Source of the DNA: Verrucomicrobiota bacterium
Lineage (GTDB): Bacteria; Verrucomicrobiota; Verrucomicrobiia; Limisphaerales; UBA9464
Length of the DNA: 64,000 nucleotides
NCBI GenBank assembly: GCA_017309115.1
Contig: JAFLEF010000004.1
Location: 124,001 to 188,000, forward strand
Reading direction: 5' to 3'
Shown: piece by piece, positions 1 through 64,000 of the stretch
How positions within the stretch are numbered: the first letter of the stretch is position 1
Layout: each line of letters starts with the position of its first letter
The notes under the pieces: generated by a model
What the model was told of the DNA's origin: nothing
The model's database searches: none
What the model saw: the letters and a program-made list of their open reading frames with translations, nothing else
Position numbers and translations under genes: made by a program

Positions 1-90
1 GGCGCTGGCCGCGAATCCAGCGTCCCATGAACCACCACGGTCGAAATCGAAACGAGGGACGGCGGTTCGAGTGGAGCGATCTTGTTCGGC
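1..90 (-). repeat. attC-like recombination site, partial (cassette 4)
   Basis: This is the right part of an attC site belonging to the leftmost visible cassette. Its outer core box GTTCGGC is at 84-90 and reads GCCGAAC on the gene strand. The sequence is identical to 1355-1444, the same part of the complete attC at 1317-1444. The other half lies before the window start. Confidence 0.75.
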
Positions 91-98
91 GAATCCGG

Positions 99-422
99 TC
101 ATTCACGTTCCTCGTGGTGAATGACGCTTTGACTGCTGGGATCGACGCGGACGTAGCAAATGCCGGTCGGTGTATGGATGCAGCCGTAAAGAGTGGGGAC
201 GCCGCAGAAACGTGAAATGGCGGTAAGACGCGCGGTAAGAATGGCCGTCCACTCGGGCCCGCGGGGCTCAAGGTCGATTTGCTCGAGGAGGAAGTCGAGG
301 TAGCTCTGGTCGAAAACACAGCGCTCGAAGCCCTGAACCGCAGCAGCCTGCTCGCGAACGGCGTGAGGCAACGAAGCGTCAGCCCGGATCGCACCAATAA
401 AGATGGCTCTGTCATTGTTCAC
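99..422 (-). CDS. Integron cassette protein, unknown function (copy A)
   Basis: This encodes 107 residues starting with GTG at 422; the stop at 99-101 lies 9 bp from the outer attC core box (84-90), the usual position for a cassette gene. The protein is identical to the product of 1453-1776. It has no signal peptide or membrane segment and contains an acidic, Leu-rich stretch around residues 40-50. I do not recognise the family. An upstream in-frame GTG at 458 lies inside the neighbouring cassette's attC and is unlikely to be the native start, because it is absent from the other copy. The function is unknown; cassette location suggests an accessory trait. Confidence 0.6.
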   Translation of the reverse strand: MNNDRAIFIGAIRADASLPHAVREQAAAVQGFERCVFDQSYLDFLLEQIDLEPRGPEWTAILTARLTAISRFCGVPTLYGCIHTPTGICYVRVDPSSQSVIHHEERE

Positions 423-439
423 GGGACACGCGAGAAGTC

Positions 440-566
440 GCCGAACGTCAGAGCTCACCGACCGCCGCCGGATGCGGGCGCTGGCAGCGAATCCAGCGTC
501 CGAGGAACCGGTTCCACCGAGCTCGGAACGGGCGGCGGCGGTTCGAGTGCAGCGATCAAGTTAGGC
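440..566 (-). repeat. attC-like recombination site of cassette 3
   Basis: The 127-bp site is bounded by GCCGAAC (440-446) and GTTAGGC (560-566). The inner arms GCTCACCGACCGCC and GGCGGTTCGAGTG are near-complementary, so either strand can fold into the long imperfect hairpin expected of attC. The cassette gene's TAA stop (561-563) lies inside the core box, which is typical. It is closely related to the sites at 825-951 and 1317-1444. Confidence 0.85.
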
Positions 567-806
567 CGTTGCGATGAGATGGAGTCCCACATAAATTCCA
601 ATGAGTAAAAGTCCGAGAATCGGCCAGAACACTCGCTCTCGCCGAACGAAAGCAGTCACGACCAAAGCTGCTCCGACAAATGGTAGCCAATACCGAAGCT
701 GAACATCGAGTGAACTGCCTCGCTCAGGACCGAGAGCGAACGGCAGGATAATGGCGAGAAGCATCACCACCACACATACTCCGCTCAATATCGGTCCTCG
801 TTTCAT
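561..806 (-). CDS. Integron cassette protein, small membrane protein
   Basis: This encodes 81 residues. There are hydrophobic segments at about residues 8-26, 38-54 and 61-79, so it is probably an inner-membrane protein with two or three spans and a basic start (MKR). The stop codon TAA is embedded in the attC core GCCTAAC, which ties the gene firmly to its recombination site. No family is recognised. Cassette 3 spans roughly 446-830 between core cleavage points. Expression would depend on an upstream cassette promoter or on readthrough from the attI side. Confidence 0.65.
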   Translation of the reverse strand: MKRGPILSGVCVVVMLLAIILPFALGPERGSSLDVQLRYWLPFVGAALVVTAFVRRERVFWPILGLLLIGIYVGLHLIATA

Positions 807-824
807 CAGCGGTGTGGCCGCACG

Positions 825-951
825 GCCTAACGAGGAAGCTCACCGACCGCCGCTGGAAGCGGGCACTGGCAGCGAATCCAGCGTCCGAGGAATTCGTGGG
901 CTCGACCACGAATCGGGCAGCGGCGGTTCGTGTGCAGCGATCTGGTTCGGC
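825..951 (-). repeat. attC-like recombination site of cassette 2
   Basis: The 127-bp site is bounded by GCCTAAC (825-831) and GTTCGGC (945-951). On the gene strand the terminal box reads GTTAGGC, a perfect GTTRRRY consensus. The inner arms GCTCACCGACCGCC and GGCGGTTCGTGTG pair imperfectly, as in the other sites of the array. Confidence 0.85.
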
Positions 952-967
952 GTTTGGGGACTTTGGT

Positions 968-1282
968 TCATTTGTGCTCGTCCTCGTCTGTGTCGATGTA
1001 GAACCCGAAACCGCTCATCGGGAGCGCGCAATCTGTGGGCCACTCCGCAAGTTCTTCGATCTCCTCGGGGAACATCTGCGGTGGATCGCCAGGCGGGTTG
1101 AGAACTGCCTCGCGAAGTTTGGGTGTCGCCCGGAGTAAGTCCACGCTCGCGTACTCGGCAGCCTCGGGAGACGCGGCTTCGACGAAAACGGTTACGTAAA
1201 AGCCCATCGGTTCGATGCACTGTGAATCTACGTCGCGCATGTGGAAGTTCGCTCCGCGGATGAGGACTCGGAACTTGGGCAT
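968..1282 (-). CDS. Integron cassette protein, unknown function
   Basis: This encodes 104 residues with ATG at 1282 and TGA at 968-970, 17 bp before the attC core box at 945-951. The protein is soluble and acidic, with a strongly acidic C-terminus (DTDEDE). The N-terminus (MPKFRVLIRG) looks like a beta-strand, followed by an FVEA...EAAEYA segment that resembles small hypothetical proteins common in planctomycetes and verrucomicrobia, but I cannot name a family. Cassette 2 spans about 831-1322. No catalytic motif is visible. Confidence 0.65.
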   Translation of the reverse strand: MPKFRVLIRGANFHMRDVDSQCIEPMGFYVTVFVEAASPEAAEYASVDLLRATPKLREAVLNPPGDPPQMFPEEIEELAEWPTDCALPMSGFGFYIDTDEDEHK

Positions 1283-1316
1283 CGTGGTGTGTCAATTAAT
1301 GGTGACGAGAGCCAGC

Positions 1317-1444
1317 GCCGAACGTTCAGAGCTCACCGACCGCCACAGGGAGCGGGCGCTGGCCGCGAATCCAGCGTCCCATGAACCACCACGGTCGAAA
1401 TCGAAACGAGGGACGGCGGTTCGAGTGGAGCGATCTTGTTCGGC
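1317..1444 (-). repeat. attC-like recombination site of cassette 1
   Basis: The 128-bp site is bounded by GCCGAAC (1317-1323) and GTTCGGC (1438-1444), which are exactly complementary. The inner arms GCTCACCGACCGCC and GGCGGTTCGAGTGG are also near-complementary. It is the complete version of the partial site at 1-90. Confidence 0.85.
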
Positions 1445-1802
1445 GAATCCGGTCATTCACGTTCCTCGTGGTGAATGACGCTTTGACTGCTGGGATCGAC
1501 GCGGACGTAGCAAATGCCGGTCGGTGTATGGATGCAGCCGTAAAGAGTGGGGACGCCGCAGAAACGTGAAATGGCGGTAAGACGCGCGGTAAGAATGGCC
1601 GTCCACTCGGGCCCGCGGGGCTCAAGGTCGATTTGCTCGAGGAGGAAGTCGAGGTAGCTCTGGTCGAAAACACAGCGCTCGAAGCCCTGAACCGCAGCAG
1701 CCTGCTCGCGAACGGCGTGAGGCAACGAAGCGTCAGCCCGGATCGCACCAATAAAGATGGCTCTGTCATTGTTCACGGGACACGCGAGAAGTCGCCGAAC
1801 GT
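1355..1802. repeat. Identical 448-bp direct repeat, copy B (duplicated cassette)
   Basis: This is the second copy of 1-448. It includes most of attC 1, the cassette gene and the right core box GCCGAAC at 1794-1800. It occupies the first position of the array, next to attI, where newly inserted cassettes normally land. Confidence 0.9.
1453..1776 (-). CDS. Integron cassette protein, unknown function (copy B, first cassette)
   Basis: This encodes 107 residues, GTG start at 1776, identical to the protein at 99-422. The gene is the first of the array, starting only about 23 bp after the attI/cassette junction core box (1794-1800). Upstream in-frame codons contain no ATG, and a stop appears soon beyond the junction, so GTG is the only plausible start. 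The function is not recognised. The position next to attI should give it the strongest transcription from any integron promoter. Confidence 0.65.
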   Translation of the reverse strand: MNNDRAIFIGAIRADASLPHAVREQAAAVQGFERCVFDQSYLDFLLEQIDLEPRGPEWTAILTARLTAISRFCGVPTLYGCIHTPTGICYVRVDPSSQSVIHHEERE

Positions 1803-1820
1803 TTAATCTACGACTGCCAG

Positions 1821-2008
1821 TCGTATATCAAGATTGGGGAGTGGTGTCATTGAATTCGCGGCAAGTCGTTCGAAATCAACCCACGTCTCGACGGGACGGA
1901 ACCCTCCGGTTCGTATATCGCGGTCGCCAGATCCGACCGACTTCCTGTTCGTAAGTTGTTCATGATGAACTGATTTTCGATTCGATATACGCCTGCCGGT
2001 TCGTATAT
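1821..2008. repeat. Three TCGTATAT motifs spaced exactly 90 bp
   Basis: TCGTATAT occurs at 1821-1828, 1911-1918 and 2001-2008. The last two are embedded in CCGGTTCGTATAT and the first in GCCAGTCGTATAT. An inverted copy CGATATACG is at 1983-1991, forming an inverted pair with the third copy. These could be recombinase-binding or repressor-binding sites; the role is inferred from position only. Confidence 0.6.
1957..1971. promoter_or_regulatory. Palindromic operator candidate, LexA-like
   Basis: TGTTC-ATGAT-GAACT contains the palindrome GTTCATGATGAAC. It resembles the TGTTC-N4-GAACA motif I recall for verrucomicrobial LexA, but the spacer is 5 rather than 4 and the last base differs. Integron integrases are often SOS-controlled, and the site is about 107 bp upstream of the intI start. 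Assignment is tentative. Confidence 0.3.
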
Positions 2009-2077
2009 TGGAAGCCGAAAAATGCCCTCCGGGTTGGACTGCCGTTGTCCCGCCACGCCGACCATCCTGCCCGGCAA

Positions 2078-2390
2078 ATGAATACGGAGCAGGCAATCCA
2101 CCGGCTGCGGGCGGTTATTCGAAAGCAATACAAAGCGCTGGCCACTGAATCGTCCTACGTGTCTTGGCTACGCCGGTATAGGGATGCCGTCCGAGGGTTT
2201 CCAGATACACTCACCAGCGAGCAGAAGTTGGAGCGAATCCTTACCGATTTGTCCCTCAAAAGGGATGTCTCGGCCAGCAGTCAGAAACAGGCGTTTAACG
2301 CCGTCTTGTTCTTTTGCAAGGACGTCCCAGGGCGCCTGCTTCTGGGAGTGGGTGCGTTGACCCGAAAAATCTCAACCGGAGAAGGTCTCG
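2078..2390 (+). pseudogene. intI: Integron integrase IntI, N-terminal fragment
   Basis: From the ATG at 2078 about 85-100 codons match the N-terminal SAM-like DNA-binding domain of integron integrases: an Arg/Tyr-rich first helix, SYVSWLRRYRDAV, an EQKLERILTDL segment and the family hallmark VSASSQKQAFNAVLFF. After about position 2340-2390 the similarity stops, and the frame runs antisense into the 3' end of the neighbouring recombinase. The whole catalytic domain with the R-K-H-R-H-Y residues and the IntI-specific patch is missing, so it cannot recombine. Orientation opposite to the cassettes is the canonical integron layout. The exact right end is approximate. Confidence 0.75.
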
Positions 2391-2442
2391 TGTTCCCAGC
2401 CGGCGAATGCCAGCCAGCTGGCCCCCTGCTTCCCGTGCTCCG

Positions 2443-3708
2443 CTATCGCCCGGGCACGAGCTCAAACCACGCTACACCTTCGGCCGGGGTTACGAGGGCT
2501 CGGTAGTGCTTGTGGATCATGTTGGCGGAGTTGCCTGCCTCGCTCGCCACCAAGGCGGGGTCTCCAGTGACGGCAACCCGGTAGGAGCAGAACGAATGGC
2601 GCAGGCCGTTACGGACCCACTGAATTCCAGCGCGCTCGGCAGTCATACGCATAGCGTTCTGGAGAACCTGCCCCCCGGGCGAGGGGGGAACCACCGGGCC
2701 AGATGCTTTCGTGGAAGTTTCCAACCAGGCCTGAAGATTGGGCTGGATCGGGACGATCCTCCGGGAAGCGGTCTTTGCCTTACCCGCGGACACCACGATC
2801 ACGCCCTCCCCCAGCTTCACTTCCGACCAATCCAAGCGGATGATTTCCTCGGATCGAAGTCCCGCAAAACCGCCAATGGCCAATGCCGGAACGATTTCAG
2901 GGCGGGCGGAATCCAGCAGGCGCCGCATCTCATCCACGGTAAAGACCTCGGTCTCGACGGTTTCCGCCTTGGGCGCCGGGATTTCTGCGATCTCCTCGGC
3001 CAACGCTCGGGATACGTAGCCGGCGCGCCGGGCGAACTGGAAAAGGCCAGAGATCAGTCGCAGGACGTTCCTTCGACTTCGATTGGTCTGGTCGGCCAAC
3101 TCGGAGGCTAGGTAGGTGCCGATGAGAGCCGGGGTCAGTGAAGCGATCGGGCTGTTCCGGAAAGAGTCCGAAACGCGCCCCAGCCGGCAGCGAATGTCCC
3201 TGAGGTAGTGGCTGGAAACCCCTGCCCGCCCGCGATCCGCGAGGAACTCGGCGAGGACCTCTTCAACCGTACGGCTTGGAGCGTTGGCCGGATGGCGTGA
3301 TGCGAAGTAGGATACGGCATCCATCAACCCGCTTCTGGGCGGAAGCGCCGCCTTTGCCGCCAGCCATTCGTCGAGAGCGGCCAGGAGGGAGACGCCTGTC
3401 GGTGCGACCTTTTTACTCGCGGCGAGGAAGGTTTCCGCTTCTGACGCCGTCAGGCGAGCAGATTCCTGGCGACCCGCAGCGAGACTGCCGGCGACACGCT
3501 GCGCCTCAGCTTTAGCCTCTCCTGCGTCCGCGAAACTCCGGCGAACTCGACGGCCCTCCGCATCGTAGAAGCTTAGGGTGAACTCGGTGTATGCCCTACC
3601 GGCCACTGATCGGCGGCGAGAGTAAATGGGAATGGAGACCGACCCTACCGAGACCACAAAAGAAGCCGTTGGCTTCCCCTTCTTGCCCCCTTCGCGCCCG
3701 ACCTTCAT
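2443..3708 (-). CDS. Tyrosine recombinase / phage-type integrase
   Basis: This encodes 421 residues from ATG 3708; an in-frame TTG at 3744 would add 12 residues and is less likely. The protein has an N-terminal Arm/SAM-like DNA-binding half and a C-terminal catalytic domain: GLRSEEIIRLDW carries the first Arg, GLRHSF the His/Arg box and HKHYRAL the nucleophilic Tyr near the C-terminus. Such enzymes integrate islands site-specifically, commonly at tRNA genes. The gene starts about 60 bp from the tRNA-Ser 3' end, consistent with an island boundary there. It is convergent with the truncated intI and probably truncated it. The specific island family is not recognised. Confidence 0.85.
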   Translation of the reverse strand: MKVGREGGKKGKPTASFVVSVGSVSIPIYSRRRSVAGRAYTEFTLSFYDAEGRRVRRSFADAGEAKAEAQRVAGSLAAGRQESARLTASEAETFLAASKKVAPTGVSLLAALDEWLAAKAALPPRSGLMDAVSYFASRHPANAPSRTVEEVLAEFLADRGRAGVSSHYLRDIRCRLGRVSDSFRNSPIASLTPALIGTYLASELADQTNRSRRNVLRLISGLFQFARRAGYVSRALAEEIAEIPAPKAETVETEVFTVDEMRRLLDSARPEIVPALAIGGFAGLRSEEIIRLDWSEVKLGEGVIVVSAGKAKTASRRIVPIQPNLQAWLETSTKASGPVVPPSPGGQVLQNAMRMTAERAGIQWVRNGLRHSFCSYRVAVTGDPALVASEAGNSANMIHKHYRALVTPAEGVAWFELVPGR

Positions 3709-3767
3709 CCCGACGTTTGTCGGAAATCTGTCGGCAAAAATCAAACACCATCAAAAACCCCAATAAA

Positions 3768-3862
<95 letters not shown>

Positions 3863-3945
3863 GCGCCGGCAGGAGCAAACACGGCCACCGCCGCCCGGTC
3901 AAGCGGTTGGACTTCGTCCCGCCACTTCGTCATCCTGCCCGACCG

Positions 3946-5502
3946 ATGAACAAACGGTTCTACCTCACGACCGCCATTGACTACGTCAACGGCGCGCCCC
4001 ACCTCGGTCACGCCTACGAAAAGGTCGTGGCCGATGTGATCGCGCGCGCCCGACGGTCCATGGGGGAGGAGGTCTTTTTCCTCACCGGCCTGGATGAACA
4101 CGGCCAAAAGGTCCAGCAGGCCGCCGAGGCCGAAGGCAAGGATCCTCAGTCCTATTGCGACGGACTGGCCGATCAGTGGCAGGCTTTCGTCCAACGGCTG
4201 GGCCTCTCCAACAACGACTTCATCCGCACGACCGAGCCCCGCCACAAGACCATTGTTACGGCCCTGCTCAATCGGCTTCACCAGGAAGGCCACTTCTACA
4301 AAGCCGGCTACGAAGGCTGGTACTCGGTCAAGGAGGAGACCTTTCTCACCGACAAGGATCAGAACCCCGACGGTTCCTGGGATCCCAAGTGGGGCGAAGT
4401 GATCCGGCTCAAGGAAGAGAACTGGTACTTCCGCATGGGCGAACACAAGGACTGGCTGATCCAATACCTGGAGGAACACCCGGAGTTCGTCCAGCCGACA
4501 ACCCGCCGGAACGAGATCCTGGGCTTTCTGCGCAGCCAACCCCTGGGCGACCTGTGCATCAGCCGACCCCGCGCCCGACTGAGCTGGGGCATTCCCCTGC
4601 CCTTCGATCCGGAGTACGTGAACTACGTCTGGTTCGACGCGCTGACCAATTACCTCACCGTCCCAGCCATCCGCGGCGATGTGCAGGCCAAGGCCGTCGA
4701 ACTCGGCCAGACCGCCACCGATTTCTCCGCTTGGCCCGCCGACCTGCATGTTGTCGGGAAGGACATCGTGAAATTCCACGCGGTTTACTGGCCGATCATG
4801 CTCAAAGCGCTCGGCGCTCCGCTGCCCAAGACCGTGCTCGTTCACGGGTGGTGGCAGAAGGACGGACAGAAGCTGAGCAAGTCCACCGGCAACGTGGTGG
4901 ACCCGATCGCGGTCATCAATGAGTGGGGCCTCGACGCGTTCCGCTACTACGTGGTTCGCGAACTGGCCATCGGACCCGACGGCAACTGGACCGACGACGG
5001 CTTCCGGTCCCGCTACAATGCCGAGCTGGCCAACGGTCTGGGCAACCTGCTCAACCGCGCCTTGAACATGCTCAACAAGTACCGCAGTGGAATCGTACCC
5101 GCTCCGTCACGGGAACTGGCCGAGGACGCCGCCACCGCGGTCTCCACCACCGCTGCGTACCTCAAGGCCAATGAACTTCAGGAGGCGCTGGTCACCATCT
5201 GGGGCCTGGTCAACCGCGCGAATCTTTACGTGGAACAGACCGCCCCGTTCCGCCTAGCCAAGGATCCCACCCAGGCCGCCCGCCTGGACGAAGTGCTCTA
5301 CAACTTGGTCGAAGTCTGCCGCATTCTGGCGGTTCTGCTGGCGCCCTTCATGCCGCAGGCGGCCGAAAAGATTTGGGCCCAACTCAATCTGCCAGCCGGC
5401 GACCTCCGCTGGCCGCTGACCGCCTGGGGTGGACTCAAGGCCGGACACCAAGTGGGCGCCCCTCAACCGCTGTTCCCGCGGAAGGATCTCGTTCCGAAAT
5501 GA
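3946..5502 (+). CDS. metG: Methionyl-tRNA synthetase
   Basis: This encodes 518 residues and charges tRNA-Met with methionine in the cytoplasm. The class I signatures are visible: HLGH at residues 19-22 (HIGH motif) and KLSKS at 309-313 (KMSKS motif). The connective region lacks the paired zinc-binding cysteines, indicating a zinc-free subtype, and there is no C-terminal tRNA-binding extension, so this is the short form. ATG 3946 is chosen because the longer frame upstream reads through the antisense of tRNA-Ser. There is no Shine-Dalgarno sequence just before the start. The gene overlaps the next by ATGA, indicating translational coupling. Confidence 0.95.
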   Translation: MNKRFYLTTAIDYVNGAPHLGHAYEKVVADVIARARRSMGEEVFFLTGLDEHGQKVQQAAEAEGKDPQSYCDGLADQWQAFVQRLGLSNNDFIRTTEPRHKTIVTALLNRLHQEGHFYKAGYEGWYSVKEETFLTDKDQNPDGSWDPKWGEVIRLKEENWYFRMGEHKDWLIQYLEEHPEFVQPTTRRNEILGFLRSQPLGDLCISRPRARLSWGIPLPFDPEYVNYVWFDALTNYLTVPAIRGDVQAKAVELGQTATDFSAWPADLHVVGKDIVKFHAVYWPIMLKALGAPLPKTVLVHGWWQKDGQKLSKSTGNVVDPIAVINEWGLDAFRYYVVRELAIGPDGNWTDDGFRSRYNAELANGLGNLLNRALNMLNKYRSGIVPAPSRELAEDAATAVSTTAAYLKANELQEALVTIWGLVNRANLYVEQTAPFRLAKDPTQAARLDEVLYNLVEVCRILAVLLAPFMPQAAEKIWAQLNLPAGDLRWPLTAWGGLKAGHQVGAPQPLFPRKDLVPK

Positions 5503-6680
5503 GCGAGTTCTCCGCACCGAACCCGCCCGTCCTGACGGCGCCCCCAGCCGTCGGGGACCGGGTCACGCTGGACATTCACGACCTGGCCTTTGGCGGCGAA
5601 GGGGTGGGACGCTGCGGTGAGTTCGTCGTCTTCGTTCCGTACGTGTGCCCTGGCGAACGGGTCGAGGTGAAGCTGACCGAAGTGAAGAAGAGCTTCGCGC
5701 GGGCCACCCTGGTGCGCCTGATCACCCGCGCTCCGGAACGGGTGGAACCGCGCTGCGAATACTTCGGGGAATGCGGCGGCTGCCAGTATCAGCATCTCGA
5801 CTACGACGCCCAGCGACGCTGGAAACGCAAACAAATCACCGACCTGTTCCAGCGGGTCGGTGGCTTCTCCCAGCCGCCGGTGCGCGAGGTAATTCCCTGC
5901 CCGCAACCCTACGGCTATCGCAACCGCATCCTGGTGCGCAGCCAGTGGAACGGCCCGGCCCGCAAACTGAACCTGGGATTCATCCGCGCCGACTGCAATC
6001 TGGTCTGCGACGTCCATTCCTGCGCGATCGCCGAGCCCGCACTGAACGTCGCGCTCCAGGACTGGCATCGGAATCCGCCTCCCAAGGGTGGGATCAAGAC
6101 CGTTCTGCGTCTTCCGGCCGAAGGCTGGACAGTGCCGGAACACAGTTTCTTCCAGAACAATTTCTTCGTCTTGCCCGCGCTGCTCGAGGCCGTGCGGGCA
6201 CGCCTCCGTGACGCCGGCACCCGACATCTGATTGATGCCTACTGCGGCGTGGGATTCTTCAGCCTGTCCCTGGCCGATGCCGTGGAATCCTTTCTCGGCG
6301 TGGAATTGGATGTTCCTGCGATCAAAGCCGCCCGGGAAAATCAGGCCCGCCGAGGCATCACCAACGGGGAGTACGTCGCGGGGGACACGGATGCGCTCCT
6401 GCCGTCCCTGCTACGCCGTCTGGACCCCGCCCAAACCGCCGTGCTGCTCGATCCGCCGCGCGTCGGCTGCCGTCCGCCGAGTCTGCACGTCCTGCGGGAG
6501 GCCCATCCGGCGCAAATCCTCTACGTCAGCTGTCATCCCGCCACCCTGGCCCGGGACCTCAAGCTCCTCTGTGCCGACGGCGCCTACGAACTCGTAGACG
6601 TCCAACCGGTGGACATGTTCCCGCAGACCCAGCACGTCGAGTGCGTCGCCGATTTGAGACGCCGAAACGCGAAGGGGTAA
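5499..6680 (+). CDS. 23S rRNA (uracil-5-)-methyltransferase, RlmD/TrmA family
   Basis: This encodes 393 residues starting inside the metG stop (ATGA). An N-terminal TRAM domain (about residues 15-75) is followed by an iron-sulphur cluster motif with C86, C92 and C95. The C-terminal SAM-dependent domain has YCGVGFFS (SAM-binding loop), LDPPRVG, and YVSCHPATLARD, whose Cys is the catalytic nucleophile; most relatives have Asn where this protein has His (SCN to SCH). The reaction is formation of 5-methyluridine in rRNA. RlmD, RlmCD and related enzymes cannot be separated by eye, so no symbol is given. Confidence 0.9.
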   Translation: MSEFSAPNPPVLTAPPAVGDRVTLDIHDLAFGGEGVGRCGEFVVFVPYVCPGERVEVKLTEVKKSFARATLVRLITRAPERVEPRCEYFGECGGCQYQHLDYDAQRRWKRKQITDLFQRVGGFSQPPVREVIPCPQPYGYRNRILVRSQWNGPARKLNLGFIRADCNLVCDVHSCAIAEPALNVALQDWHRNPPPKGGIKTVLRLPAEGWTVPEHSFFQNNFFVLPALLEAVRARLRDAGTRHLIDAYCGVGFFSLSLADAVESFLGVELDVPAIKAARENQARRGITNGEYVAGDTDALLPSLLRRLDPAQTAVLLDPPRVGCRPPSLHVLREAHPAQILYVSCHPATLARDLKLLCADGAYELVDVQPVDMFPQTQHVECVADLRRRNAKG

Positions 6681-6956
6681 GCGGTAAGGGCTGGGTAGGG
6701 CGAGGTTCCACCGTTGCGGGTGAGACCTGACACCACTCCAACCGCCATCCGCCATCGACGCGCCCCAAAGCGGCAGAGGGCTGCCGCAGTCCATAGTAAC
6801 GGATTCGCCTCCGCCACGCTGGGTGATGACCAGACCGTAAGTGCCCGTCACGCGAACGGCTCCGCGGAGCGTCGCCCCACCGGTTACCTTTACCGGTCTT
6901 TACCTCTCAGCTCTCAGCTCTCAGCTCTCAGCTCTCAGCTGTTCCGCAAGGAACCC
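6675..6956. other. Intergenic stretch with heptad repeats
   Basis: Between two convergent genes. GGGTAAG-CGGTAAG heptads (6675-6688) include the upstream gene's stop codon, and five perfect CTCTCAG heptads lie at 6904-6938. No gene, RNA or clear terminator hairpin was seen. Similar heptads recur at 15604, 26184, 61058 and 61167. Confidence 0.6.
6904..6938. repeat. (CTCTCAG)x5 tandem repeat
   Basis: There are five perfect copies of the heptamer CTCTCAG, located 18 bp beyond the 3' end of the DUF1501 gene. Heptad repeats of related sequence are dispersed in other intergenic regions of this window. Confidence 0.9.
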
Positions 6957-8387
6957 TCACGCCAAAATGTCCCGGACCACCTCGCCACTCACGTCGGTCA
7001 GACGGAAGTCGCGGCCGGCGTAGCGATACGTCAACTGTTCGTGATCGAAGCCCAGCAAGTGCAGCATGGTGGCGTGCAGATCATGCACGTGCACCGGCTT
7101 CTCCACCGCCCGGAATCCAAACTCATCCGTCGCGCCGTGGACGTAGCCGCCCTTCACGCCGCCGCCCGCCATCCAAACCGTAAAACCCCAATGATTGTGG
7201 TCGCGACCCTTGCCGTTGCCCGGAGTGCCCGGTGCCGGAACTTCCACCGCCGGCGTCCGGCCAAACTCGCCGCCACAAATCACCAAAGTGTCTTCAAATA
7301 GTCCGCGGGCCTTCAGATCCGTCAGTAGCGCCGCAATGCCCTGATCCACTTCGCCCGCCAGTTTCCGATGCGCATCGGCAATCATGTCGTGGCTGTCCCA
7401 TGGCTGCACGTCGCCGTGATAACACTGCACGACGCGCACCCCGCGCTCGAGCAGCCGACGCGCGATCAGCAGCTGACGCGACTGCACGGTGTTCCCGTAC
7501 ATCTCGCGGATGTAAGCCGGCTCCTTCTCGATATCGAAAGCGTCGGTCGCCTCCAACTGCATGCGATAGGCCAGTTCGAAGGACTGAATGCGCGCCTCCA
7601 GCTGCGGATCGTCGCCGCGCAACCGCTGATGTTCGGCGTTGAACTCCGCCAGCAAATCGAGCTGACGCCGTTGCGCGGTGCGCGACAGCTTCGCGTTGGT
7701 GATGTTCTCCAGCAGCAACTCCGGCCGGGTTTGCTTGGTGTTGATGTGCGTGCCCTGATAAATCCCGGGCAGAAACGCCGAACGCCAGTTCGAGACATCC
7801 GACACCGGCAACCCCGGACACATCGCGATGTACCCCGGAAGATTCTCGTTCTCCGTGCCCAGGCCGTACGTGACCCACGCCCCATAACTCGGCCGCGACA
7901 GCCGTTCGTCCCCGCAGTTCATCAGACGCATCGACTGCTCGTGATTCGGCGTGTTGGCGTACATCGACCGAATCAGACACAGGTCATCGGCATGCGCGGC
8001 AGTCTTGGAAAAAATCTCACTGATCTCGAGTCCGCTCTGGCCGTAGGGACGAAATGAGAACGGCGAGGGCAAGGCCGCACCTAACGGACGTTCCGTGGTG
8101 AGATTGCCCGTGGGCAGGACCTGGCCCGCGTACTTCGCCAGAGCCGGCTTGGGATCGAAGGTGTCCACCTGCGACGGCCCGCCGTTGAGGTAGATGTGAA
8201 TGATGCGTTTGGCGCGGGGCCGGAACTGCGGATTCCGCGCCGCCAGCGGATTGCCTGCGTCCGGTGCCAGCATCTGCGCGTCGCCCAGAACACGGGTCAG
8301 CCCGAGCATGCCCAACCCGGTGCCCATCTGACGCAGCATCTGGCGGCGGGTCTGGGCACGCGGCGGCAGGTGTTCGAAAGGATTCAT
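6957..8387 (-). CDS. DUF1501 domain-containing secreted protein (sulfatase-like fold)
   Basis: This encodes 476 residues. The N-terminus carries a twin-arginine export motif (TRRQML) and a hydrophobic stretch, so folded export by Tat is expected. The body matches the DUF1501 family of planctomycetes and verrucomicrobia: IIHIYLNGGPSQVDTFDPKP near the start, GGEFGRTP and a closing GFDHEQLTYRYAGRDFRLTD. The family has an alkaline-phosphatase/sulfatase-like fold, but its substrate is not established. It lies 14 bp downstream of the DUF1549/DUF1553 gene, the usual pairing. ATG 8387 is chosen because the Tat motif follows it directly. Confidence 0.9.
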   Translation of the reverse strand: MNPFEHLPPRAQTRRQMLRQMGTGLGMLGLTRVLGDAQMLAPDAGNPLAARNPQFRPRAKRIIHIYLNGGPSQVDTFDPKPALAKYAGQVLPTGNLTTERPLGAALPSPFSFRPYGQSGLEISEIFSKTAAHADDLCLIRSMYANTPNHEQSMRLMNCGDERLSRPSYGAWVTYGLGTENENLPGYIAMCPGLPVSDVSNWRSAFLPGIYQGTHINTKQTRPELLLENITNAKLSRTAQRRQLDLLAEFNAEHQRLRGDDPQLEARIQSFELAYRMQLEATDAFDIEKEPAYIREMYGNTVQSRQLLIARRLLERGVRVVQCYHGDVQPWDSHDMIADAHRKLAGEVDQGIAALLTDLKARGLFEDTLVICGGEFGRTPAVEVPAPGTPGNGKGRDHNHWGFTVWMAGGGVKGGYVHGATDEFGFRAVEKPVHVHDLHATMLHLLGFDHEQLTYRYAGRDFRLTDVSGEVVRDILA

Positions 8388-8401
8388 ACTCGGAGACGCG
8401 T

Positions 8402-10903
8402 TCAGTCGAGAAACACCGCTTCGTTGGAGACCAATACGACCTGGGCGAATTGCTCCCACGGCGTGAGCTCGCCTTCGTTCTGGGCAGCACCGTCGACGAA
8501 CCTCAGCGAAGACACCACTTCCTGGGCCGTTGGATTCCGACCCAACACCCGCTGGAACACCGCCGCCACCCGACGCTTCGGATCCGTTTCCTGCGCCACC
8601 TCCGTCTGGGCCACGAGCGCCCGGGCCTGCTCCTGAACGAACGGCGAATTCAGCGCGAACAACGCCTGCTGCGGAACGGTGGTCTTGGGCCGGCGTTCGG
8701 CACACTGATCCGGCGCCGCGAAATCGAAGGCACGATACAGCCCAGGCAGATTCTGCCGGTCCACCAATCCGTAAACCGTGCGCCGCGCATTCAGCGGATC
8801 CGTATTCAGCTCCACCGGCGGACCGCCCAGCGTGGCATCCAGTCGACCCGACGCCGCCAGCAGCGAATCTCGCATCGATTCCAGGTCCAGCCGACGACGG
8901 GCGAAGTGAGTGTATCCCGGCGAACCGGACTCCGCGGAAGGTTCCCGCAATCCTTCACTCGCCTGACCAAACGCCGAGCTCAACACCATCAGGCGATGCA
9001 GATGTTTAACGCTCCAGCCGGACTGGATGAATTCGCCAGCCAGCCAGTCGAGCAATTGCGGATGCGTGGGCGGATCACTGCGGACCCCGAAATCGGCCGG
9101 CGAGGAAACGAGCGGTTCCCCGAAATGATGCATCCACACGCGGTTTACGAAGACGCGGGCGGTCAGGGGATTCCCCGGCGCAACGATGGCGTCGGCGAGT
9201 TCGCGCCGTCCGCTGCCCGACTGGAACGGCTGCTCGCGTCCGTCGTTGAGCACGCGCAGAAATCCCCGGGGCACTTCCGGACCCGGCCGGGAAGGACTGC
9301 CGCGCAGAAAAATTCGCGGAGAATACGGTTCGGGCAGATCCGCCACCACCATCGCGCGGGCGGGAGGACGGTTGGTCGCGTGCGCCGCCATCTTGTCGAG
9401 GTTCAGGACCAACCCACCGTAACGGTCCTTATCCGGCCGGGACATGTGGTTCGGCGTGTCGCGCCGCGGGAAGTACAGCGGACCTTCCGGACTCGTCACG
9501 ACGGTGAGTAGCTCGCGTTCCTCCGCCGACAAGGGACCGTGGGGCGAACCCGCCGCAGGCTGCTGCGAGCGTTCGTACACGGTTCGGAACACGTCGCCGT
9601 AGGTCCGAGCCACCGCGGCCCGATTGGTGAGCGCCGCCGTTTGCAGGGCCGCCACCACCACCGGATTCCACTTCTGCTCGGGAAGCACCTTCAGCCGCAC
9701 CTTGCCCTGAGAAAACTCCTCGTCGCCGGCCGCCATCAGCTGCTGCCACGGTCCGAAGATCCGATCATCGGGTTGGGCGTGTTGCTCCACATACCGCCGG
9801 GTGCGCTGCATCAGGCTGGGCCGGAAATCCTCCGGGGTTAGCGACAAACCGAACTGCGTGGTCTCGGTCAGATCCGGCTTCGTCGTCGCCGCGCGCACCA
9901 GATAATCGCCCAGACGCAACCTCAGGTTTTCCGTCCACTTCTTGAACTCGGCATCAATGTGGTCCTCGAGTTCCTTCCGCGCCGCCGCGAGCTTGGTTTC
10001 AAACTCCGGTCCGCCAGGAACAGTCGCCGGATCCTCAATGAGCGGCAGCACGTAGGGCCGCTCGGTCGAGGCGAAGACGCCGTAAAGGCCGTAGTAATCG
10101 CCGGCGGTGATCGCGTCGTACTTGTGATCGTGACACCGAGCACACGCCACCGTGAGTCCGAGCAACCCGCGGCTGACCGTGTCGATCTGATCGTCGATCT
10201 GGTCGTGCGGATTCTGATCAAACAACCGGCCCAGCGTCAGAAACCCCAACGCCGCCAAACGCCACGGCGGCACCGGCGGTTCCAGCTGGTCCGCCGCCAG
10301 CTGGTCCCGAACAAATTGGTCGAAGGGCAAATCCTCGTTGAACGCCCGCACGACGTAATCGCGATAGGTGTAGGCGTAGGGCCGGAGAGCATCCCGACCG
10401 TACAGCAGCACCAGATCCTTGGTGTCGGCGTAGCGCGCAACGTCCAGCCAATGCCGACCCCAGCGCTCGCCATAACGCGGATTGGCCAGCAGACGTTCCA
10501 CCACTTCGGCGCGGGCTTCCGCCGAAGGATTGCGGGCGAAGGCTTCGATCTCCGCGTAGGTCGGCGGCAGTCCGATCAAGTCATAGGACACCCGACGCAG
10601 CCAGGTCCGCGGATCCGCCGGCGGCGCGAAGGACTTCCCCTGTGCTTCCAACGGCGCGAGCAGAAAGGCATCCAACGGCGTGCTGACCCGGTCCGTCGCT
10701 TTCACCCGCGGCGGCACGGGAGTTCCGATCGGCTGATAGGCCCAATGGTGTTTGGCCGCCTCCCACGATTGGCCGACCAGCTTGCCGGCTGCTTCGCTGG
10801 TACCGCCGCCCCAGACCATCCCCAGCACCGCGACCACTCCCCACGACCACGAGCGGAGCGGAAACCGTCGTCGCGTCGGAGAGGTGGAACGAAGGGAGGC
10901 CAT
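8402..10903 (-). CDS. DUF1549/DUF1553 (planctomycete-type PSD1 family) secreted protein
   Basis: This encodes 833 residues. A signal peptide (about residues 1-40) is followed by a DUF1549 domain (LRRVSYDLIGLPPT, NPRYGERWGRHWLDVARYAD), a heme-type motif CARCH with HDHKYD at about residues 255-265, and a DUF1553 domain (NPLTARVFVNRVWMHHFGEPLV, DFGVRSDPPTHPQLLDWLA). Such proteins are periplasmic partners of DUF1501 proteins, and a role in polysaccharide breakdown has been proposed for related clusters. The start lies 2 bp after the mlaD stop, which places the gene in the same operon as the MCE transporter. Confidence 0.9.
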   Translation of the reverse strand: MASLRSTSPTRRRFPLRSWSWGVVAVLGMVWGGGTSEAAGKLVGQSWEAAKHHWAYQPIGTPVPPRVKATDRVSTPLDAFLLAPLEAQGKSFAPPADPRTWLRRVSYDLIGLPPTYAEIEAFARNPSAEARAEVVERLLANPRYGERWGRHWLDVARYADTKDLVLLYGRDALRPYAYTYRDYVVRAFNEDLPFDQFVRDQLAADQLEPPVPPWRLAALGFLTLGRLFDQNPHDQIDDQIDTVSRGLLGLTVACARCHDHKYDAITAGDYYGLYGVFASTERPYVLPLIEDPATVPGGPEFETKLAAARKELEDHIDAEFKKWTENLRLRLGDYLVRAATTKPDLTETTQFGLSLTPEDFRPSLMQRTRRYVEQHAQPDDRIFGPWQQLMAAGDEEFSQGKVRLKVLPEQKWNPVVVAALQTAALTNRAAVARTYGDVFRTVYERSQQPAAGSPHGPLSAEERELLTVVTSPEGPLYFPRRDTPNHMSRPDKDRYGGLVLNLDKMAAHATNRPPARAMVVADLPEPYSPRIFLRGSPSRPGPEVPRGFLRVLNDGREQPFQSGSGRRELADAIVAPGNPLTARVFVNRVWMHHFGEPLVSSPADFGVRSDPPTHPQLLDWLAGEFIQSGWSVKHLHRLMVLSSAFGQASEGLREPSAESGSPGYTHFARRRLDLESMRDSLLAASGRLDATLGGPPVELNTDPLNARRTVYGLVDRQNLPGLYRAFDFAAPDQCAERRPKTTVPQQALFALNSPFVQEQARALVAQTEVAQETDPKRRVAAVFQRVLGRNPTAQEVVSSLRFVDGAAQNEGELTPWEQFAQVVLVSNEAVFLD

Positions 10904-10905
10904 GG

Positions 10906-12036
10906 TCAGAAACGCCGCAAGTCGCGGGGAGGATTGACCGGACGCTCCGAGGTCTTCTTGGATTCAGTTTGATTCGTCCGGTAAGCCGAGCGGAACAGCC
11001 AATGACGCTTGAAAAGGGTTTCCAAGGTGGTCGCCAGCGAACCCACGTCCCGGGTGAGCTGATTCGCATCGGCCAGCAGATTGGTGTTCGCCGACAGCTG
11101 AAGGTTCACGTTGCTGAGGGCCACTCCGACGTCCGACATGCGGGCGTTGAGATTGCTGAGCGTCACGCCGATCGGGCCCGAACCCGGATTCAGGTTCGAC
11201 AGCGTGAGGGTGAGTTGAGTGTTGAGATTGGTTGGCAGCAGCAGCGTGCCAATGCCGCCGGGGGTCTTCAGCGTGGGAGCGACATCGGCCAGGATTCCTC
11301 GCAAATCCCCGACCGCACCATCGATCTTGGGCAACGTCCCGGTGAGCTGGGCGGTGATGTTGGTGAGATCGGCCAGCGCCACGGCGATCTGATTGGTCAG
11401 GCCAAAGACACCCGGCAGGGAGCTATTGACGGAGTTGGCAATGTCGGTGAGGCGCTGCTGCAAGGGCGCCGATTCTTCCGCCTCCAGCCAGAAGCCGTTT
11501 TTGAAGGATTCCAGGGGCTTGTAGACACGGTTGGTGATCGACGGCTCGTAACGAAACGCGTCGGACAGCATCAGCGGCGGTTGGCCTTCGATCCGTTTCA
11601 CCGTGACCAGCCCCGTACTACCGCGGGTTACCTCCACACTTCGGCCTCCCAGAAAATCGCCAGCACCAATCTTCACCCGAGAATCGCTCCAGATATAGCC
11701 GTCGTTCTTTTCGCGAACCTCGAACCCAATAAACACATTGAACCGGTTCGTCAGATACCATTCTCCCATGGCCATCTGATCCACCTTGGTGACGGTGCCG
11801 ATGTTGAAGCCCGCCATGGTCACCGGCGTCCCCACCTTCAGCCCGGTCGCATCGGCGACATAGGTGTAGTACCGAAATCGAGCGACACCCCAACCACGAT
11901 CCTTGGCGGTTTGCTTCAAGAAGTACACAAACGCCCCGATCATCAGGGCGAAGGTGAAGAGCATGAACACGCCCACCAGACGTTCCACCCGTCCCAAACG
12001 GGTGCGCAGCTGCGGGGTCAGATCGTGTAGGGCCAT
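10906..12036 (-). CDS. MlaD/MCE-family substrate-binding protein
   Basis: This encodes 376 residues. One transmembrane helix (about residues 20-42) anchors it in the inner membrane; an MCE domain follows (residues about 55-140, with the characteristic VGTPVTMAGFNIGTVTKV). The C-terminal half consists of long amphipathic repeats rich in LSNLN, probably a helical barrel as in MCE tunnels. It would accept lipids from or deliver them to the permease/ATPase encoded upstream. No family-specific symbol is given because the substrate is unknown. Confidence 0.88.
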   Translation of the reverse strand: MALHDLTPQLRTRLGRVERLVGVFMLFTFALMIGAFVYFLKQTAKDRGWGVARFRYYTYVADATGLKVGTPVTMAGFNIGTVTKVDQMAMGEWYLTNRFNVFIGFEVREKNDGYIWSDSRVKIGAGDFLGGRSVEVTRGSTGLVTVKRIEGQPPLMLSDAFRYEPSITNRVYKPLESFKNGFWLEAEESAPLQQRLTDIANSVNSSLPGVFGLTNQIAVALADLTNITAQLTGTLPKIDGAVGDLRGILADVAPTLKTPGGIGTLLLPTNLNTQLTLTLSNLNPGSGPIGVTLSNLNARMSDVGVALSNVNLQLSANTNLLADANQLTRDVGSLATTLETLFKRHWLFRSAYRTNQTESKKTSERPVNPPRDLRRF

Positions 12037-12072
12037 GTTCGAAGGGAATGAAGGCGTGTTTGCTGGAGGGGG

Positions 12073-12831
12073 TCAATCGGGTTGCAACCAATCGCTGTAC
12101 TCCGAAGCGGCCGCTTCCAGCTGATTCTGGAAACCCACCGGACGAAGCTGACGGTGATGCACCACAGCGAACTGTCGTTCTGCCCCCAGCCAGGAACGAA
12201 GATTGTCGGTGGTGACAATCAGGGTCAGGCCACGTCCGCCCAACACCGGATGTCCCGCCCGCAACTGGGGCAGAAACTGCCGCCACCAACGGAGGTGATT
12301 CTGGTCCATGCCGGTCAGCGGATTGTCCAGCAGGAGCAGTTCCGGGCCCAGTGCGAGCGCCCGGGCCAACGCGACCCGTTGCGCCCATGCCCGGCCAATT
12401 CGGCCGGCGGGAGCGTCGGCCAAGCGCTCGAGATCCAGCGCCTGAATCAGTGGCAACACTGTCTCCAACGCGGCTGCCGGCGAGCAGTTGCGGTGGTATC
12501 CCACCGGCAAGGCGATGTTCTCCGCCACGGTCAACTCCCGCAGGAGTCGCCCTCCGGATTCAAACACCAGACCCACCCGCTGACGCCATCCGGTCGGCCG
12601 TCGCTCGGTCGCCGAATAGGACTCGCCGAAAACCGAGAGGGTTCCCTGCGCGAGCGGGATCAATCCCGCCAGGCTCTGCAGCAGCATCGATTTCCCACTG
12701 CCATGTCCGCCGGCGATGACCCACCAATCCCCCGGCTCGACGCGCCAGTGGATATTCTCCAGGAGCAACTCCTCTTCATCCGCCCGTTGAATTGCCACGG
12801 CGGCCAGTTCGAGCACCGGGGTCGGCTTCAT
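12073..12831 (-). CDS. ABC transporter ATP-binding protein, MlaF-like, degenerate catalytic motifs
   Basis: This encodes 252 residues. Walker A is GGHGSGKS (residues 41-48). Walker B is LLLLD with D169, but the next residue is N170 instead of the catalytic Glu, and the signature LSGGQ is replaced by GRIGRAWAQR. MlaF-type ATPases energise lipid transport with MlaE and MlaD. Loss of the Glu would be expected to slow hydrolysis, though active variants exist. The ATG at 12831 overlaps the mlaE stop (ATGA). Longer upstream starts fall inside mlaE. Confidence 0.88.
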   Translation of the reverse strand: MKPTPVLELAAVAIQRADEEELLLENIHWRVEPGDWWVIAGGHGSGKSMLLQSLAGLIPLAQGTLSVFGESYSATERRPTGWRQRVGLVFESGGRLLRELTVAENIALPVGYHRNCSPAAALETVLPLIQALDLERLADAPAGRIGRAWAQRVALARALALGPELLLLDNPLTGMDQNHLRWWRQFLPQLRAGHPVLGGRGLTLIVTTDNLRSWLGAERQFAVVHHRQLRPVGFQNQLEAAASEYSDWLQPD

Positions 12832-13649
12832 GCGGGCAGGAGGAGGTTGATCACCAGGAAGACCGCATCCAGACACAGGAAGGCAATCACACTGTGCGCC
12901 ACCGTGCGCGTGGCCGCCTCGGGCACTTCTTCCAACCGCAGCGGACGGGCCAGACCCTGGTAACAGGAGATCAGCGAACCCGCCGCGCCGAAGGCCAGAG
13001 TCTTGAGTCCGAGCAGGGGAAAGTCCTCCCACCGCAGCGCCCGGGCGATCTGCCCCCAGTAGTCCTCCCCGGTCACCGGGAGATTGGCCACCACGGTGAA
13101 CAGCCAACCGCTGGCCAGAGCGAACAACAACAAGTACACCGCGAGCGAGAACACCGACAAGGTGATCCCCAGTACGCGAGGCACCACGAGGTACTGGATG
13201 GGGTCGATTCCCAGCGCTTCCAGGGCCTCCACCTCACCCAACGCCCGAGAGGTGCCCAATTCCACCACCGTCGGCGTTCCCACCCGGGCCAACACCACCA
13301 ACGCGGCCGTGAGCGGCGCGAGCTCCCGGAACAACACCGTCACAAACAAACTGCCCATCAACTGCGACTGCCCCACCTGACTTAGCAGGCGAAGGGTCTG
13401 CCCAATGATGACGAATCCCAGTGCCACCCCAATGAACCCCACGATGGGCAGCAGGCGAACGCCCGATCCCACCACCTGCGACAGGATCAGCGGCCGGATG
13501 ACCTGCCGGGACGCGCCGAACTTCGTGAAAATGACGCCGACAATGATCAGCGTGAACGCCCCCAACCGCCGCGTGGTGTCCAGAAACGACAGCACCCGCA
13601 GACCGATGACTTCGGTCAGGCGCTGGAATCCCCGGAACGGGTTGGGCAT
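12828..13649 (-). CDS. MlaE/YrbE-family ABC permease
   Basis: This encodes 273 residues. There are five to six hydrophobic helices. Recognisable family segments are PIVGFIGVALGFVIIGQ, VTVLFRELAPLTAALVVLARVGT and GEVEALEALGIDPIQYLVVPR, with the conserved RE/GT...EALE pattern of the MlaE loop. It forms the membrane part of an MCE lipid transporter with the two genes downstream. It is the first gene of a minus-strand operon of five genes ending at 6957. Confidence 0.92.
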   Translation of the reverse strand: MPNPFRGFQRLTEVIGLRVLSFLDTTRRLGAFTLIIVGVIFTKFGASRQVIRPLILSQVVGSGVRLLPIVGFIGVALGFVIIGQTLRLLSQVGQSQLMGSLFVTVLFRELAPLTAALVVLARVGTPTVVELGTSRALGEVEALEALGIDPIQYLVVPRVLGITLSVFSLAVYLLLFALASGWLFTVVANLPVTGEDYWGQIARALRWEDFPLLGLKTLAFGAAGSLISCYQGLARPLRLEEVPEAATRTVAHSVIAFLCLDAVFLVINLLLPA

Positions 13650-13655
13650 GGCGCA

Positions 13656-13684
13656 ACCCTAGGAAGCCCGGCCCTGCGCAGCAA
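13656..13684 (-). promoter_or_regulatory. Candidate promoter of the mla operon
   Basis: On the minus strand TTGCTG (13684-13679) and TAGGGT (13661-13656) are separated by 17 bp and end 6 bp before the mlaE start, implying a very short leader. The match to sigma-70 consensus is moderate and no experiment supports it. Confidence 0.3.
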
Positions 13685-14072
13685 TGCGGAGTAATCCACT
13701 TTCGCGAAGCGCGGATTCCGTTCTCCGCCCTTCTTCTGAGTGCGGTAGCAAGCGCGCTCACCGAAATCGGCATAGCCAGCAGCCTCAGAGAAACATATCT
13801 TTCTTCGAACAGTTTCTCCTCCGCCTCGACGAAACCCAACCCTGGCTGACGTCGAGTAGGGGAAGAGATTTCGGCATCACTTTCAGATACCAATCAGAAA
13901 TGCTGCGTTATGGCATCGACGAACCCGAGTCTTCCTTCTCTTCCGGCGATTTCCGCCCCTCATTCCTGCCTTCCGTTTCGCTTAAAGATAGGGGTCTTAC
14001 CTCAGCCGACTTCGCTCGCGACACGGCGAACAACGGCCAGGAGACTTGGTCGCCTCTGAACATCCCTTCGAC
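13685..14072. other. Intergenic stretch, no gene recognised
   Basis: Reading frames of up to 140 codons exist on both strands, but none shows a recognisable family, and their compositions (Ser/Arg-rich) look like noise. No RNA gene or repeat was seen. The region borders the relic at 14073. Confidence 0.4.
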
Positions 14073-14175
14073 ATGTCCAATCCGTTCTTCGACCACCCGA
14101 TTCTGAACTCGCCCTACGAGTACCCGAATCGTCATTGGGAACTCGGTCCAACGGGCCAGCCAACGGACTGGCAAA
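14073..14175 (+). pseudogene. N-terminal relic of a BPTD_3080-type restriction endonuclease gene
   Basis: Starting at ATG 14073 the sequence MSNPFFDHPILNSPYEYP is followed by NRHWELGPTGQPT. I recognise this as the highly conserved N-terminus of the large BPTD_3080/type III Res-like helicase-endonucleases. After about 32 codons the homology ends, and the frame runs straight into a lipoprotein gene. Nothing of the helicase or nuclease core remains. It therefore marks a lost restriction system. Confidence 0.6.
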
Positions 14176-14189
14176 TTTTTAATAAAGTA

Positions 14190-14738
14190 GTGAAACGCAA
14201 GGCTACTCTATTTTTAGCTTTAGTGCTTTTGGCGGTTGGCTGTAACGCTCGAAAATCAACCAATCCACTAACCATCAAGAAAGCCTTCTCAACAAATAAC
14301 GTCGAATTGCAAATCGAAATGCCAGCCGCGATCAGCCTGGGGGAAAAGGTGCCGATCAGGCTGGTGTTTCAAAATAATAGGGGATTGGGAATCACTTTGT
14401 ATCCACAGTCAATTGAGGTTCGACTTTACGACTCGCGAGGTCTAATTCAGCCGATCGAGTTGTCTAACCTGGTAACGCTGATAGGAACTGAAAGCAAGAG
14501 CGTGGAAGTCATAGACGCAGTGTTTGCCGGGATTTCGAGAAAGAAGACACGCCGGATTCAGACGAGGGAATCGCGGGATATTAGTATCGATCTTGCAGTA
14601 CATTACAATTTGAAACCAGGCCTTTACCGATTGGAGATTGTGGCTCCAGTTGTTTATAAGGAGTTCCTTGGTGCACGAGATGATTCAGTCGTTAGCCTGA
14701 CCCCGAAAGCGATTGAGTTTGACGTGTTGAAGAATTAG
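14190..14738 (+). CDS. Putative lipoprotein, unknown function
   Basis: This encodes 182 residues from GTG 14190. The N-terminus is KRK, a hydrophobic core and the lipobox LAVGC, so it is exported and lipid-anchored. The mature part resembles a small beta-sandwich: alternating strands with KVPIRLVFQNN and GLYRLEIVAPVVY, as in proteins with Ig-like folds, but no family is recognised. The DNA is clearly more AT-rich than its neighbours, suggesting acquisition. A longer frame upstream fuses to the restriction-enzyme relic; the lipobox argues for the GTG start. Confidence 0.6.
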   Translation: MKRKATLFLALVLLAVGCNARKSTNPLTIKKAFSTNNVELQIEMPAAISLGEKVPIRLVFQNNRGLGITLYPQSIEVRLYDSRGLIQPIELSNLVTLIGTESKSVEVIDAVFAGISRKKTRRIQTRESRDISIDLAVHYNLKPGLYRLEIVAPVVYKEFLGARDDSVVSLTPKAIEFDVLKN

Positions 14739-14836
14739 ACGGTGTCTTCAAACCCGCTGGGTTAGCCGGTCGATGGCAAAACCCCGTTTCTTCACACACC
14801 ACTTTGTTCTGTATCTTCCATCCGGGAGACCATCCA

Positions 14837-14920
14837 ATAAAAGCCCAAGACCAATACCTGAAGTTCGTCCGTTGGGAGGAGGCCGATGGCCTTTACGTCG
14901 GCTATTGACCGCCCCTGGTT
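14837..14920 (+). pseudogene. N-terminal relic of a HicB-family antitoxin gene
   Basis: The frame from 14837 reads IKAQDQYLKFVRWEEADGL then YVGY and a stop where relatives have the Cys of YVGxCP (TGC to TGA). This is the start of the HicB partial RNase H-like fold. There is no start codon at the usual place, no HTH domain and no hicA toxin gene. Downstream the sequence merges into palindromic repeats. Confidence 0.5.
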
Positions 14921-14991
14921 CGTAGTACCGCCTTCAGGCGGCCCCTGGGGGTGAGTCGGCGCTGGGGGGGGCGGGATGAATCCCGCACTAC
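14921..14991. repeat. REP-like palindromes
   Basis: Two perfect palindromes, CCGCCT-TC-AGGCGG (14928-14941) and GCGGGAT-GA-ATCCCGC (14971-14986), are flanked on the outside by CGTAGTA and ACTACT in inverted orientation. The arrangement resembles a paired REP/BIME element. The rest of 14740-15250 shows no gene. Confidence 0.5.
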
Positions 14992-15252
14992 TAACCCTAC
15001 CCGGTTCTTGGCCCCAAGGCACATCCGGGGCCCCGGCTTTGGCTCCTTTCAACTCTCAACTGGTTTGTGAGTTGAGTTCGGGGTCGAGGTGAGGTGCTCG
15101 CTGAGCGGTTGGGGAGCCCAAAGGGATGTTTTTCCCGCCGGGGAAAAATCTGCGTTCAATCTGTGTAGAATCTGCGGATAACCTCTCCAGCTTCCCGCCC
15201 CGGAAGGACAAGGACCGGCACCAGATCACGCGGCCACCACTCCACCTACGCC

Positions 15253-15531
15253 TAAGAGCCCGTCCGAAAAATGGGATGGGCCCTGCGACGAGGGATTTTG
15301 AGGGAGGCCGAGGCGGCGAGACCGGAGCATCCCCGCAGCGGGCTGTGACGGTCGAGCCAACGAAGGCCTCGCCCAAAAGAACCGTCGCCCGGAGGGTTTG
15401 CCCAAAAAGGGCTGGCTGGCTTCGTTGCTCCTCGGTCACAGACCACGGTCGGGTATGCTCCCTCGTCGCGTCTCGCCATCCAGCCCTTTTTGGGCAAACA
15501 GGACCCATCCGATTTTTCAGACGGGCTCTAA
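15253..15531. mobile_element. MITE with IS5-like terminal inverted repeats and TAA target duplication
   Basis: The 273-bp element (15256-15528) begins GAGCCCGTCCGAAAAAT and ends with the imperfect inverse ATTTTTCAGACGGGCTC (terminal repeats match about 27 bp). It is flanked by TAA at 15253-15255 and 15529-15531. A second inverted pair lies inside: GTTTGCCCAAAAAGGGCTGG at 15396-15415 and its exact complement at 15480-15499. It has no transposase. The TAA duplication and GAGCCCG ends fit the IS5 superfamily groups that duplicate TNA. Confidence 0.8.
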
Positions 15532-15603
15532 GGAAAATGGGAAAGCGGTAGCAGGGCTACCCGCACTCCATAGGGCGGCTCCGCAGAGCGTCGCCCTACC
15601 TTC

Positions 15604-15631
15604 CTTACCCCTTACCGCTTACCCCTTACCG
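15604..15631. repeat. (CTTACCS)x4 heptad repeat
   Basis: Four tandem heptamers, CTTACCC and CTTACCG alternating, lie 83 bp upstream of the response regulator gene. They match heptads at 26198-26211 and, inverted, at 6675-6688. Confidence 0.85.
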
Positions 15632-15713
15632 ATTTTCCGTCGGCCCATGCTCCGCACGGGGAATTTGCCTGACTCCGCGGACCTCACCATGCTCCCATCT
15701 CCGCCTCCATCCT

Positions 15714-16403
15714 TTGAAAATCCTCCTCGTCGAAGATGATCCTCAGGTGGCCCGCTTCCTCACGCGCGGGCTGTCCGAGGAACGCTTCGTGGTGGACGTT
15801 GCCGAAAACGGTGAGGACGGATTCCATTTGGCCACCACCGGCACCTACGACGTCATTATCCTCGACGTCATGCTTCCCCGGCGCGACGGATTTGACGTGC
15901 TTGCCCAGTTGCGTCGTGCGGGTCGAAACACCCGGGTGTTGATGCTCACCGCCCGGGACGCCGTGGCCGATCGCGTGCGCGGATTGGAAGGCGGCGCCGA
16001 CGATTACCTCGTCAAGCCCTTCGCGTTCGCCGAACTGTTGGCCCGGCTCCGCGCGCTGATGCGTCGGCCCGACTCCGAGGAACCCGAGGTCCTGGAGTGC
16101 TCGGGACTCCGGCTCGACATCCGCCGCCAGACCGTTGTGCGAGACAACCGCAACGTGTCGCTGACGGCCCGGGAGTTTGCCGTGCTGGCCCATCTGGTCC
16201 GGCATGCCGGGGAGATTGTCACCCGCACACGTCTCGCCGAACAGGTGTGGGACGAGAACTTCGATCCGCTCAGCAACGTGATCGATGTCACCATTTATCA
16301 CCTTCGGGAAAAGGTGGACCGCGGATTCCCCACCCGGCTCATCCACACGGTTCGCGGCTCCGGCTATGTGTTCCGGGAGACGCCTGATCCGGAGGCGAGA
16401 TGA
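15714..16403 (+). CDS. OmpR/PhoB-family response regulator
   Basis: This encodes 229 residues. The receiver domain (1-115) has the acidic pocket ED at 7-9, the phospho-acceptor D51 (LDVMLPRRDGF), and KPF at the end; the winged-helix DNA-binding domain (about 125-225) closes with LIHTVRGSGYVF. It is phosphorylated by the kinase encoded next and regulates transcription. The start is a TTG at 15714; no ATG fits the conserved MKILLVEDD beginning. It is close to CusR/CopR-type regulators, but the signal is unknown. Putative binding sites (TTCA every 11 bp) lie right after this gene and after the kinase gene. Confidence 0.92.
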   Translation: MKILLVEDDPQVARFLTRGLSEERFVVDVAENGEDGFHLATTGTYDVIILDVMLPRRDGFDVLAQLRRAGRNTRVLMLTARDAVADRVRGLEGGADDYLVKPFAFAELLARLRALMRRPDSEEPEVLECSGLRLDIRRQTVVRDNRNVSLTAREFAVLAHLVRHAGEIVTRTRLAEQVWDENFDPLSNVIDVTIYHLREKVDRGFPTRLIHTVRGSGYVFRETPDPEAR

Positions 16404-16410
16404 ACGCGTT

Positions 16411-16436
16411 TTCATGTTGGGTTCACCCGGCTTTCA
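16411..16436. promoter_or_regulatory. Three TTCA boxes at 11-bp spacing (candidate response regulator site 1)
   Basis: TTCA starts at 16411, 16422 and 16433, exactly 11 bp apart, between the response regulator and kinase genes. PhoB/OmpR-type regulators bind direct repeats with 10-11 bp spacing. A second identical arrangement is at 17915-17940. Confidence 0.55.
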
Positions 16437-16517
16437 GATGACTCCGCACAAACTGTCGGCATGTCCGAGATCCACCCGCTGCGTCGCGTCCGCGCCGCCA
16501 GGGAAAGGAAGATGGTC

Positions 16518-17921
16518 ATGACCATCCGCCGCCGTTTCCAGTACGGCATCCTGGCGCTGGTGGCGGTAACGCTCACAGCTCCCAGCGTCCTACTTTTCCT
16601 GCTGGCCCGAAGGGAGGTGCGCGGCGATGTGGATCAGTTTGTCTCGGACAAGGCCCGGATTCTGGCGGAACGGGCCAATCCGTATGCGCCCGAAGCCGTG
16701 GTCTTCCAGGAACGGGACTGGGCGGGAGACCGATTCACGCCGTACGGACAAACCTTCGACCGGGACTGGAACGTCGGGTTCGTGTCCAAACGATTACCGG
16801 CGCCTATTCCGGTGGACGAAACATTGCGGCGCGAGGCAGCCCATCCCCTGGGTCGGGTGTTGCACGACGCGGTGGCTCCCGATGGCACGCGCTACCGCAT
16901 GGCGACGGTGAGCATCCTGCGGGATCAGGAAGTCCGAGGTTACGCGCAGATTGGCGTCCGGGAATCCGAGCGGGACGCACCCTTGCGCCGCCTGGGAATC
17001 ACCCTCGCCGCCGGCAACCTGCTGGCCCTTGGACTCGCTTGGCTGGGTCTGCGCTTTTTGAACGAACACTGGCGGCTCTCCCTCGCCTCCCTCGGTCATA
17101 CGGCCCGGGAGGTCTCGGCGCATGGAGCCCTCCGTCATCGCTTCGTGGCTCCGTCGGAGGATCCGGACCTCGCCCAGGTCGCCAGTGCGTTCAACGGATT
17201 GCTGGACCGTCTGACCCAGACCCGCGAGGCCCAGCAGCAGTTCATCGCCGACGCCTCGCACGAACTGCGCACTCCCCTCACCGTGCTGCGCGGGGAACTG
17301 GAAGTGGCGCTTCGCCGCGAACGGTCGGGGCCCGAATACCGCGAGACCATCGAGGCCTGCCGACAGGAGGTGGAACGTCTTTCGCGCTTGGCCGACAACC
17401 TTCTGACCCTCGCCCAGGTGGACGCCGGCGCGCGGTTTTCCGAGATGCAGGAGGTAGATCTTGGGACCGCCTGCCGGTCGGTTGCGGAACGCTTTCTTCC
17501 CTGGGCGGAACGGGAACGAATTCGCCTGAACGTCACCGCCACCGAATCTCTTCCCGTCCGCGGCGACCGGATCGCTTTGGAACGACTGCTGGGGAATCTG
17601 GTGGAGAACGCCATTCGCTACTCCGCGCCCGAGGATGCCGTCGAGTTGACCGCGCGCCGGGAAGGCGAGCAGGCGGTCGTTGAAATCATCGATCATGGTC
17701 CGGGAATCGCCGAGGACCAGCAGGCCCGCATCTTCGAACGGTTCTATCGGGTGGAATCCGCGCGCCCGCGTCACCGCGGCGGTGCGGGTCTTGGACTGGC
17801 CATCGTGAAGTCACTGGCGGAACTCCACGGCGGATCGGTCAGCGTGCGAAGCCGCATCGGACAGGGCAGCACCTTCACCGTGCGTCTGCCGCTGGCGAGC
17901 CACATGAAAGCCCTTTCATGA
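16518..17921 (+). CDS. Membrane sensor histidine kinase
   Basis: This encodes 467 residues from ATG 16518, which has an AAGGAAG ribosome binding site 6 bp upstream; an ATG at 16461 would add 19 residues. The layout is: helix 1 (about 8-33), a periplasmic sensor loop of about 125 residues, helix 2 (about 160-180), HAMP, HisKA with the phospho-acceptor in ASHELRTPL (H248), and HATPase_c with N, G1 (DHGPGIA) and G2 (GGAGLGLAIV) boxes. It partners the response regulator upstream. The short loop and HAMP layout resemble CusS/QseC-type kinases, but the ligand is not evident. Confidence 0.92.
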   Translation: MTIRRRFQYGILALVAVTLTAPSVLLFLLARREVRGDVDQFVSDKARILAERANPYAPEAVVFQERDWAGDRFTPYGQTFDRDWNVGFVSKRLPAPIPVDETLRREAAHPLGRVLHDAVAPDGTRYRMATVSILRDQEVRGYAQIGVRESERDAPLRRLGITLAAGNLLALGLAWLGLRFLNEHWRLSLASLGHTAREVSAHGALRHRFVAPSEDPDLAQVASAFNGLLDRLTQTREAQQQFIADASHELRTPLTVLRGELEVALRRERSGPEYRETIEACRQEVERLSRLADNLLTLAQVDAGARFSEMQEVDLGTACRSVAERFLPWAERERIRLNVTATESLPVRGDRIALERLLGNLVENAIRYSAPEDAVELTARREGEQAVVEIIDHGPGIAEDQQARIFERFYRVESARPRHRGGAGLGLAIVKSLAELHGGSVSVRSRIGQGSTFTVRLPLASHMKALS

Positions 17922-17945
17922 AACCTTCATGATCGTTTCATCGGG
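17903..17945. promoter_or_regulatory. Three TTCA boxes at 11-bp spacing plus palindrome (candidate site 2)
   Basis: TTCA starts at 17915, 17926 and 17937, exactly 11 bp apart, within CTTTCATGAAA-CCTTCATGATC-GTTTCATCGGG. A perfect palindrome CATGAAAG-CC-CTTTCATG (17903-17920) overlaps the first box. The site sits at the end of the kinase gene and just before the peptidase genes, whose transcription it may control. Confidence 0.6.
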
Positions 17946-17964
17946 GATTCCCGATGATTCGCTC

Positions 17965-19806
17965 GTGAAATTAATCACATTAAGTAGACATCTCCTTCGC
18001 ACCAGTCTGGCTGGGGCGTGCCTGCTGGCCGCCACGACCGTGGAGGGCGCCACAGCCCTCCTCGAACTGGAGCGTTCCACCAACAACGTCACCTGGGAAA
18101 AAGTCCCACTCGCCCCGGAGCATCTGACGGCCAAGGGCGGCGTCCTTCAGAATACCCATGATCCGAAGGCGTTTTATCGCCTCCGCATTCAGGATAATCA
18201 GCTCTCCGGATTTGTTACCGCGCTACCACTCGACAGCGCCCCCACTCAGGCCGTGGAGATCGCTAAACAGTTCATGGCGGAACTGTTCCTCGAGGATGCC
18301 GAGAGTGAAGGCGGCGATCCGGAAGGAAACTGGGCGGATGCCGAACTGGGGCCGGTTTGTTATCCCGTCTACGATCCTTCCGTGGACGGAGGCCGAACTC
18401 CTGCCTTCATTGAGTTCAAGGTCGTCCGCAAGACCCCACCAACGGTCAACCCCTCGCCCAACGACCCGTTTGGTATGAGTCCGCCGGATACGTCGGACGA
18501 CGACTGTGATCGCGGGCATTTGCTGGTGTCGTTGACCCGAAGTGATTTCCCCGTTCCCGGCTATTCCCAACGCGGAGCCACCCCGGTGGAACTCCTCCTG
18601 CGCAAAGCGCGCACCACCGGCCCGGTCAAACCCGTGCGTTACGATGATGGATTGCTGATCGGCGAAGACCCGGCTGGCGAGGTGGTGGGAAGTATCGGCA
18701 ACACGCCCTTCCTCATTGACGCCGCCATTCTCAAGATCGCCGGTCAGGAATTCGAAGGTTCTGCCAACGAGCAGACCACCCAGGACGACAAGGGTCCGTC
18801 CTTCCCCGCCCAAGGCTTTGCCTCCTATCGGGAATTCAAATCAAACTTCGCCACGAGTCCGCTCTATGCCGAACTGCGCCGACTCAAAGCTCAGAGTGCC
18901 GCCGGGGAATGGAACGCCGTGTTGGGCGTTGAGCCGACTTCGATTCGGGTGCCCTTGAAGGTACGGACCAAGATCCTGGTGGACCGTCAGATCCGACAGG
19001 CCTCCGTGGCCGATCCAGAAATCGCGGCAGTGACCGTGCCGACGGATCAGAACGGTCTCTGGGTCACCGGCCAGAAGGAAGGAGGCACGTTACTCGAGGT
19101 GACCTACCAAGACGGCACGACGGAACCCTTCCTGTTGTTCGCCGGAACCCTACTCAATCCAGGGACAACGCTCAGCGCCACGACCGCCGGCTGGACCTCC
19201 TGGAAGTATTGGTACGCCGGCAACTGGAACGACCAGCGGCGGTATCAGCAGTATCAGAACGACGCCCAGATGTGTCCCGGCGGCGCCAGTGGCTGCGGCC
19301 CGGCAGCGTGGGCAATGCTGTATGGCTGGTGGGACCGCAAGGGCTCGCCCCGTCTGATCAAGAACACGAGCCAGGCGGATGCGCCGCTCTCCAACGACGA
19401 CAGCATTCGCGACTGCAACCGCTATGTCTTCGATCAAGTGGGGCCGTTTTGCGTCAGCGGTCAGGCGGCAACCATGCCGTGGAACATGAAGGCCGGCCGG
19501 CACTGGGCGGCACACCGCGGCGCTGGAAGGGACATCAGCTGGAGCTGGGGATTGCCCTACGCGAGCTTTGGTTCGCTGAGCCGTGTGGCGGATTCGATCA
19601 AAGCCGGCCGGCCGTCGATCGTCGGCCTGGGCTACTACTGGCATTACCCGCTGGCCTACGGCTACAAGGCGCGCCAGTACAAGACCGGCAAAATCGTCTG
19701 GAACACGCAACGCTACTTCAAGTGCAACATGGGTTGGGGCGGTGACTCCGCCCAGTGGCACAATGCCAACAGCACCTGGTTCGGCACCCACGCCCGCTAT
19801 TGGTAA
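17965..19806 (+). CDS. Secreted C39-like cysteine peptidase with pilus-type N domain
   Basis: This encodes 613 residues from GTG 17965, chosen because a signal peptide (KLITLSRHLLRTSLAGACLLA) starts there and because the regulatory boxes overlap an earlier ATG (17929). Residues about 330-395 (RTKILVDRQIRQASVADPE) resemble the N-terminal domain of CpaC-type pilus/secretion proteins. The C-terminal domain has GASGCGPAAWAML with the probable nucleophile C444, a candidate His 560 (YYWHYPLAYG) and N588 in CNMGWGG, as in C39/C10-type papain-like peptidases. The activity is inferred. It is followed after 24 bp by a subtilase, probably co-transcribed. Confidence 0.7.
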   Translation: MKLITLSRHLLRTSLAGACLLAATTVEGATALLELERSTNNVTWEKVPLAPEHLTAKGGVLQNTHDPKAFYRLRIQDNQLSGFVTALPLDSAPTQAVEIAKQFMAELFLEDAESEGGDPEGNWADAELGPVCYPVYDPSVDGGRTPAFIEFKVVRKTPPTVNPSPNDPFGMSPPDTSDDDCDRGHLLVSLTRSDFPVPGYSQRGATPVELLLRKARTTGPVKPVRYDDGLLIGEDPAGEVVGSIGNTPFLIDAAILKIAGQEFEGSANEQTTQDDKGPSFPAQGFASYREFKSNFATSPLYAELRRLKAQSAAGEWNAVLGVEPTSIRVPLKVRTKILVDRQIRQASVADPEIAAVTVPTDQNGLWVTGQKEGGTLLEVTYQDGTTEPFLLFAGTLLNPGTTLSATTAGWTSWKYWYAGNWNDQRRYQQYQNDAQMCPGGASGCGPAAWAMLYGWWDRKGSPRLIKNTSQADAPLSNDDSIRDCNRYVFDQVGPFCVSGQAATMPWNMKAGRHWAAHRGAGRDISWSWGLPYASFGSLSRVADSIKAGRPSIVGLGYYWHYPLAYGYKARQYKTGKIVWNTQRYFKCNMGWGGDSAQWHNANSTWFGTHARYW

Positions 19807-19830
19807 GCATCAGCGCCCGTCCCGCCGAGC

Positions 19831-22542
19831 ATGAACACACCGGACCCCGCTCCGCCGCGACGGCTCCGGCGGAGCGCGGTCTGCGGGATCCTGCTGCTCG
19901 GGATCGCCGCCGGCTTTCTCCTTCCCATCGGAAACAGACTCCGCGGCGTCCGTCAGTTCGATTCCAATACCACCCCCCAAGGTCCAGTGAACGCCGGCCA
20001 GCCCCGCGCGGCGGAACAGAAACCACCCGTCCCCGAATCCGCCCGCGCGGGGCTCAATCGGACCCATTCCCCTAGCATCTCGCCGATTCCTCAGCCCAAC
20101 CTTCCCACCCTGCACTTCAACGGCCGCCAGTTCGGTTTCGACCGCCAAGCCCCGGCCGCTCTGACGCGGTGTCAGCAGCAATTAGTCGGAACGAACACGG
20201 TCGTCGCGCTGATCGGACTGACCGTTCCGGGATCGACGATCCGCACTGATCTAGCGCAGCGCGGAATCGAGTTGCTCGACTACGTGCCCGACCAGGGTTG
20301 GATCGCCCGGGTGCACGGCCGACCGGATCCGCTGCCCGATCCCAGGTTGTTCTCCTTTCAACCCCTGAAAGCTTCCCTGCGAATTCAGCCGGCCCTGACC
20401 GAACTCTCCTTTCCCGAAACCAACGTGCCGGTCTACGTCCACGCCGTGCTCGACCGGACGGTCACGTGGCTCCACGAAACGCTGCAAAAGGCGGGCTTCG
20501 AAGGGCTGACTCCTCTGACCGTGGGTGATCGCTCGCACCTAGCCGGCACCATCGCCGTTTCTCGGATGTCCGAGTTTCTCCAACTAACCTCCATTCACCC
20601 CGACACGCTCTGGATCGAACGCGGCCGGCGGGCTCGCTTGCGAAACGCCGCAGCCAGTCGCACGACTCAAAGCGGATCCTACCACGGCTCCACTCCCTGC
20701 TTCGACCGCGGGATCTTCGGGGTCGGCCAGATCATTGCCGTCTGCGACACCGGACTCGACGTCGACAGCTGTTTCTTTCGCGGTGATCCTGGATGGCGGC
20801 CCCCGGTCAACCGACTCGACGGCCGCGACGTCGATCCCAATGCCCGCAAGATTCTCGCCGTCAATTTTCTGGATCCCGCTGATCTGCCCACGAACCCGCT
20901 GGCTTGGGATACTCACGGTCATGGAACCGCCGTGGCCGGTACCGCGGCCGGAGCCAGTCTCTTCTCCCCACGCGATCCAGAGGCGGGCAACGGCCTGGCC
21001 CCCGGCGCGAAGCTGATTGTTCAGGACGCTGGCTTTCGCGTTGCGGATTCCGGTGAGGAGTTGCCCGGACTGGGATTTCCCGTGACGAATTTTTATCCGG
21101 CGTTGCAGCAGGCGATCGCCCAGGGAGCCACGATTCACAACCACAGTTGGGGCGAACAAGAGGAAGGATTCCCGTCCAACGGATACAGTCAGGTCTGCCG
21201 CGAACTGGACTCGGTGACTTGGTCGAACCCGCAGGTCCTGGTGGTCTGCGCCGCCGGGAACGACTTCTTCCCGGACACGGTCGGCAGCCCTTCGACCGCC
21301 AAGAATGCGTTGAGTGTGGCGGCTTCGCTGTCCGGGCTCAGCGAAGAACGCGTCGCCAGCTTCTCGAGTCGCGGTTGGGCCAGCGACGGTCGGATTAAGC
21401 CGGACCTGACCGCTCCCGGACACCACCTGTACACGGCCGCCAGCGATGGCGATGTCACTACGGAAAACTGCTACCGCACCCACCACTCCGGAACGAGCTT
21501 CGCCGCCCCCGTGGTGTCCGGCTTGGCCGCACTGGTGCGCGATTACTTCGCCCAAGGCTTCTATCCCACCGGCAACCCCGTCGCCGAAGATCGACAGCCC
21601 GAGGTCAGCGCTTCACTGGTGAAGGCGGTGCTGATCAATGCCGCGACACCGATGTCCGGCGCGACGGATCCGCCCCCCTCCCGCGATCAAGGTTGGGGCC
21701 GCGTCAATCTGTCCTCAACCCTGCGGCTCACTCCGGACGCTCCCGCCCTGCTTGCGCTGGATGAGTCCCCGGGGTTCGCAGCCGCTCCGGCGTTTCCGTA
21801 CAAGCTCTACCTGCGCCTCACCGCAACTCACCGTCCGCTCAAGGTCACCCTGGTGTGGACGGACTATCCCGCGACTCCGGGAGCCGACCGGCAGCTGATC
21901 AACGATCTGGACCTGCGGGTCCGAACGCCCGAACTCGAACTGAAGGGCAACCGCCTGATTCGTGGCCAATCAGCGCCCGGCGGCAACTACGACCGGCTCA
22001 ACAACGTCGAGCAGATCGTGTGGCTGCCCCCGCAGTCGGACCTCGTCGAGATTTCGGTGTGGGCGCCGCGGATCGTGGTTGGTCCACAGCCGTTTTCACT
22101 GGTGGCCACCGGCGACTTCAAAGTGGTTTCCCCCAGCGCCGACTCCGATGGCGACGGCTTGCCCGACTGCTGGGAGCAGTGGCATTGGAACAATTTGACG
22201 CCCTTACCGGACGAGGACCCGGATGCCGACGGCGCTTCCAATGCGACGGAGTTCGCCGCCAACACCCACCCGAATCAGGCGAACTCCGTTGCCCGTCTCG
22301 ACATCAGCCGCGCGGAATCAGGTGAACCCCAGTTGCGCCTGACCGTCAGTGAAGGGCGTCGATACACCCTGGAACACTCGGCGGAACATGCGCTTCAGGG
22401 ACCCTGGACCACCGTCAGCGAACCCCTCCTGATGGGCGAACCCATCGGCGAACAGAACCTCCAATTCACCCCGATGAAGCCGGAGCCAGGCGCCGCGTTA
22501 GCGTCCGGATTCTACCGAATCCGCATCGACGGGCCGCGGTGA
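19831..22542 (+). CDS. Secreted subtilisin-like serine peptidase (S8)
   Basis: This encodes 903 residues. One N-terminal hydrophobic segment (about 15-33) is a signal or anchor. The catalytic triad is D306 (AVCDTGLD), H362 (THGHGTAVAG) and S556 (SGTSFAAPVVSG). After the catalytic domain there is a P-domain-like beta module (about 640-765), then a DSDGDGLPDCWE calcium-binding segment of thrombospondin type 3 style, and a C-terminal module ending FYRIRIDG shared with other secreted proteins here. It degrades or processes extracellular proteins. It is downstream of the C39-like gene and possibly under the same two-component system. Confidence 0.9.
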   Translation: MNTPDPAPPRRLRRSAVCGILLLGIAAGFLLPIGNRLRGVRQFDSNTTPQGPVNAGQPRAAEQKPPVPESARAGLNRTHSPSISPIPQPNLPTLHFNGRQFGFDRQAPAALTRCQQQLVGTNTVVALIGLTVPGSTIRTDLAQRGIELLDYVPDQGWIARVHGRPDPLPDPRLFSFQPLKASLRIQPALTELSFPETNVPVYVHAVLDRTVTWLHETLQKAGFEGLTPLTVGDRSHLAGTIAVSRMSEFLQLTSIHPDTLWIERGRRARLRNAAASRTTQSGSYHGSTPCFDRGIFGVGQIIAVCDTGLDVDSCFFRGDPGWRPPVNRLDGRDVDPNARKILAVNFLDPADLPTNPLAWDTHGHGTAVAGTAAGASLFSPRDPEAGNGLAPGAKLIVQDAGFRVADSGEELPGLGFPVTNFYPALQQAIAQGATIHNHSWGEQEEGFPSNGYSQVCRELDSVTWSNPQVLVVCAAGNDFFPDTVGSPSTAKNALSVAASLSGLSEERVASFSSRGWASDGRIKPDLTAPGHHLYTAASDGDVTTENCYRTHHSGTSFAAPVVSGLAALVRDYFAQGFYPTGNPVAEDRQPEVSASLVKAVLINAATPMSGATDPPPSRDQGWGRVNLSSTLRLTPDAPALLALDESPGFAAAPAFPYKLYLRLTATHRPLKVTLVWTDYPATPGADRQLINDLDLRVRTPELELKGNRLIRGQSAPGGNYDRLNNVEQIVWLPPQSDLVEISVWAPRIVVGPQPFSLVATGDFKVVSPSADSDGDGLPDCWEQWHWNNLTPLPDEDPDADGASNATEFAANTHPNQANSVARLDISRAESGEPQLRLTVSEGRRYTLEHSAEHALQGPWTTVSEPLLMGEPIGEQNLQFTPMKPEPGAALASGFYRIRIDGPR

Positions 22543-22578
22543 ACCAAGGCGGCTAGCCTTCGCCCTTGTTCGCGGGAC

Positions 22579-24114
22579 TCAGTTGCCGAGCCTCACCGAC
22601 CGGTAGATCCGTGAGCGATTCGTGGCCGATTCCAAATCGATGAACCACTGGGGATTGTTGGTGAGTTGGACAGTGGCCAACGGCACCCACGGGGTACTCA
22701 ACGTGGTTCGATAGTCGATCCGATACATGCCGCCAATTTCTCCGACCATCGACAACCCGGCCAGCGAGTACGGGGTCAACTCCGGATCCAACACAGTCAG
22801 ACTCACCGGAAGACTCGAGATCGAACCGCCGGGATTGATCACATCCACCCGGTACTCACCTTCCGAAAGGCCATTCACCGACTCCAAGGTCAAAACGGAG
22901 TTCGTCGCGGTCGCCAACTTCTCATTATTCCTCCACCATTGATACTGGATGGGAAGCTGCCCCGTGGCCGTGACCGAGAAGGTCACCGTCTCACCCAGCG
23001 CCACCGTTTTGCTGGAAGGTTGTTGGGTGATGGTCGCCGGAGTAGCGGCAGGATTTAACGACAACACGTAGACGTTGGTACTGCCATTGAGGAGCATGTC
23101 GCCCACGATTTGCCCCTGATTGTTCACCCGGTTGGCCCGCATGAGGACCGCGGACACTCCCGCCGGCACATATGTGTTCAGATCCACCAGACTTCCATTC
23201 AGATAAGCGCACGCATGCCAATCCCCGTTCGCTACCTGAGATCGGCCCACAATCAGACCGCTATCGTTCACATCCAAAGCCTCACTCTCCAGACCACCCA
23301 AGGTCCCGAGTTCTTGCATGCCGCTTCCTTCGATCCAGCGGAAGGCATGCTTCGGACCGCCGGGAGTGATGGCCATTCGCCCCACGACCACACCTCCCTC
23401 GTTGATGCCGAACGCCTCACTCAATCGAGTCACCGGATCGTTGATGGCGTACTGTCCAGTGCCGGGATCCCGAGTGTCCAAAAAGGTCATGACGTCTCCG
23501 TCCACTTTGACCGCTCGCGCCCGCTCCAGAAGCGCCTCGGGACGGACACCGTAGCCCACCATGACCCGCGCGTCGTTGATCCCCAGCATATCCCGTCCAA
23601 TCGGATACCCACTATACCCCCTAATCACTACGAAGTCTGGATACCACTGATAAGTCAACAATTGGGGCCAGTAGGGGTAGGCACCTCCGAAGCCCGTATT
23701 CTGATAGACTGCGGCAAATCCTTCGCTGTTGATTCGCCGAATCTGGGTATCGTTGGGAGAAACAATCACCTCGCTGCCCTTCGATCCAGTTGCCGTCCAC
23801 CAAAATCCACTGGAAACGAACCTCAAATGACCAATTCCAACGACAATTTCGGAGTCACTCAAGTCCATCGCCGTCACCTTCTCTACCAAGGGTTCCGGCT
23901 CCCAATCGTATTTCACTTGGATCGGAATCACGGTCGCGCCCCGATGGAGGTAGGCCCGCTCTGAATAATTCCTCAAAACGGTGCCCTGATTGTTGATGGC
24001 CACACCCGTTCCGGGACCGATATCGACGAGCGTCGGCTCCGCAGCTGAGGACTGGAGCGAAGCAAACCCGAATGCCACAACACACACACTGATCCAATCT
24101 GAATTCGGCTTCAT
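22579..24114 (-). CDS. Secreted HAF-repeat protein with Ig-like domain (paralog 1)
   Basis: This encodes 511 residues from ATG 24114, followed directly by a signal peptide ending near SSAAEP. The body has HAF-type repeats: AINNQGTVL, GINEGGVVVGRM, ELGTLGGLESEALDVNDSGLIVGRS, HACAYLNGSLVDLNTY and RVNNQGQIVGDM. An Ig-like domain (about 365-455, ITQQPSSKTVALGETVTFSVTATG) and the C-terminal YRIDYRTTLSTPW...RIYRSVRL module follow. The function of HAF proteins is unknown; a surface or extracellular location is expected. It is the downstream copy of a tandem duplication with 24432-25958. Confidence 0.8.
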   Translation of the reverse strand: MKPNSDWISVCVVAFGFASLQSSAAEPTLVDIGPGTGVAINNQGTVLRNYSERAYLHRGATVIPIQVKYDWEPEPLVEKVTAMDLSDSEIVVGIGHLRFVSSGFWWTATGSKGSEVIVSPNDTQIRRINSEGFAAVYQNTGFGGAYPYWPQLLTYQWYPDFVVIRGYSGYPIGRDMLGINDARVMVGYGVRPEALLERARAVKVDGDVMTFLDTRDPGTGQYAINDPVTRLSEAFGINEGGVVVGRMAITPGGPKHAFRWIEGSGMQELGTLGGLESEALDVNDSGLIVGRSQVANGDWHACAYLNGSLVDLNTYVPAGVSAVLMRANRVNNQGQIVGDMLLNGSTNVYVLSLNPAATPATITQQPSSKTVALGETVTFSVTATGQLPIQYQWWRNNEKLATATNSVLTLESVNGLSEGEYRVDVINPGGSISSLPVSLTVLDPELTPYSLAGLSMVGEIGGMYRIDYRTTLSTPWVPLATVQLTNNPQWFIDLESATNRSRIYRSVRLGN

Positions 24115-24431
24115 AGGACCTGAAGTTCTCGGGAATCGTGCACAACTGTAAAGCAGATTCACTCGAACAGGCCGAGCTGCCTTTCGCGAAGCGTTTGACA
24201 CCTCGGTTCAACCCTGGAGGAATGCATTTCGGTGCGAAGCGATTCTCGGGCTTCAGCATCTCGCGGTTGGTCGAACTGGAGCTGGTGCTCTGACGCGCAG
24301 GTCTGAAACAATGGCGGGGTCCGCGAATCGCCCCGGGGCGTTCGCGGCATTAATCAGCGCCTATGCCGACAACCAACGTCAGTTCGTCGACCCAAACGAA
24401 GACGGGCGGCCTGCTCCTTCAGTCACGGGAC
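24115..24431. other. Spacer between the duplicated HAF genes
   Basis: The first ~75 bp match the upstream flank of the second copy (TCATAGGACCTGAAGTTCTC and beyond), so the duplicated block includes the leader and probably its promoter. The remaining sequence shows no recognisable gene or RNA. Confidence 0.5.
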
Positions 24432-25958
24432 TCAGTTCGCAAGCCTCACCGACCGGTAGATCCGGGAGCGATTCGTGGCCGATTCCAGATCGATGAACCA
24501 CTGCGGATTGTTGGTGAGTTGAACAGTGGCCAACGGCACCCACGGGGTACTCATCGTGGTTCGGTAGTCGATTCGATACATACCACCAACCTGACCCACC
24601 ATCGACAACCCGGCCAAGGAGTACGGGGTCAACTCGGGATCCAACACGGTGAGGCTCGCCGGAAGACTCGAAATCGAACCGCCGGGATTAATCACATCGA
24701 CCCGATATTCACCTTCGGAAAGCCCATTGACCGACTCCAAGGTCAGCACGGAGTTCGTTGCGGCATCCAATTTCTCATTGTTCCTCCACCATTGGTACTG
24801 GATGGGAAGTTGCCCCGTGGCCGTGACCGAGAAGGTCACCGTCTCACCCAGCGCCACCGTTTTGCTCGACGGTTGTTGGGTGATGGTCGCCGGAGTAGCA
24901 GCGGGATTTAACGACAACACATAGACGTTGGTACTGCCATTGAGGCGCATGTCGCCCACGATTTGCCCCTGGTTGTTCACCCGGTTGGCCCGCAGGAGGA
25001 CCGCGGAGACTCCCGCCGGAACATACGTGTTCAGATCCACCAGACTTCCATTCAGATAAGCGCACGCATGCCATTCTCCGTTCGCTACCTGAGATCGACC
25101 CACAATCAGACCGCTGTCGTTCACATCCAAAGCCTCACTCTCCAGACCACCCAAGGTCCCGAGTTCTTGCATGCCGCTTCCTTCGATCCAACGGAAGGCA
25201 TGCTTCGGTCCGCCGGGCGTGATGGCCATTCGACCTACGACCACACCTCCCTCGTTGATGCCGAACGCCTCACTCAATCGAGTCACCGGATCGTTGATGG
25301 CGTATTGTCCCGTGCCGGGATCCCGAGTGTCCAGAAAGGTCATCACCTCTCCCTCGACCTTGACCGCTCGCGCCCGCTCCAGTAGCGCCTCCGGTCGGAC
25401 ACCGTAGCCCACCATGACCCGCGAATCGTTGAGCCCCAGCATATCCCGTCCAATCGGGGATCGGTTCAGTTCCACGAAGTCGGGATACCACTGAAAAGTC
25501 AACAATTGCGGCCAGAAGGGGTAGGCACCTCCAAAGCCCGTATTTTGATAGACCGCGGCAAATCCTTCGCTGTTGATTCGCCGAGCTTGGGTATTGTTGG
25601 GAAAAACAAACACCTCGCCGTCTTTCGATCCGGTCGCCGTCCACCAAAATCCAGAGGAAGTTGCGAACATCGGATAATCAATCCCAACGACAATTTCGGA
25701 GTCACTCAAGTCCAATGCCGTGACCTTATCAACCAAGTCAGGCTGCCAATTGTTTTTCACCAGGATCGGAATCTCGATCCCGCCCCGATGCAGGTAAGCC
25801 CGCTCTGAATAATTCCTCAAAACGGTGCCCTGATTGTTAATGGCCACACCCGTTCCGGGACCGATATCGACGAGCGTCGGCTCCGCAGCTGAGGGCTGGA
25901 GCGAAGCAAACCCGAACGCCACGACACACACACTGATCCAATCTGAATTTGGCTTCAT
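24432..25958 (-). CDS. Secreted HAF-repeat protein with Ig-like domain (paralog 2)
   Basis: This encodes 508 residues from ATG 25958. It has the same architecture as the protein at 22579-24114: signal peptide, HAF repeats, Ig-like domain, C-terminal YRIDYRTTMSTPW...IYRSVRL module. The two are nearly identical from about residue 190 to the end, while differences and small indels cluster in residues 60-190 (for instance KNNWQPDLVDKVTALDL against KYDWEPEPLVEKVTAMDL). The pattern suggests a recent tandem duplication with either relaxed or diversifying change, or gene conversion of the 3' part. No enzymatic motif is seen. Confidence 0.8.
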   Translation of the reverse strand: MKPNSDWISVCVVAFGFASLQPSAAEPTLVDIGPGTGVAINNQGTVLRNYSERAYLHRGGIEIPILVKNNWQPDLVDKVTALDLSDSEIVVGIDYPMFATSSGFWWTATGSKDGEVFVFPNNTQARRINSEGFAAVYQNTGFGGAYPFWPQLLTFQWYPDFVELNRSPIGRDMLGLNDSRVMVGYGVRPEALLERARAVKVEGEVMTFLDTRDPGTGQYAINDPVTRLSEAFGINEGGVVVGRMAITPGGPKHAFRWIEGSGMQELGTLGGLESEALDVNDSGLIVGRSQVANGEWHACAYLNGSLVDLNTYVPAGVSAVLLRANRVNNQGQIVGDMRLNGSTNVYVLSLNPAATPATITQQPSSKTVALGETVTFSVTATGQLPIQYQWWRNNEKLDAATNSVLTLESVNGLSEGEYRVDVINPGGSISSLPASLTVLDPELTPYSLAGLSMVGQVGGMYRIDYRTTMSTPWVPLATVQLTNNPQWFIDLESATNRSRIYRSVRLAN

Positions 25959-26183
25959 AGGACCTGAAGTTCTCGGGAATCGTGCACAACTGTAAAGCAA
26001 ATTGAGGCGAACGGGCCGAGGCACCTTTCGCGAGGCGTTGAAGGCATCCGTTCCGCCCTTGAGGAATGCCGCTTCGCCCTCTCCTGCCACCAACCCATCC
26101 CGGCTTTTCGACTCCATCAAGAATCTGAGAAAATCTGCGTCAATCTGCGGATAAACTCCCTTCAGACTCCTTCCCCCAGTGAG

Positions 26184-26211
26184 CTTCCCGCTTCCCGCTT
26201 ACCGCTTACCC
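26184..26211. repeat. (CTTCCCG)x2(CTTACCS)x2 heptad repeat
   Basis: There are four tandem heptamers, CTTCCCG, CTTCCCG, CTTACCG and CTTACCC, located 64 bp upstream of the giant gene. They are related to the heptads at 15604-15631. Confidence 0.85.
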
Positions 26212-26275
26212 GTTTTCTCCACCGGCCACCTTGCCATTGCCAAATGCCTGAACGTCGGCAGGGTCAAAGCTTCGC

Positions 26276-29200
26276 ATGAAGCTTCTTCAGATCTTGCCGG
26301 CTTGGATCCCAACTCTCGCGGTGCTGATCAGCGCCCACGCTCAGAATCGATTCCAGTTCGCGCCCACGCCCGCGCCAATCGTCGCCGGGGTTCCATTCGT
26401 GCAGGAGATTCAAGTTGTCACCCCGGGAAGTCTGATCGACACCAACGTCACGACCAATCTGCTGCTGGAGGCATATCAGCGACTGCCGGCGCCGCTTCAG
26501 ATTAGTGAAGTCGCCGGAGACGGCGAAGCGATCGAAGTGGTCAACCCCGGCGCCGATCCGCTCGCGCTCGCCGGATGGTCCCTCGAATGGATCTCCAGTC
26601 GGCCGGATCTGGATCCCCTCCTTCAACCGCTGCCCGCCGTCACTCTTCCGCCCGGCGGTCGCCTCGTTTGGACGAGTCAGGACCGCGAGTTTCCCCAGGC
26701 GCTCCGCCTGCTTTCCGAAGTGGCGTTCAATTCTCCGATTCGTCGCGCGTCGGTTTTTCAGATCCGGAATCCAGAAGGGCAACTGGTCGATCAGGTCCGC
26801 ATTGCCGAAAGCACCCTGCCCCGCAGCGAACGGCTCTGGTCCGGCGTCGCGCTCAAGCGGGTGGAGTCCGCCCACTGGGAACGCCGTGGAACGGGCAATC
26901 ACTTCAACGCCTCCGATTGGGAGACCAGCGGACAATCCCTGGGGGAACCCAACTCCCAGCTGATCCTGCCCTGGAAGGGACCCCGTCAGCCGATCCCCGT
27001 CACCCCGACTTCGATCCCCGTGGTCCAAGGACTCTGGGAAGGCTCCGTGACGGTGACCACTGCCGGACCGGAGATCCTGCTGGCCGTTGCCGAACCCGGC
27101 CGCCCGCGGGTCGAGTCCGCCCCCTTCCGGGTTTGGCCCGTCGCGCCGTTGCCCGGGACGCAGACACTCCCGCAACTGGCCCTGGAAGCGATCGGCGTCG
27201 AGTCTGCCACCCGGCGGGAAGCCCAATCCGGGGCATTCGAAGTTCGCGTGTCCAGTCTCACGCCGTTGACCACACCGTTGCGGGTGACTTTCAGCACGGA
27301 TGCCGCGTTGGAAGTCTCCCTGCCGACCGAAGTCGTGTTGCCCGCCACCCCGCCGTATCAGGCCATCGTCACTCTCACCAATCTCAACGATCTCGTCGCC
27401 GATGGTCACGCGCGCGTCACGGTGCGGGCCGAGGCTCCCGGCTTCCTGTCCGGTTCCTGGACCTTCGTGAACGAGGACGACGAAATCCTACCTGTGTTTC
27501 TCGTACTGCCCGATTCCGTCGAAGAGGGCAGCGGACGCCAGACCATCGGCCAAGTCGTGCTGGAGGCGCCCACGACTCATCCCGTGGAAGTGCGCCTGAA
27601 CGCTGACGCTCCGTTGCGCGTTCCCGCCACCGTTTTGATTCCGGCGGGTCAATCCGCGGCCGCGTTCGAGTGGTTTGTGGACGACGATGCCGTGGTGAAT
27701 CTCGGCCAACCGTCCGCGCGAATCACGGCCTCGACGTCAGCGGGAACGGCGGAAGTCGGGGTGCGAATTCAGAACGACGACCGGGAGGGACTCTCGGTGG
27801 AGTGGCCCACCGAGATTGTCGAAGGACAGACCCACACCGCCTGGCTGGTTCTGCAAAGCGGCTACGACCTGGAGATGACCTTTCGCCTCCAGAGCAGTTC
27901 GGAGCGAATTCAGGTCCCGGCGACCGTGACCGTGCCCGCTGGTGTCGCCCGGGTTCCGATTCCCCTGGTCTGCCCCAACAACACGCAGGCAGAAGGCCCC
28001 TTTTCCAGTGAGATCTGCGTGTCCCTCGCGGACCGGTTGGCGGTCTGCAATTACGTGTATGGAGCGGATGATGATGTTCAGCCGTTGGACGAACTCGCTC
28101 CGTTCACGCCTTCGGTGATTTGGTCCGGTCAACCCTTCGTCTTCGAAGCTTGGGCCCGGCGAAATCAATCCGTCCAGAGAACCAATCTGCTGGGACAACT
28201 CGCCGTCGAGGCCAGTCCGACCGTGGCCACCTTGATGCCGAACCCGAATCCAGTGGCGTTCACCCTGGGACAACTTCGCGAGACAATCACCCTCCAAGGT
28301 CAGGGTCTGGGGCTACGCTTGAGCCTGCGCGCGGGTGGCCTCACCAACACCACCGCGCCCTTCGATCTGCTGCGGGGATTTGAGCGCACCAATGCGTTCC
28401 TGGATCTGGCGCTGTTTCCCGGTCGGGGAACGCTGCTGCTCTCGGCCGGCACCGAGACCAATGCCACCGGCGAACTGCAGGAACTGGATCCCCAAAGCGG
28501 AGTGGTGCTCCGTACCCTGACTCTACCGCGACCGGGAAGTCATCTGGCTGTGGCGGCAGATGGCTCCGTGGCTTGGATCGCCTCATCGTCGGATACCGTT
28601 CAGAGAATTGATCTGCTGAACTGGCGCTTCGATCGGGAATGGCCACTCGGGCCGCAGGCGACCAATCGAGCCGCTCTGTCACTCGCGGTGTTGCCGGGTG
28701 GCAGCGAACGCATCGTGACCTTGGAACGTGCCATCGTCCCCGACGGTAGTGAACCGGTTCTGGCGGCGTACGACGCCGGGGTGCGGCGAACCAACACCCC
28801 CATCATTCCCTCCGGCTTTGCTCTGAATGACCTAATACCCGGACGCACCTCGACCGAGGCGTATATCTCCACTGCCTCCGTTCTGGCCCGACTCCGCGTG
28901 ACCGAGGCGGGTGTGGAACTGCAGGAACAAGGCTTCGGTTCAGGAAGCGTTTCACAAGCGCCCAATGTCGTGTTGGCCGGGGACCGTTTGTACACCGGTT
29001 ATGGCCGGGTCTTTTCGGCCGATACCCTCGCCATCGAACTCGAAGCCCCCATGGACAGCTGGAACTTTTATCAGGTCATGCCCCTTCCAGATCGCGGCCT
29101 GGTCGGATTCGTCTATGCGAACAGCGAGTTCCGTCTGTTGGAGTCCACTTCGTTCGGACTGCGCAGCCAGCATGGCCTGCCCAGCGGCAATTTCCCAGGG

Positions 29201-32200
29201 GGAGCCGCTCCCGGCCGACTGGTTCGCTGGGGACCTAGTCAATTCGCCCTGCTCACCGGCAACGGACAACGACTGCTGGTGTGGGAAACTCCGCAACTCG
29301 CCGAAACCACCGCTGACCTCGCCCTCTCGGTGGAGGCCCCGGCGGAACTCCCTTCCAGTGTGCTACCCTCGCTCGGCTATGGAGTGCCCTGGACCCTTCA
29401 CGTTACCAACCGTGGTCCCGGCATCGCCTATCGGGTGGCAGTTTCCTCCGAACAGGCACTACCAAGCGAACTGGGCTCCCTGGCCCCGGGGGAACACCGG
29501 GAAGTCCTCCAGCTGCGCGGATCTGTCCCGGTCGGATTCATTCGGGATCGGCTGACCGTCACGTCCTTCACTCCCGATTCGCAGCCGGCCGACAACACTC
29601 AGATCGTCGAGACGCGCATTGTCCCCCCAACCTTTGGTGAAACCCGGGGCCTGGTCTTGTACCTCCGCCATCTCGTGGGGATGCCTGACAGCAATCGGCT
29701 TGCGCTGGCCCTGGGTCGCCTGCCGAACACCGAAGCTCCCGGCCTCGCGGTTCTCCACGCGGCCACCGCGACGATCGAGCGAACCCGGGTGCTGGACGCC
29801 ATACCCACGAAGTTGGCTCCGACCTCGGATGGCCTGGCGATCTGGGCGCTCACCGCCACCAACCGGATCGTGCGTTGGAATCTCGCCACTGACCAACTGG
29901 ACGCCGCCCTGGAAGTCACCAACGACGTGGTGCTGGATCTGCTGGCTCTCCCGGGGGAACCCGACGGACTCGCCCTGGCCACTCAGAGCGGATTCGGCGT
30001 GTACCGTCAGGGCGTCCGAGTGGCTGGCGCGACGTTGCCGGTGTCCGAGGTCCGAAATCTCGCTTGGGCAGGCAACCGGCTCTGGGTCTCTTATCCGGAT
30101 CAACTGCACGGGTACACCGTGACCGGCAGCGGTCTGACGGCCTACGGATCCCCAATTACTCTTCCCCCCGGCGCCGGATTTGGTCGCATCAGCGGAGACA
30201 ACGAGCGGCTTTATTCCTTCAACGCCGTGGTCGAGATCGCGTCCCGACAGGTTCGCGTGGGACTGCCCGGAAATGAGTTCGTGACCGAGCCGTCCCGGGA
30301 TGCGATCTACGGGATTCAGTCGTACTCCGTGTTTCGCTTCAACCGGTCCACGCTGCAGCGGGAAGCCGAAGAGGTTATTCCCGCCGGCTATTCTCCGAGC
30401 TACAACGACCTCGTGCGCTGGGGTCGTTCGGGACTCGCCGCTCGTTCGGATCAGCAGTTGATCCTGTGGCAATCCAGTTCCGTTCCCGAAGGTCAGACCG
30501 ACCTGGCCGTGGGATTGCAAATACCGGAGCTTCTGGAGCCGTTCGAACCGATTTCCGTGAGCCTCTCGGTCACCAACCTCGGGACCGAAACGGCGGCCCG
30601 GGTCAGGCTCCAGCTGCAGGCGCCCAATGGGCAACTTCTGGCCCTGACGCCCCCGACCGCGTTTGCCCGACTCGACAGCTACTTCCTGGAAGTTCCAGAA
30701 CTCCCCGCCGGAGGGGTGACCAATCTGACGGTAATGTTCCAGACCTTCAGCACCTTCTTCGGGGGCAGCGGCAGTGTCACCTCAGCCGCCCGAGATCCGA
30801 ATCCCGAGAACAACCAGCGAAGCTTCAACGCTCCGGTCCAATACCCGACGGCTGACTTGTCGATACTCCGAGTGGAGGCACCTGAGGAGATATCCCTGGG
30901 CTCCGAGTTCACCATCCGGCTGACGCTCACCAATCAGGGTCCCAGCACGGTGACGCTGACCTCATTCGAGCTGACCAAGAACCCGGGCTACGAACTGCTT
31001 GGCGTCACCGGCGGCACCCTCAACCCCGACTGTTGTTCGGGAATCCACATCGCCTACACCGAGGCTCCCCTGGCCGCCGGTGAACAGCGGACCGTCGACC
31101 TCCGGTTCCGCGCGCTTCAGGCCGGAGCGTGGGCCTATTCGACTTACGCCAGCGGGCGGGTGACGGATCCCGCCGGGGATAACAACGGCACGAATGGACT
31201 GTTGATCATTCGTCCCCCGGAGGGTTCACCATTCCCCATCCGGGGCGGCACCGCCCAATGGAGCGAGGCGCGACAGCAATGGGTGGTCAATCTCGGCGGC
31301 TGGTTGGGCTTGTTCTCGCGGGACCTTCAGTTGGTCCGCCGGCTCCCGGTTCCCTATGGCTTCGACCGATTCATCATCTCTGCGGATGGAACCTACCTTT
31401 GGGCGGCGGGTCCGGCGCAGCGCCTGATACGACTGAACCTGAACACCGACGTTCCGTTCGCGTCCTTTACCACCGAGGAGGATCTGATCTTCGCCGGCAG
31501 TCTCGCCTCCCTGCCCGGGGAACCCGACAGCATCGTGGTCGCCGGAATGGCCCCCAACAGCGTCCCGCAGGTCACCATCTACGACTCCGGACAACCTCGG
31601 CTCGCCCGTTATACCGGCGTGAACTGGGCCGGCGCCGGACTCTTTCTGAGCACGGTTCAGTCCAATCGCGTCTATCTCAACACCGGCGCGTCTCTGCGGG
31701 AACTCGCCCTCGGCCCCGGCGGTGTTGCCCAGGTCCGCAGCTTCGATTCCATCGTTGGGTATCCCGACCGCTACTTCCAACGCGTCGGCGACCGGCTCTA
31801 CCACGGCACTGGAACCGTCCCCGATCTCACCCGCGAAACCCGCGACGACACCGGCCTCGCTTTTGCCGACCCAGTCGCTCAACTGGGCTACCAAGTTCAA
31901 CTTTCGGGCACCTTCGGTCCGGCGGTGCTGACTGTGCGCGCGTTTGATCTGCTGACGCTGGAGCCCCGTTGGCGCCAGGAACAACCCGTCACCAATGCCC
32001 TGCTGACCGGCGTCGTCACCGGCGGTTCCTGGGGAGTGTTGACTCTCGGCGATCAGGCCCGGCTGTTCCGCAATCCCGCCCCGGAATCCCGCTCCGTGGA
32101 TCTCGCTGTCACTGCCATTCCGCTGACTTCGCCCGCCGGAACCAATCAGGTGCTCACGCTGCAACTCAGCGTGACCAACCACAGTTCTTGGACGTCGTTT

Positions 32201-33301
32201 GGCACCACGCTGAAGATCGACTTCTCGGAGGGACTTCAGCCGGTGGATTCCCTGGACCGTTCACTCACCCTGAATCTGGGAACCGTCGTGACCGGCGCCA
32301 GCGCCGAGGTTCCCTTCCGCACCACCGCTGCGGGCATTCAAGAGATCCAGGTCCAGGTCCAGAGTGACCTGAGCGAGAGTCAACCCGCCGACAACCTGCA
32401 ACTCGTCACCCTCACCGTGCCGGAACCGCCCCGCTTCATTCTTGGCGATAGCGCGGTAGCGGAAGGTGCCCAAGGCTTCCCTGGCCGAGTCTTCGCCTCA
32501 CTCTCCACCCCGGCGCCGGAACCGCTCGAAGTCGTGTTCCAACCGCAGCTCCTGACTGCCCAGGCGAACGACCTTCCGGTGGGACCGATCGTGTTCCGGT
32601 TCTCCCCGGGACTCCGAACGTCTTCGGCCATTGTCGCCCAGGGGGATTCCATTTTGGAGGCCAGCGAGACCTATCGCTTGCAATTCGTTTCCGGAGGAGT
32701 CCAGCGCATCCAATCCACTCCGCTGGTGACGTTGCTCAATGACGACTTCGCCGAACTGGTTCCCGCCACGCTCAGCGTTACCGAAGGTCAGGGTGGCTGG
32801 ACCGAAGCCCGACTCCCGGTGCGACTCACGCAGACCTCGAGTCTGCCGGTAGAGGTCAGCTTCCGTCTCGCCTCGGGCACCGCGCTGGCCGGATCCGACT
32901 TCCTGGCTCAGTCCGGTCGGCTCCGATTCGAACCCGGTCAGCGCACCAACTTCGTGCTCATTCCCATTCGCGGCGACACCGACTTTGAGCCTGGGGAGAC
33001 CGTTCAGGTGCTCTTCGACGATCCCTGGGGCGGAGCGGTGTCCACCGCCAGCACGCTCCTCACCATCACCAACGACGATGTCCCGCCAGTGCCCCAACTG
33101 ACTCTCGAAGCCGTGGGGAACGGTCTGCAACTCCGCTTTTCCACCGTGCTCGGCGCCCAATACCGGCTGCAATCGCGGACCAATCTCACCCTCGGCGGCT
33201 GGACCACCGAAGCCCCGGCCTGGAACGGCGGCGCCGAAGTCGTTCATCCCCTTCCCACCTCACCCGCCCCGCAGATGTGGTATCGCGTCCTGGCTCAATA
33301 G
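26276..33301 (+). CDS. Giant secreted modular protein (lamin-tail-like, Calx-beta, CARDB/DUF11-like, propeller modules)
   Basis: This encodes 2341 residues. A signal peptide (1-22) precedes a lamin-tail-like domain (about 75-235, LQISEVAGDGEAIEVVNPG), Calx-beta-like repeats (about 350-590, VEEGSG and NDD ends), then three cycles of a propeller-like stretch followed by a CARDB/DUF11-like beta-sandwich (DLALSVEAP about 1020, DLAVGLQIP about 1410, DLSILRVEAP about 1525, DLAVTAIPL about 1945). Two further Calx-beta domains (about 2050-2270) and a C-terminal YRLQSRTNLTLGGW...MWYRVLAQ module end it. It is likely a surface or extracellular adhesin-like protein. No catalytic site was identified, and domain limits are approximate. 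Confidence 0.8.
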   Translation: MKLLQILPAWIPTLAVLISAHAQNRFQFAPTPAPIVAGVPFVQEIQVVTPGSLIDTNVTTNLLLEAYQRLPAPLQISEVAGDGEAIEVVNPGADPLALAGWSLEWISSRPDLDPLLQPLPAVTLPPGGRLVWTSQDREFPQALRLLSEVAFNSPIRRASVFQIRNPEGQLVDQVRIAESTLPRSERLWSGVALKRVESAHWERRGTGNHFNASDWETSGQSLGEPNSQLILPWKGPRQPIPVTPTSIPVVQGLWEGSVTVTTAGPEILLAVAEPGRPRVESAPFRVWPVAPLPGTQTLPQLALEAIGVESATRREAQSGAFEVRVSSLTPLTTPLRVTFSTDAALEVSLPTEVVLPATPPYQAIVTLTNLNDLVADGHARVTVRAEAPGFLSGSWTFVNEDDEILPVFLVLPDSVEEGSGRQTIGQVVLEAPTTHPVEVRLNADAPLRVPATVLIPAGQSAAAFEWFVDDDAVVNLGQPSARITASTSAGTAEVGVRIQNDDREGLSVEWPTEIVEGQTHTAWLVLQSGYDLEMTFRLQSSSERIQVPATVTVPAGVARVPIPLVCPNNTQAEGPFSSEICVSLADRLAVCNYVYGADDDVQPLDELAPFTPSVIWSGQPFVFEAWARRNQSVQRTNLLGQLAVEASPTVATLMPNPNPVAFTLGQLRETITLQGQGLGLRLSLRAGGLTNTTAPFDLLRGFERTNAFLDLALFPGRGTLLLSAGTETNATGELQELDPQSGVVLRTLTLPRPGSHLAVAADGSVAWIASSSDTVQRIDLLNWRFDREWPLGPQATNRAALSLAVLPGGSERIVTLERAIVPDGSEPVLAAYDAGVRRTNTPIIPSGFALNDLIPGRTSTEAYISTASVLARLRVTEAGVELQEQGFGSGSVSQAPNVVLAGDRLYTGYGRVFSADTLAIELEAPMDSWNFYQVMPLPDRGLVGFVYANSEFRLLESTSFGLRSQHGLPSGNFPGGAAPGRLVRWGPSQFALLTGNGQRLLVWETPQLAETTADLALSVEAPAELPSSVLPSLGYGVPWTLHVTNRGPGIAYRVAVSSEQALPSELGSLAPGEHREVLQLRGSVPVGFIRDRLTVTSFTPDSQPADNTQIVETRIVPPTFGETRGLVLYLRHLVGMPDSNRLALALGRLPNTEAPGLAVLHAATATIERTRVLDAIPTKLAPTSDGLAIWALTATNRIVRWNLATDQLDAALEVTNDVVLDLLALPGEPDGLALATQSGFGVYRQGVRVAGATLPVSEVRNLAWAGNRLWVSYPDQLHGYTVTGSGLTAYGSPITLPPGAGFGRISGDNERLYSFNAVVEIASRQVRVGLPGNEFVTEPSRDAIYGIQSYSVFRFNRSTLQREAEEVIPAGYSPSYNDLVRWGRSGLAARSDQQLILWQSSSVPEGQTDLAVGLQIPELLEPFEPISVSLSVTNLGTETAARVRLQLQAPNGQLLALTPPTAFARLDSYFLEVPELPAGGVTNLTVMFQTFSTFFGGSGSVTSAARDPNPENNQRSFNAPVQYPTADLSILRVEAPEEISLGSEFTIRLTLTNQGPSTVTLTSFELTKNPGYELLGVTGGTLNPDCCSGIHIAYTEAPLAAGEQRTVDLRFRALQAGAWAYSTYASGRVTDPAGDNNGTNGLLIIRPPEGSPFPIRGGTAQWSEARQQWVVNLGGWLGLFSRDLQLVRRLPVPYGFDRFIISADGTYLWAAGPAQRLIRLNLNTDVPFASFTTEEDLIFAGSLASLPGEPDSIVVAGMAPNSVPQVTIYDSGQPRLARYTGVNWAGAGLFLSTVQSNRVYLNTGASLRELALGPGGVAQVRSFDSIVGYPDRYFQRVGDRLYHGTGTVPDLTRETRDDTGLAFADPVAQLGYQVQLSGTFGPAVLTVRAFDLLTLEPRWRQEQPVTNALLTGVVTGGSWGVLTLGDQARLFRNPAPESRSVDLAVTAIPLTSPAGTNQVLTLQLSVTNHSSWTSFGTTLKIDFSEGLQPVDSLDRSLTLNLGTVVTGASAEVPFRTTAAGIQEIQVQVQSDLSESQPADNLQLVTLTVPEPPRFILGDSAVAEGAQGFPGRVFASLSTPAPEPLEVVFQPQLLTAQANDLPVGPIVFRFSPGLRTSSAIVAQGDSILEASETYRLQFVSGGVQRIQSTPLVTLLNDDFAELVPATLSVTEGQGGWTEARLPVRLTQTSSLPVEVSFRLASGTALAGSDFLAQSGRLRFEPGQRTNFVLIPIRGDTDFEPGETVQVLFDDPWGGAVSTASTLLTITNDDVPPVPQLTLEAVGNGLQLRFSTVLGAQYRLQSRTNLTLGGWTTEAPAWNGGAEVVHPLPTSPAPQMWYRVLAQ

Positions 33302-33305
33302 GGAT

Positions 33306-33914
33306 TCAGTCGGTGGGGCGACGCTTCGCGGAGTTCCTGGGCGGGTGGCCAAAGGCGAGATTGACTTCGCCCACGTCGAACCATTTCGGGTCGTACTCGC
33401 CCACCCACTGGCGAAACGTCCGGTCGTCCGGGGTGGAAGCCTTCTTGAGCACCCTCAAGACGCTAAAGTACCCAAAGGCTCCGCCGCAGTCTTCAGGCGG
33501 GCAGGCTCGACCTCCCGCGAGGCAAACCGGGAGCTTTCGCCGACCATCGTATGGCTCAATGCGCTCGACCACGATCCGATGCACCCAGCTGTCGCCAAAA
33601 TCATACACGTATCCAAACACCTGTCGGGTCCGTCGAATGACCTCCTTCAAGGTGACCGAATCCTCATCGAGCATCGATGGTACCGGGTTCGGGACGCTCG
33701 TAATGTCGCCGTACTCAACCAGGTTAACTCGGCTGCCGAACCAAAACGAGTGCAGGTGCATGCCGTTCCAACCCATCGCGATGCGGATGACCGAGTTCAG
33801 ATTACCCAGGGTATAATCGCCGTGCACTAGCACCCGCCGCCAGATGAGTGGCCTGATGTCCCGCAGCTCAATCTTGAGCTGCATGACGAGCGGGACCGCT
33901 TCTGGCATTCGCAT
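33306..33914 (-). CDS. Plasmid pRiA4b ORF-3-like family protein
   Basis: This encodes 202 residues. It matches the pRiA4b ORF-3/IS1096 TnpR-like family: LKIELRDIRPLIWRRVLVHGDYTLGNLNSV at the start, a HLHSFWFG segment, YVYDFGDSWVHRIVVE and a Cys-containing ACPPEDCGGAFGY motif. The biochemical role of the family is unknown, and it is often found on mobile DNA, sometimes as a transposon passenger. It lies 34 bp downstream of the nitrilase-family gene on the same strand and ends 4 bp from the convergent giant gene, without an obvious terminator. Confidence 0.85.
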   Translation of the reverse strand: MRMPEAVPLVMQLKIELRDIRPLIWRRVLVHGDYTLGNLNSVIRIAMGWNGMHLHSFWFGSRVNLVEYGDITSVPNPVPSMLDEDSVTLKEVIRRTRQVFGYVYDFGDSWVHRIVVERIEPYDGRRKLPVCLAGGRACPPEDCGGAFGYFSVLRVLKKASTPDDRTFRQWVGEYDPKWFDVGEVNLAFGHPPRNSAKRRPTD

Positions 33915-33948
33915 GATTTGAGATCCTCAAGGCGCCGGTACCTGAGTG

Positions 33949-34776
33949 TCAATGGGAGTGCTGGCCTGCCCACTGCCGCGACCAGCCGTCGCCGCGGGTC
34001 GGTCGGGGTTCGAGTTGGATCGAGGCGTGGAGCATCGCTTCGGCCGTCTCGCCGTAGGGCCCAGTCAAGACAGGCTCGCCGTCAGGTCCCACCAACAGCG
34101 AGCATCCAATGCAGCGGCGCCCAGCCCAGGGTCCGGCGGTGAGTGGACCGACGTTGCTCAGTCCGGCGATCCACATCCGAAAGTCCCGAGCCACCGGCCC
34201 GTAGTTGTCCCGCCAGAGCTGACCATAGGGCTCACGCGCCTGATCGTGATCCGCCGGCACCGCCCAAGCGCACGGCGAAAGAATCAACTGGGCGCCCATA
34301 TAACCGAGGGTCCGGGTGATGACCTGATCCCGAGCAAAGGCATCCGCACAAATCATCAGACCAACCGTTCCCCACGGCGTCGCCACCACGCCCAGACGAT
34401 CGCCGCCCTCGTAGAACGAGTGCCCAATCTCCAACTCGTTCAGTTTGCGATGATGCAGGACCATCTCGCCCTCGGCATTGAGCAGAACCGCGGCGTTGTA
34501 CACAGCGGAGCCCGCCCGTTCGGTCACCCCAGCGCAAAGCCAGACCCGATGACTCCGCGCCCAGGCTCGGAGCGCCGTGACCGTGATTCCCTCCGGAATG
34601 GGCTCCGCCAATTCACGCGCCAAAGGATGCGTCCACCCCACGTCCATCGCCTCTGGCAACACAATCAGTTGCGCGCCCGCCTGAGCTGCCAGAGCGACCT
34701 GCTCGGCAGCCCGCGCCAGATTGGCGTCCCGCTCACCGCCCTCCACCCGCATCTGCACCATGGCCAGGGACAACAT
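33949..34776 (-). CDS. Carbon-nitrogen hydrolase (nitrilase superfamily)
   Basis: This encodes 275 residues from ATG 34776. The catalytic Glu-Lys-Cys triad is E42 (VLPEAMD), K111 (HHRKLNE) and C143 (MICADAF). The enzyme would hydrolyse a C-N bond in an amide, nitrile or carbamoyl substrate in the cytoplasm; the substrate cannot be read from the sequence. A longer start at 34914 would add an arginine-rich leader without homology. The first ~30 codons and the preceding ~45 bp recur as a diverged copy at 43858-43980 at the front of a DUF1573 gene. Confidence 0.9.
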   Translation of the reverse strand: MLSLAMVQMRVEGGERDANLARAAEQVALAAQAGAQLIVLPEAMDVGWTHPLARELAEPIPEGITVTALRAWARSHRVWLCAGVTERAGSAVYNAAVLLNAEGEMVLHHRKLNELEIGHSFYEGGDRLGVVATPWGTVGLMICADAFARDQVITRTLGYMGAQLILSPCAWAVPADHDQAREPYGQLWRDNYGPVARDFRMWIAGLSNVGPLTAGPWAGRRCIGCSLLVGPDGEPVLTGPYGETAEAMLHASIQLEPRPTRGDGWSRQWAGQHSH

Positions 34777-35224
34777 GGCCTCAGCAGAGCAGACCCCGCT
34801 CCCGAAGGAAACCGTTCCGAAACTTCCCAGAGACGTAGGGTCAGCAGGACGATCCTCAGGGCGAGCCTGACGCCTGCTGGCAAATGATCCAATCCAGTTG
34901 CCTCTCCTGCGCACTCACCGCCTCTCACCGCCCCACAGACGTAGATTTAATCCCGCTCGTAGCCGTTATCGACAGTCGGTCTTTGCGGTGCAGGCACTGG
35001 AGTTGAAGCGAAACACCCTGCCAGAAGCTGCGGTTTTTGAATCAACCCGTGCCTTATTTGTTTATAACCGCGAGCTCCGATAATGAGGGATAATGCTTGC
35101 CTTATCGAGATGCCCTAGTTTGAAGTTTCGGAACTCTCCTAATCGTCTCTCCACAATGTCGTGGAACGGAGTCCCGTGAGGATTTCGCTCCGTCTTGTGG
35201 TACTCCAAAAACACCCAACGTCTC
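34777..35224. other. Intergenic region between divergent genes
   Basis: About 450 bp with no convincing gene. It must contain promoters for the nitrilase (minus) and discoidin/LamG (plus) genes. An AT-richer patch at 35030-35110 with two ATAATG copies is a possible promoter zone for the plus-strand gene. No RNA or terminator was seen. Confidence 0.4.
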
Positions 35225-38200
35225 ATGAATCGTTTCCACCGTTTAAAGATTGCCTGCCTACTGGCGGCCGCCTTTTGGGTTGGGGATGCTGTTCTTGCGC
35301 AGAACATCCTCCAACCGGGCGACCCTATCATTGCCTCCTCCGCTAACAGCCCGGGCTCGGAAGCCGCGCCCAACGCGATTGATGGCAAGCCCACCAAGTA
35401 CCTCAATTTCGACACCCGAAACGGCGCTGCGGGCAAGCCATCAGGATTCGTCGTGACCCCCAGTGTGGGCGTCACTCGCATCGTTGGCATCTCCATGCAA
35501 TCCGCCAATGACGCTCCGGAACGGGACCCCAAAGTGGTAACGATCGAGGGCTCGAACGACGCGAACCCCACCTGGGATACCGGAAACTGGGAGTTGATCG
35601 CCCAGCTCAACGACATTCCCGCGTGGTCCGGACGGTTTGAAGTGCAGACCTTCTCATTTCCTAACCTCAAGCCATACAGGCACTATCGTTGGACGGTAGT
35701 CGCTACCCAGAGCGAAAACGGGTGCTGCATGCAAGTTGCCGAGGTAAGCCTGCTCGGAAGTCTACTACCTCAGAATATTGTTCAACCCGGTGACCCAATC
35801 CTGGCCTCCTCTGCCAACAGCCCCGGTTCGGAAGCCGCCCCAAATGCGATCGACGGTAAACCGACGAAGTATCTCAACTTCGATACGAGAAACGGGGCCG
35901 CGGGCAAGCCTTCCGGCTTTGTGGTGACGCCCTCGCTAGGGTCAACCGTGGTCACTGGAATCACGATGCAATCGGCCAATGACGCTCCGGAACGGGACCC
36001 CAAGACAATCACTATCGAGGGATCCAATGACGAAGCTCCCACGTGGGACACCGGAACCTGGGAGCAGATCTATCGCAATGATGCCATCCCTGCTTGGCCC
36101 GCGCGTTTCGAGTTCCAGACCTTCCTGTTCGACAACTTTAAGCCTTTTAAGCACTACCGGTGGACGGTGGTCGCCACCCAGACCGACAACGGCTGCTGCA
36201 TGCAGGTCGCCGAAGTCGCGCTCTTAGGCACGGGTGCTCCGGCCAACATTTTGCAGCCCAGCGACTCCATTCTCGCTTCCTCCGCCAACAGCCCGGGCTC
36301 CGAAGGGGTGGCGAATGCCATCGACAATAAGCCGACCAAGTACCTGAATTTCGATACGAGAAACGGCGCTGCCGGTAAGCCCTCGGGCTTTGTGGTTACG
36401 CCTGGTGTGGGTGCCACGATCATCACCGGAATCGCCATGCAGTCGGCCAACGACAGCCCAGAGCGTGACCCCAAATTCATCACCATCGAAGGTTCCAATA
36501 GCGAAAGCCCGACTTGGGATACCGGTTCGTGGGAATTGGTGTATCAGAATGCCTCCGTGCCGGCGTGGACGGAGCGTTTCCAGTGGCAAGAGTTGTTCTT
36601 TGCGAATTCGAAATCGTACAAGCACTACCGATGGACCGTAGTCGAGACCCAGACCGCGAATGGCTGCTGCATGCAGATCGCCGAAGTGGCGCTGTTGGCG
36701 GTGACCGATAAGCCCGACTGCGACAAGACGCGAATCCTAGTCCAGCCGGTAGACACCTACGTGTTGCCCAATCAGCCGGCGACGTTCTTTGTGACCGTCA
36801 ACGGCCCCTGGCCGCTTCAGTGGTATAAAAACGACGAAGCGATCCCCGGCGCTACTCGGGCGACTTATACAACTGAACCGATAACCGCCGCGAACGCGAA
36901 TGATTTGTATACGGTGAAAATCGTCGGCTGCGAGGAGTCCCGCACCAGCACCGTGGTGAAGGCGATCCTGTTCACGCCGTCGTCGACCAAGAGCATCGGC
37001 ATTAGTTTCATCGGCGGCGGGGCCAATGGTGCGCCCACGTCGATGACGACGAACGATATCGCCGGAATCCAACTCCAAGCTCACTGGAACAACGCGTCGG
37101 GCGCTTCGGGAGATCTTCCCGATTTCAATGCCGACCCGCCGGTTCCGCTGCGCGACAGCGATGGCAATGAGTCGACGCTCACCTTTAACTACAGCACCTC
37201 TGGGACCTGGGGTTCTGGGACAGGTGATCAGTCGGCTACCGCACGAATGCTGAACGGGTTGACGGTTGCCAATCCGGGTGCTCCCCAAACGCTTACCTTC
37301 AGTTCGGTTCCCGCGGGCACGCATTCGATTATTGCCTATCTGGTGGGTATTCCGCTCCAGTTCCAAAACGCCAATTACACGGTCGTCGGCAAGACCACCT
37401 CTACGTACTACGTGCGGGTGATCAATGCGGATGAATACAATGCAGCCCCGGGATTTTACCGCGGCGTCAGCACTAATCCGAACAGTCGCGATCTGGCCAC
37501 CTACGTCCGCTTCGACAATGTGGAGGCCGATGCCGCCGGTACCATTCAACTCCAGTGGGAGACGTTGACTCCGCCGACCTACGATCGCGGGGCGCCGGTT
37601 AATGCCATTCAGTTGTTGTTGAACTCCACTCCCGCGCCGCCGCCGCCAGCCATCACCCTGCAGCCGCAGCCCACGACTGGCCTCGCCAATGGCCAGGTGT
37701 CGCTCTCCGTTACCGCTACCGGAACCGGACTCACCTACCAATGGCGGAAGAACGGACGCAACTTACCTGACGGTGGCAACATCTCGGGGGCGACAACGTC
37801 CACTCTGGTCATCTCCAACCTCAGTCCGGACGACGAGGCCATCTACAACGTGGCCATCTTTAACACCGGCGGCAGTGTGGTGAGCCGGAACGCTTCGGTC
37901 AGCATTTCGCAATTCGCCATTGACGAGGCGCTGGTCGGATACTGGAAGTTCGACCAGTCGAGCGGCGGTTCAGCGGTGAATTCCGTCGCCGGGGGCAGCC
38001 CGGCAACGGTGACCGGATCCGCCAGTTGGGTTCAGGGACAAATCGCCAACGCCTTTGGCTTCGACGGGGCGAGCTACCTCTTCGTGGACAATTATGCCAA
38101 AGCCAATCGGGCCCTCAGCGTTTCCGGTTGGGTGAACGTCGCCGCCGGCGTGGGAGCCGACGTGTCATTTGTTCGCAATGCGATCGGCGGTCTGGGAGTC

Positions 38201-38827
38201 AACCCAGCCGGACAGTTCGAGTTGGGACTGATCTATGACGCCAACACCTTCGAGGCCCGGCTCTCCGCGGCCATCGGCTCCGGACCCAATATCGTTCGGG
38301 CCACCGCGCCCGGAGCCTTCCCGACAGGGGCCTGGCAGCAGGTCGCCTTCACAGCGGACGGCGCGCAGGTGCGACTGTACCTGAACGGTGTGGAAGTAGC
38401 CTCGGCCGACTACCAGGGCGCCATCAACGCGCCCGCCATCCCCTGGCTGTCCATGGGCGCTCGCCTGAGCAATGACGACCAGGAACCTCCGGTTCTAGGT
38501 CCCGATGGCACCAACCCCAACTACCTCACTGGCCCGTTGGATGACCTGGGTATTTGGAACCGCCGCCTATCAGCGGAGGAAGTGTCCCAGATCTTCACGA
38601 TCGGTAAGGCCGGCAAGCCGCTCACCGACGTCGTCATCACTCCGCCGAGCAATCCCACCTTCACGGGATTCAGGGTGAACCCTGACGGCAGTGTGACAGT
38701 GTCCTGGACGGGTGGAATCCTTGAGGCCAGTGGGACTCTGAATGGAACCTACGTCCCGACGGGTCTCACCAGTCCGGCGACCTTCACCCCGGCGACGCCA
38801 AATTGGTTCGGTCGCGTGAGGAATTAG
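35225..38827 (+). CDS. Secreted protein with three discoidin-like repeats, Ig-like and LamG domains
   Basis: This encodes 1200 residues from ATG 35225, followed by a signal peptide ending at VLAQ (residue 26). Three near-identical 157-residue repeats (27-183, 184-340, 341 to about 495) each hold SSANSPGSE, NAIDGKPTKYLNFDTRNG and HYRWTVV...NGCCMQVAEV, a pattern like F5/8-type discoidin domains that bind sugars. An Ig-like domain (about 505-580), a beta-rich region, a second Ig-like domain (about 800-895) and a LamG/concanavalin-like domain (about 905-1120, GYWKFDQSSGG) follow. It is likely a cell-surface or extracellular carbohydrate-binding protein. Confidence 0.82.
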   Translation: MNRFHRLKIACLLAAAFWVGDAVLAQNILQPGDPIIASSANSPGSEAAPNAIDGKPTKYLNFDTRNGAAGKPSGFVVTPSVGVTRIVGISMQSANDAPERDPKVVTIEGSNDANPTWDTGNWELIAQLNDIPAWSGRFEVQTFSFPNLKPYRHYRWTVVATQSENGCCMQVAEVSLLGSLLPQNIVQPGDPILASSANSPGSEAAPNAIDGKPTKYLNFDTRNGAAGKPSGFVVTPSLGSTVVTGITMQSANDAPERDPKTITIEGSNDEAPTWDTGTWEQIYRNDAIPAWPARFEFQTFLFDNFKPFKHYRWTVVATQTDNGCCMQVAEVALLGTGAPANILQPSDSILASSANSPGSEGVANAIDNKPTKYLNFDTRNGAAGKPSGFVVTPGVGATIITGIAMQSANDSPERDPKFITIEGSNSESPTWDTGSWELVYQNASVPAWTERFQWQELFFANSKSYKHYRWTVVETQTANGCCMQIAEVALLAVTDKPDCDKTRILVQPVDTYVLPNQPATFFVTVNGPWPLQWYKNDEAIPGATRATYTTEPITAANANDLYTVKIVGCEESRTSTVVKAILFTPSSTKSIGISFIGGGANGAPTSMTTNDIAGIQLQAHWNNASGASGDLPDFNADPPVPLRDSDGNESTLTFNYSTSGTWGSGTGDQSATARMLNGLTVANPGAPQTLTFSSVPAGTHSIIAYLVGIPLQFQNANYTVVGKTTSTYYVRVINADEYNAAPGFYRGVSTNPNSRDLATYVRFDNVEADAAGTIQLQWETLTPPTYDRGAPVNAIQLLLNSTPAPPPPAITLQPQPTTGLANGQVSLSVTATGTGLTYQWRKNGRNLPDGGNISGATTSTLVISNLSPDDEAIYNVAIFNTGGSVVSRNASVSISQFAIDEALVGYWKFDQSSGGSAVNSVAGGSPATVTGSASWVQGQIANAFGFDGASYLFVDNYAKANRALSVSGWVNVAAGVGADVSFVRNAIGGLGVNPAGQFELGLIYDANTFEARLSAAIGSGPNIVRATAPGAFPTGAWQQVAFTADGAQVRLYLNGVEVASADYQGAINAPAIPWLSMGARLSNDDQEPPVLGPDGTNPNYLTGPLDDLGIWNRRLSAEEVSQIFTIGKAGKPLTDVVITPPSNPTFTGFRVNPDGSVTVSWTGGILEASGTLNGTYVPTGLTSPATFTPATPNWFGRVRN
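35303..36703 (+). repeat. Three tandem 471-bp coding repeats
   Basis: Units start at 35303, 35774 and 36245. The first two are exactly 471 bp long, and all three are highly similar at the DNA level, including the 3' stretch AACGGCTGCTGCATGCAG. The equal lengths without indels point to recent internal duplication. Confidence 0.85.
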
Positions 38828-38854
38828 TCATTCCGAAGCCATCGGATGTCTCAG

Positions 38855-38887
38855 GAAGCCGGACCTCAGGGTCCGGCTTCTTTTTTT
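38855..38887 (+). terminator. Rho-independent terminator
   Basis: A perfect 11-bp stem, GAAGCCGGACC (38855-38865) with GGTCCGGCTTC (38870-38880), has a TCAG loop and is followed by seven T (38881-38887). It lies 28 bp after the stop of the discoidin/LamG gene. Confidence 0.93.
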
Positions 38888-39023
38888 GGGGGTTCCAATA
38901 GAGTTCCTTGACTGCCTGAGGAACCCGCCGGTTGTCTTACTGCACAACGCCTCACTCGTTTCGACACCCCATCGCTTCATGCCCTTGAGTTCGACCGCTT
39001 CACCGAACCTTTCCCAAGCTGGG

Positions 39024-42000
39024 ATGGCTCGCGCCAAACGTGCGTCGCTAGGGCTCGGCGGGAGGCTACCTGGGATTCTTTGGGTCTTCCTAGCGACCGT
39101 TTTCGGCAACGGGGTGGGAGCTGGGGATTGGCAGAGAAGTCCCGCCGGGCGCTGGGCTGAACTTCCCGTTCCCCAGACGGGCAAAATTGGCTTTACTCGA
39201 TTGGACAACGCCCGCACGGGCATCCGATTCACTAACGTTCTAGACGAACTCAGCGGCGCCGCCAACCGAGTGCTTTACAACGGAGCGGGCTTGGCAGCGG
39301 GTGATGCGGATGGCGACGGACTTCCTGACCTTTTTTTCTGCAATCTCAGCGGGAACAACCGGCTCTATCGAAATAAGGGGGGATGGCGGTTTGAAGACGT
39401 CACCGAATCCGCTGGCCTGGGCACCTCAACACCCGGGACCCGCGGCGCAGTATTCGCCGACCTCAATGGCGATGGCGCCTTGGACCTACTGATTTCCATC
39501 AATGGCCGCGGGGTACAATGCCATCTGAACGACGGCCAAGGGCGATTCCACGACGCGACCGCCCGAGCGGGAACGGCCAGTGACGCCGGGAGCACCACCC
39601 TGGCGCTGGCGGATGTGGACGGTGATGGAAGCCTCGATCTCTACATTGCCAACTACCGGACGGAGGATATTCGCGACCGAGGACAGGTGCGCATCCGGAT
39701 GGTTCAAGGCCGTCCGGTCATGGTGGGCGAGGACCCTCATCGATTCACAATGATCCAAGGCCGACTGGAGGAGCGCGGGCAACCCGACCGGCTGCTGCTC
39801 AATGACGGCACAGGAAAATTTCGCGACGTGTCTTGGACTGGTGGACAGTTTTTGGACGAAACGGGGAAACCCCTTAGTGAGCCTCCGCGCGATTGGGGAT
39901 TGGCGGCCACTTTTCGCGATATCAATGGCGATCACGCTCCGGACCTGTATGTCTGCAACGATTACTGGACGCCGGACCGTTTGTGGATCAATGACGGAAC
40001 CGGACGCTTTCGGGCGGTGGAGGCCAAGGCGCTCCGGCACCAGAGCGCGAGTTCGATGGGGGTGGATTTCGCTGATGTGGATCGCGACGGTTTCCTCGAT
40101 TTTTTTGTGGTGGATATGCTCAGCCGACATCCGGCGCTGCGGAAACGCCAGAAGTTTGCCCAGGAAGCGGCCATGACTGCCTTGGGTCTGCGGGAGGAGC
40201 GACCCCAGTTGGTTCACAATACGCTTTTTCTCAACCGGGGCGACGGCTCCTTCGCTGAGATTGCCCATTTTGCCAACCTGCAGGCCACGGATTGGTCGTG
40301 GGCGCCCCTCTTTCTGGATGTGGACCTGGATGGATTCGAGGACCTGTTGGTGGGAGCTGGCCACTTCCGGGACGTCCAGGATTTCGACGCTGAAGCACAG
40401 ATCCAAGCGCGGCAGCATTCCTGGGAAAAAATTCCCAGCGAAGCAGAACGTCAACGGGCATTCACCCGCGAACTCCTGGAGCATTATCGACTGTATCCCA
40501 ACCTGCGGATGCCGATCGGCGCTTTTCGTAATCGGGGTGACACCACATTCGAAGAGGTGACCTCGGCGTGGGGTTTAGATTCTCCAGGTGTGCATCAGGG
40601 ATTGGTCTATGCCGACTTCGATCGCGACGGGGATCTGGATCTGGCGGTGAACAGTTTGAATGACGCCGCGTCGTTGTGGAACAATGACAGTCCAGCCCCT
40701 CGGATCTCGGTCCGAGTTAAGGGTTCTTCAGGAAATGCCCAGGCCATTGGGGCAACCGTCTCGCTCCGTGGGGGAGCGGTACCGATTCAGAGCACAGAAA
40801 TTGTTTCAGGCGGTAGGTACCTCTCTGGATGTGACACCGAGGTCAGTTTTGCGTGTGGGAATTCCCCGACCAACCTGACGCTCCAGGTGGTGTGGCGCGA
40901 CGGCTCGGGCACGACCGTGTCGAATCTCACCGCCAACCGCATCTATGAGATCCAGCCTTCGAGCATCCGGCCACCCTCCTTTGAGATCGCCCCGCCGACT
41001 CCGCCGCTGTTTGCGGCGGTAGACCTCAAATCGGAGTTGGAAGCCCGGGAAGTAGCCTTTGACGATTTAGGACGCCAACCCCTACTGCCCCACCGCTTAA
41101 GTCAACTTGGCCCGGGGGTTGCCTGGATGGATTTGAATGGCGATGGCCATACGGATCTCGCGGTCGGGGCCGGTCGAGGTTCCACGCCTACGGTCCGACT
41201 CGGCGACGGACGGGGCGGGATGTCGCCGACTCTAACTGTCGCCGGTCTGGAGCTACCAGACGATACCGGTGGCCTCCTCGGGTGGGTCGAAGGTGGGACT
41301 CACCGGTGGATGACGGCACTTACTGGGTATGAGGTATCCAAGGTCCCGTCGGTGCTGTCCTTCGGCCTCGTTGAGGGTCAACTTACGATGGAAGCACCGG
41401 CCGTGGCGCAGGTCGGACCGGCCGGCGCATTGGCATTCGGGGATCCGCGAGGAACGGGCCGCGTGGCGCTTTTCGTTGCGGGCGGAGTGCTGCCGGGCCG
41501 CTATCCCTTGGGCGCCCCTTCGCGATTGTTTTGGCGAGAAGGCGCCCAGTGGGTTCCCGACATGGCCAACAATGTCTTGTTCGAAAATCTCGGCATTGTG
41601 AACGCCGCCGTGTGGACCGACCTCGATGGGGATGGTCTGGCAGAACTGGTGCTGGCTTGCGAGTGGGGACCGGTGCGCGTCTTCAAAATGCGGGGCACCG
41701 GATGGTTCGAGGCGACGTCCGAATGGGGCTTGGATCGCCTCACTGGACTGTGGAGGGGCGTGACGGCGGGAGACTTTAATCAAGATGGACGCATGGATTT
41801 GGCCGCGTCCAACTGGGGCCTCAACAGTCCCTTTCGAGCTTCCGAGAGCCGCCCCTTGACGTTGGCCTATGGCCAATTGAATCAACCCGGAGTTTGGGAT
41901 GTCATCGAAACCGAGTGGGTCGAAAACCAACTGGTTCCCCGACGTTCGTTGATGGCCTTGTCGCGGACCCTCCCATTTCTGACGGAACGGTTTGAGTCTC

Positions 42001-42737
42001 ACCGGGCCTTCAGTGAGGCGACGCTGGAAGAGGTGCTTGGCGAACGGATGCCCTTGAGCCGTCAGGTCCGGGCGAACTGCCTCGCAACGACTCTTTTTCT
42101 CAACACCGGAGCCGGGTTTCAGGCGGTCGCATTGCCGCGCGATGCCCAGCTTGCCCCGGCTTTCGGGGTGACCGTCGCCGACTTCGACGGGGACGGCTCC
42201 GAGGACATTTTCTTAAGTCAAAACTTCCTCGCCACGGGTTCGGAACTGCCCCCGATGGACGCGGGCGTCGGTCTGTTGTTGCGGGGGGATGGACGTGGCG
42301 GATGGACGGCGATGCAGCCAGCGGCGGCGGGTGTTCGGGTGTGGGGCGACCAGCGAGGGACAGCGGTGGCCGATTTTGACGAAGACGGGCGGACGGACTT
42401 GACGGTCGCGTCTTCAGGCGAACCCGTTCGGCTTTTCCGCAACGTTGGAGCAAGGCCAGGGTTGCGGGTTCGCTTGCGGGGGCGTCGTGAGAATCCGGAT
42501 GGCATCGGCGCGGTGCTCCGGTGGCAAACGGGCGAATCCTTGGGACCAGCGCGGGAACTTCACGCCGGATCTGGGTACTGGTCGCAAGACAGCGCCACCG
42601 TGGTCCTCAGTCGGCTAAGCGAACTGGGCAGCGTCTGGGTACGCTGGCCCGGCGGACGGGTCACGTCCACTCCCGTGCCCGCCGGGGTCGCCGAGATCGT
42701 CATAGGCCAAGACGGTGCTCTCGTTTCGAGCCGCTAA
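39024..42737 (+). CDS. FG-GAP/VCBS repeat protein of the CRTAC1 type (ASPIC/UnbV)
   Basis: This encodes 1237 residues from ATG 39024, which precedes a good signal peptide (GRLPGILWVFLATVFG); an earlier in-frame start at 38886 overlaps the upstream terminator. Repeated calcium-binding propeller blades are obvious: DADGDGLPDLFF, DLNGDGALDLLI, DVDGDGSLDLYI, DRDGFLDFFV, DFDRDGDLDLAV, DLNGDGHTDLAV, DFDGDGSEDIFL, DFDEDGRTDLTV. ASPIC/UnbV-like segments close each half (GSSGNAQAIGATVSLR; RENPDGIGAVLRW ... GSVWVRWPGG). The protein appears to be two CRTAC1-like units in tandem. Extracellular location; the function is not known. Confidence 0.88.
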   Translation: MARAKRASLGLGGRLPGILWVFLATVFGNGVGAGDWQRSPAGRWAELPVPQTGKIGFTRLDNARTGIRFTNVLDELSGAANRVLYNGAGLAAGDADGDGLPDLFFCNLSGNNRLYRNKGGWRFEDVTESAGLGTSTPGTRGAVFADLNGDGALDLLISINGRGVQCHLNDGQGRFHDATARAGTASDAGSTTLALADVDGDGSLDLYIANYRTEDIRDRGQVRIRMVQGRPVMVGEDPHRFTMIQGRLEERGQPDRLLLNDGTGKFRDVSWTGGQFLDETGKPLSEPPRDWGLAATFRDINGDHAPDLYVCNDYWTPDRLWINDGTGRFRAVEAKALRHQSASSMGVDFADVDRDGFLDFFVVDMLSRHPALRKRQKFAQEAAMTALGLREERPQLVHNTLFLNRGDGSFAEIAHFANLQATDWSWAPLFLDVDLDGFEDLLVGAGHFRDVQDFDAEAQIQARQHSWEKIPSEAERQRAFTRELLEHYRLYPNLRMPIGAFRNRGDTTFEEVTSAWGLDSPGVHQGLVYADFDRDGDLDLAVNSLNDAASLWNNDSPAPRISVRVKGSSGNAQAIGATVSLRGGAVPIQSTEIVSGGRYLSGCDTEVSFACGNSPTNLTLQVVWRDGSGTTVSNLTANRIYEIQPSSIRPPSFEIAPPTPPLFAAVDLKSELEAREVAFDDLGRQPLLPHRLSQLGPGVAWMDLNGDGHTDLAVGAGRGSTPTVRLGDGRGGMSPTLTVAGLELPDDTGGLLGWVEGGTHRWMTALTGYEVSKVPSVLSFGLVEGQLTMEAPAVAQVGPAGALAFGDPRGTGRVALFVAGGVLPGRYPLGAPSRLFWREGAQWVPDMANNVLFENLGIVNAAVWTDLDGDGLAELVLACEWGPVRVFKMRGTGWFEATSEWGLDRLTGLWRGVTAGDFNQDGRMDLAASNWGLNSPFRASESRPLTLAYGQLNQPGVWDVIETEWVENQLVPRRSLMALSRTLPFLTERFESHRAFSEATLEEVLGERMPLSRQVRANCLATTLFLNTGAGFQAVALPRDAQLAPAFGVTVADFDGDGSEDIFLSQNFLATGSELPPMDAGVGLLLRGDGRGGWTAMQPAAAGVRVWGDQRGTAVADFDEDGRTDLTVASSGEPVRLFRNVGARPGLRVRLRGRRENPDGIGAVLRWQTGESLGPARELHAGSGYWSQDSATVVLSRLSELGSVWVRWPGGRVTSTPVPAGVAEIVIGQDGALVSSR

Positions 42738-42764
42738 GCCACGCCACGATATTCTCGAGGTTTT

Positions 42765-42787
42765 GAACACACACCACTCGTGTGTTC
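42765..42787. other. Hairpin between convergent genes
   Basis: GAACACAC (42765-42772) and GTGTGTTC (42780-42787) form an 8-bp stem with a 7-nt loop between the stops of the CRTAC1 and DUF1573 genes. No T tract follows on either strand, so a terminator role is uncertain. Confidence 0.45.
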
Positions 42788-42791
42788 GAGT

Positions 42792-43937
42792 TCACCGATT
42801 GGGCGTAAGAGTGGCCTGGGGGGCAGAGGGCGGCATGACCATCAATGGAATTCGAACCAGCGGATACTGCGGGTGATTCGATTTCAGCGTTACTTCGGCT
42901 TTGCCCTCGGCGGGAAAGACAAAACCCGGTGCCAAGGTGACAGTTAGGATAAAGTGCCTGCCGGGCTTGATTTCACTCAGTGTCGCGGAAGCTCCCTTCA
43001 GGTTCACGACAGGGGCCTCTAACAGGAGTGGATCGGGGGCGTAGCCGCGGATTTCTACGGATTGGGAGGCCGACGCCGATAATGGGCCCGCCGGGACCCG
43101 AAGCGTTCGAGGCGAAAGTGAGACGGGAGCTGGGGCGAGAACATGGACCGGAACTTCTAGAAGTGGCATGGCATCCGAGGAGGTTTTCATGGTCAACTTC
43201 CCCACAATATTGGCCAGCTTCGGTGGGGGGATCACGTGCACCGTGAGGTCAAACTCTCGGCCAGGGACGACGGGCACCACTTCGGCAGTTAACGCTGGAT
43301 GGCTGCTGGTGGGCGCGGCGAGTTCCAGGGGTTCGTCGATCTGGCTGACAATTCGCACAGTGAGGGCGGATCGTGCCGCGTCATCAGGGTAGTACTCGAA
43401 GACCGCGGCCGCAGGTCGCACCTCGATGGGTCGCCAGACGTCGGCCTTTAACCGGAGTACCACCGACACCGGCTCCGGGCCTTTGCCGGTAACAGTGATG
43501 GTCTCCGTCACTTGCCCGCTATAGCTCACCGTATGGAACTGGAAAGGAATCGCACCGACTTCCCCCGGACCGATCCGGGTGGGCCAACGACCCAACTCCA
43601 CGCAACTGCAGGAAGTCTGCACCAAATCGATTTCGATCGCTCCCGGTCCTGTATTGGTGAAGGTAAAGGCGTTCGGCAGCAATTCTCCGCCCCGGACGCG
43701 TCCGAAATCGTGTTCGGTTTCTGAAAACCGAAGGTCGAGTGGAGTCGACTTGAGCGTCGGAGTTGATGGGGTATCACCGAGGAGTACTCCCGTCGCTAGG
43801 AGGAAGGAACCAATCCATGATCCCGCAAAGGCCCGGATGCCGGGAGCAACCTGACCTACCTGCTCGGCGGCCCGCAGACGGTTGGCCGCGAATTCACCAC
43901 CTTCCAACCGCATCTGCACCATGGCCAGGAACAACAT
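42792..43937 (-). CDS. DUF1573 domain protein with chimeric N-terminus
   Basis: This encodes 381 residues from ATG 43937. Residues 1 to about 29 (MLFLAMVQMRLEGGE...RAAEQV) copy the start of the nitrilase-family enzyme at 34776, then a hydrophobic signal-like segment (about 40-55, WIGSFLLATGVLLG) and a DUF1573 domain follow (about 68-160, FSETEHDFGRV..., VQTSCSCVE), plus two further Ig-like repeats. No ATG, GTG or TTG lies between the nitrilase-derived part and the hydrophobic segment, so translation apparently uses the captured start. DUF1573 proteins are exported with Ig-like folds and unknown role. It follows the cbb3 gene cluster by 58 bp. Confidence 0.75.
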   Translation of the reverse strand: MLFLAMVQMRLEGGEFAANRLRAAEQVGQVAPGIRAFAGSWIGSFLLATGVLLGDTPSTPTLKSTPLDLRFSETEHDFGRVRGGELLPNAFTFTNTGPGAIEIDLVQTSCSCVELGRWPTRIGPGEVGAIPFQFHTVSYSGQVTETITVTGKGPEPVSVVLRLKADVWRPIEVRPAAAVFEYYPDDAARSALTVRIVSQIDEPLELAAPTSSHPALTAEVVPVVPGREFDLTVHVIPPPKLANIVGKLTMKTSSDAMPLLEVPVHVLAPAPVSLSPRTLRVPAGPLSASASQSVEIRGYAPDPLLLEAPVVNLKGASATLSEIKPGRHFILTVTLAPGFVFPAEGKAEVTLKSNHPQYPLVRIPLMVMPPSAPQATLTPNR

Positions 43938-43995
43938 GGCCTCAGCAGAGCAGACCCCGCTCCCAAAAGAAACCGTCTCGAACCACCCCGAAATC

Positions 43996-44670
43996 TCAGT
44001 GGCAGCAGGAGCCAGTGCTCAGATCCGGACTCAGGTAGGGAATTCCCAGCGCCAACCCGCGCAGGATTAACAGCGTGGCCACTACCGCGAGCGTGGCCGG
44101 CACGAGACGTTGAAACTGATTCCGCCAAGCCAAAGGTAACGCCTGACCCGACAGCGAAAGTCCCAACATCATCGGCAGCGTTCCCAGTCCGAACAACAGC
44201 ATGTACTCTGCACCCGCCAGCACGCCGCCCAACGAAGCGGCGCCGGCCGCAGCGGCATACACCAGTCCGCAGGGCAGCAATCCGTTCAAGCCGCCCAACA
44301 AGGCCAGGGATCCGGTGGTTCGACGGCTGAGCAATTGACCCGCCTGACGTTTCAACCACGCCACCAACTTCAGGATCGGAGTGGACGCCCGATGCGGAAT
44401 CAGCGCCGCCAATCCCAGCAGCATCAGCACGCCAGCCCCCAAGGAAACCCACCGTTGCAGCCCGACCACCGCGAGCGATTTGCCCAACACGCCGAACAAA
44501 ATTCCCAGTGCGGCATACGTCGCCAGACGTCCCGCCTGATACGCCAACCGGCCGAAGACAAACTGAGCGCGCCCTCCGGAGGCCGACGGCAAGGCGAGCA
44601 TCAGCGGCCCGCACATGCCCGCGCAGTGCAGACTTCCGGCAGCTCCCAGCACGAGGGCGGTCCAGAGCAT
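43996..44670 (-). CDS. SafE/TauE-type (DsbD-like) membrane protein of the cbb3 cluster
   Basis: This encodes 224 residues with six hydrophobic helices. The start LHCAGMCGPL carries a CxxxC pair typical of the sulfite-exporter/cytochrome c biogenesis-like proteins found next to cco genes, which are thought to move copper or reducing equivalents. A second conserved segment is LNGLLPCGLVYAAAA. The C-terminus ends with Cys-Cys-His, another possible metal ligand. The last gene of the cbb3 operon, it starts 4 bp after ccoH. Function inferred from context. Confidence 0.82.
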   Translation of the reverse strand: MLWTALVLGAAGSLHCAGMCGPLMLALPSASGGRAQFVFGRLAYQAGRLATYAALGILFGVLGKSLAVVGLQRWVSLGAGVLMLLGLAALIPHRASTPILKLVAWLKRQAGQLLSRRTTGSLALLGGLNGLLPCGLVYAAAAGAASLGGVLAGAEYMLLFGLGTLPMMLGLSLSGQALPLAWRNQFQRLVPATLAVVATLLILRGLALGIPYLSPDLSTGSCCH

Positions 44671-44674
44671 GGCG

Positions 44675-45154
44675 TCAGCGGTTCGGAATCACGACCGGCA
44701 CGTCCTTGAAGAACTCTTCCGCGCCGGCCTTCCACTGAACATGCGCCTTCCATAGGCCGGGTTTGAGAGCTGACACGTCCAGGCGTTGGCGGCCCTGCGC
44801 GTCCAGGATGAGCGGGAAGATCAGGTCGAGCCGGGCATCCGCGGGACGGTAGAGTTTGATTGTCCCGACAGAGTTCGCCGGCACCTGCACTTCCAACTGC
44901 CCGGAACCCGCCACAAGAGCCACGGTGACCTCCGAAGACAACGCCTCCGTGCGGGCCACCCGTTCAATCTGTTCCTGAAAACGAATCTCGTGTTCGTAGT
45001 AGTCCGGACTGACGAGATCCTGGTGGTGCCGGGTGGCAAAGATGCCAAAGCCGACCACCGCGCAGAAGAAGGACCCAAGGAAGGCCACCAAGCCGTACGG
45101 CCAGGGGTTCCAGGAGGGTTTCAACGGAGCGGCAACTGAGGATTCAGTGTTCAT
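44675..45154 (-). CDS. ccoH: Cytochrome oxidase accessory protein FixH/CcoH family
   Basis: This encodes 159 residues. A single N-terminal transmembrane helix (about 17-41) is followed by a periplasmic domain with HHQDLVSPDYYEHEIRFQEQIERV, the family hallmark, and a beta-sandwich ending LKPGLWKAHVQW. FixH helps to assemble cbb3 oxidase. It lies 6 bp downstream of ccoG and 4 bp before the SafE-like gene, in one operon. Confidence 0.9.
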   Translation of the reverse strand: MNTESSVAAPLKPSWNPWPYGLVAFLGSFFCAVVGFGIFATRHHQDLVSPDYYEHEIRFQEQIERVARTEALSSEVTVALVAGSGQLEVQVPANSVGTIKLYRPADARLDLIFPLILDAQGRQRLDVSALKPGLWKAHVQWKAGAEEFFKDVPVVIPNR

Positions 45155-45160
45155 GGCAGT

Positions 45161-46612
45161 TCAGCGGGGGCCAACAAAGGAGGTCTTCACGGTTTCAATC
45201 TGCCGGTCGCCGGAGTACACGCCGATTTTCAGTGAAGTGGTCCGTCCGTCCAGCTTGGCGGGATCCAATTCCACCAGCACGGAGGCCTGGCGAAGCTGAT
45301 CCTTGGGCACCACGAAGTCCGGGGAACCCATGATGGTCACGGTGCCTTCCGTCCCTTCCAACTGGAAGCGGATGGGCAAATCATGAACGGTTTTGTTCAC
45401 TACTTTGACCGTGTAGAGATTGCTGATGCGGCCGTTGGCCATGGTCTGAAACATCGCTCCCGGAGCACGGAGAAACATCGTCTCCACATCCGCCCGGGTG
45501 AACACCAGGACCAGGAACAACGTGATGAGTCCGGTGAGCACGCCCGCGTAGAGTTTCATGCGCGCGGTGAACCGCAGCGGCTGACCGTGCTCAATGCCAT
45601 TGAGCGACGCGTAACGAATCAGACCGCGCGGACGCCCGACCTTGTCCATGATGGTATCGCAGGCATCAATGCAGGCGGTGCAGTTGACGCACTCCATCTG
45701 GATGCCATTGCGGATATCGATACCCGTGGGACATACCGCCACACATTGATGACAGTTGACGCAATCCCCATGGCCTTCGGCCTTCCGGAGTTCGAGCCGT
45801 TGATCCCGTTTCCAGGGAGCCCGGGTTTCTCCGCGTTTATGGTCGTAGGCCACCACCATGGTGTTCTCGTCCAACAGGGCGGATTGGAATCGTCCGTAGG
45901 GACAGATGAAGGTGCACGCTTGCTCGCGGAACCGGGCGAAGATCCCGTAGAACACCAGCGTGAACAGAACCATGAAGGTGAGTCCGACCAGATGCTTCTG
46001 CGGATCGTCCGTCACCAACTGGAACAACTTCTCACTGCCAATGATGTAGGCCAGAAGAGTGTTTCCAATAATGAAGGAAAGACCGAAGAAGATCGCATGC
46101 TTCAGTCCCTTGCGGGCGATCTTGCCACCCGTCCAAGGGGCGGCATCCAGTGCCTTCTGCGCCGGAGCATCACCTTCGATGGCGTACTCAATCTTCCGGA
46201 AGACCATTTCCATCACGATCGTCTGCGGACAGGTCCAACCGCACCACAGCCGACCAAACGCTGTGGTGAAAATCATGATGCCCGCGAAGAAGACCAACAT
46301 CGCCACGGCGAAGATGATCGTGTCCTCCGGCCAGAACATCTGGCCGAGGATGGAAAACTTCCGCTCGACGATGTTAAACATCAGTAGCGGGTTGCCTTGG
46401 ATGCGGACGAAGGGTCCGACAAACATCACGGCGATCAGCACCCAACTCATCCAGGTCCGCCACCGATACCATTTCCCCGAGGGTTTCCGCGGATAGAGCC
46501 AACGGCGGTTTCCGTCTTTGTCAGCAGTGGCCAAATGCTCCCGGAAATCCTCCCAGTTGACCGAGCGCGTGGTCGATTTCGCGTCGTCGGTATCTGGAGG
46601 TTCGGGAGTCAT
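45161..46612 (-). CDS. ccoG: Cytochrome c oxidase accessory protein CcoG (FixG)
   Basis: This encodes 483 residues from ATG 46612; an in-frame ATG at 46633 overlaps the ccoP end. Four to five transmembrane helices in the first half include FGRLWCGWTCPQTIVMEM, a hallmark NapH/FixG motif. Two ferredoxin-type [4Fe-4S] motifs follow: CVNCHQCVAVCP and CVNCTACIDACD (about residues 270-310). The C-terminal periplasmic Ig-like domain is present. CcoG acts in copper reduction and delivery for cbb3 oxidase maturation. Confidence 0.95.
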   Translation of the reverse strand: MTPEPPDTDDAKSTTRSVNWEDFREHLATADKDGNRRWLYPRKPSGKWYRWRTWMSWVLIAVMFVGPFVRIQGNPLLMFNIVERKFSILGQMFWPEDTIIFAVAMLVFFAGIMIFTTAFGRLWCGWTCPQTIVMEMVFRKIEYAIEGDAPAQKALDAAPWTGGKIARKGLKHAIFFGLSFIIGNTLLAYIIGSEKLFQLVTDDPQKHLVGLTFMVLFTLVFYGIFARFREQACTFICPYGRFQSALLDENTMVVAYDHKRGETRAPWKRDQRLELRKAEGHGDCVNCHQCVAVCPTGIDIRNGIQMECVNCTACIDACDTIMDKVGRPRGLIRYASLNGIEHGQPLRFTARMKLYAGVLTGLITLFLVLVFTRADVETMFLRAPGAMFQTMANGRISNLYTVKVVNKTVHDLPIRFQLEGTEGTVTIMGSPDFVVPKDQLRQASVLVELDPAKLDGRTTSLKIGVYSGDRQIETVKTSFVGPR

Positions 46613-46625
46613 AAGCCGGTTCCGG

Positions 46626-47219
46626 TTACTCATAAACTTCGGTCGGGGTCGCTGGCGCCTGATCCTCACGAATCTTCGGATTGGGCGGATTGCTTCCCCT
46701 TAAGGTGTAAATGTAGCTCGCGACCGCGAGAATATCGTCGGGTTTAAAACCCTGTTCCCGCCACGAAAGCATTCCCTTCTCGGGTACGCCGTTCCAGATG
46801 ACCTTCACGTTATCGGCGAACTGGGATCCATGGATCCAATAGTCGTCGCACAAATTGGGACCCACGAGTCCTCCACCGTCATTGCGGTGGCAGGGGGAAC
46901 AGTAGGTCAGGAACAACTCGCGACCCCGATCGTTGATGGCGGCTTCCTTACTCGGGGTCACCGAACCGATGGTTGCTTCGAAACGTCCGATTGCCGCTTG
47001 TTTGATGGCGTTGCCTTGGACCATTTCGGCCTGATAAGCGGCCACTTGGAGATCACCTTTGCCGAGCACGTGATAGTACACGAGATAGACGGCAGCGAAG
47101 ATTGTGCAGAGGTAAAACAACCAGACCCACCAACGGGGAAGGTTATTGTCGAGTTCCTGGATGCCGTCCGCTTCGTGATCGAGCAACAGCGGGTCCCGGG
47201 GCGTTTTGGAATCATTCAT
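46626..47219 (-). CDS. ccoP: cbb3 cytochrome c oxidase subunit III, single-heme CcoP
   Basis: This encodes 197 residues. A short N-terminal part with one transmembrane helix (LPRWWVWLFYLCTIFAAVYLVYYHV) is followed by one cytochrome c domain with CSPCH (about residue 107) and the NLCDDYWIHG segment. Proteobacterial CcoP usually has two heme domains and about 300 residues; this one has a single CxxCH. It passes electrons from soluble cytochrome c to CcoO. A ribosome binding site AAAGGAG precedes the ATG, which overlaps the ccoQ end by 8 bp. Confidence 0.93.
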   Translation of the reverse strand: MNDSKTPRDPLLLDHEADGIQELDNNLPRWWVWLFYLCTIFAAVYLVYYHVLGKGDLQVAAYQAEMVQGNAIKQAAIGRFEATIGSVTPSKEAAINDRGRELFLTYCSPCHRNDGGGLVGPNLCDDYWIHGSQFADNVKVIWNGVPEKGMLSWREQGFKPDDILAVASYIYTLRGSNPPNPKIREDQAPATPTEVYE

Positions 47220-47421
47220 GGCGGAGGTCTCCTTTCAGTTGAGGGCAAGGACCGGAATAGGTGTCGTCGGCCAGCGGCAGTGCGCTCATGTGGTTCAGAA
47301 ACGGTCGTTTTTTGAGCAGCGCAAAGATCAGCGCCACGGTGAACACGGTGAAGAACAGGCAGACGGAAACGATCCCGTATAGGCCGATGCCGCCCACGTG
47401 AGTCAGGACATTCTTGATCAT
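47212..47421 (-). CDS. ccoQ: cbb3 oxidase small subunit CcoQ-like
   Basis: This encodes 69 residues with one transmembrane helix (about 12-36, IGLYGIVSVCLFFTVFTVALIFALL) and a hydrophilic tail ending in PLADDTYSGP-like residues, typical for FixQ/CcoQ-like proteins. It stabilises the oxidase complex. It is located between ccoNO and ccoP, 6 bp after the former and overlapping the latter. Confidence 0.8.
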   Translation of the reverse strand: MIKNVLTHVGGIGLYGIVSVCLFFTVFTVALIFALLKKRPFLNHMSALPLADDTYSGPCPQLKGDLRHE

Positions 47422-47427
47422 GGTCGT

Positions 47428-49602
47428 TTAAGGCTGGGGGTTGCTGGCGAGTTCGGTTCCGGTCGCCGGGGTCTCGAGCGCCGCCGTCGGTGCTGCGGCC
47501 TTGAGATCGGTGCCCAAACGCTGCAGGTACGCGATCATTCCGATGATCTCGGAATCCGGCGGGGCATTGCTGATCGAGCCGAACTGGAGATTGGCGACAA
47601 TCTTGGCCGACTGCGCTTGGAGATCCTTGAGAGCATCCTCTTTCTCATAGCCCTCCGGATATGGCACTCCGACCTTGCGCAGGGCGCGAATACGGGCCGG
47701 GAGCGAATTCAGGTCCAGCTTCTGGGTGAGCAGCCACGGATAGGGCGGCATGATGGATCCAGGCGAGGTGGAGCGAGGATCCTCCATGTGATTGTAGTGC
47801 CAGGCGTCCGGATACTTGCCGCCGACCCGATGCAAATCGGGGCCAGTCCGCTTCGATCCCCACAGGAACGGATGATCGAAGACAAACTCGCCGGCCTTGG
47901 AGTACTCGCCATAACGTTCGGTCTCGGAACGGAACGGACGAATCATTTGGGAATGGCAGCCCACACAGCCTTCGCGGATGTACAGGTCGCGGCCCAACAC
48001 TTCCAACGGCGTGTAGGGCTTCACGCTCGAGATCGTCGGAACGTTCGACTTGATCAGATAGAGCGGGATGATTTCCACCGCGCCACCAATCAGCACCAAC
48101 ACCACCGCGAAGATGGTCATCAGGCCAGCCTTGCCCTCGAGCCAACGATGTCCGGAGCCATCGGGATGCTTGTCTTCCGAGAGCGGTGCGGCCTGAACTT
48201 CGGTGTCGCCTTCAAAGACGCCCGACTTCGCCGTGCGATACAGGTTGTAGGCACCGATGCAGGCGCCAATCAGATACAACGTTCCGCCAATGGCGCGGAG
48301 TCGGTACATCGGGATCAACTGGAGGACCGTCTCCAGGAAGTTCGGATACCGCAGGAAGCCATCCGGCGTGAATTCCTTCCACATCAGACCCTGGGTAATG
48401 CCCGCCCAGTACATGGGGATCGCGTAGAACATGATGCCCATCAACCCGAGCCAGAAGTGCCAGTTCGCCAGCTTAAGGGAGTACAACTTCGTGTTCCACA
48501 AACGCGGGAACAGCCAGTAGAGCATTGAGAAGGTCAGGAATCCGTTCCAACCCAGGGCGCCCGTGTGAACGTGGGCGATGGTCCAGTCGGTGTAGTGCGA
48601 GAGTGAGTTGACGCTCTTGATCGACAGCAGCGGTCCTTCCAGCGTGGACATACCGTACGCCGTCACCGCGACCACCATGAACTTCAGCACGGGATCCTGA
48701 CGAACCTTGTCCCAGGCGCCGCGCAGGGTGAGCAGACCGTTCAGCATGCCGCCCCAGGACGGAGCCACCAGCATGACCGAGAAGGCCATTCCTAGGGACT
48801 GCGCCCAATCCGGCAAGGCGGTGTAGAGGAGATGGTGGGGACCCGCCCAGATGTAGATGAAGATCAGCGACCAAAAGTGAATGATCGACAGGCGGTAGCT
48901 GAACACCGGCCGATTCGCGGCCTTGGGCAGGAAGTAGTACATCAGGCCGAGGTACGGCGTGGTGAGGAAGAAGGCGACGGCGTTGTGGCCGTACCACCAC
49001 TGCACCAGCGCGTCCTGGACGCCGGCGTACACCGGATAGCTCTTGAGGAATCCCGCCGGCACTTCGATCGAATTGCCGATGTGCAGGATGGCCACGGTGA
49101 TGGCCGTGGAGATGTAGAACCAGATCGCGACGTAGAGATGTTTCTCGCGGCGTTTGGCGATGGTGCCGAAAAGATTGATGGCGAACGCCACCCACACCAC
49201 GGCGATGGCAATGTCAATCGGCCACTCCAGTTCCGCGTACTCCTTGCTGGTGGTGAAACCGAGCGGGAGGGTGACCGCCGCGGCCACGATGATTGCGTTC
49301 CAGCCCCAGAAGTTGAACCAGCTCAGGGTGTCATTGAACATCCGCGCCTTGCAGAGCCGCTGCAGGGAATAATAGATGCCGGTGAACATGCCGTTGCCAA
49401 CGAACGCGAAGATGACCGCGTTGGTGTGCAACGGCCTGAGCCGTCCGAAGGTGATGTACTGGAGGCCGGCATTCAGACCGGGCCAAAACAATTCGCAGGC
49501 CGCCAGCAAACCGGCTGCGAGTCCAACGATGGCCCAGACGATCGTGGCGATCGCAAACGCGCGCACGATCCGGTTGTCATATTTGAATGTATCAATCTTC
49601 AT
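47428..49602 (-). CDS. ccoNO: Fused cbb3 oxidase subunits I and II (CcoN-CcoO)
   Basis: This encodes 724 residues from ATG 49602, with GAGGAAG just upstream. Residues 1 to about 465 are CcoN with 12 or more helices and the metal-ligand histidines (WWYGHNAVAFFLT, AGPHHLLYT, TDWTIAHVHTGALGWNG). After a linker and one helix (about 500-520) comes the CcoO part with the heme motif CVGCH and SQMIRPFRSETERYGEYS. The complex reduces oxygen to water at low oxygen tension and pumps protons. The fusion is known from several phyla outside Proteobacteria. Confidence 0.95.
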   Translation of the reverse strand: MKIDTFKYDNRIVRAFAIATIVWAIVGLAAGLLAACELFWPGLNAGLQYITFGRLRPLHTNAVIFAFVGNGMFTGIYYSLQRLCKARMFNDTLSWFNFWGWNAIIVAAAVTLPLGFTTSKEYAELEWPIDIAIAVVWVAFAINLFGTIAKRREKHLYVAIWFYISTAITVAILHIGNSIEVPAGFLKSYPVYAGVQDALVQWWYGHNAVAFFLTTPYLGLMYYFLPKAANRPVFSYRLSIIHFWSLIFIYIWAGPHHLLYTALPDWAQSLGMAFSVMLVAPSWGGMLNGLLTLRGAWDKVRQDPVLKFMVVAVTAYGMSTLEGPLLSIKSVNSLSHYTDWTIAHVHTGALGWNGFLTFSMLYWLFPRLWNTKLYSLKLANWHFWLGLMGIMFYAIPMYWAGITQGLMWKEFTPDGFLRYPNFLETVLQLIPMYRLRAIGGTLYLIGACIGAYNLYRTAKSGVFEGDTEVQAAPLSEDKHPDGSGHRWLEGKAGLMTIFAVVLVLIGGAVEIIPLYLIKSNVPTISSVKPYTPLEVLGRDLYIREGCVGCHSQMIRPFRSETERYGEYSKAGEFVFDHPFLWGSKRTGPDLHRVGGKYPDAWHYNHMEDPRSTSPGSIMPPYPWLLTQKLDLNSLPARIRALRKVGVPYPEGYEKEDALKDLQAQSAKIVANLQFGSISNAPPDSEIIGMIAYLQRLGTDLKAAAPTAALETPATGTELASNPQP

Positions 49603-49603
49603 C

Positions 49604-49786
49604 TCAGCTTCCTCGTTCTTGGTCCAAAGTTTCGCGGCGAACTCGCGCCGTCTCATCCGTCAGCAATCGCATCGACGGCGTGGCCGTGTCCTCGTATTGC
49701 CCGGAACGCACCGCCCAGAAAAACGCGCCGAGAAACCCGGCCGCGATGACGATGCTGAAGGGAATCAGCAGCAGAATAACACTCAT
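49604..49786 (-). CDS. ccoS: cbb3 oxidase maturation protein CcoS
   Basis: This encodes 60 residues. An N-terminal helix (SVILLLIPFSIVIAAGFLGAFFWAV) is followed by the family signature SGQYEDTATPSMRLL. CcoS is needed to incorporate cofactors into CcoN. A strong ribosome binding site (GGAGGAA) precedes ATG 49786; the start overlaps the ccoI stop by 4 bp, and its own stop is 1 bp before the ccoNO start. Confidence 0.93.
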   Translation of the reverse strand: MSVILLLIPFSIVIAAGFLGAFFWAVRSGQYEDTATPSMRLLTDETARVRRETLDQERGS

Positions 49787-52284
49787 GAAAGTTCCTCCCC
49801 GGTGCCCAATACGGGACCCAGACCAGCCCGGCGCCCGAACCAGTGCACCGCTCCCACCGCGAAGGCGACCACAGTCACCGAACTCAGCGGCATCAGGATG
49901 GCGCACACCACCGGCGAAAGCTGACCCGCCGCCGCGATCGAGAGCCCGATTACATTGTACAGGGTCGAGATCACGAAGCTGGCCCGAATCAGGTTCAGCG
50001 TGGTCCCGGCAAATTTCCGCAAGGCCCCCAGACGCGACAGTCGGCTTGCCTCCAGAATCACGTCGCTCGCGGGAGAAAAGGCGCCAATCTGTTCCACCAC
50101 CGCGACCCCGACCTGACTTTGCCGGAGCGCTCCGGCGTCGTTCAGGCCATCCCCGACCATCATCACGGAGCGTCCCTGCTCCTGCAGCGAGCGGATGAAC
50201 TCCAGTTTGCGGGCCGGGCTTTGATTGAATTCCAAGGTCGCTGGCAGACCAAACAACGCGCGGAAACGAGCGGCCTCGCGATCGTTATCCCCACTCAGCA
50301 ACGCCAAATCACAATCAGTCGCCAGGCCCTGCAACAAACGATCCGTTTCCGGACGGAGGGAATTGGCGACCGTAAACCGGCCGCAGTAGCGGCCATCCCG
50401 AGCCACATGGACTGAAGACGCTTCCAGAGCCGACGCCGAGAGCTCGACGCCCGCTTCGCGCAGCCACTCCGGTGAACCCAGCCACCATTCCCGACCCTCA
50501 ACCCGGCCCGTCACTCCCTGACCCAACACTTCAGAAAACTCCTCTACTTCCGGAGCGACTTCCGAGTCAGGCGTCAGACTCGCCACTACCCGACGCGCCA
50601 GCGGATGACTCGATTGACTGGCCAGCGCGCGAATGGCCCGCAGTTCCTCCGGACGCAGCTCCGTTCCGGTGAACTTGACCTCGCCTCCAGCGGTGGCCGT
50701 CAGGGTGCCCGTCTTGTCGAACACAACGGAATCAATCCCGGCCAACGCTTCCAGCACCTGACCGTTGCGCAGAAAGAATCCGCGACGGCCCAACACCCGA
50801 ACCGCCGTCCCCAGCGTGAACGGTGCCGCCAGGGCGAGAGCACAGGGGCAGGCGACGATCAGGACCCCCACGAACGCCCGGATTCCCCGTGCCGGATCGC
50901 TCCATGTCCAGAACGCCGCCGCCCCTGCGGCGATCAGCAAAATCAACCACGTGAACCGCACGCTGTATCGGTTGGTCAGCGTGTCGAAGGTGTCGTCCTT
51001 TTCCTTGCGGAAGGCTTCCTGATTCCACAGCGACGTCAGGTAGCTCTGGGAAACCGGCTTGAGAATCTCCAAGTCGATCGTACCACCCGTCTGACAGCCG
51101 CCGGCATAGAGCACGTCGTTCACCTGACGCGACACCGGGTCGGCTTCTCCGGTGACAAAACTGTAGTCCATCGAGGCCTGGCCCCGGATCAGCCGCGCAT
51201 CGGCCGGCACCAACTCGCCATGCCGAATTCGCAAATGGTCGCCCACGTTCAACTGCGCCAGGGACACGCGCTCCTCGGTGCCTGCGTTCAGCCGAATCAC
51301 CGAGAGCGGGAAGAACGCCTTGTAATCCCGATCAAAGGTCAGGCGATCAAAGGCCTTTTGCTGGAACACCCGGCCGGACAATAGGAAGAACAGCAGGCCG
51401 GCGAGGGAATCAAAGTAACCTTCCCCGTGTCCGCTGAGGACTTCGTAAGCGCTCTGGGCAAACAACGCTGCAATACCGAGCGCAATCGGCACCTCGATGC
51501 TCAGGCGCCGTTGTTGCAAACTGTACCAAGCTGCCCGCCAGTAATCCGCCGCGCTGAACAGAACCACCGGAAGGCCCAGCAACAGGCTCAGCACGCCAAA
51601 CATCTTTTGGAAGGTCGGGCCGCTGAACGCATCCAGACCGAAGTAGCCCGGCAGGCTGAACAGCATCGTGTTGCCGAACACAAAACCCGCGACCCCCAAT
51701 TGCAGCCAGAGGCGTCGCGGAACGGCGGAGCCACGTCGGGAATCCAGCGCCGACAATTTCAAGTCGGGCGGATATCCCAGGGTATCCAACACGCCGGCCA
51801 CCTTCGCCAACGAGACCTGTCGGGGATCAAATTGAATGGAGACTTCACGCCGGGCGAAATTGACCGTGCTCGAACCCACCCCGGGTTGAAGCCGGAACAG
51901 GTTTTCCAACAACCAGACACACGCCACACAGTGAATCGCCGGTACGTGGAAGGTGACCCGCTGCGTCTCGTCACTGGCAAAATCCAGCAAGCGGTCCCGC
52001 ACCGATGACTCATCCAGAAACGCGTAGCGGTCTTCGCCGGTCAGTACGGGCTGACGTCGCCCGGGGGTCGCCCCGAGATCGTAGTAGTGGCCCAGGCCCT
52101 GATCCTGGAGCAGTTCATGAACGGTCTGACAGCCCAAGCAGCAGAAGTGGCGTTCACCCCGAACATGATTCCGATCCGGACAGGGCGTTCCACAGTGGAA
52201 GCAGGCCACCGCCAACTCCGGCCCACCGGCAGAATCCACGCTCCGGGCATCGCGGAGCGGGTGTTGAGAGAGGGCGGCGGTCAT
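49783..52284 (-). CDS. ccoI: Copper-transporting P1B-type ATPase CcoI (FixI)
   Basis: This encodes 833 residues from ATG 52284 (an in-frame ATG at 52329 is possible). The N-terminal cysteine cluster (CFHCGTPCP, CCLGCQTVHE) and a heavy-metal-associated domain with HCVACVWLLE precede eight transmembrane helices, the CPC metal site (VACPCALALA), the phosphorylation motif DKTGTLT and the hinge GDGLNDAGAL. It supplies copper for the CcoN active site. It is the first gene of the cbb3 operon here; in most bacteria ccoIS lies at the end. Confidence 0.94.
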   Translation of the reverse strand: MTAALSQHPLRDARSVDSAGGPELAVACFHCGTPCPDRNHVRGERHFCCLGCQTVHELLQDQGLGHYYDLGATPGRRQPVLTGEDRYAFLDESSVRDRLLDFASDETQRVTFHVPAIHCVACVWLLENLFRLQPGVGSSTVNFARREVSIQFDPRQVSLAKVAGVLDTLGYPPDLKLSALDSRRGSAVPRRLWLQLGVAGFVFGNTMLFSLPGYFGLDAFSGPTFQKMFGVLSLLLGLPVVLFSAADYWRAAWYSLQQRRLSIEVPIALGIAALFAQSAYEVLSGHGEGYFDSLAGLLFFLLSGRVFQQKAFDRLTFDRDYKAFFPLSVIRLNAGTEERVSLAQLNVGDHLRIRHGELVPADARLIRGQASMDYSFVTGEADPVSRQVNDVLYAGGCQTGGTIDLEILKPVSQSYLTSLWNQEAFRKEKDDTFDTLTNRYSVRFTWLILLIAAGAAAFWTWSDPARGIRAFVGVLIVACPCALALAAPFTLGTAVRVLGRRGFFLRNGQVLEALAGIDSVVFDKTGTLTATAGGEVKFTGTELRPEELRAIRALASQSSHPLARRVVASLTPDSEVAPEVEEFSEVLGQGVTGRVEGREWWLGSPEWLREAGVELSASALEASSVHVARDGRYCGRFTVANSLRPETDRLLQGLATDCDLALLSGDNDREAARFRALFGLPATLEFNQSPARKLEFIRSLQEQGRSVMMVGDGLNDAGALRQSQVGVAVVEQIGAFSPASDVILEASRLSRLGALRKFAGTTLNLIRASFVISTLYNVIGLSIAAAGQLSPVVCAILMPLSSVTVVAFAVGAVHWFGRRAGLGPVLGTGEELS

Positions 52285-53070
52285 AGGACTCGGTTCAGCG
52301 GCCCTAACTAGCCCTTTTTGGGGCTCCATCCGCTATACGGACGTTGCGCAAGGCTGAACCGATTCTGTCATAAGAAGCCGCGCTGATGAAAAGGGACGAG
52401 CCTACTCAGCAAGATCGAGGTACCGGAATCAAAGCCATCGAAAGTCCCAGGTTTCCAGCTGGGAACCCGGATCGGACATTTACCTGGAGACCAATCCTAG
52501 TCGCGCGATCAACAATCTCCCTCCCAACAGATTACGCCTCGGGAATCCCACCAACCCGATTACTACCTCCTTCGTTGTCCGGCGGAATCCAAGCGAAGGC
52601 CCTACCTTCAGAGCGTCGCCTGAAAACACCTCCCAGACGACCGCTCGCTACTAACCTCCTTTTGTTGTCACCACTCCCGCCTTCCATGCGTTGGATTACA
52701 GAACGTAGATAGAGAAAAGGCGTGGTCGGGAAAGCGGCGCTCAGGTTCGCCGGCAAGACTGGACTGCTCCGATTCTTGAAAAAACGGGCACTCAGGCCCT
52801 CTTTTTCACGAAGCTTCAAACCAACCCGATCTTTCTCCCGCCGTCCCTTCCTTTGCCACGCGTCCCAAGTGCCTCAAACCGGGCCACGAGAGTAAGTTCC
52901 TACCTGGACCCAGGTAGAGGAATATACTCGCAGGTCGGTATTGGCCTCGGAATGGTTTGGGTCAGTATCTGGGTTCGCGATCGGTTCGCTTCCGGCAGCA
53001 CGATTTCATGGTTGTCCTCCCGCATAATGGCTCGCCTGCCGAGCCGGTTCGCCCGCGCCCAGGGCGGTGG
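52285..53070. other. Intergenic region between ccoI and the large sensor kinase
   Basis: About 790 bp with divergent promoters. No FNR-type TTGAT-N4-ATCAA box was found near ccoI; a TTGCGCAA palindrome lies at 52344-52351. GGGC/GCCC with A and T runs at 52780-52806 is a weak terminator-like hairpin. No gene is convincing. Confidence 0.4.
52900..52917. promoter_or_regulatory. Perfect palindrome upstream of the sensor kinase gene
   Basis: CTACCTGG-AC-CCAGGTAG has 8-bp perfect arms and is immediately followed by AATATACT (TATACT at 52923-52928 could be a -10 element). It lies 153 bp before the kinase start and could be an operator. Confidence 0.4.
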
Positions 53071-56000
53071 ATGCGGTGGTGGCAGACGGTCTGGCTAGGT
53101 TGGCTGATCGTCCAAGGACTGACCTGCCCCGCCCAGGTGCTGCATCTCGACGGGATCGGTTCCTACGTCGAACTACCCGAACGGTTGGGCGAAGATGCGA
53201 TGGAACTGACTCTGGAGATCCGCGCCCAATGGGATCACTTCCTGTACTTTGAAGCACCCCTCCACTTTGGCGACGACCTTCACGGCCTCGGGTTCAATCA
53301 CAACGCCGTGGAACATCGGGTGCCGAAAGTGTTCGTGATGCCTGGAATCCGAACCGCCTACCAGCTGAACGGCGGCCAGATTCTCAACCAGAACGAGTGG
53401 ATCCATCTGGCCGCCACCTTTTCGACGAACGGATTCCGCTTCTACGTCAATGGGGTCTGCCTCGGCACCAACAACACTCCGCTGCCGCCAGGCTTGCTCC
53501 AGCACGCTCCGGCCCGCTGGCTCGGTCGTTCACCCTGGCCCGACAACGGATACTTCCGCGGCGACCTCGACGACGTCGCTATATGGTCTCGGACGTTGTC
53601 CGACACCGAGATTAAAGATCGGGTCCATCAACCGTTGACGGGAACCGAGCCCGGATTGATCGCCGCTTGGACTTTCGACGCACCCGATCCCACCAACGAC
53701 CGGGTCGTCCTCTCCATCGGGCCGCAACGCTTGCCGGCACGACTGCAACGTCAGGCCAAGATCGCGCCAAGTTCGTCCCGGGTGGTCGCCAGGTTTCCCC
53801 CGCCGTCGTTCATCCACGGTCGGGTAACGAACTCGCGAGGACGTCCAGATCCTTCCGTGGTCCGACTCTGGCAGGGATCCCGGGTAATACAGGCAACCAA
53901 GGCCGATGAAACGGGTTCATTCCGTTTCAACCTCCTCGTTCCAGCGGGCGACTATGAATTGGAAGCGACCTCCACCGACGAAGGAACCTGGAGCCCGGTG
54001 CACGTTCAGGCCGGCACGAATCAATCTTCTCAGTTGTCCCTGCAACCCCGCGTGTCGGTAAAAGGAACGCTGACGACCATGCTGAACCGGGCCCAGTCCG
54101 GAGTAGAGATTCAGGCCTGGAGGAAGGTTCCAGCGAGTGATTCGCCCAACGGATTGATCCTGGCCGGCCTGACCATCACAGATCGCGAGGGTCAGTATCA
54201 GTTCGTAAACCTCCGTCCCGGCTCGTATCAGATCCTGTGCGTTCGGCCGACACTTCCGGGATTCTCCAGCCCAGCCGAACAGGCCCAAGTCAGTGGCGAA
54301 GTGTCGAATTCCACCAATACCTTGGTGGCCAACTTTCGACTCCCGCGGCTGGCTTCGTCCCATTCCTGGCGTCGCTACAATCTCAAGGACGGACTACCGG
54401 ACTCCGAAGTCCACGCGATTCTCCCCACCCCGGAAGGATCCCTCTGGGTGGGCACCGGCGCTGGCTTGGCGCGACTCGACAGCAATGGCTTCACCGTCTG
54501 GACCCGGAAGGATGGGCTTCCGTCGGACACCGTCACGGCCCTGACCCTGGACGACCAAGGGACGCTCTGGGTCGGGACCTCCCAGGGAGTGTGCTCCTGG
54601 CTGGACGGACGGTTCATCCCGCAGTCGTCCCCGTCCGCGCCCCAGACTTGGATCAACTCCCTCACCCACACCAAGGACCGAACCCTTTGGGCCGCCACGG
54701 AAACCGGTCTGGCGCGTTGGTCCGGTGGGGCCTGGAACTGGCTGGGGCCCGAATCTGGTCTCCCGGACCGCTTGGTCCGGGGAGTCTGGGGACAACCGGA
54801 CGGTTCACTTCTCATTCGATCGAGTACCCGATACCTCCGGCTCCAGGGCCAAAAACTGGAGTTCTGGCCCGCCGACCGGCCGCTTCCGGGAATGCCCTCG
54901 CAAATGCCCACGTGGTGGAGTCTGGAGTCCCGGACAGACCTTGAATTTCCCTCTTCCCTAATGTGGGCGAGCCAAGGATCCGGTTCGACCTGGAGTGCGT
55001 TTCAGGGCCGACTCGATCACTTCCAGGAGCGATGGTTCCAGATTCCCTGGGAAGACGAGGCCAGGCCGATCGAGATCCTTTCGCTGGGATTGGACTCCCG
55101 CGGATCGCTTTGGCTGGGAACCCGCACTCAAGGTCTGTGGCGCTTCCAAACCGATCTCCCGGAAACCATCAACGATGCCGATGGGCTCCCGGGACGAATC
55201 GTCCGCAACAGTGCCTTGACTCCCGACGGAACGGTCTGGATCGGCTGCGAGGGCGGCTTGGCTTCCTGGAAGCGGGGCGAACTCAAGATCTGGAATGGAG
55301 CCCAGGGACTGGCCGGGCGTCGCATTCTAGCGCTGAAGACCGACCAAAGTGGCACCCTTTGGGTCAGCACGGAACTCGGTCTATTTCGTCGGGAGGAATC
55401 CCGATTCGTGGCCGTCCGAAACTTCACCGCGAACAGCGTTGGCGGAATCTCGGAATCGACGGACGGACAGATCTGGCTGGCGACATCCGGCAACGGAGTT
55501 CTCCGGGGGTCGGAACGGGGCTGGACCCGCTTTGGACTCGAGCGGGGTGTCGCCCACGATTTCACCGTCTCCGTTCTACCCGCCCGAGACGGAACGGTCT
55601 GGATCAACTTCGATCAGGCCTTGTTCAGGCTGAAACGGGACGCCACTGACGTCGTATTTCTTGCCCCGCCCCAGATCTCTGCCGAACCAGTTGTCGTCAT
55701 CACCAACCTGGCGGGGTTCCCACCTGACCGCGGCCAATTTCTGGAGGCTTCCGAGTTGGCCGAATCTCCCGATGGCACCCTGTGGTGTGGGAGTTTTCGA
55801 CACGGTCTGTTACGACACCGCGTCGGGGTCTGGACCCACTTCGGCACCGCCGACGGTTTGCCTTCCATCCGCGTCCAAGCCGTCCACGTGGCTCCGGATG
55901 GCCGGACCTGGTGCGGTACGCCGCGGGGAGCAAGCGTCTTTGACGGGGAATTGTGGAGCACTCTGGATTCCGAGGACGGTCTCGCGGGCGACAGCGTGAA

Positions 56001-57222
56001 CCACATTCGTTCCGACCCGGATGGTTCCTTGTGGTTTGCGACCAGTGCCGGTCTCACCCGGTATCGGCCCGGGCGAATCACTCCCACGGTTCGCCTCCGC
56101 TCGGTGGAGGGCGACGAAGTCCACCAATTCCTGAACGACCTCCCTGTGTTTCCCGCCGCCGCCGTGGTTCGCGTCGTGGCGCAAACCGACGGACGCAATC
56201 GACTGCGCTGGCGGGTGTCCGGACCCGGAGCCAATGGTTTATGGTCAACGCTCTCCGCGAGTCCCAGCTTCAGCTTCCGACCCGAGACACCGGGAGATTA
56301 TACCCTTGAGGTCATGGCGGTGGACCGGGACTTGAACCGCTCCCAACCGGCACTCGTCCAACTCACGGTGGTTTGGCCTTGGTTCCGTAATCCTTGGATT
56401 CTGACGCCCCTCGCTGGCGGCGCCGCGCTGTCCATGGCAGGCATGGGTTGGTTTGCCTGGCGGAACCGCAAGAACCGGCAGGAGTCCGCCCGCCTGCGTC
56501 AGGAAGCCCTCGCCCGCGCGGAACAAGATCGCCTCGGTGCGGAGTTCGCCCGGCAATTGATTCGCACCCAAGAGGCCGAGCGCAGCCGACTGGCGCACGA
56601 ACTTCACGACAGCCTCGGCCAGGAACTTTTGCTCATTCGCAACACCGCCCTACTGGCCGGGAACGGCCACGGGGGAGGCGCGGGCAACGGAGGTGATCGT
56701 TCAGGTCCGCTCACCGACATTGCCGAACGCGCGTCCCGAACCATTGAAGAACTCCGCAACATCGCTTACGCCCTGCGTCCGCAGGAACTCGACCGACTGG
56801 GATTGGTTCGCGCCTTGAAGGTGTTGTGTGAGGAAATGGCCGAGGCGGGCGGACTCATTCTGAACTTCTCGGCGGATTCCTTGAACGGGCCGCTCCCGCC
56901 CGAGATGGAAATCAGTCTCTACCGAGTGGTGCAGGAGGCGCTCAGCAACGTGGTGCACCACGCCCGCGCCACGACCCTGAACCTGCGCCTCAGCACGTCG
57001 GAAGACCGACTGCGAATCACGCTTCGCGACAACGGCATCGGATTCGACACCAGCGGCCGTTCGTCGGAGTCCACCAGTTTGGGCCTGGTCGGAATGGCTG
57101 AACGGATCCGTCTGCTCGGCGGCGGATTCTCCCTCACGTCCCGGCCTCAGGAAGGCACGGTGGTTGACTTTTGGTTACCCCTTCAACGGCCGCGTTCACC
57201 CGAACATCCCCCGAACTCATGA
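53071..57222 (+). CDS. Giant sensor histidine kinase: LamG, carboxypeptidase-regulatory-like, two-component propeller, Y_Y_Y, HisKA_3
   Basis: This encodes 1383 residues from ATG 53071, preceded by AGGGCGG and followed by a signal peptide (WQTVWLGWLIVQGL). A LamG-like domain (about 25-215), a carboxypeptidase-regulatory-like beta domain (about 245-420) and a long two-component-regulator propeller (about 430-1000, blades with LWVGT, DGLPS, GLASW) form the periplasmic sensor. A Y_Y_Y domain (about 1025-1105), a transmembrane helix (about 1113-1133) and the kinase follow: HisKA_3 with H1179 in AHELHDSLGQ and HATPase_c (RDNGIGFD, LGLVGMAER). Similar sensors detect carbohydrates in Bacteroidetes. 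It overlaps its response regulator gene by ATGA. Confidence 0.92.
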   Translation: MRWWQTVWLGWLIVQGLTCPAQVLHLDGIGSYVELPERLGEDAMELTLEIRAQWDHFLYFEAPLHFGDDLHGLGFNHNAVEHRVPKVFVMPGIRTAYQLNGGQILNQNEWIHLAATFSTNGFRFYVNGVCLGTNNTPLPPGLLQHAPARWLGRSPWPDNGYFRGDLDDVAIWSRTLSDTEIKDRVHQPLTGTEPGLIAAWTFDAPDPTNDRVVLSIGPQRLPARLQRQAKIAPSSSRVVARFPPPSFIHGRVTNSRGRPDPSVVRLWQGSRVIQATKADETGSFRFNLLVPAGDYELEATSTDEGTWSPVHVQAGTNQSSQLSLQPRVSVKGTLTTMLNRAQSGVEIQAWRKVPASDSPNGLILAGLTITDREGQYQFVNLRPGSYQILCVRPTLPGFSSPAEQAQVSGEVSNSTNTLVANFRLPRLASSHSWRRYNLKDGLPDSEVHAILPTPEGSLWVGTGAGLARLDSNGFTVWTRKDGLPSDTVTALTLDDQGTLWVGTSQGVCSWLDGRFIPQSSPSAPQTWINSLTHTKDRTLWAATETGLARWSGGAWNWLGPESGLPDRLVRGVWGQPDGSLLIRSSTRYLRLQGQKLEFWPADRPLPGMPSQMPTWWSLESRTDLEFPSSLMWASQGSGSTWSAFQGRLDHFQERWFQIPWEDEARPIEILSLGLDSRGSLWLGTRTQGLWRFQTDLPETINDADGLPGRIVRNSALTPDGTVWIGCEGGLASWKRGELKIWNGAQGLAGRRILALKTDQSGTLWVSTELGLFRREESRFVAVRNFTANSVGGISESTDGQIWLATSGNGVLRGSERGWTRFGLERGVAHDFTVSVLPARDGTVWINFDQALFRLKRDATDVVFLAPPQISAEPVVVITNLAGFPPDRGQFLEASELAESPDGTLWCGSFRHGLLRHRVGVWTHFGTADGLPSIRVQAVHVAPDGRTWCGTPRGASVFDGELWSTLDSEDGLAGDSVNHIRSDPDGSLWFATSAGLTRYRPGRITPTVRLRSVEGDEVHQFLNDLPVFPAAAVVRVVAQTDGRNRLRWRVSGPGANGLWSTLSASPSFSFRPETPGDYTLEVMAVDRDLNRSQPALVQLTVVWPWFRNPWILTPLAGGAALSMAGMGWFAWRNRKNRQESARLRQEALARAEQDRLGAEFARQLIRTQEAERSRLAHELHDSLGQELLLIRNTALLAGNGHGGGAGNGGDRSGPLTDIAERASRTIEELRNIAYALRPQELDRLGLVRALKVLCEEMAEAGGLILNFSADSLNGPLPPEMEISLYRVVQEALSNVVHHARATTLNLRLSTSEDRLRITLRDNGIGFDTSGRSSESTSLGLVGMAERIRLLGGGFSLTSRPQEGTVVDFWLPLQRPRSPEHPPNS

Positions 57223-57884
57223 ATCCCACTCCGACCCGCGTGCTGGTGGTCGACGATCACCCGGTGTTTCGCGCGGGGTTGCGTCAGGTCATCGCGGCCG
57301 ACACCCGCTTCACTGTCATCGGCGAGGCCGGCGACGGACTCGAAGCCCTGCAATGCCTCCGCGAACTGAAGCCCGACGTCATGGTGCTCGACCTCGACCT
57401 GCCTAAACTCGACGGACTCGGCGTCGCCCGGGAACTTCAATCCGCGAAAAACGCGATTCCCATCGTGATCCTCACCATGCACAAGCGGGAGAGCCTGATT
57501 AACGAAGCCGTGGACCTCGGGGTCCGCGGCTTCGTGCTCAAAGACAACACCGTCACGGATCTGCTGGAGTGTTTGCGCGCGGTCGGCCGGGGTGAGTCCT
57601 GGTTCAGTCCGGCGCTGTCATCCGTCTGGGGCCGCCGGCGGTCGCGCCAGACCGCGTTGCAAAAGGAGCAGCCAGGACTGGCCGAGCTCACGACGACCGA
57701 GCGGCAAATTCTGCGCTTGGTGGCGGACAACCTCACCAGCCGGGAAATCGCGGAACGTCAGGGGGTCAGTCCACTCACCGTGGAGACCCACCGCAAAAAC
57801 ATCTGCCGAAAACTCAACCTGGAAGGCAGTCATCCGCTGCTCCAGTTCGCACTCCGTCACCGCTCGGAACTGTTGCAGGGATAG
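57219..57884 (+). CDS. NarL/FixJ-family response regulator
   Basis: This encodes 221 residues from ATG 57219, overlapping the kinase stop. The receiver domain has VVDDHPVFRAGL, the phospho-acceptor Asp in LDLDLPKLDG and a conserved Lys in FVLKDN. The C-terminal LuxR-type helix-turn-helix is LTTTERQILRLVADNLTSREIA with VETHRKNICRKLNL. It is the cognate regulator of the propeller kinase and probably controls secreted functions encoded nearby, though no operator was identified. It ends 1 bp from the convergent next gene. Confidence 0.93.
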   Translation: MNPTPTRVLVVDDHPVFRAGLRQVIAADTRFTVIGEAGDGLEALQCLRELKPDVMVLDLDLPKLDGLGVARELQSAKNAIPIVILTMHKRESLINEAVDLGVRGFVLKDNTVTDLLECLRAVGRGESWFSPALSSVWGRRRSRQTALQKEQPGLAELTTTERQILRLVADNLTSREIAERQGVSPLTVETHRKNICRKLNLEGSHPLLQFALRHRSELLQG

Positions 57885-57885
57885 G

Positions 57886-59457
57886 TCAGGGACTGTTAAC
57901 GGGTTGGCCCAACTGCTTCCCCCATTCCATCGTGGCGACGAACTTGGGCGACTTCCGCGGATCGTCATCCGCGAACTGAAGCAGCCCCCAACTTCCCCAC
58001 TTGCTCCACTGACTCACGCTGGAGAAGTGGCACAGGACATCGCCGCCGTTAGCCTCCCAGGCCGCGTAGTACTTTCGATAGAGTTCCGCCATGCGCGGAT
58101 GAGCATTGGCCGCCAGCAGGAGACGGGTCAGAGCCTCATCGTTCTCCGCACCGGCCACGCCGACAAAATGTTGTCCCGCCTCGTAGGCGATGAGTTTCAA
58201 ACCGTACTTCGTGGCGACCTGACGATTCTCCGTCATCCAGCGAATGCACTCGGGAAGCGCGTTGGTCTCCGCGTAATCGAGGAAGCGATCCACACTCCAC
58301 GAGGCGACTTCGGCTGCGGTCAGACCTTTGCCCTCCTTCGGAATGTTCATCGAAAGGTAAGGCGCGATGGCCAGTGCGTCAGCGTTCCTCCCGGCGTCCT
58401 TCCAACCCGCGATCTGTTGGGCGACGTAACTGTTACCGGCCTGTGAGGGCAGCACGCGAATCAGTCGCTCCCGTCCACCGAGGACTTCCTCCCAGAGGCG
58501 AAAGATCTCCGTGGACCGTTGAGCCGTGTATCGCCACGCCGCCTCCCAGGCGGTTTGGGCCAGGCCCAGTTTCTGACCCTGCTGAGCAGCATAGCGGTTT
58601 TGCTCGAACTGAGCGTTCCAGACTTCGTTGGAGTACTCGAGATAGACCTTCCGCTCGGGATTCAGCTTCGCCTTCACGAGCTTCGCGAATTCCCGGACGT
58701 ACTCGTCGTCGGCCTCGTGCGGAAGACAGAACCAGGCATCCGCCTGAAGCCGATTCGCCAGATCACAGAGCAACTCCACTGGCACGCCCTGACGAGTGAA
58801 CGTCGCGTCTTCGAGATGCGGGCGATCGCTCCAGCGCCGTTGCTTGGAGTTGTTCGTCTCTTGAAAATCCATGAAGCGCACACACGTCACGCCCCGCCAC
58901 CGCGCGAGGAACGTGGGATTCCACGGATTTCGGGAGACGGCCTCAGCGGTAAAGCCCGGCATCAGCACGCGGATGTGGCGTACCGGATCGGCCGGATTGG
59001 TCCGACGCAAACGGAGGAAAAATCCCCCGCCCTGGGAATCCAGATTCACCACCATTCGGCCGGGTCCACTCAAGGTCACCTTTCCCTTGGACAGCTCCAC
59101 CTGGCCATCGCCGTCCCAGAGCACGGTCCACTCGCCACTGGGGTAGTGGCCACCTTCAATCGTGCAGAGTGGCGTCTCGGCAAAACAGTCCGGCTCGAGC
59201 CGTTGCACCCACCCCTTCGAATCCAGCTCCAGTTTCGGACCTTGGCCCCAGCCCGCGCCGTTCTTTTGGCTGATCCACGTGCGCGACAACCGGAACACAT
59301 CCACGAAGGGCAGTTCGGTGTTCCAATCCGCTGGGCCGGCCAGATTGATCCCCAGCGCGGGCTGGGGGCGCGGCTCGGCGGCGACAGCCAAGTGGGATCC
59401 AGCGAGGAACGAACCCAGGACCAGCCAGGAGAGCAAGTGAAGGAGTCGACCATTCAT
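57886..59457 (-). CDS. Secreted glycoside-hydrolase-like protein
   Basis: This encodes 523 residues from ATG 59457, with a signal peptide ending near AVAAEP. The central region has the alternating pattern of a TIM barrel, and VYLEYSNEVWNAQF strongly resembles the segment in cellulose-binding-type and GH-like proteins where a Glu acts in catalysis. Other features are VRFMDFQETN, FCLPHEADD and LIAYEAGQHF, the last offering a second candidate acidic residue. Sugar substrate unknown. Its proximity to the LamG/propeller kinase would fit polysaccharide sensing and use. Confidence 0.7.
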   Translation of the reverse strand: MNGRLLHLLSWLVLGSFLAGSHLAVAAEPRPQPALGINLAGPADWNTELPFVDVFRLSRTWISQKNGAGWGQGPKLELDSKGWVQRLEPDCFAETPLCTIEGGHYPSGEWTVLWDGDGQVELSKGKVTLSGPGRMVVNLDSQGGGFFLRLRRTNPADPVRHIRVLMPGFTAEAVSRNPWNPTFLARWRGVTCVRFMDFQETNNSKQRRWSDRPHLEDATFTRQGVPVELLCDLANRLQADAWFCLPHEADDEYVREFAKLVKAKLNPERKVYLEYSNEVWNAQFEQNRYAAQQGQKLGLAQTAWEAAWRYTAQRSTEIFRLWEEVLGGRERLIRVLPSQAGNSYVAQQIAGWKDAGRNADALAIAPYLSMNIPKEGKGLTAAEVASWSVDRFLDYAETNALPECIRWMTENRQVATKYGLKLIAYEAGQHFVGVAGAENDEALTRLLLAANAHPRMAELYRKYYAAWEANGGDVLCHFSSVSQWSKWGSWGLLQFADDDPRKSPKFVATMEWGKQLGQPVNSP

Positions 59458-59542
59458 AACCGGAGACAGTTGTGCCGCCTTAGGATCGGTTTGGAAAGAA
59501 TGCACGCTTGCGCCCAACTCGGTGGAACCGCCGGAATACGGC

Positions 59543-60961
59543 ATGCGACGTTGGTATCTCGAGCTGGGATTGATCTTGGGACTTGCCTGGCGCGCGGCTG
59601 CCCAAGTCGATCGGATCTTTGAGGGCTTCGAGAACCACGGGCTGGTCGGTGTCGGCCGGATTTCGGCCAGCGCTTTTGATCGCACCGGAAACGGACGGCA
59701 GGATTCCCTGGGCGGCTTTTCCGCCATGGCGGTGGATCCCAGCTCGCTGCGGTACTCGTCCAACCAAATCACCGGGCAACTGATCGGCCTTCCCGATCGC
59801 GGCTTCGGTGACGGCTCCACCGACTACCGGCCGCGTCTGGAGTTCTTCGACTTCAGCTTCACACCCGCCATCGGAACCGGTCCGTTTCCACAGAACCAGC
59901 TTCGCCTCACCAATTCGGCGACACGGATGTTTACCTATCGGGAACGCGGGCGCTGGATTCCCTTCACCGGGCTCGACGCCGATGACTCCGGCCAGACCCG
60001 GGTGCCTCGCGCCCGACCCGACTCACCTGCTGCGGGCCGACGTTCCTTGGACCCGGAGGGCCTCGTTATTCTGCCCGGGAGCGGCTATTGGGTCGCGGAC
60101 GAGTATGGCCCAGCGCTGTACCGATTTGACCGACGAGCTCGTCTCCAGGAAACGCTTTGGCCTCCCGATTCGTTCCTACCCCGTATTGACGGCCGGGTGC
60201 AGTTTACTGCCCAGAAACCTCCGGAGTCGGGACGTCGCAACAACCGCGGTTTCGAAGGATTGACCCTGACCCCCGATAGACGGCGTCTGGTGGCCTTCCT
60301 GCAATCGCCGCTGATGCAGGACGCTGGTGGAAGTAACCGCAGTCAGAACACCCGGATGCTGGAGTTCGATATCGCGCCACGCTCCCCGACTCGCGGGCAA
60401 GTCGTTGGGGACTACGTCTATCCCCTGACCTGGCATGGCAGCCCGAATCAGGATCGGCACACGCCGGTGAGTGAAGTTTTGGCCCTGACCGACACCACCT
60501 TCCTGGCGTTGGAACGCGACGGCTTCGGTCGGGGCAGTCCCACCAACGGCAGTCCCGCCTACAAGCAGATCGTTCTCTTCACCACCCAGGGCGCCACCAA
60601 CTGGGCGCGATCACCGAAGGGAGTTCCGCCCGAGTTCCCGGAGCGAGCACTCAGTGAGGCGGAAGGAGCGATGCGTCGTCGGGAGTTCATCGACCTTACG
60701 GACAGCCGGCAACTGGCCCGGTTCGGACTCAACACCAAGGCCCAACCTGATGAGAACACGCTCTCAGAAAAGTGGGAGGCACTCACCCTGGTGCCACTGC
60801 GGGATCCGACCCGTCCTCGGGACTTCCTGTTGTGGGTGGGCAACGACCACGACTTCAAAGCACCGCAGGTGTGGCACAACGGACAAATCGTCGCGACCAA
60901 CGCCGTGGCGGTGGATCTCATGATCCTGGTTTATCGGGTGACGTTGCCGGGGGTCCAGTGA
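59543..60961 (+). CDS. Secreted esterase-like phytase family protein
   Basis: This encodes 472 residues from ATG 59543 with signal peptide RRWYLELGLILGLAWRAAA. It matches the esterase-like activity of phytase family: GGFSAMAVDP, GLPDRGFGDGSTDYRPRLEF, SLDPEGLVILPGSGYWVADEYGP, NRGFEGLTLTPDRRRL and EVLALTDTTFLALERDG. The fold is a six-bladed propeller and hydrolysis of phosphoesters is proposed for the family, without a defined substrate. The start lies 85 bp from the divergent glycoside-hydrolase-like gene, so they share a promoter region. Confidence 0.85.
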   Translation: MRRWYLELGLILGLAWRAAAQVDRIFEGFENHGLVGVGRISASAFDRTGNGRQDSLGGFSAMAVDPSSLRYSSNQITGQLIGLPDRGFGDGSTDYRPRLEFFDFSFTPAIGTGPFPQNQLRLTNSATRMFTYRERGRWIPFTGLDADDSGQTRVPRARPDSPAAGRRSLDPEGLVILPGSGYWVADEYGPALYRFDRRARLQETLWPPDSFLPRIDGRVQFTAQKPPESGRRNNRGFEGLTLTPDRRRLVAFLQSPLMQDAGGSNRSQNTRMLEFDIAPRSPTRGQVVGDYVYPLTWHGSPNQDRHTPVSEVLALTDTTFLALERDGFGRGSPTNGSPAYKQIVLFTTQGATNWARSPKGVPPEFPERALSEAEGAMRRREFIDLTDSRQLARFGLNTKAQPDENTLSEKWEALTLVPLRDPTRPRDFLLWVGNDHDFKAPQVWHNGQIVATNAVAVDLMILVYRVTLPGVQ

Positions 60962-61057
60962 GAGGAGCGAAAACCGGCAACCGGATCCGCATTGGGACCA
61001 CAAAGCCGTCCGTACTTCTAACGTTCCGATTCACCGGAATTACCTACCCACAAACCA

Positions 61058-61181
61058 GTTGAGAGTTGAAAGTTGAGAGTTGAGAGAAAAGACCTGAATT
61101 CCCGCACGTTAGAAATGCCGATGGGTTTGTGGACACAATGCAGATCCGGTTCACCGGTTTTCGCTGCTCTCAACTCTCAAC
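61058..61181. repeat. Inverted heptad repeats (GTTGARA)x4 and (CTCTCAA)x2
   Basis: GTTGAGA-GTTGAAA-GTTGAGA-GTTGAGA (61058-61085) faces CTCTCAA-CTCTCAA-C (61167-61181), which can pair with it across an ~80-nt loop. The segment CTCTCAACTGGTTTGTG present here (minus strand) recurs at 15054-15070. Between the genes ending at 60961 and 61194 nothing else was seen. Confidence 0.75.
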
Positions 61182-61193
61182 CCGGTCCGTCCC

Positions 61194-63803
61194 TCAAGGC
61201 GGCAGGAGCGGGAGCACCACGTTGGGCACCCCGGCGTCCTGCGCGGCGGCCCGGACTTTCTGAATCGCCTCCGCGGAAACTCCGGCGTCATGACGAATCA
61301 GCAGAACCGTTCCCGGATGCGCCAACCGTAGCGACCTCAGCACGCCGGACAGCTCAAACTCCGCTACCTCCCTCGATCCGAGGCGAAAGCGGCCCGACTC
61401 CGGGAGCACTTGAACGATGACCGGTTGGGTGGCGGGTGCCGGGCGATCGGACAGCGTTTCGGACGACACTGATTTGGCCTGGACGAACACATAGAGTCGC
61501 TTCTCGATGACGTTGGTCGAGACGCGCCGGAGCAGACCGCCCTTTTCAACCGTCCGCCACTCCGCTCTCGGCCCCCGGAGGGCTACCACTTGATTGGTTT
61601 GAAGGGACACCTCATCCACCACTTCGCGATGGCGAAATCGGGGCAACGGCTTGGTCGCGGTGATCGGCTTGGCCCCGTGGATCCGGAGCGAGGGAGCCGG
61701 GTCTCGCGGTTCGTCATAACCCAACAACTCTGTGGCACGGGCCAATAGGTCGAGTCGCCAGTGATCCCCTTCGGCCTGAGGAACAATATCCATCCCTGGG
61801 CCAAGTGGGATTGATTCGGTGTGATAGTTGATCCCCGGAGGGTACTGACGGTCTTGGGTGACCCGATCGAATCCGATCGCCTCGGTCCGTTCGTCGACGT
61901 TGGCCGTCACCCCCGTGACCACTGTCCGCGCATCGGCAAAGACCACCCTGGCCAGTCGCCCCGAAGTCGTTGTCATCACCGGAAGAGTGAGCCATTTGAC
62001 TCCCGGGCGGTCTTCCAAACGACGACGCAGCGCCAGGAATTGCGATTCTGACAGAATTCCATGCTCCCCTTGCGCGCGAAGCACCTCCACCTGGCCACCT
62101 TGGGGTCGCCAGGGATTGATCTCGGTGGCCGGATTATTCGTGGCCGACAAACCAAAGAACCAATCCAACCCAACGTCCTCCTCGCCGCCTGGGGTTAGCT
62201 CCACGAAATGTCCTTCCAACCGGACCGCCGAACCCGCCGGAGACGCACCCGTGAGTTCTGTGTAGGATGCATTGACCAAGTTAATGGCCTCTCCCAGCGC
62301 CTCCAGAAACGGGAGGCTCGCTCGAACGGCGAGCCTTCCCGAGTCGGAAAGGTAATACGCCGCCGATTGATCCGGCGATTCCCCCCCCTGAAAGTAGAGA
62401 CCACACAGAGCGAAAAATTGCCGCACCTGTTCCCCCCCGGTGGCGCTGGGCACCACGCCGTCCGTGGCTCGCACAGCCGCCAGGAAGTTCGTGGGATTCA
62501 GTCGATACGTCCGGGTGACGAGGGTCCCTTTGTCGCCGGCCGTTGCGGGTTGGGTGGCTACCGGTGCTTCCGCAGAAGTAACGGGCTCGCTCACCGGCGG
62601 CGGTTTCGCAACGCCGGCCGGCGCCGGAGACGGAGTCGACACCGAGGGTGTCGGAGTCAACGTCGGGACCGCTTTAGGGGACTCATTCGTCGCGGGCGCA
62701 TTCACTCCGGGGGTCACAGCTCGAACCTGGGACAGCAGCAGACCCCGCAGGGAATTCTCCGGCCCACCGGGAATGGGATTGGCCCAACCAATGGCCAGGG
62801 CCACGCCCATCCATCCCGCCAGACGAAGCCGATCCCGTCGTCGGGTCGGGATCCAGGTCAACGACGGCTCCAGCAAGGCCGTCACGCGCCGTCCCAGTTC
62901 CGATCGAAATCCCGGACCGGCGACGCCCAAAGCCGGAACCGGATCCGACGCGGACAGTTCGCGGCCCAAGGTGACTAAGGATTCCGCCAACGCCACCGGA
63001 CCGTCCGGAACCAGCGACGCGGCGGCATCCGCAACTTCCTCGCTCGCCGACCGTAGCTTCCGCCGGACCCACCACGCGCCCGGATGCCACCACAGCACCG
63101 CACAGGTCAGTTCCGACCACGTCATCCAAGCGGGATCGCGACCCGCCAGATGTGCCAACTCATGGGCCAGCATCGCCTCGCGTTGCGCCGCCGGGAAGCG
63201 TTCGGCGAAGTCCTGCGGAAGTGCCACCGTCGGACGCCAAATTCCATACGCGGCGGGGCCTCGCAACGTCGGCCAGATGCGAACGTTCACCCGTCGCAAT
63301 CCCAATCGTGAGGACCACTGGGCGACCCAGGTCTGGGTATCGGCATCTGCAACCCATCCCTGACGTCGCAACACCCATCCGTGAATCCAGACCGATCGAA
63401 GTCCTAAGCCCAGGGTGCCGATCAGCCAGAGCCATCCTGGCCACCAAACCGGCTTCCGCGGGACGGCCGGGGTCGGCGTGGTGATTTCCATCGCCGGTAA
63501 TTCTTCAGTCTCCACCACCGGCGTTCGCGGAGCGGCATCCACCGAAACCACCCACTTCCGCGCAGGCTGAGACTCTGCGGACTCGGATCGTTCCCGGAGA
63601 CCACTCGCCCGCCAACCCCACACCTCCACCATCGTGAGAATTCCCATCACCACCACCGCCCCCTGCCATACCGATCGACGCCACGAAGCGGACCGCAGAC
63701 GCCAAGTGACCAGCGCGGCCACGACCGCCGTCACCGCAACCTCCACCGCCACCACCGCCAGGAGTCGCAGCCAGAACTCGGCGTCGGGACCCACGGGATT
63801 CAC
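61194..63803 (-). CDS. BlaR1-like M56 metallopeptidase fused to secretin-like and ExbD-like regions
   Basis: This encodes 869 residues, GTG start 63803 overlapping the upstream repressor stop (GTGA). The N-terminal half has transmembrane helices (about 11-33, 46-62, 122-140) and the zinc site HELAH (214-218) of M56/BlaR1 peptidases, which cleave partner repressors after signal detection. A Pro/Thr-rich linker (about 365-430) leads to a region resembling secretin proteins (TYRLNPTNFLAAVRA about 440, GHFVELTPGG, LPVMTTTSGR). The last ~75 residues resemble the periplasmic part of ExbD (FRLGSREVAEFEL ... HDAGVSAEAIQKVRAAAQDAG). The combined architecture is unusual. Regulated jointly with blaI-like gene. 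Confidence 0.8.
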   Translation of the reverse strand: MNPVGPDAEFWLRLLAVVAVEVAVTAVVAALVTWRLRSASWRRSVWQGAVVVMGILTMVEVWGWRASGLRERSESAESQPARKWVVSVDAAPRTPVVETEELPAMEITTPTPAVPRKPVWWPGWLWLIGTLGLGLRSVWIHGWVLRRQGWVADADTQTWVAQWSSRLGLRRVNVRIWPTLRGPAAYGIWRPTVALPQDFAERFPAAQREAMLAHELAHLAGRDPAWMTWSELTCAVLWWHPGAWWVRRKLRSASEEVADAAASLVPDGPVALAESLVTLGRELSASDPVPALGVAGPGFRSELGRRVTALLEPSLTWIPTRRRDRLRLAGWMGVALAIGWANPIPGGPENSLRGLLLSQVRAVTPGVNAPATNESPKAVPTLTPTPSVSTPSPAPAGVAKPPPVSEPVTSAEAPVATQPATAGDKGTLVTRTYRLNPTNFLAAVRATDGVVPSATGGEQVRQFFALCGLYFQGGESPDQSAAYYLSDSGRLAVRASLPFLEALGEAINLVNASYTELTGASPAGSAVRLEGHFVELTPGGEEDVGLDWFFGLSATNNPATEINPWRPQGGQVEVLRAQGEHGILSESQFLALRRRLEDRPGVKWLTLPVMTTTSGRLARVVFADARTVVTGVTANVDERTEAIGFDRVTQDRQYPPGINYHTESIPLGPGMDIVPQAEGDHWRLDLLARATELLGYDEPRDPAPSLRIHGAKPITATKPLPRFRHREVVDEVSLQTNQVVALRGPRAEWRTVEKGGLLRRVSTNVIEKRLYVFVQAKSVSSETLSDRPAPATQPVIVQVLPESGRFRLGSREVAEFELSGVLRSLRLAHPGTVLLIRHDAGVSAEAIQKVRAAAQDAGVPNVVLPLLPP

Positions 63804-64000
63804 TTGGCCCTCCTCTTGGCGTCCTTGATCAGTTTCTCCAGTTGATCCAATTCCGCGCGACTCACCTCCCGACTGGTCAGCAGATGACTCACTGCATCCG
63901 CCAGGCTGCCTTCGAACAACCGCTCCACCAGATGCGAGCCAACACTCCGGTTCACGTCCTCGGCCGCGACCTTGGCGCGGTACAGAAACGCCCGGCCTTC
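63800..64000 (-). CDS. BlaI/MecI/CopY-family transcriptional repressor (C-terminal part)
   Basis: The last 66 codons of a minus-strand gene that continues beyond the window. The visible part reads GRAFLYRAKV, VGSHLVERLFEGSLADAVSHLL and AELDQLEKLIKDAKRR, the dimerisation region of BlaI/MecI repressors. The TGA overlaps the GTG start of the M56 gene, indicating a coupled blaI-blaR1-like pair. The winged-helix domain is outside the window. Confidence 0.88.
   Translation of the reverse strand, partial: EGRAFLYRAKVAAEDVNRSVGSHLVERLFEGSLADAVSHLLTSREVSRAELDQLEKLIKDAKRRAK

Follow-up and report, generated by a model that had tools for sequence, protein, structure and literature searches.

The window analysed here (the whole stretch of 64,000 nucleotides, C46:124001-188000 in contig coordinates) begins at what is likely to be the attI end of a sedentary chromosomal integron, whose own integrase gene is truncated and whose attI is one of a set of orphan platforms that would be used in trans by an IntI encoded elsewhere. 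The usual description of an integron comprises a single integrase, a single attI and a single array. Sedentary chromosomal integrons and CALINs are known; what is new here is an attI that is multicopy and integrase-less. The genome is a draft of 7.53 Mb in 111 contigs, with a completeness of 95.3% and a contamination of 3.69%. The features at the left end of the window are listed below, where R1 is a covariance model built from this genome's own attC sites.

1..90, minus strand: attC of cassette 4, truncated at the edge of the window; R1 86 bits for the piece
C46:123963-124090, minus strand: the whole attC of cassette 4; R1 133 bits
99..422, minus strand: ORF of cassette 4, with the same sequence as the cassette 1 ORF; position 458 begins a longer frame
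440..566, minus strand: attC of cassette 3; R1 146 bits; R'' GCCTAAC, R' GTTCGGC; boxes and fold
561..806, minus strand: cassette 3 ORF, 81 aa; Pfam/NCBIfam matches weak, below cut-off
825..951, minus strand: attC of cassette 2; R1 136 bits; R'' GCCGAAC, R' GTTAGGC; boxes and fold
968..1282, minus strand: cassette 2 ORF, 104 aa; no family found
1317..1444, minus strand: attC of cassette 1; R1 133 bits; R'' GCCGAAC, R' GTTCGGC; boxes and fold
1323..1799, minus strand: cassette 1, one 477-bp unit; borders read from the sequence
1453..1776, minus strand: cassette 1 ORF, 107 aa; no family found
1801..2021, minus strand: putative attI leader, A-type, about 220 bp; identified by position, crossover box and five more copies in the genome
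2045..2506, plus strand: intI remnant, N-terminal SAM-like domain only; homology from 2078 to about 2359
2443..3744, minus strand: unrelated tyrosine recombinase, 433 aa; PF00589; next to tRNA-Ser
3770..3862, minus strand: tRNA-Ser(GCT), from a tRNA search

The preliminary description of this DNA held that intI is divergent to the array and keeps only its N-terminal domain, and profile searches of 2045-2506 bear out both points. The frame matches the integron integrase profile TIGR02249 over positions 2-78 of 315 only (45 bits, cut-off 265) and PF13495 with 43.6 bits (cut-off 27); homology to integron integrases ends near 2359-2368, and the remnant abuts the 3' end of the unrelated tyrosine recombinase. 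An intI with the IntI-specific extra segment is thus not found beside this array, and is found at C3:5670-6764. Relatives of the remnant were sought in 51 genomes of the family, 16 of which (our own included) gave a match at E 1e-4. The best is another remnant, in G005 (55%, three stops), followed by a full IntI, G005:C288 (42%, 276 bits), and by a piece in G013 (60% over 55 aa), of which a second piece lies in another frame, indicating a frameshift. In the G005 and G013 remnants, too, homology to IntI does not extend past the N-terminal third. Thirteen further relatives are at 31-38%, eight of them IntIs above cut-off and the other five not scored, and the congener G004 has residues 2-37 at a contig edge (64%). 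Between the remnant and four relatives, 48-58% of the differences are at third codon positions; with about half of them there, much of the divergence seems to have arisen while the gene was coding.

It is very improbable that 2045-2506 is a piece of an IS91-associated tyrosine recombinase rather than of IntI. PF13495 is present in both, and a single BLASTP search aligned the remnant with the recombinase at C46:115025-115942 (31.6% over 79 aa, E 2e-4) and gave no match to the genome's own intact IntI at E 1e-3. However, the best relatives across the 51 genomes are the intI-like remnant and the full IntI of G005, eight of the 13 further matches are IntIs, and the matches at E 1e-4 do not include the IS91-type recombinase of this genome.

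Attached to small minus-strand genes, attC-like sites with core boxes had been described at 440-566, 825-951 and 1317-1444, with a fourth, partial one at the left edge. A seed profile was made from the three full sites, and R1 from 20 aligned sites of this genome. R1 matches all three at exactly these coordinates, with scores that are circular because the sites were in its training set; it also matches 1-90, and R''/R' boxes can be read in the window sites. Genome-wide, R1 finds 89 attC on 23 contigs at E 0.01 or better (among the best 150 of 8295 first-look candidates), and an Rfam search over the array gave no match. In 39 genomes, our own included, 16 IntI genes exceed the TIGR02249 cut-off, and eight of these have an attC model match on the same contig or retrieved stretch.

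Both boxes were found in 18 of 32 profile hits, and these sites are 124-128 nt long. The predicted fold has the make-up of attC: R''/R' boxes, an unpaired spacer of 6-7 nt, and then an arm with extrahelical bases, one unpaired base following every three pairs, three times (columns 19, 23, 27). A pattern of four regularly spaced extrahelical bases was considered and reduced to three, since columns 31 and 104, unpaired in the consensus, can pair C-G. Standard pairs occupy 87.0% of the pair cells in 60 sites, compared to 28-42% when the arms are slid by 1-3 columns. The covariation score of the 60-site alignment was reached by none of 500 shuffles, which related sequences can beat even without any structure; in fitting this alignment (A2), the L-arm part of the same structure was used, but not the R boxes.

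The array does continue past the left edge, as had been claimed, by about 9.5 kb. It comprises 12 attC on the minus strand (C46:114496-125444, 11 kb; the site at 119522 is a weak short form of 42 bits) and reads away from the intI remnant. Left of the window it contains two IS91-type insertions; C46:119733-120884, with PF04986 and PF14319, encodes a Y2 transposase with the IS91 zinc-binding domain and belongs to the IS91 family. The IS91-type recombinase at C46:115025 was considered as the missing integrase and rejected: a Y2 transposase follows it, and its TIGR02249 matches skip positions 180-239. None of the window's cassette ORFs belongs to a Pfam or NCBIfam family above cut-off, consistent with the earlier statement that they encode unrecognised proteins, and the ORFs of cassettes 1 and 4 gave no Pfam or NCBIfam match. 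Defence genes were sought with PADLOC, and none of 10 cassette proteins matched at E 0.01. A scan of 1750-2450 for one promoter type found no sigma-70-like site directed toward the cassettes. The identity of cassettes 1 and 4 does not appear in the preliminary description.

In an excised cassette circle, the first bases of the cassette (TTRRRY) pair with the R'' at its own end. Of 60 aligned sites, three partial rows were removed, two of which were then re-read across stretch borders, giving 59; pairs with boxes found by pattern and a spacing under 1300 bp left 18 cassettes. The start box is perfectly complementary to the cassette's own R'' in 14 of these. The mean is 3.44 of 4 against 2.76 in shuffles, and none of 20000 shuffles attains the observed total; the shuffles overstate significance because some pairs share descent (C46/C108, identical copies). 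The match of R'' to the neighbouring R' that it faces in the array is perfect in 3/18 (mean 2.39, shuffle mean 2.59). In the window's array the own box matches in 8/8; the failures are in C92 (2/4), C81 (1/4) and C3 (2/4 and 1/4). Start boxes that pair with their own end rather than with the neighbour are expected of real integron cassettes and not of simple repeats. Together with an identical copy of one whole cassette, described below, this points to mobile units bounded at G^TT.

The leader at 1801-2021 would be the attI of the window's array, lying next to the first cassette. It contains ATATACGAAC-like repeats, a TACGACTG-G-CAGTCGTA palindrome and a GATTAAACG^TT crossover. Cassettes would enter at G^TT (1800/1799, minus strand) as circles, with the attC folded as a single strand. 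Five further copies of this A-type leader are present (C95:2850, C36:40708, C80:569, C46:43379 and C46:40349), with 78-83% identity and E values of 7e-47 to 6e-56. The sequence GATTAAACGTT at the crossover is unchanged in 6/6 copies; it has six matches in the genome, none outside the leaders, and its reversed control has 0. The aligned copies part directly after the crossover box (G^TT), where different cassettes begin. For the five other copies, the roughly 3 kb upstream (2.9 kb for C95) showed no IntI homology, and the whole-genome TIGR02249 search gave no match on C36, C80 or C95. The leader at C46:40349-40545 follows an ORF in mid-array, in place of an attC. Viral contigs held 0 exact matches to the 28-base crossover region. 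That the leader is multicopy was not visible to the earlier reader.

Elsewhere, the congener G004 gave two leader hits over a 39-bp core (85%), and a third copy was read from the sequence; the three appear more divergent than those of this genome. No IntI above cut-off was found in G004 (best 92 bits). The A-type leader had no match in the other 57 of 59 genomes searched. Across 11 leaders, the first-cassette box matches in 4/4 positions in four (window, C80, G004:C134 and C108), in 3/4 in five and in 1/4 in C81, and none was found at C46:40545; at distances of 866 bp in C36 and 655 bp in C81, these two may include more than a single cassette. An extra copy in G004:C286, read by eye, matches 4/4.

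Upstream of the leader, the 3' end of the same gene is found in C36, C80 and C46:43k, and its last ~50 bp also in C95. These upstream parts differ in their internal deletions, and the one copy tested (C46:43k) has a CHB_HEX_C_1 domain. A single integrase-less junction is the probable ancestor of the four leader copies. The gene end also occurs at C46:36058, there without an A-type leader, and the gene ahead of the C36 leader reads as htpG. Such a shared gene end is what one would expect if the leader were not attI but a promoter segment or a repeat that lies next to arrays by chance, such as the terminus of a mobile element that includes this gene end. We think that there is little chance of this: in the alignment, homology breaks off at the G^TT crossover, where different cassettes begin; first-cassette boxes fit their own R'' fully or 3/4 in nine of the 11 leaders; the leader lies in the attI position, between array and divergent intI, both in the window and in G004:C134; and the leader of the intact intI, a different one, is similarly arranged.

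This intact IntI (C3:5670-6764, 364 aa, TIGR02249 417 bits, cut-off 265) is the single gene above cut-off in the genome. The TAG flagged in it is its own stop codon. It aligns with IntI4 (2a3v) over 320 residues, including the WLPHAL..KYPNAP segment and the HTLRHSFATHLL...TTQIYTHV region, which we take to be hallmarks of IntI, and its array has the same attC family as the window's. The first five named among the 80 relatives listed for it are all from Verrucomicrobia MAGs (58-67% identity), which fits the earlier description of the integron as verrucomicrobial. Contig C3 could be mis-binned.

The leader of the C3 integrase (B-type) has other repeats (ATATACCGACAG) in a layout like that of the A-type, with repeats and a palindrome before the crossover. 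There are three full copies counting C3's own. One of the others, C81:2972, is 94% identical, and 8 kb examined there showed no IntI; the second, C108:8160 (84%), has a short PF13495 match with 2 TAG next to it. Two more pieces are about 50 bp each; the B-type leader was not found in 58 other genomes searched. Counting the A- and B-type copies, both attI types are multicopy in this genome. We examined up to 620 bp upstream of IntI matches at 20 loci including our own C3; L026 and L105 probably represent one location, and for one locus the stretch was just 38 bp long. Three of the loci contain ATATAC/GTATAT, C3 three times and L018 and L102 once each. A layout common to the whole family is therefore rejected, and it may be limited to this genus.

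The integron had been described as frozen by loss of its integrase. The local loss holds, but frozen is doubtful given an intact IntI beside the same attC family, and shared cassettes count further against it. We consider it unlikely that this is an ordinary dead integron that lost intI and whose array is frozen, with leader copies that have no present role and are relics of older segmental duplications. The remnant itself would agree with that explanation, as would the repeated loss in the family (three stops in G005, a frameshift in G013), leader copies that are diverged and have differently deleted upstream parts, and the boxes, which are degenerate in most attC sites of contig C44. It accords poorly with the conserved crossover box of all six leaders, and with the cassettes. 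Positions 1317-1802 are identical to -37..448 over 486 bp, which is the whole 477-bp cassette (cassettes 1 and 4) plus core-box bases shared at its borders. C46:43586-43998, the first cassette behind another copy of the window's attI, is 94.7% identical over 413 bp to C3:1884-2296, in the array of the intact integrase. Stretches of 413-627 bp are common to different arrays at 91-95% identity, the other pairs being C81/C3, C68/C75, C95/C46 and C108/C46; C46:118635-119135 is shared more weakly with C44 (84%). Such identity hints at recent movement, but the duplicate of cassettes 1 and 4 could predate the local intI loss or be an assembly error, and shared or identical cassettes and an intact IntI fall short of proof of present activity.

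In the orphan-attI reading, the local integrase gene has been cut down to its DNA-binding N-terminus, and the C3 IntI, or one outside the assembly, would act in trans on the orphan attI, so that arrays at several loci would be fed by one enzyme. Service in trans by the C3 enzyme is probably the best explanation. Against it, the intact IntI lies beside a different (B-type) attI, and integrases are thought to prefer their own attI. Seven of the 11 first cassettes are without a perfect box match, which also speaks against it. The A-type copies share no more than 78-83% identity, which makes their multiplication an old event and not necessarily one that continues. The main weakness of the reading is the draft assembly: attC lie within 3 kb of a contig end on 14 of the 20 attC contigs of known length, so a cognate IntI could lie outside it. 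More tentatively, and with the chances slightly below even, the whole may be a distributed integron, in which one trans integrase serves many integrase-less attI of two types at separate loci, each growing an array. If so, several "first cassettes" could be expressed at once instead of one.

Like a sedentary chromosomal integron, the locus has small, mostly unrecognised genes, one attC family and an attI by a divergent intI position; unlike one, its local intI is reduced to the N-terminus and one genome holds several attI copies, whereas the typical integron has a single attI near its integrase (PMC9024848). As in CALINs, for which proposed origins include intI loss and rearrangement (PMC8618304), there are attC clusters with no complete adjoining IntI gene, but here the arrays keep their own attI. 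IntegronFinder does not detect attI outside class 1 (PMC9024848). The leader at C46:40349-40545, standing where an attC would be, may be analogous to the Delta-attI gene cassettes of mobile integrons, which are functional with IntI1 (PMC12901181); here, in contrast, the leader is about 220 bp, chromosomal, at separate loci and in an environmental genome. Widespread intI loss with stable, retained arrays is described in Xanthomonas, similar to the present loss, whereas the abstract of that paper does not mention attI multiplication (PMC12444791) and cassette identity here hints at recent movement. Among the titles and abstracts listed by our searches of open-access literature, none reports several attI copies per chromosome. 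Repeats within one genome expose attI directly and show that a CALIN-like array can carry a landing site of its own. This offers a testable example of integrases acting in trans and of more than one leading cassette at the same time.

On the right flank, the recombinase at 2443-3744 beside tRNA-Ser raised the idea of a tRNA island spanning the array. It was rejected: a search of C46:44001-188000 for same-strand repeats of at least 12 bases from window 3761-3830 gave none outside the tRNA. In G001, G003 and G004, homology with C46 begins no further left than metG (window 3937-3945), so these three genomes lack the block left of metG at this position, though they show no cleanly readable empty site.

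The leader (attI) of the window's array, here called A-type, contains the palindrome GTTCATCATGAAC on the minus strand at window 1958-1970. This palindrome is retained with small changes across the aligned copies of the A-type leader, and it is possible that it represents a regulator site. On contig C81 of the same draft genome, the B-type attI (the leader type of the intact IntI on C3) is flanked, toward the cassettes, by a long GC-rich inverted repeat (stretch L068, approximately 2825-2915). Part of this repeat is also carried by the start of C29 (stretch L085:1-60). Contig C29 in addition holds an isolated piece of an IntI gene (L085:416-655), corresponding to the middle portion and having 75% identity to the intact C3 IntI over 79 residues.

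At window 2443-3862, a tRNA-Ser adjoins a tyrosine recombinase gene, which is the layout of an integrative island. Three congeners are without the block to the left of metG at the corresponding place, and no repeat matching the tRNA-Ser end was found in the 144 kb of C46, the window's contig, that were searched (44001-188000).

The following features were identified within the array (positions on C46, with those on its stretch L011 in brackets); its interior houses two IS91-type elements.

C46:115025-117183 (L011:11025-13183), IS91-type element 1: tyrosine recombinase, then Y2 transposase with an interrupting stop
C46:119733-120884 (L011:15733-16884), IS91-type element 2: Y2 transposase standing alone, 383 aa
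C46:122200-122529 (L011:18200-18529), cassette with a SUKH-1 (SMI1/KNR4)-like protein; Pfam match 24.1 bits, slightly below the cut-off of 25.4

Amid sites of 127 nt, the array also contains a short attC form of approximately 95 nt (C46:119522-119617; L011:15522-15617), which has a low covariance-model score of 42 bits. C10 and C44 hold stretches related to the array's IS91-type elements, and C54 and C72 have such stretches at their ends; three of these four contigs carry attC sites.
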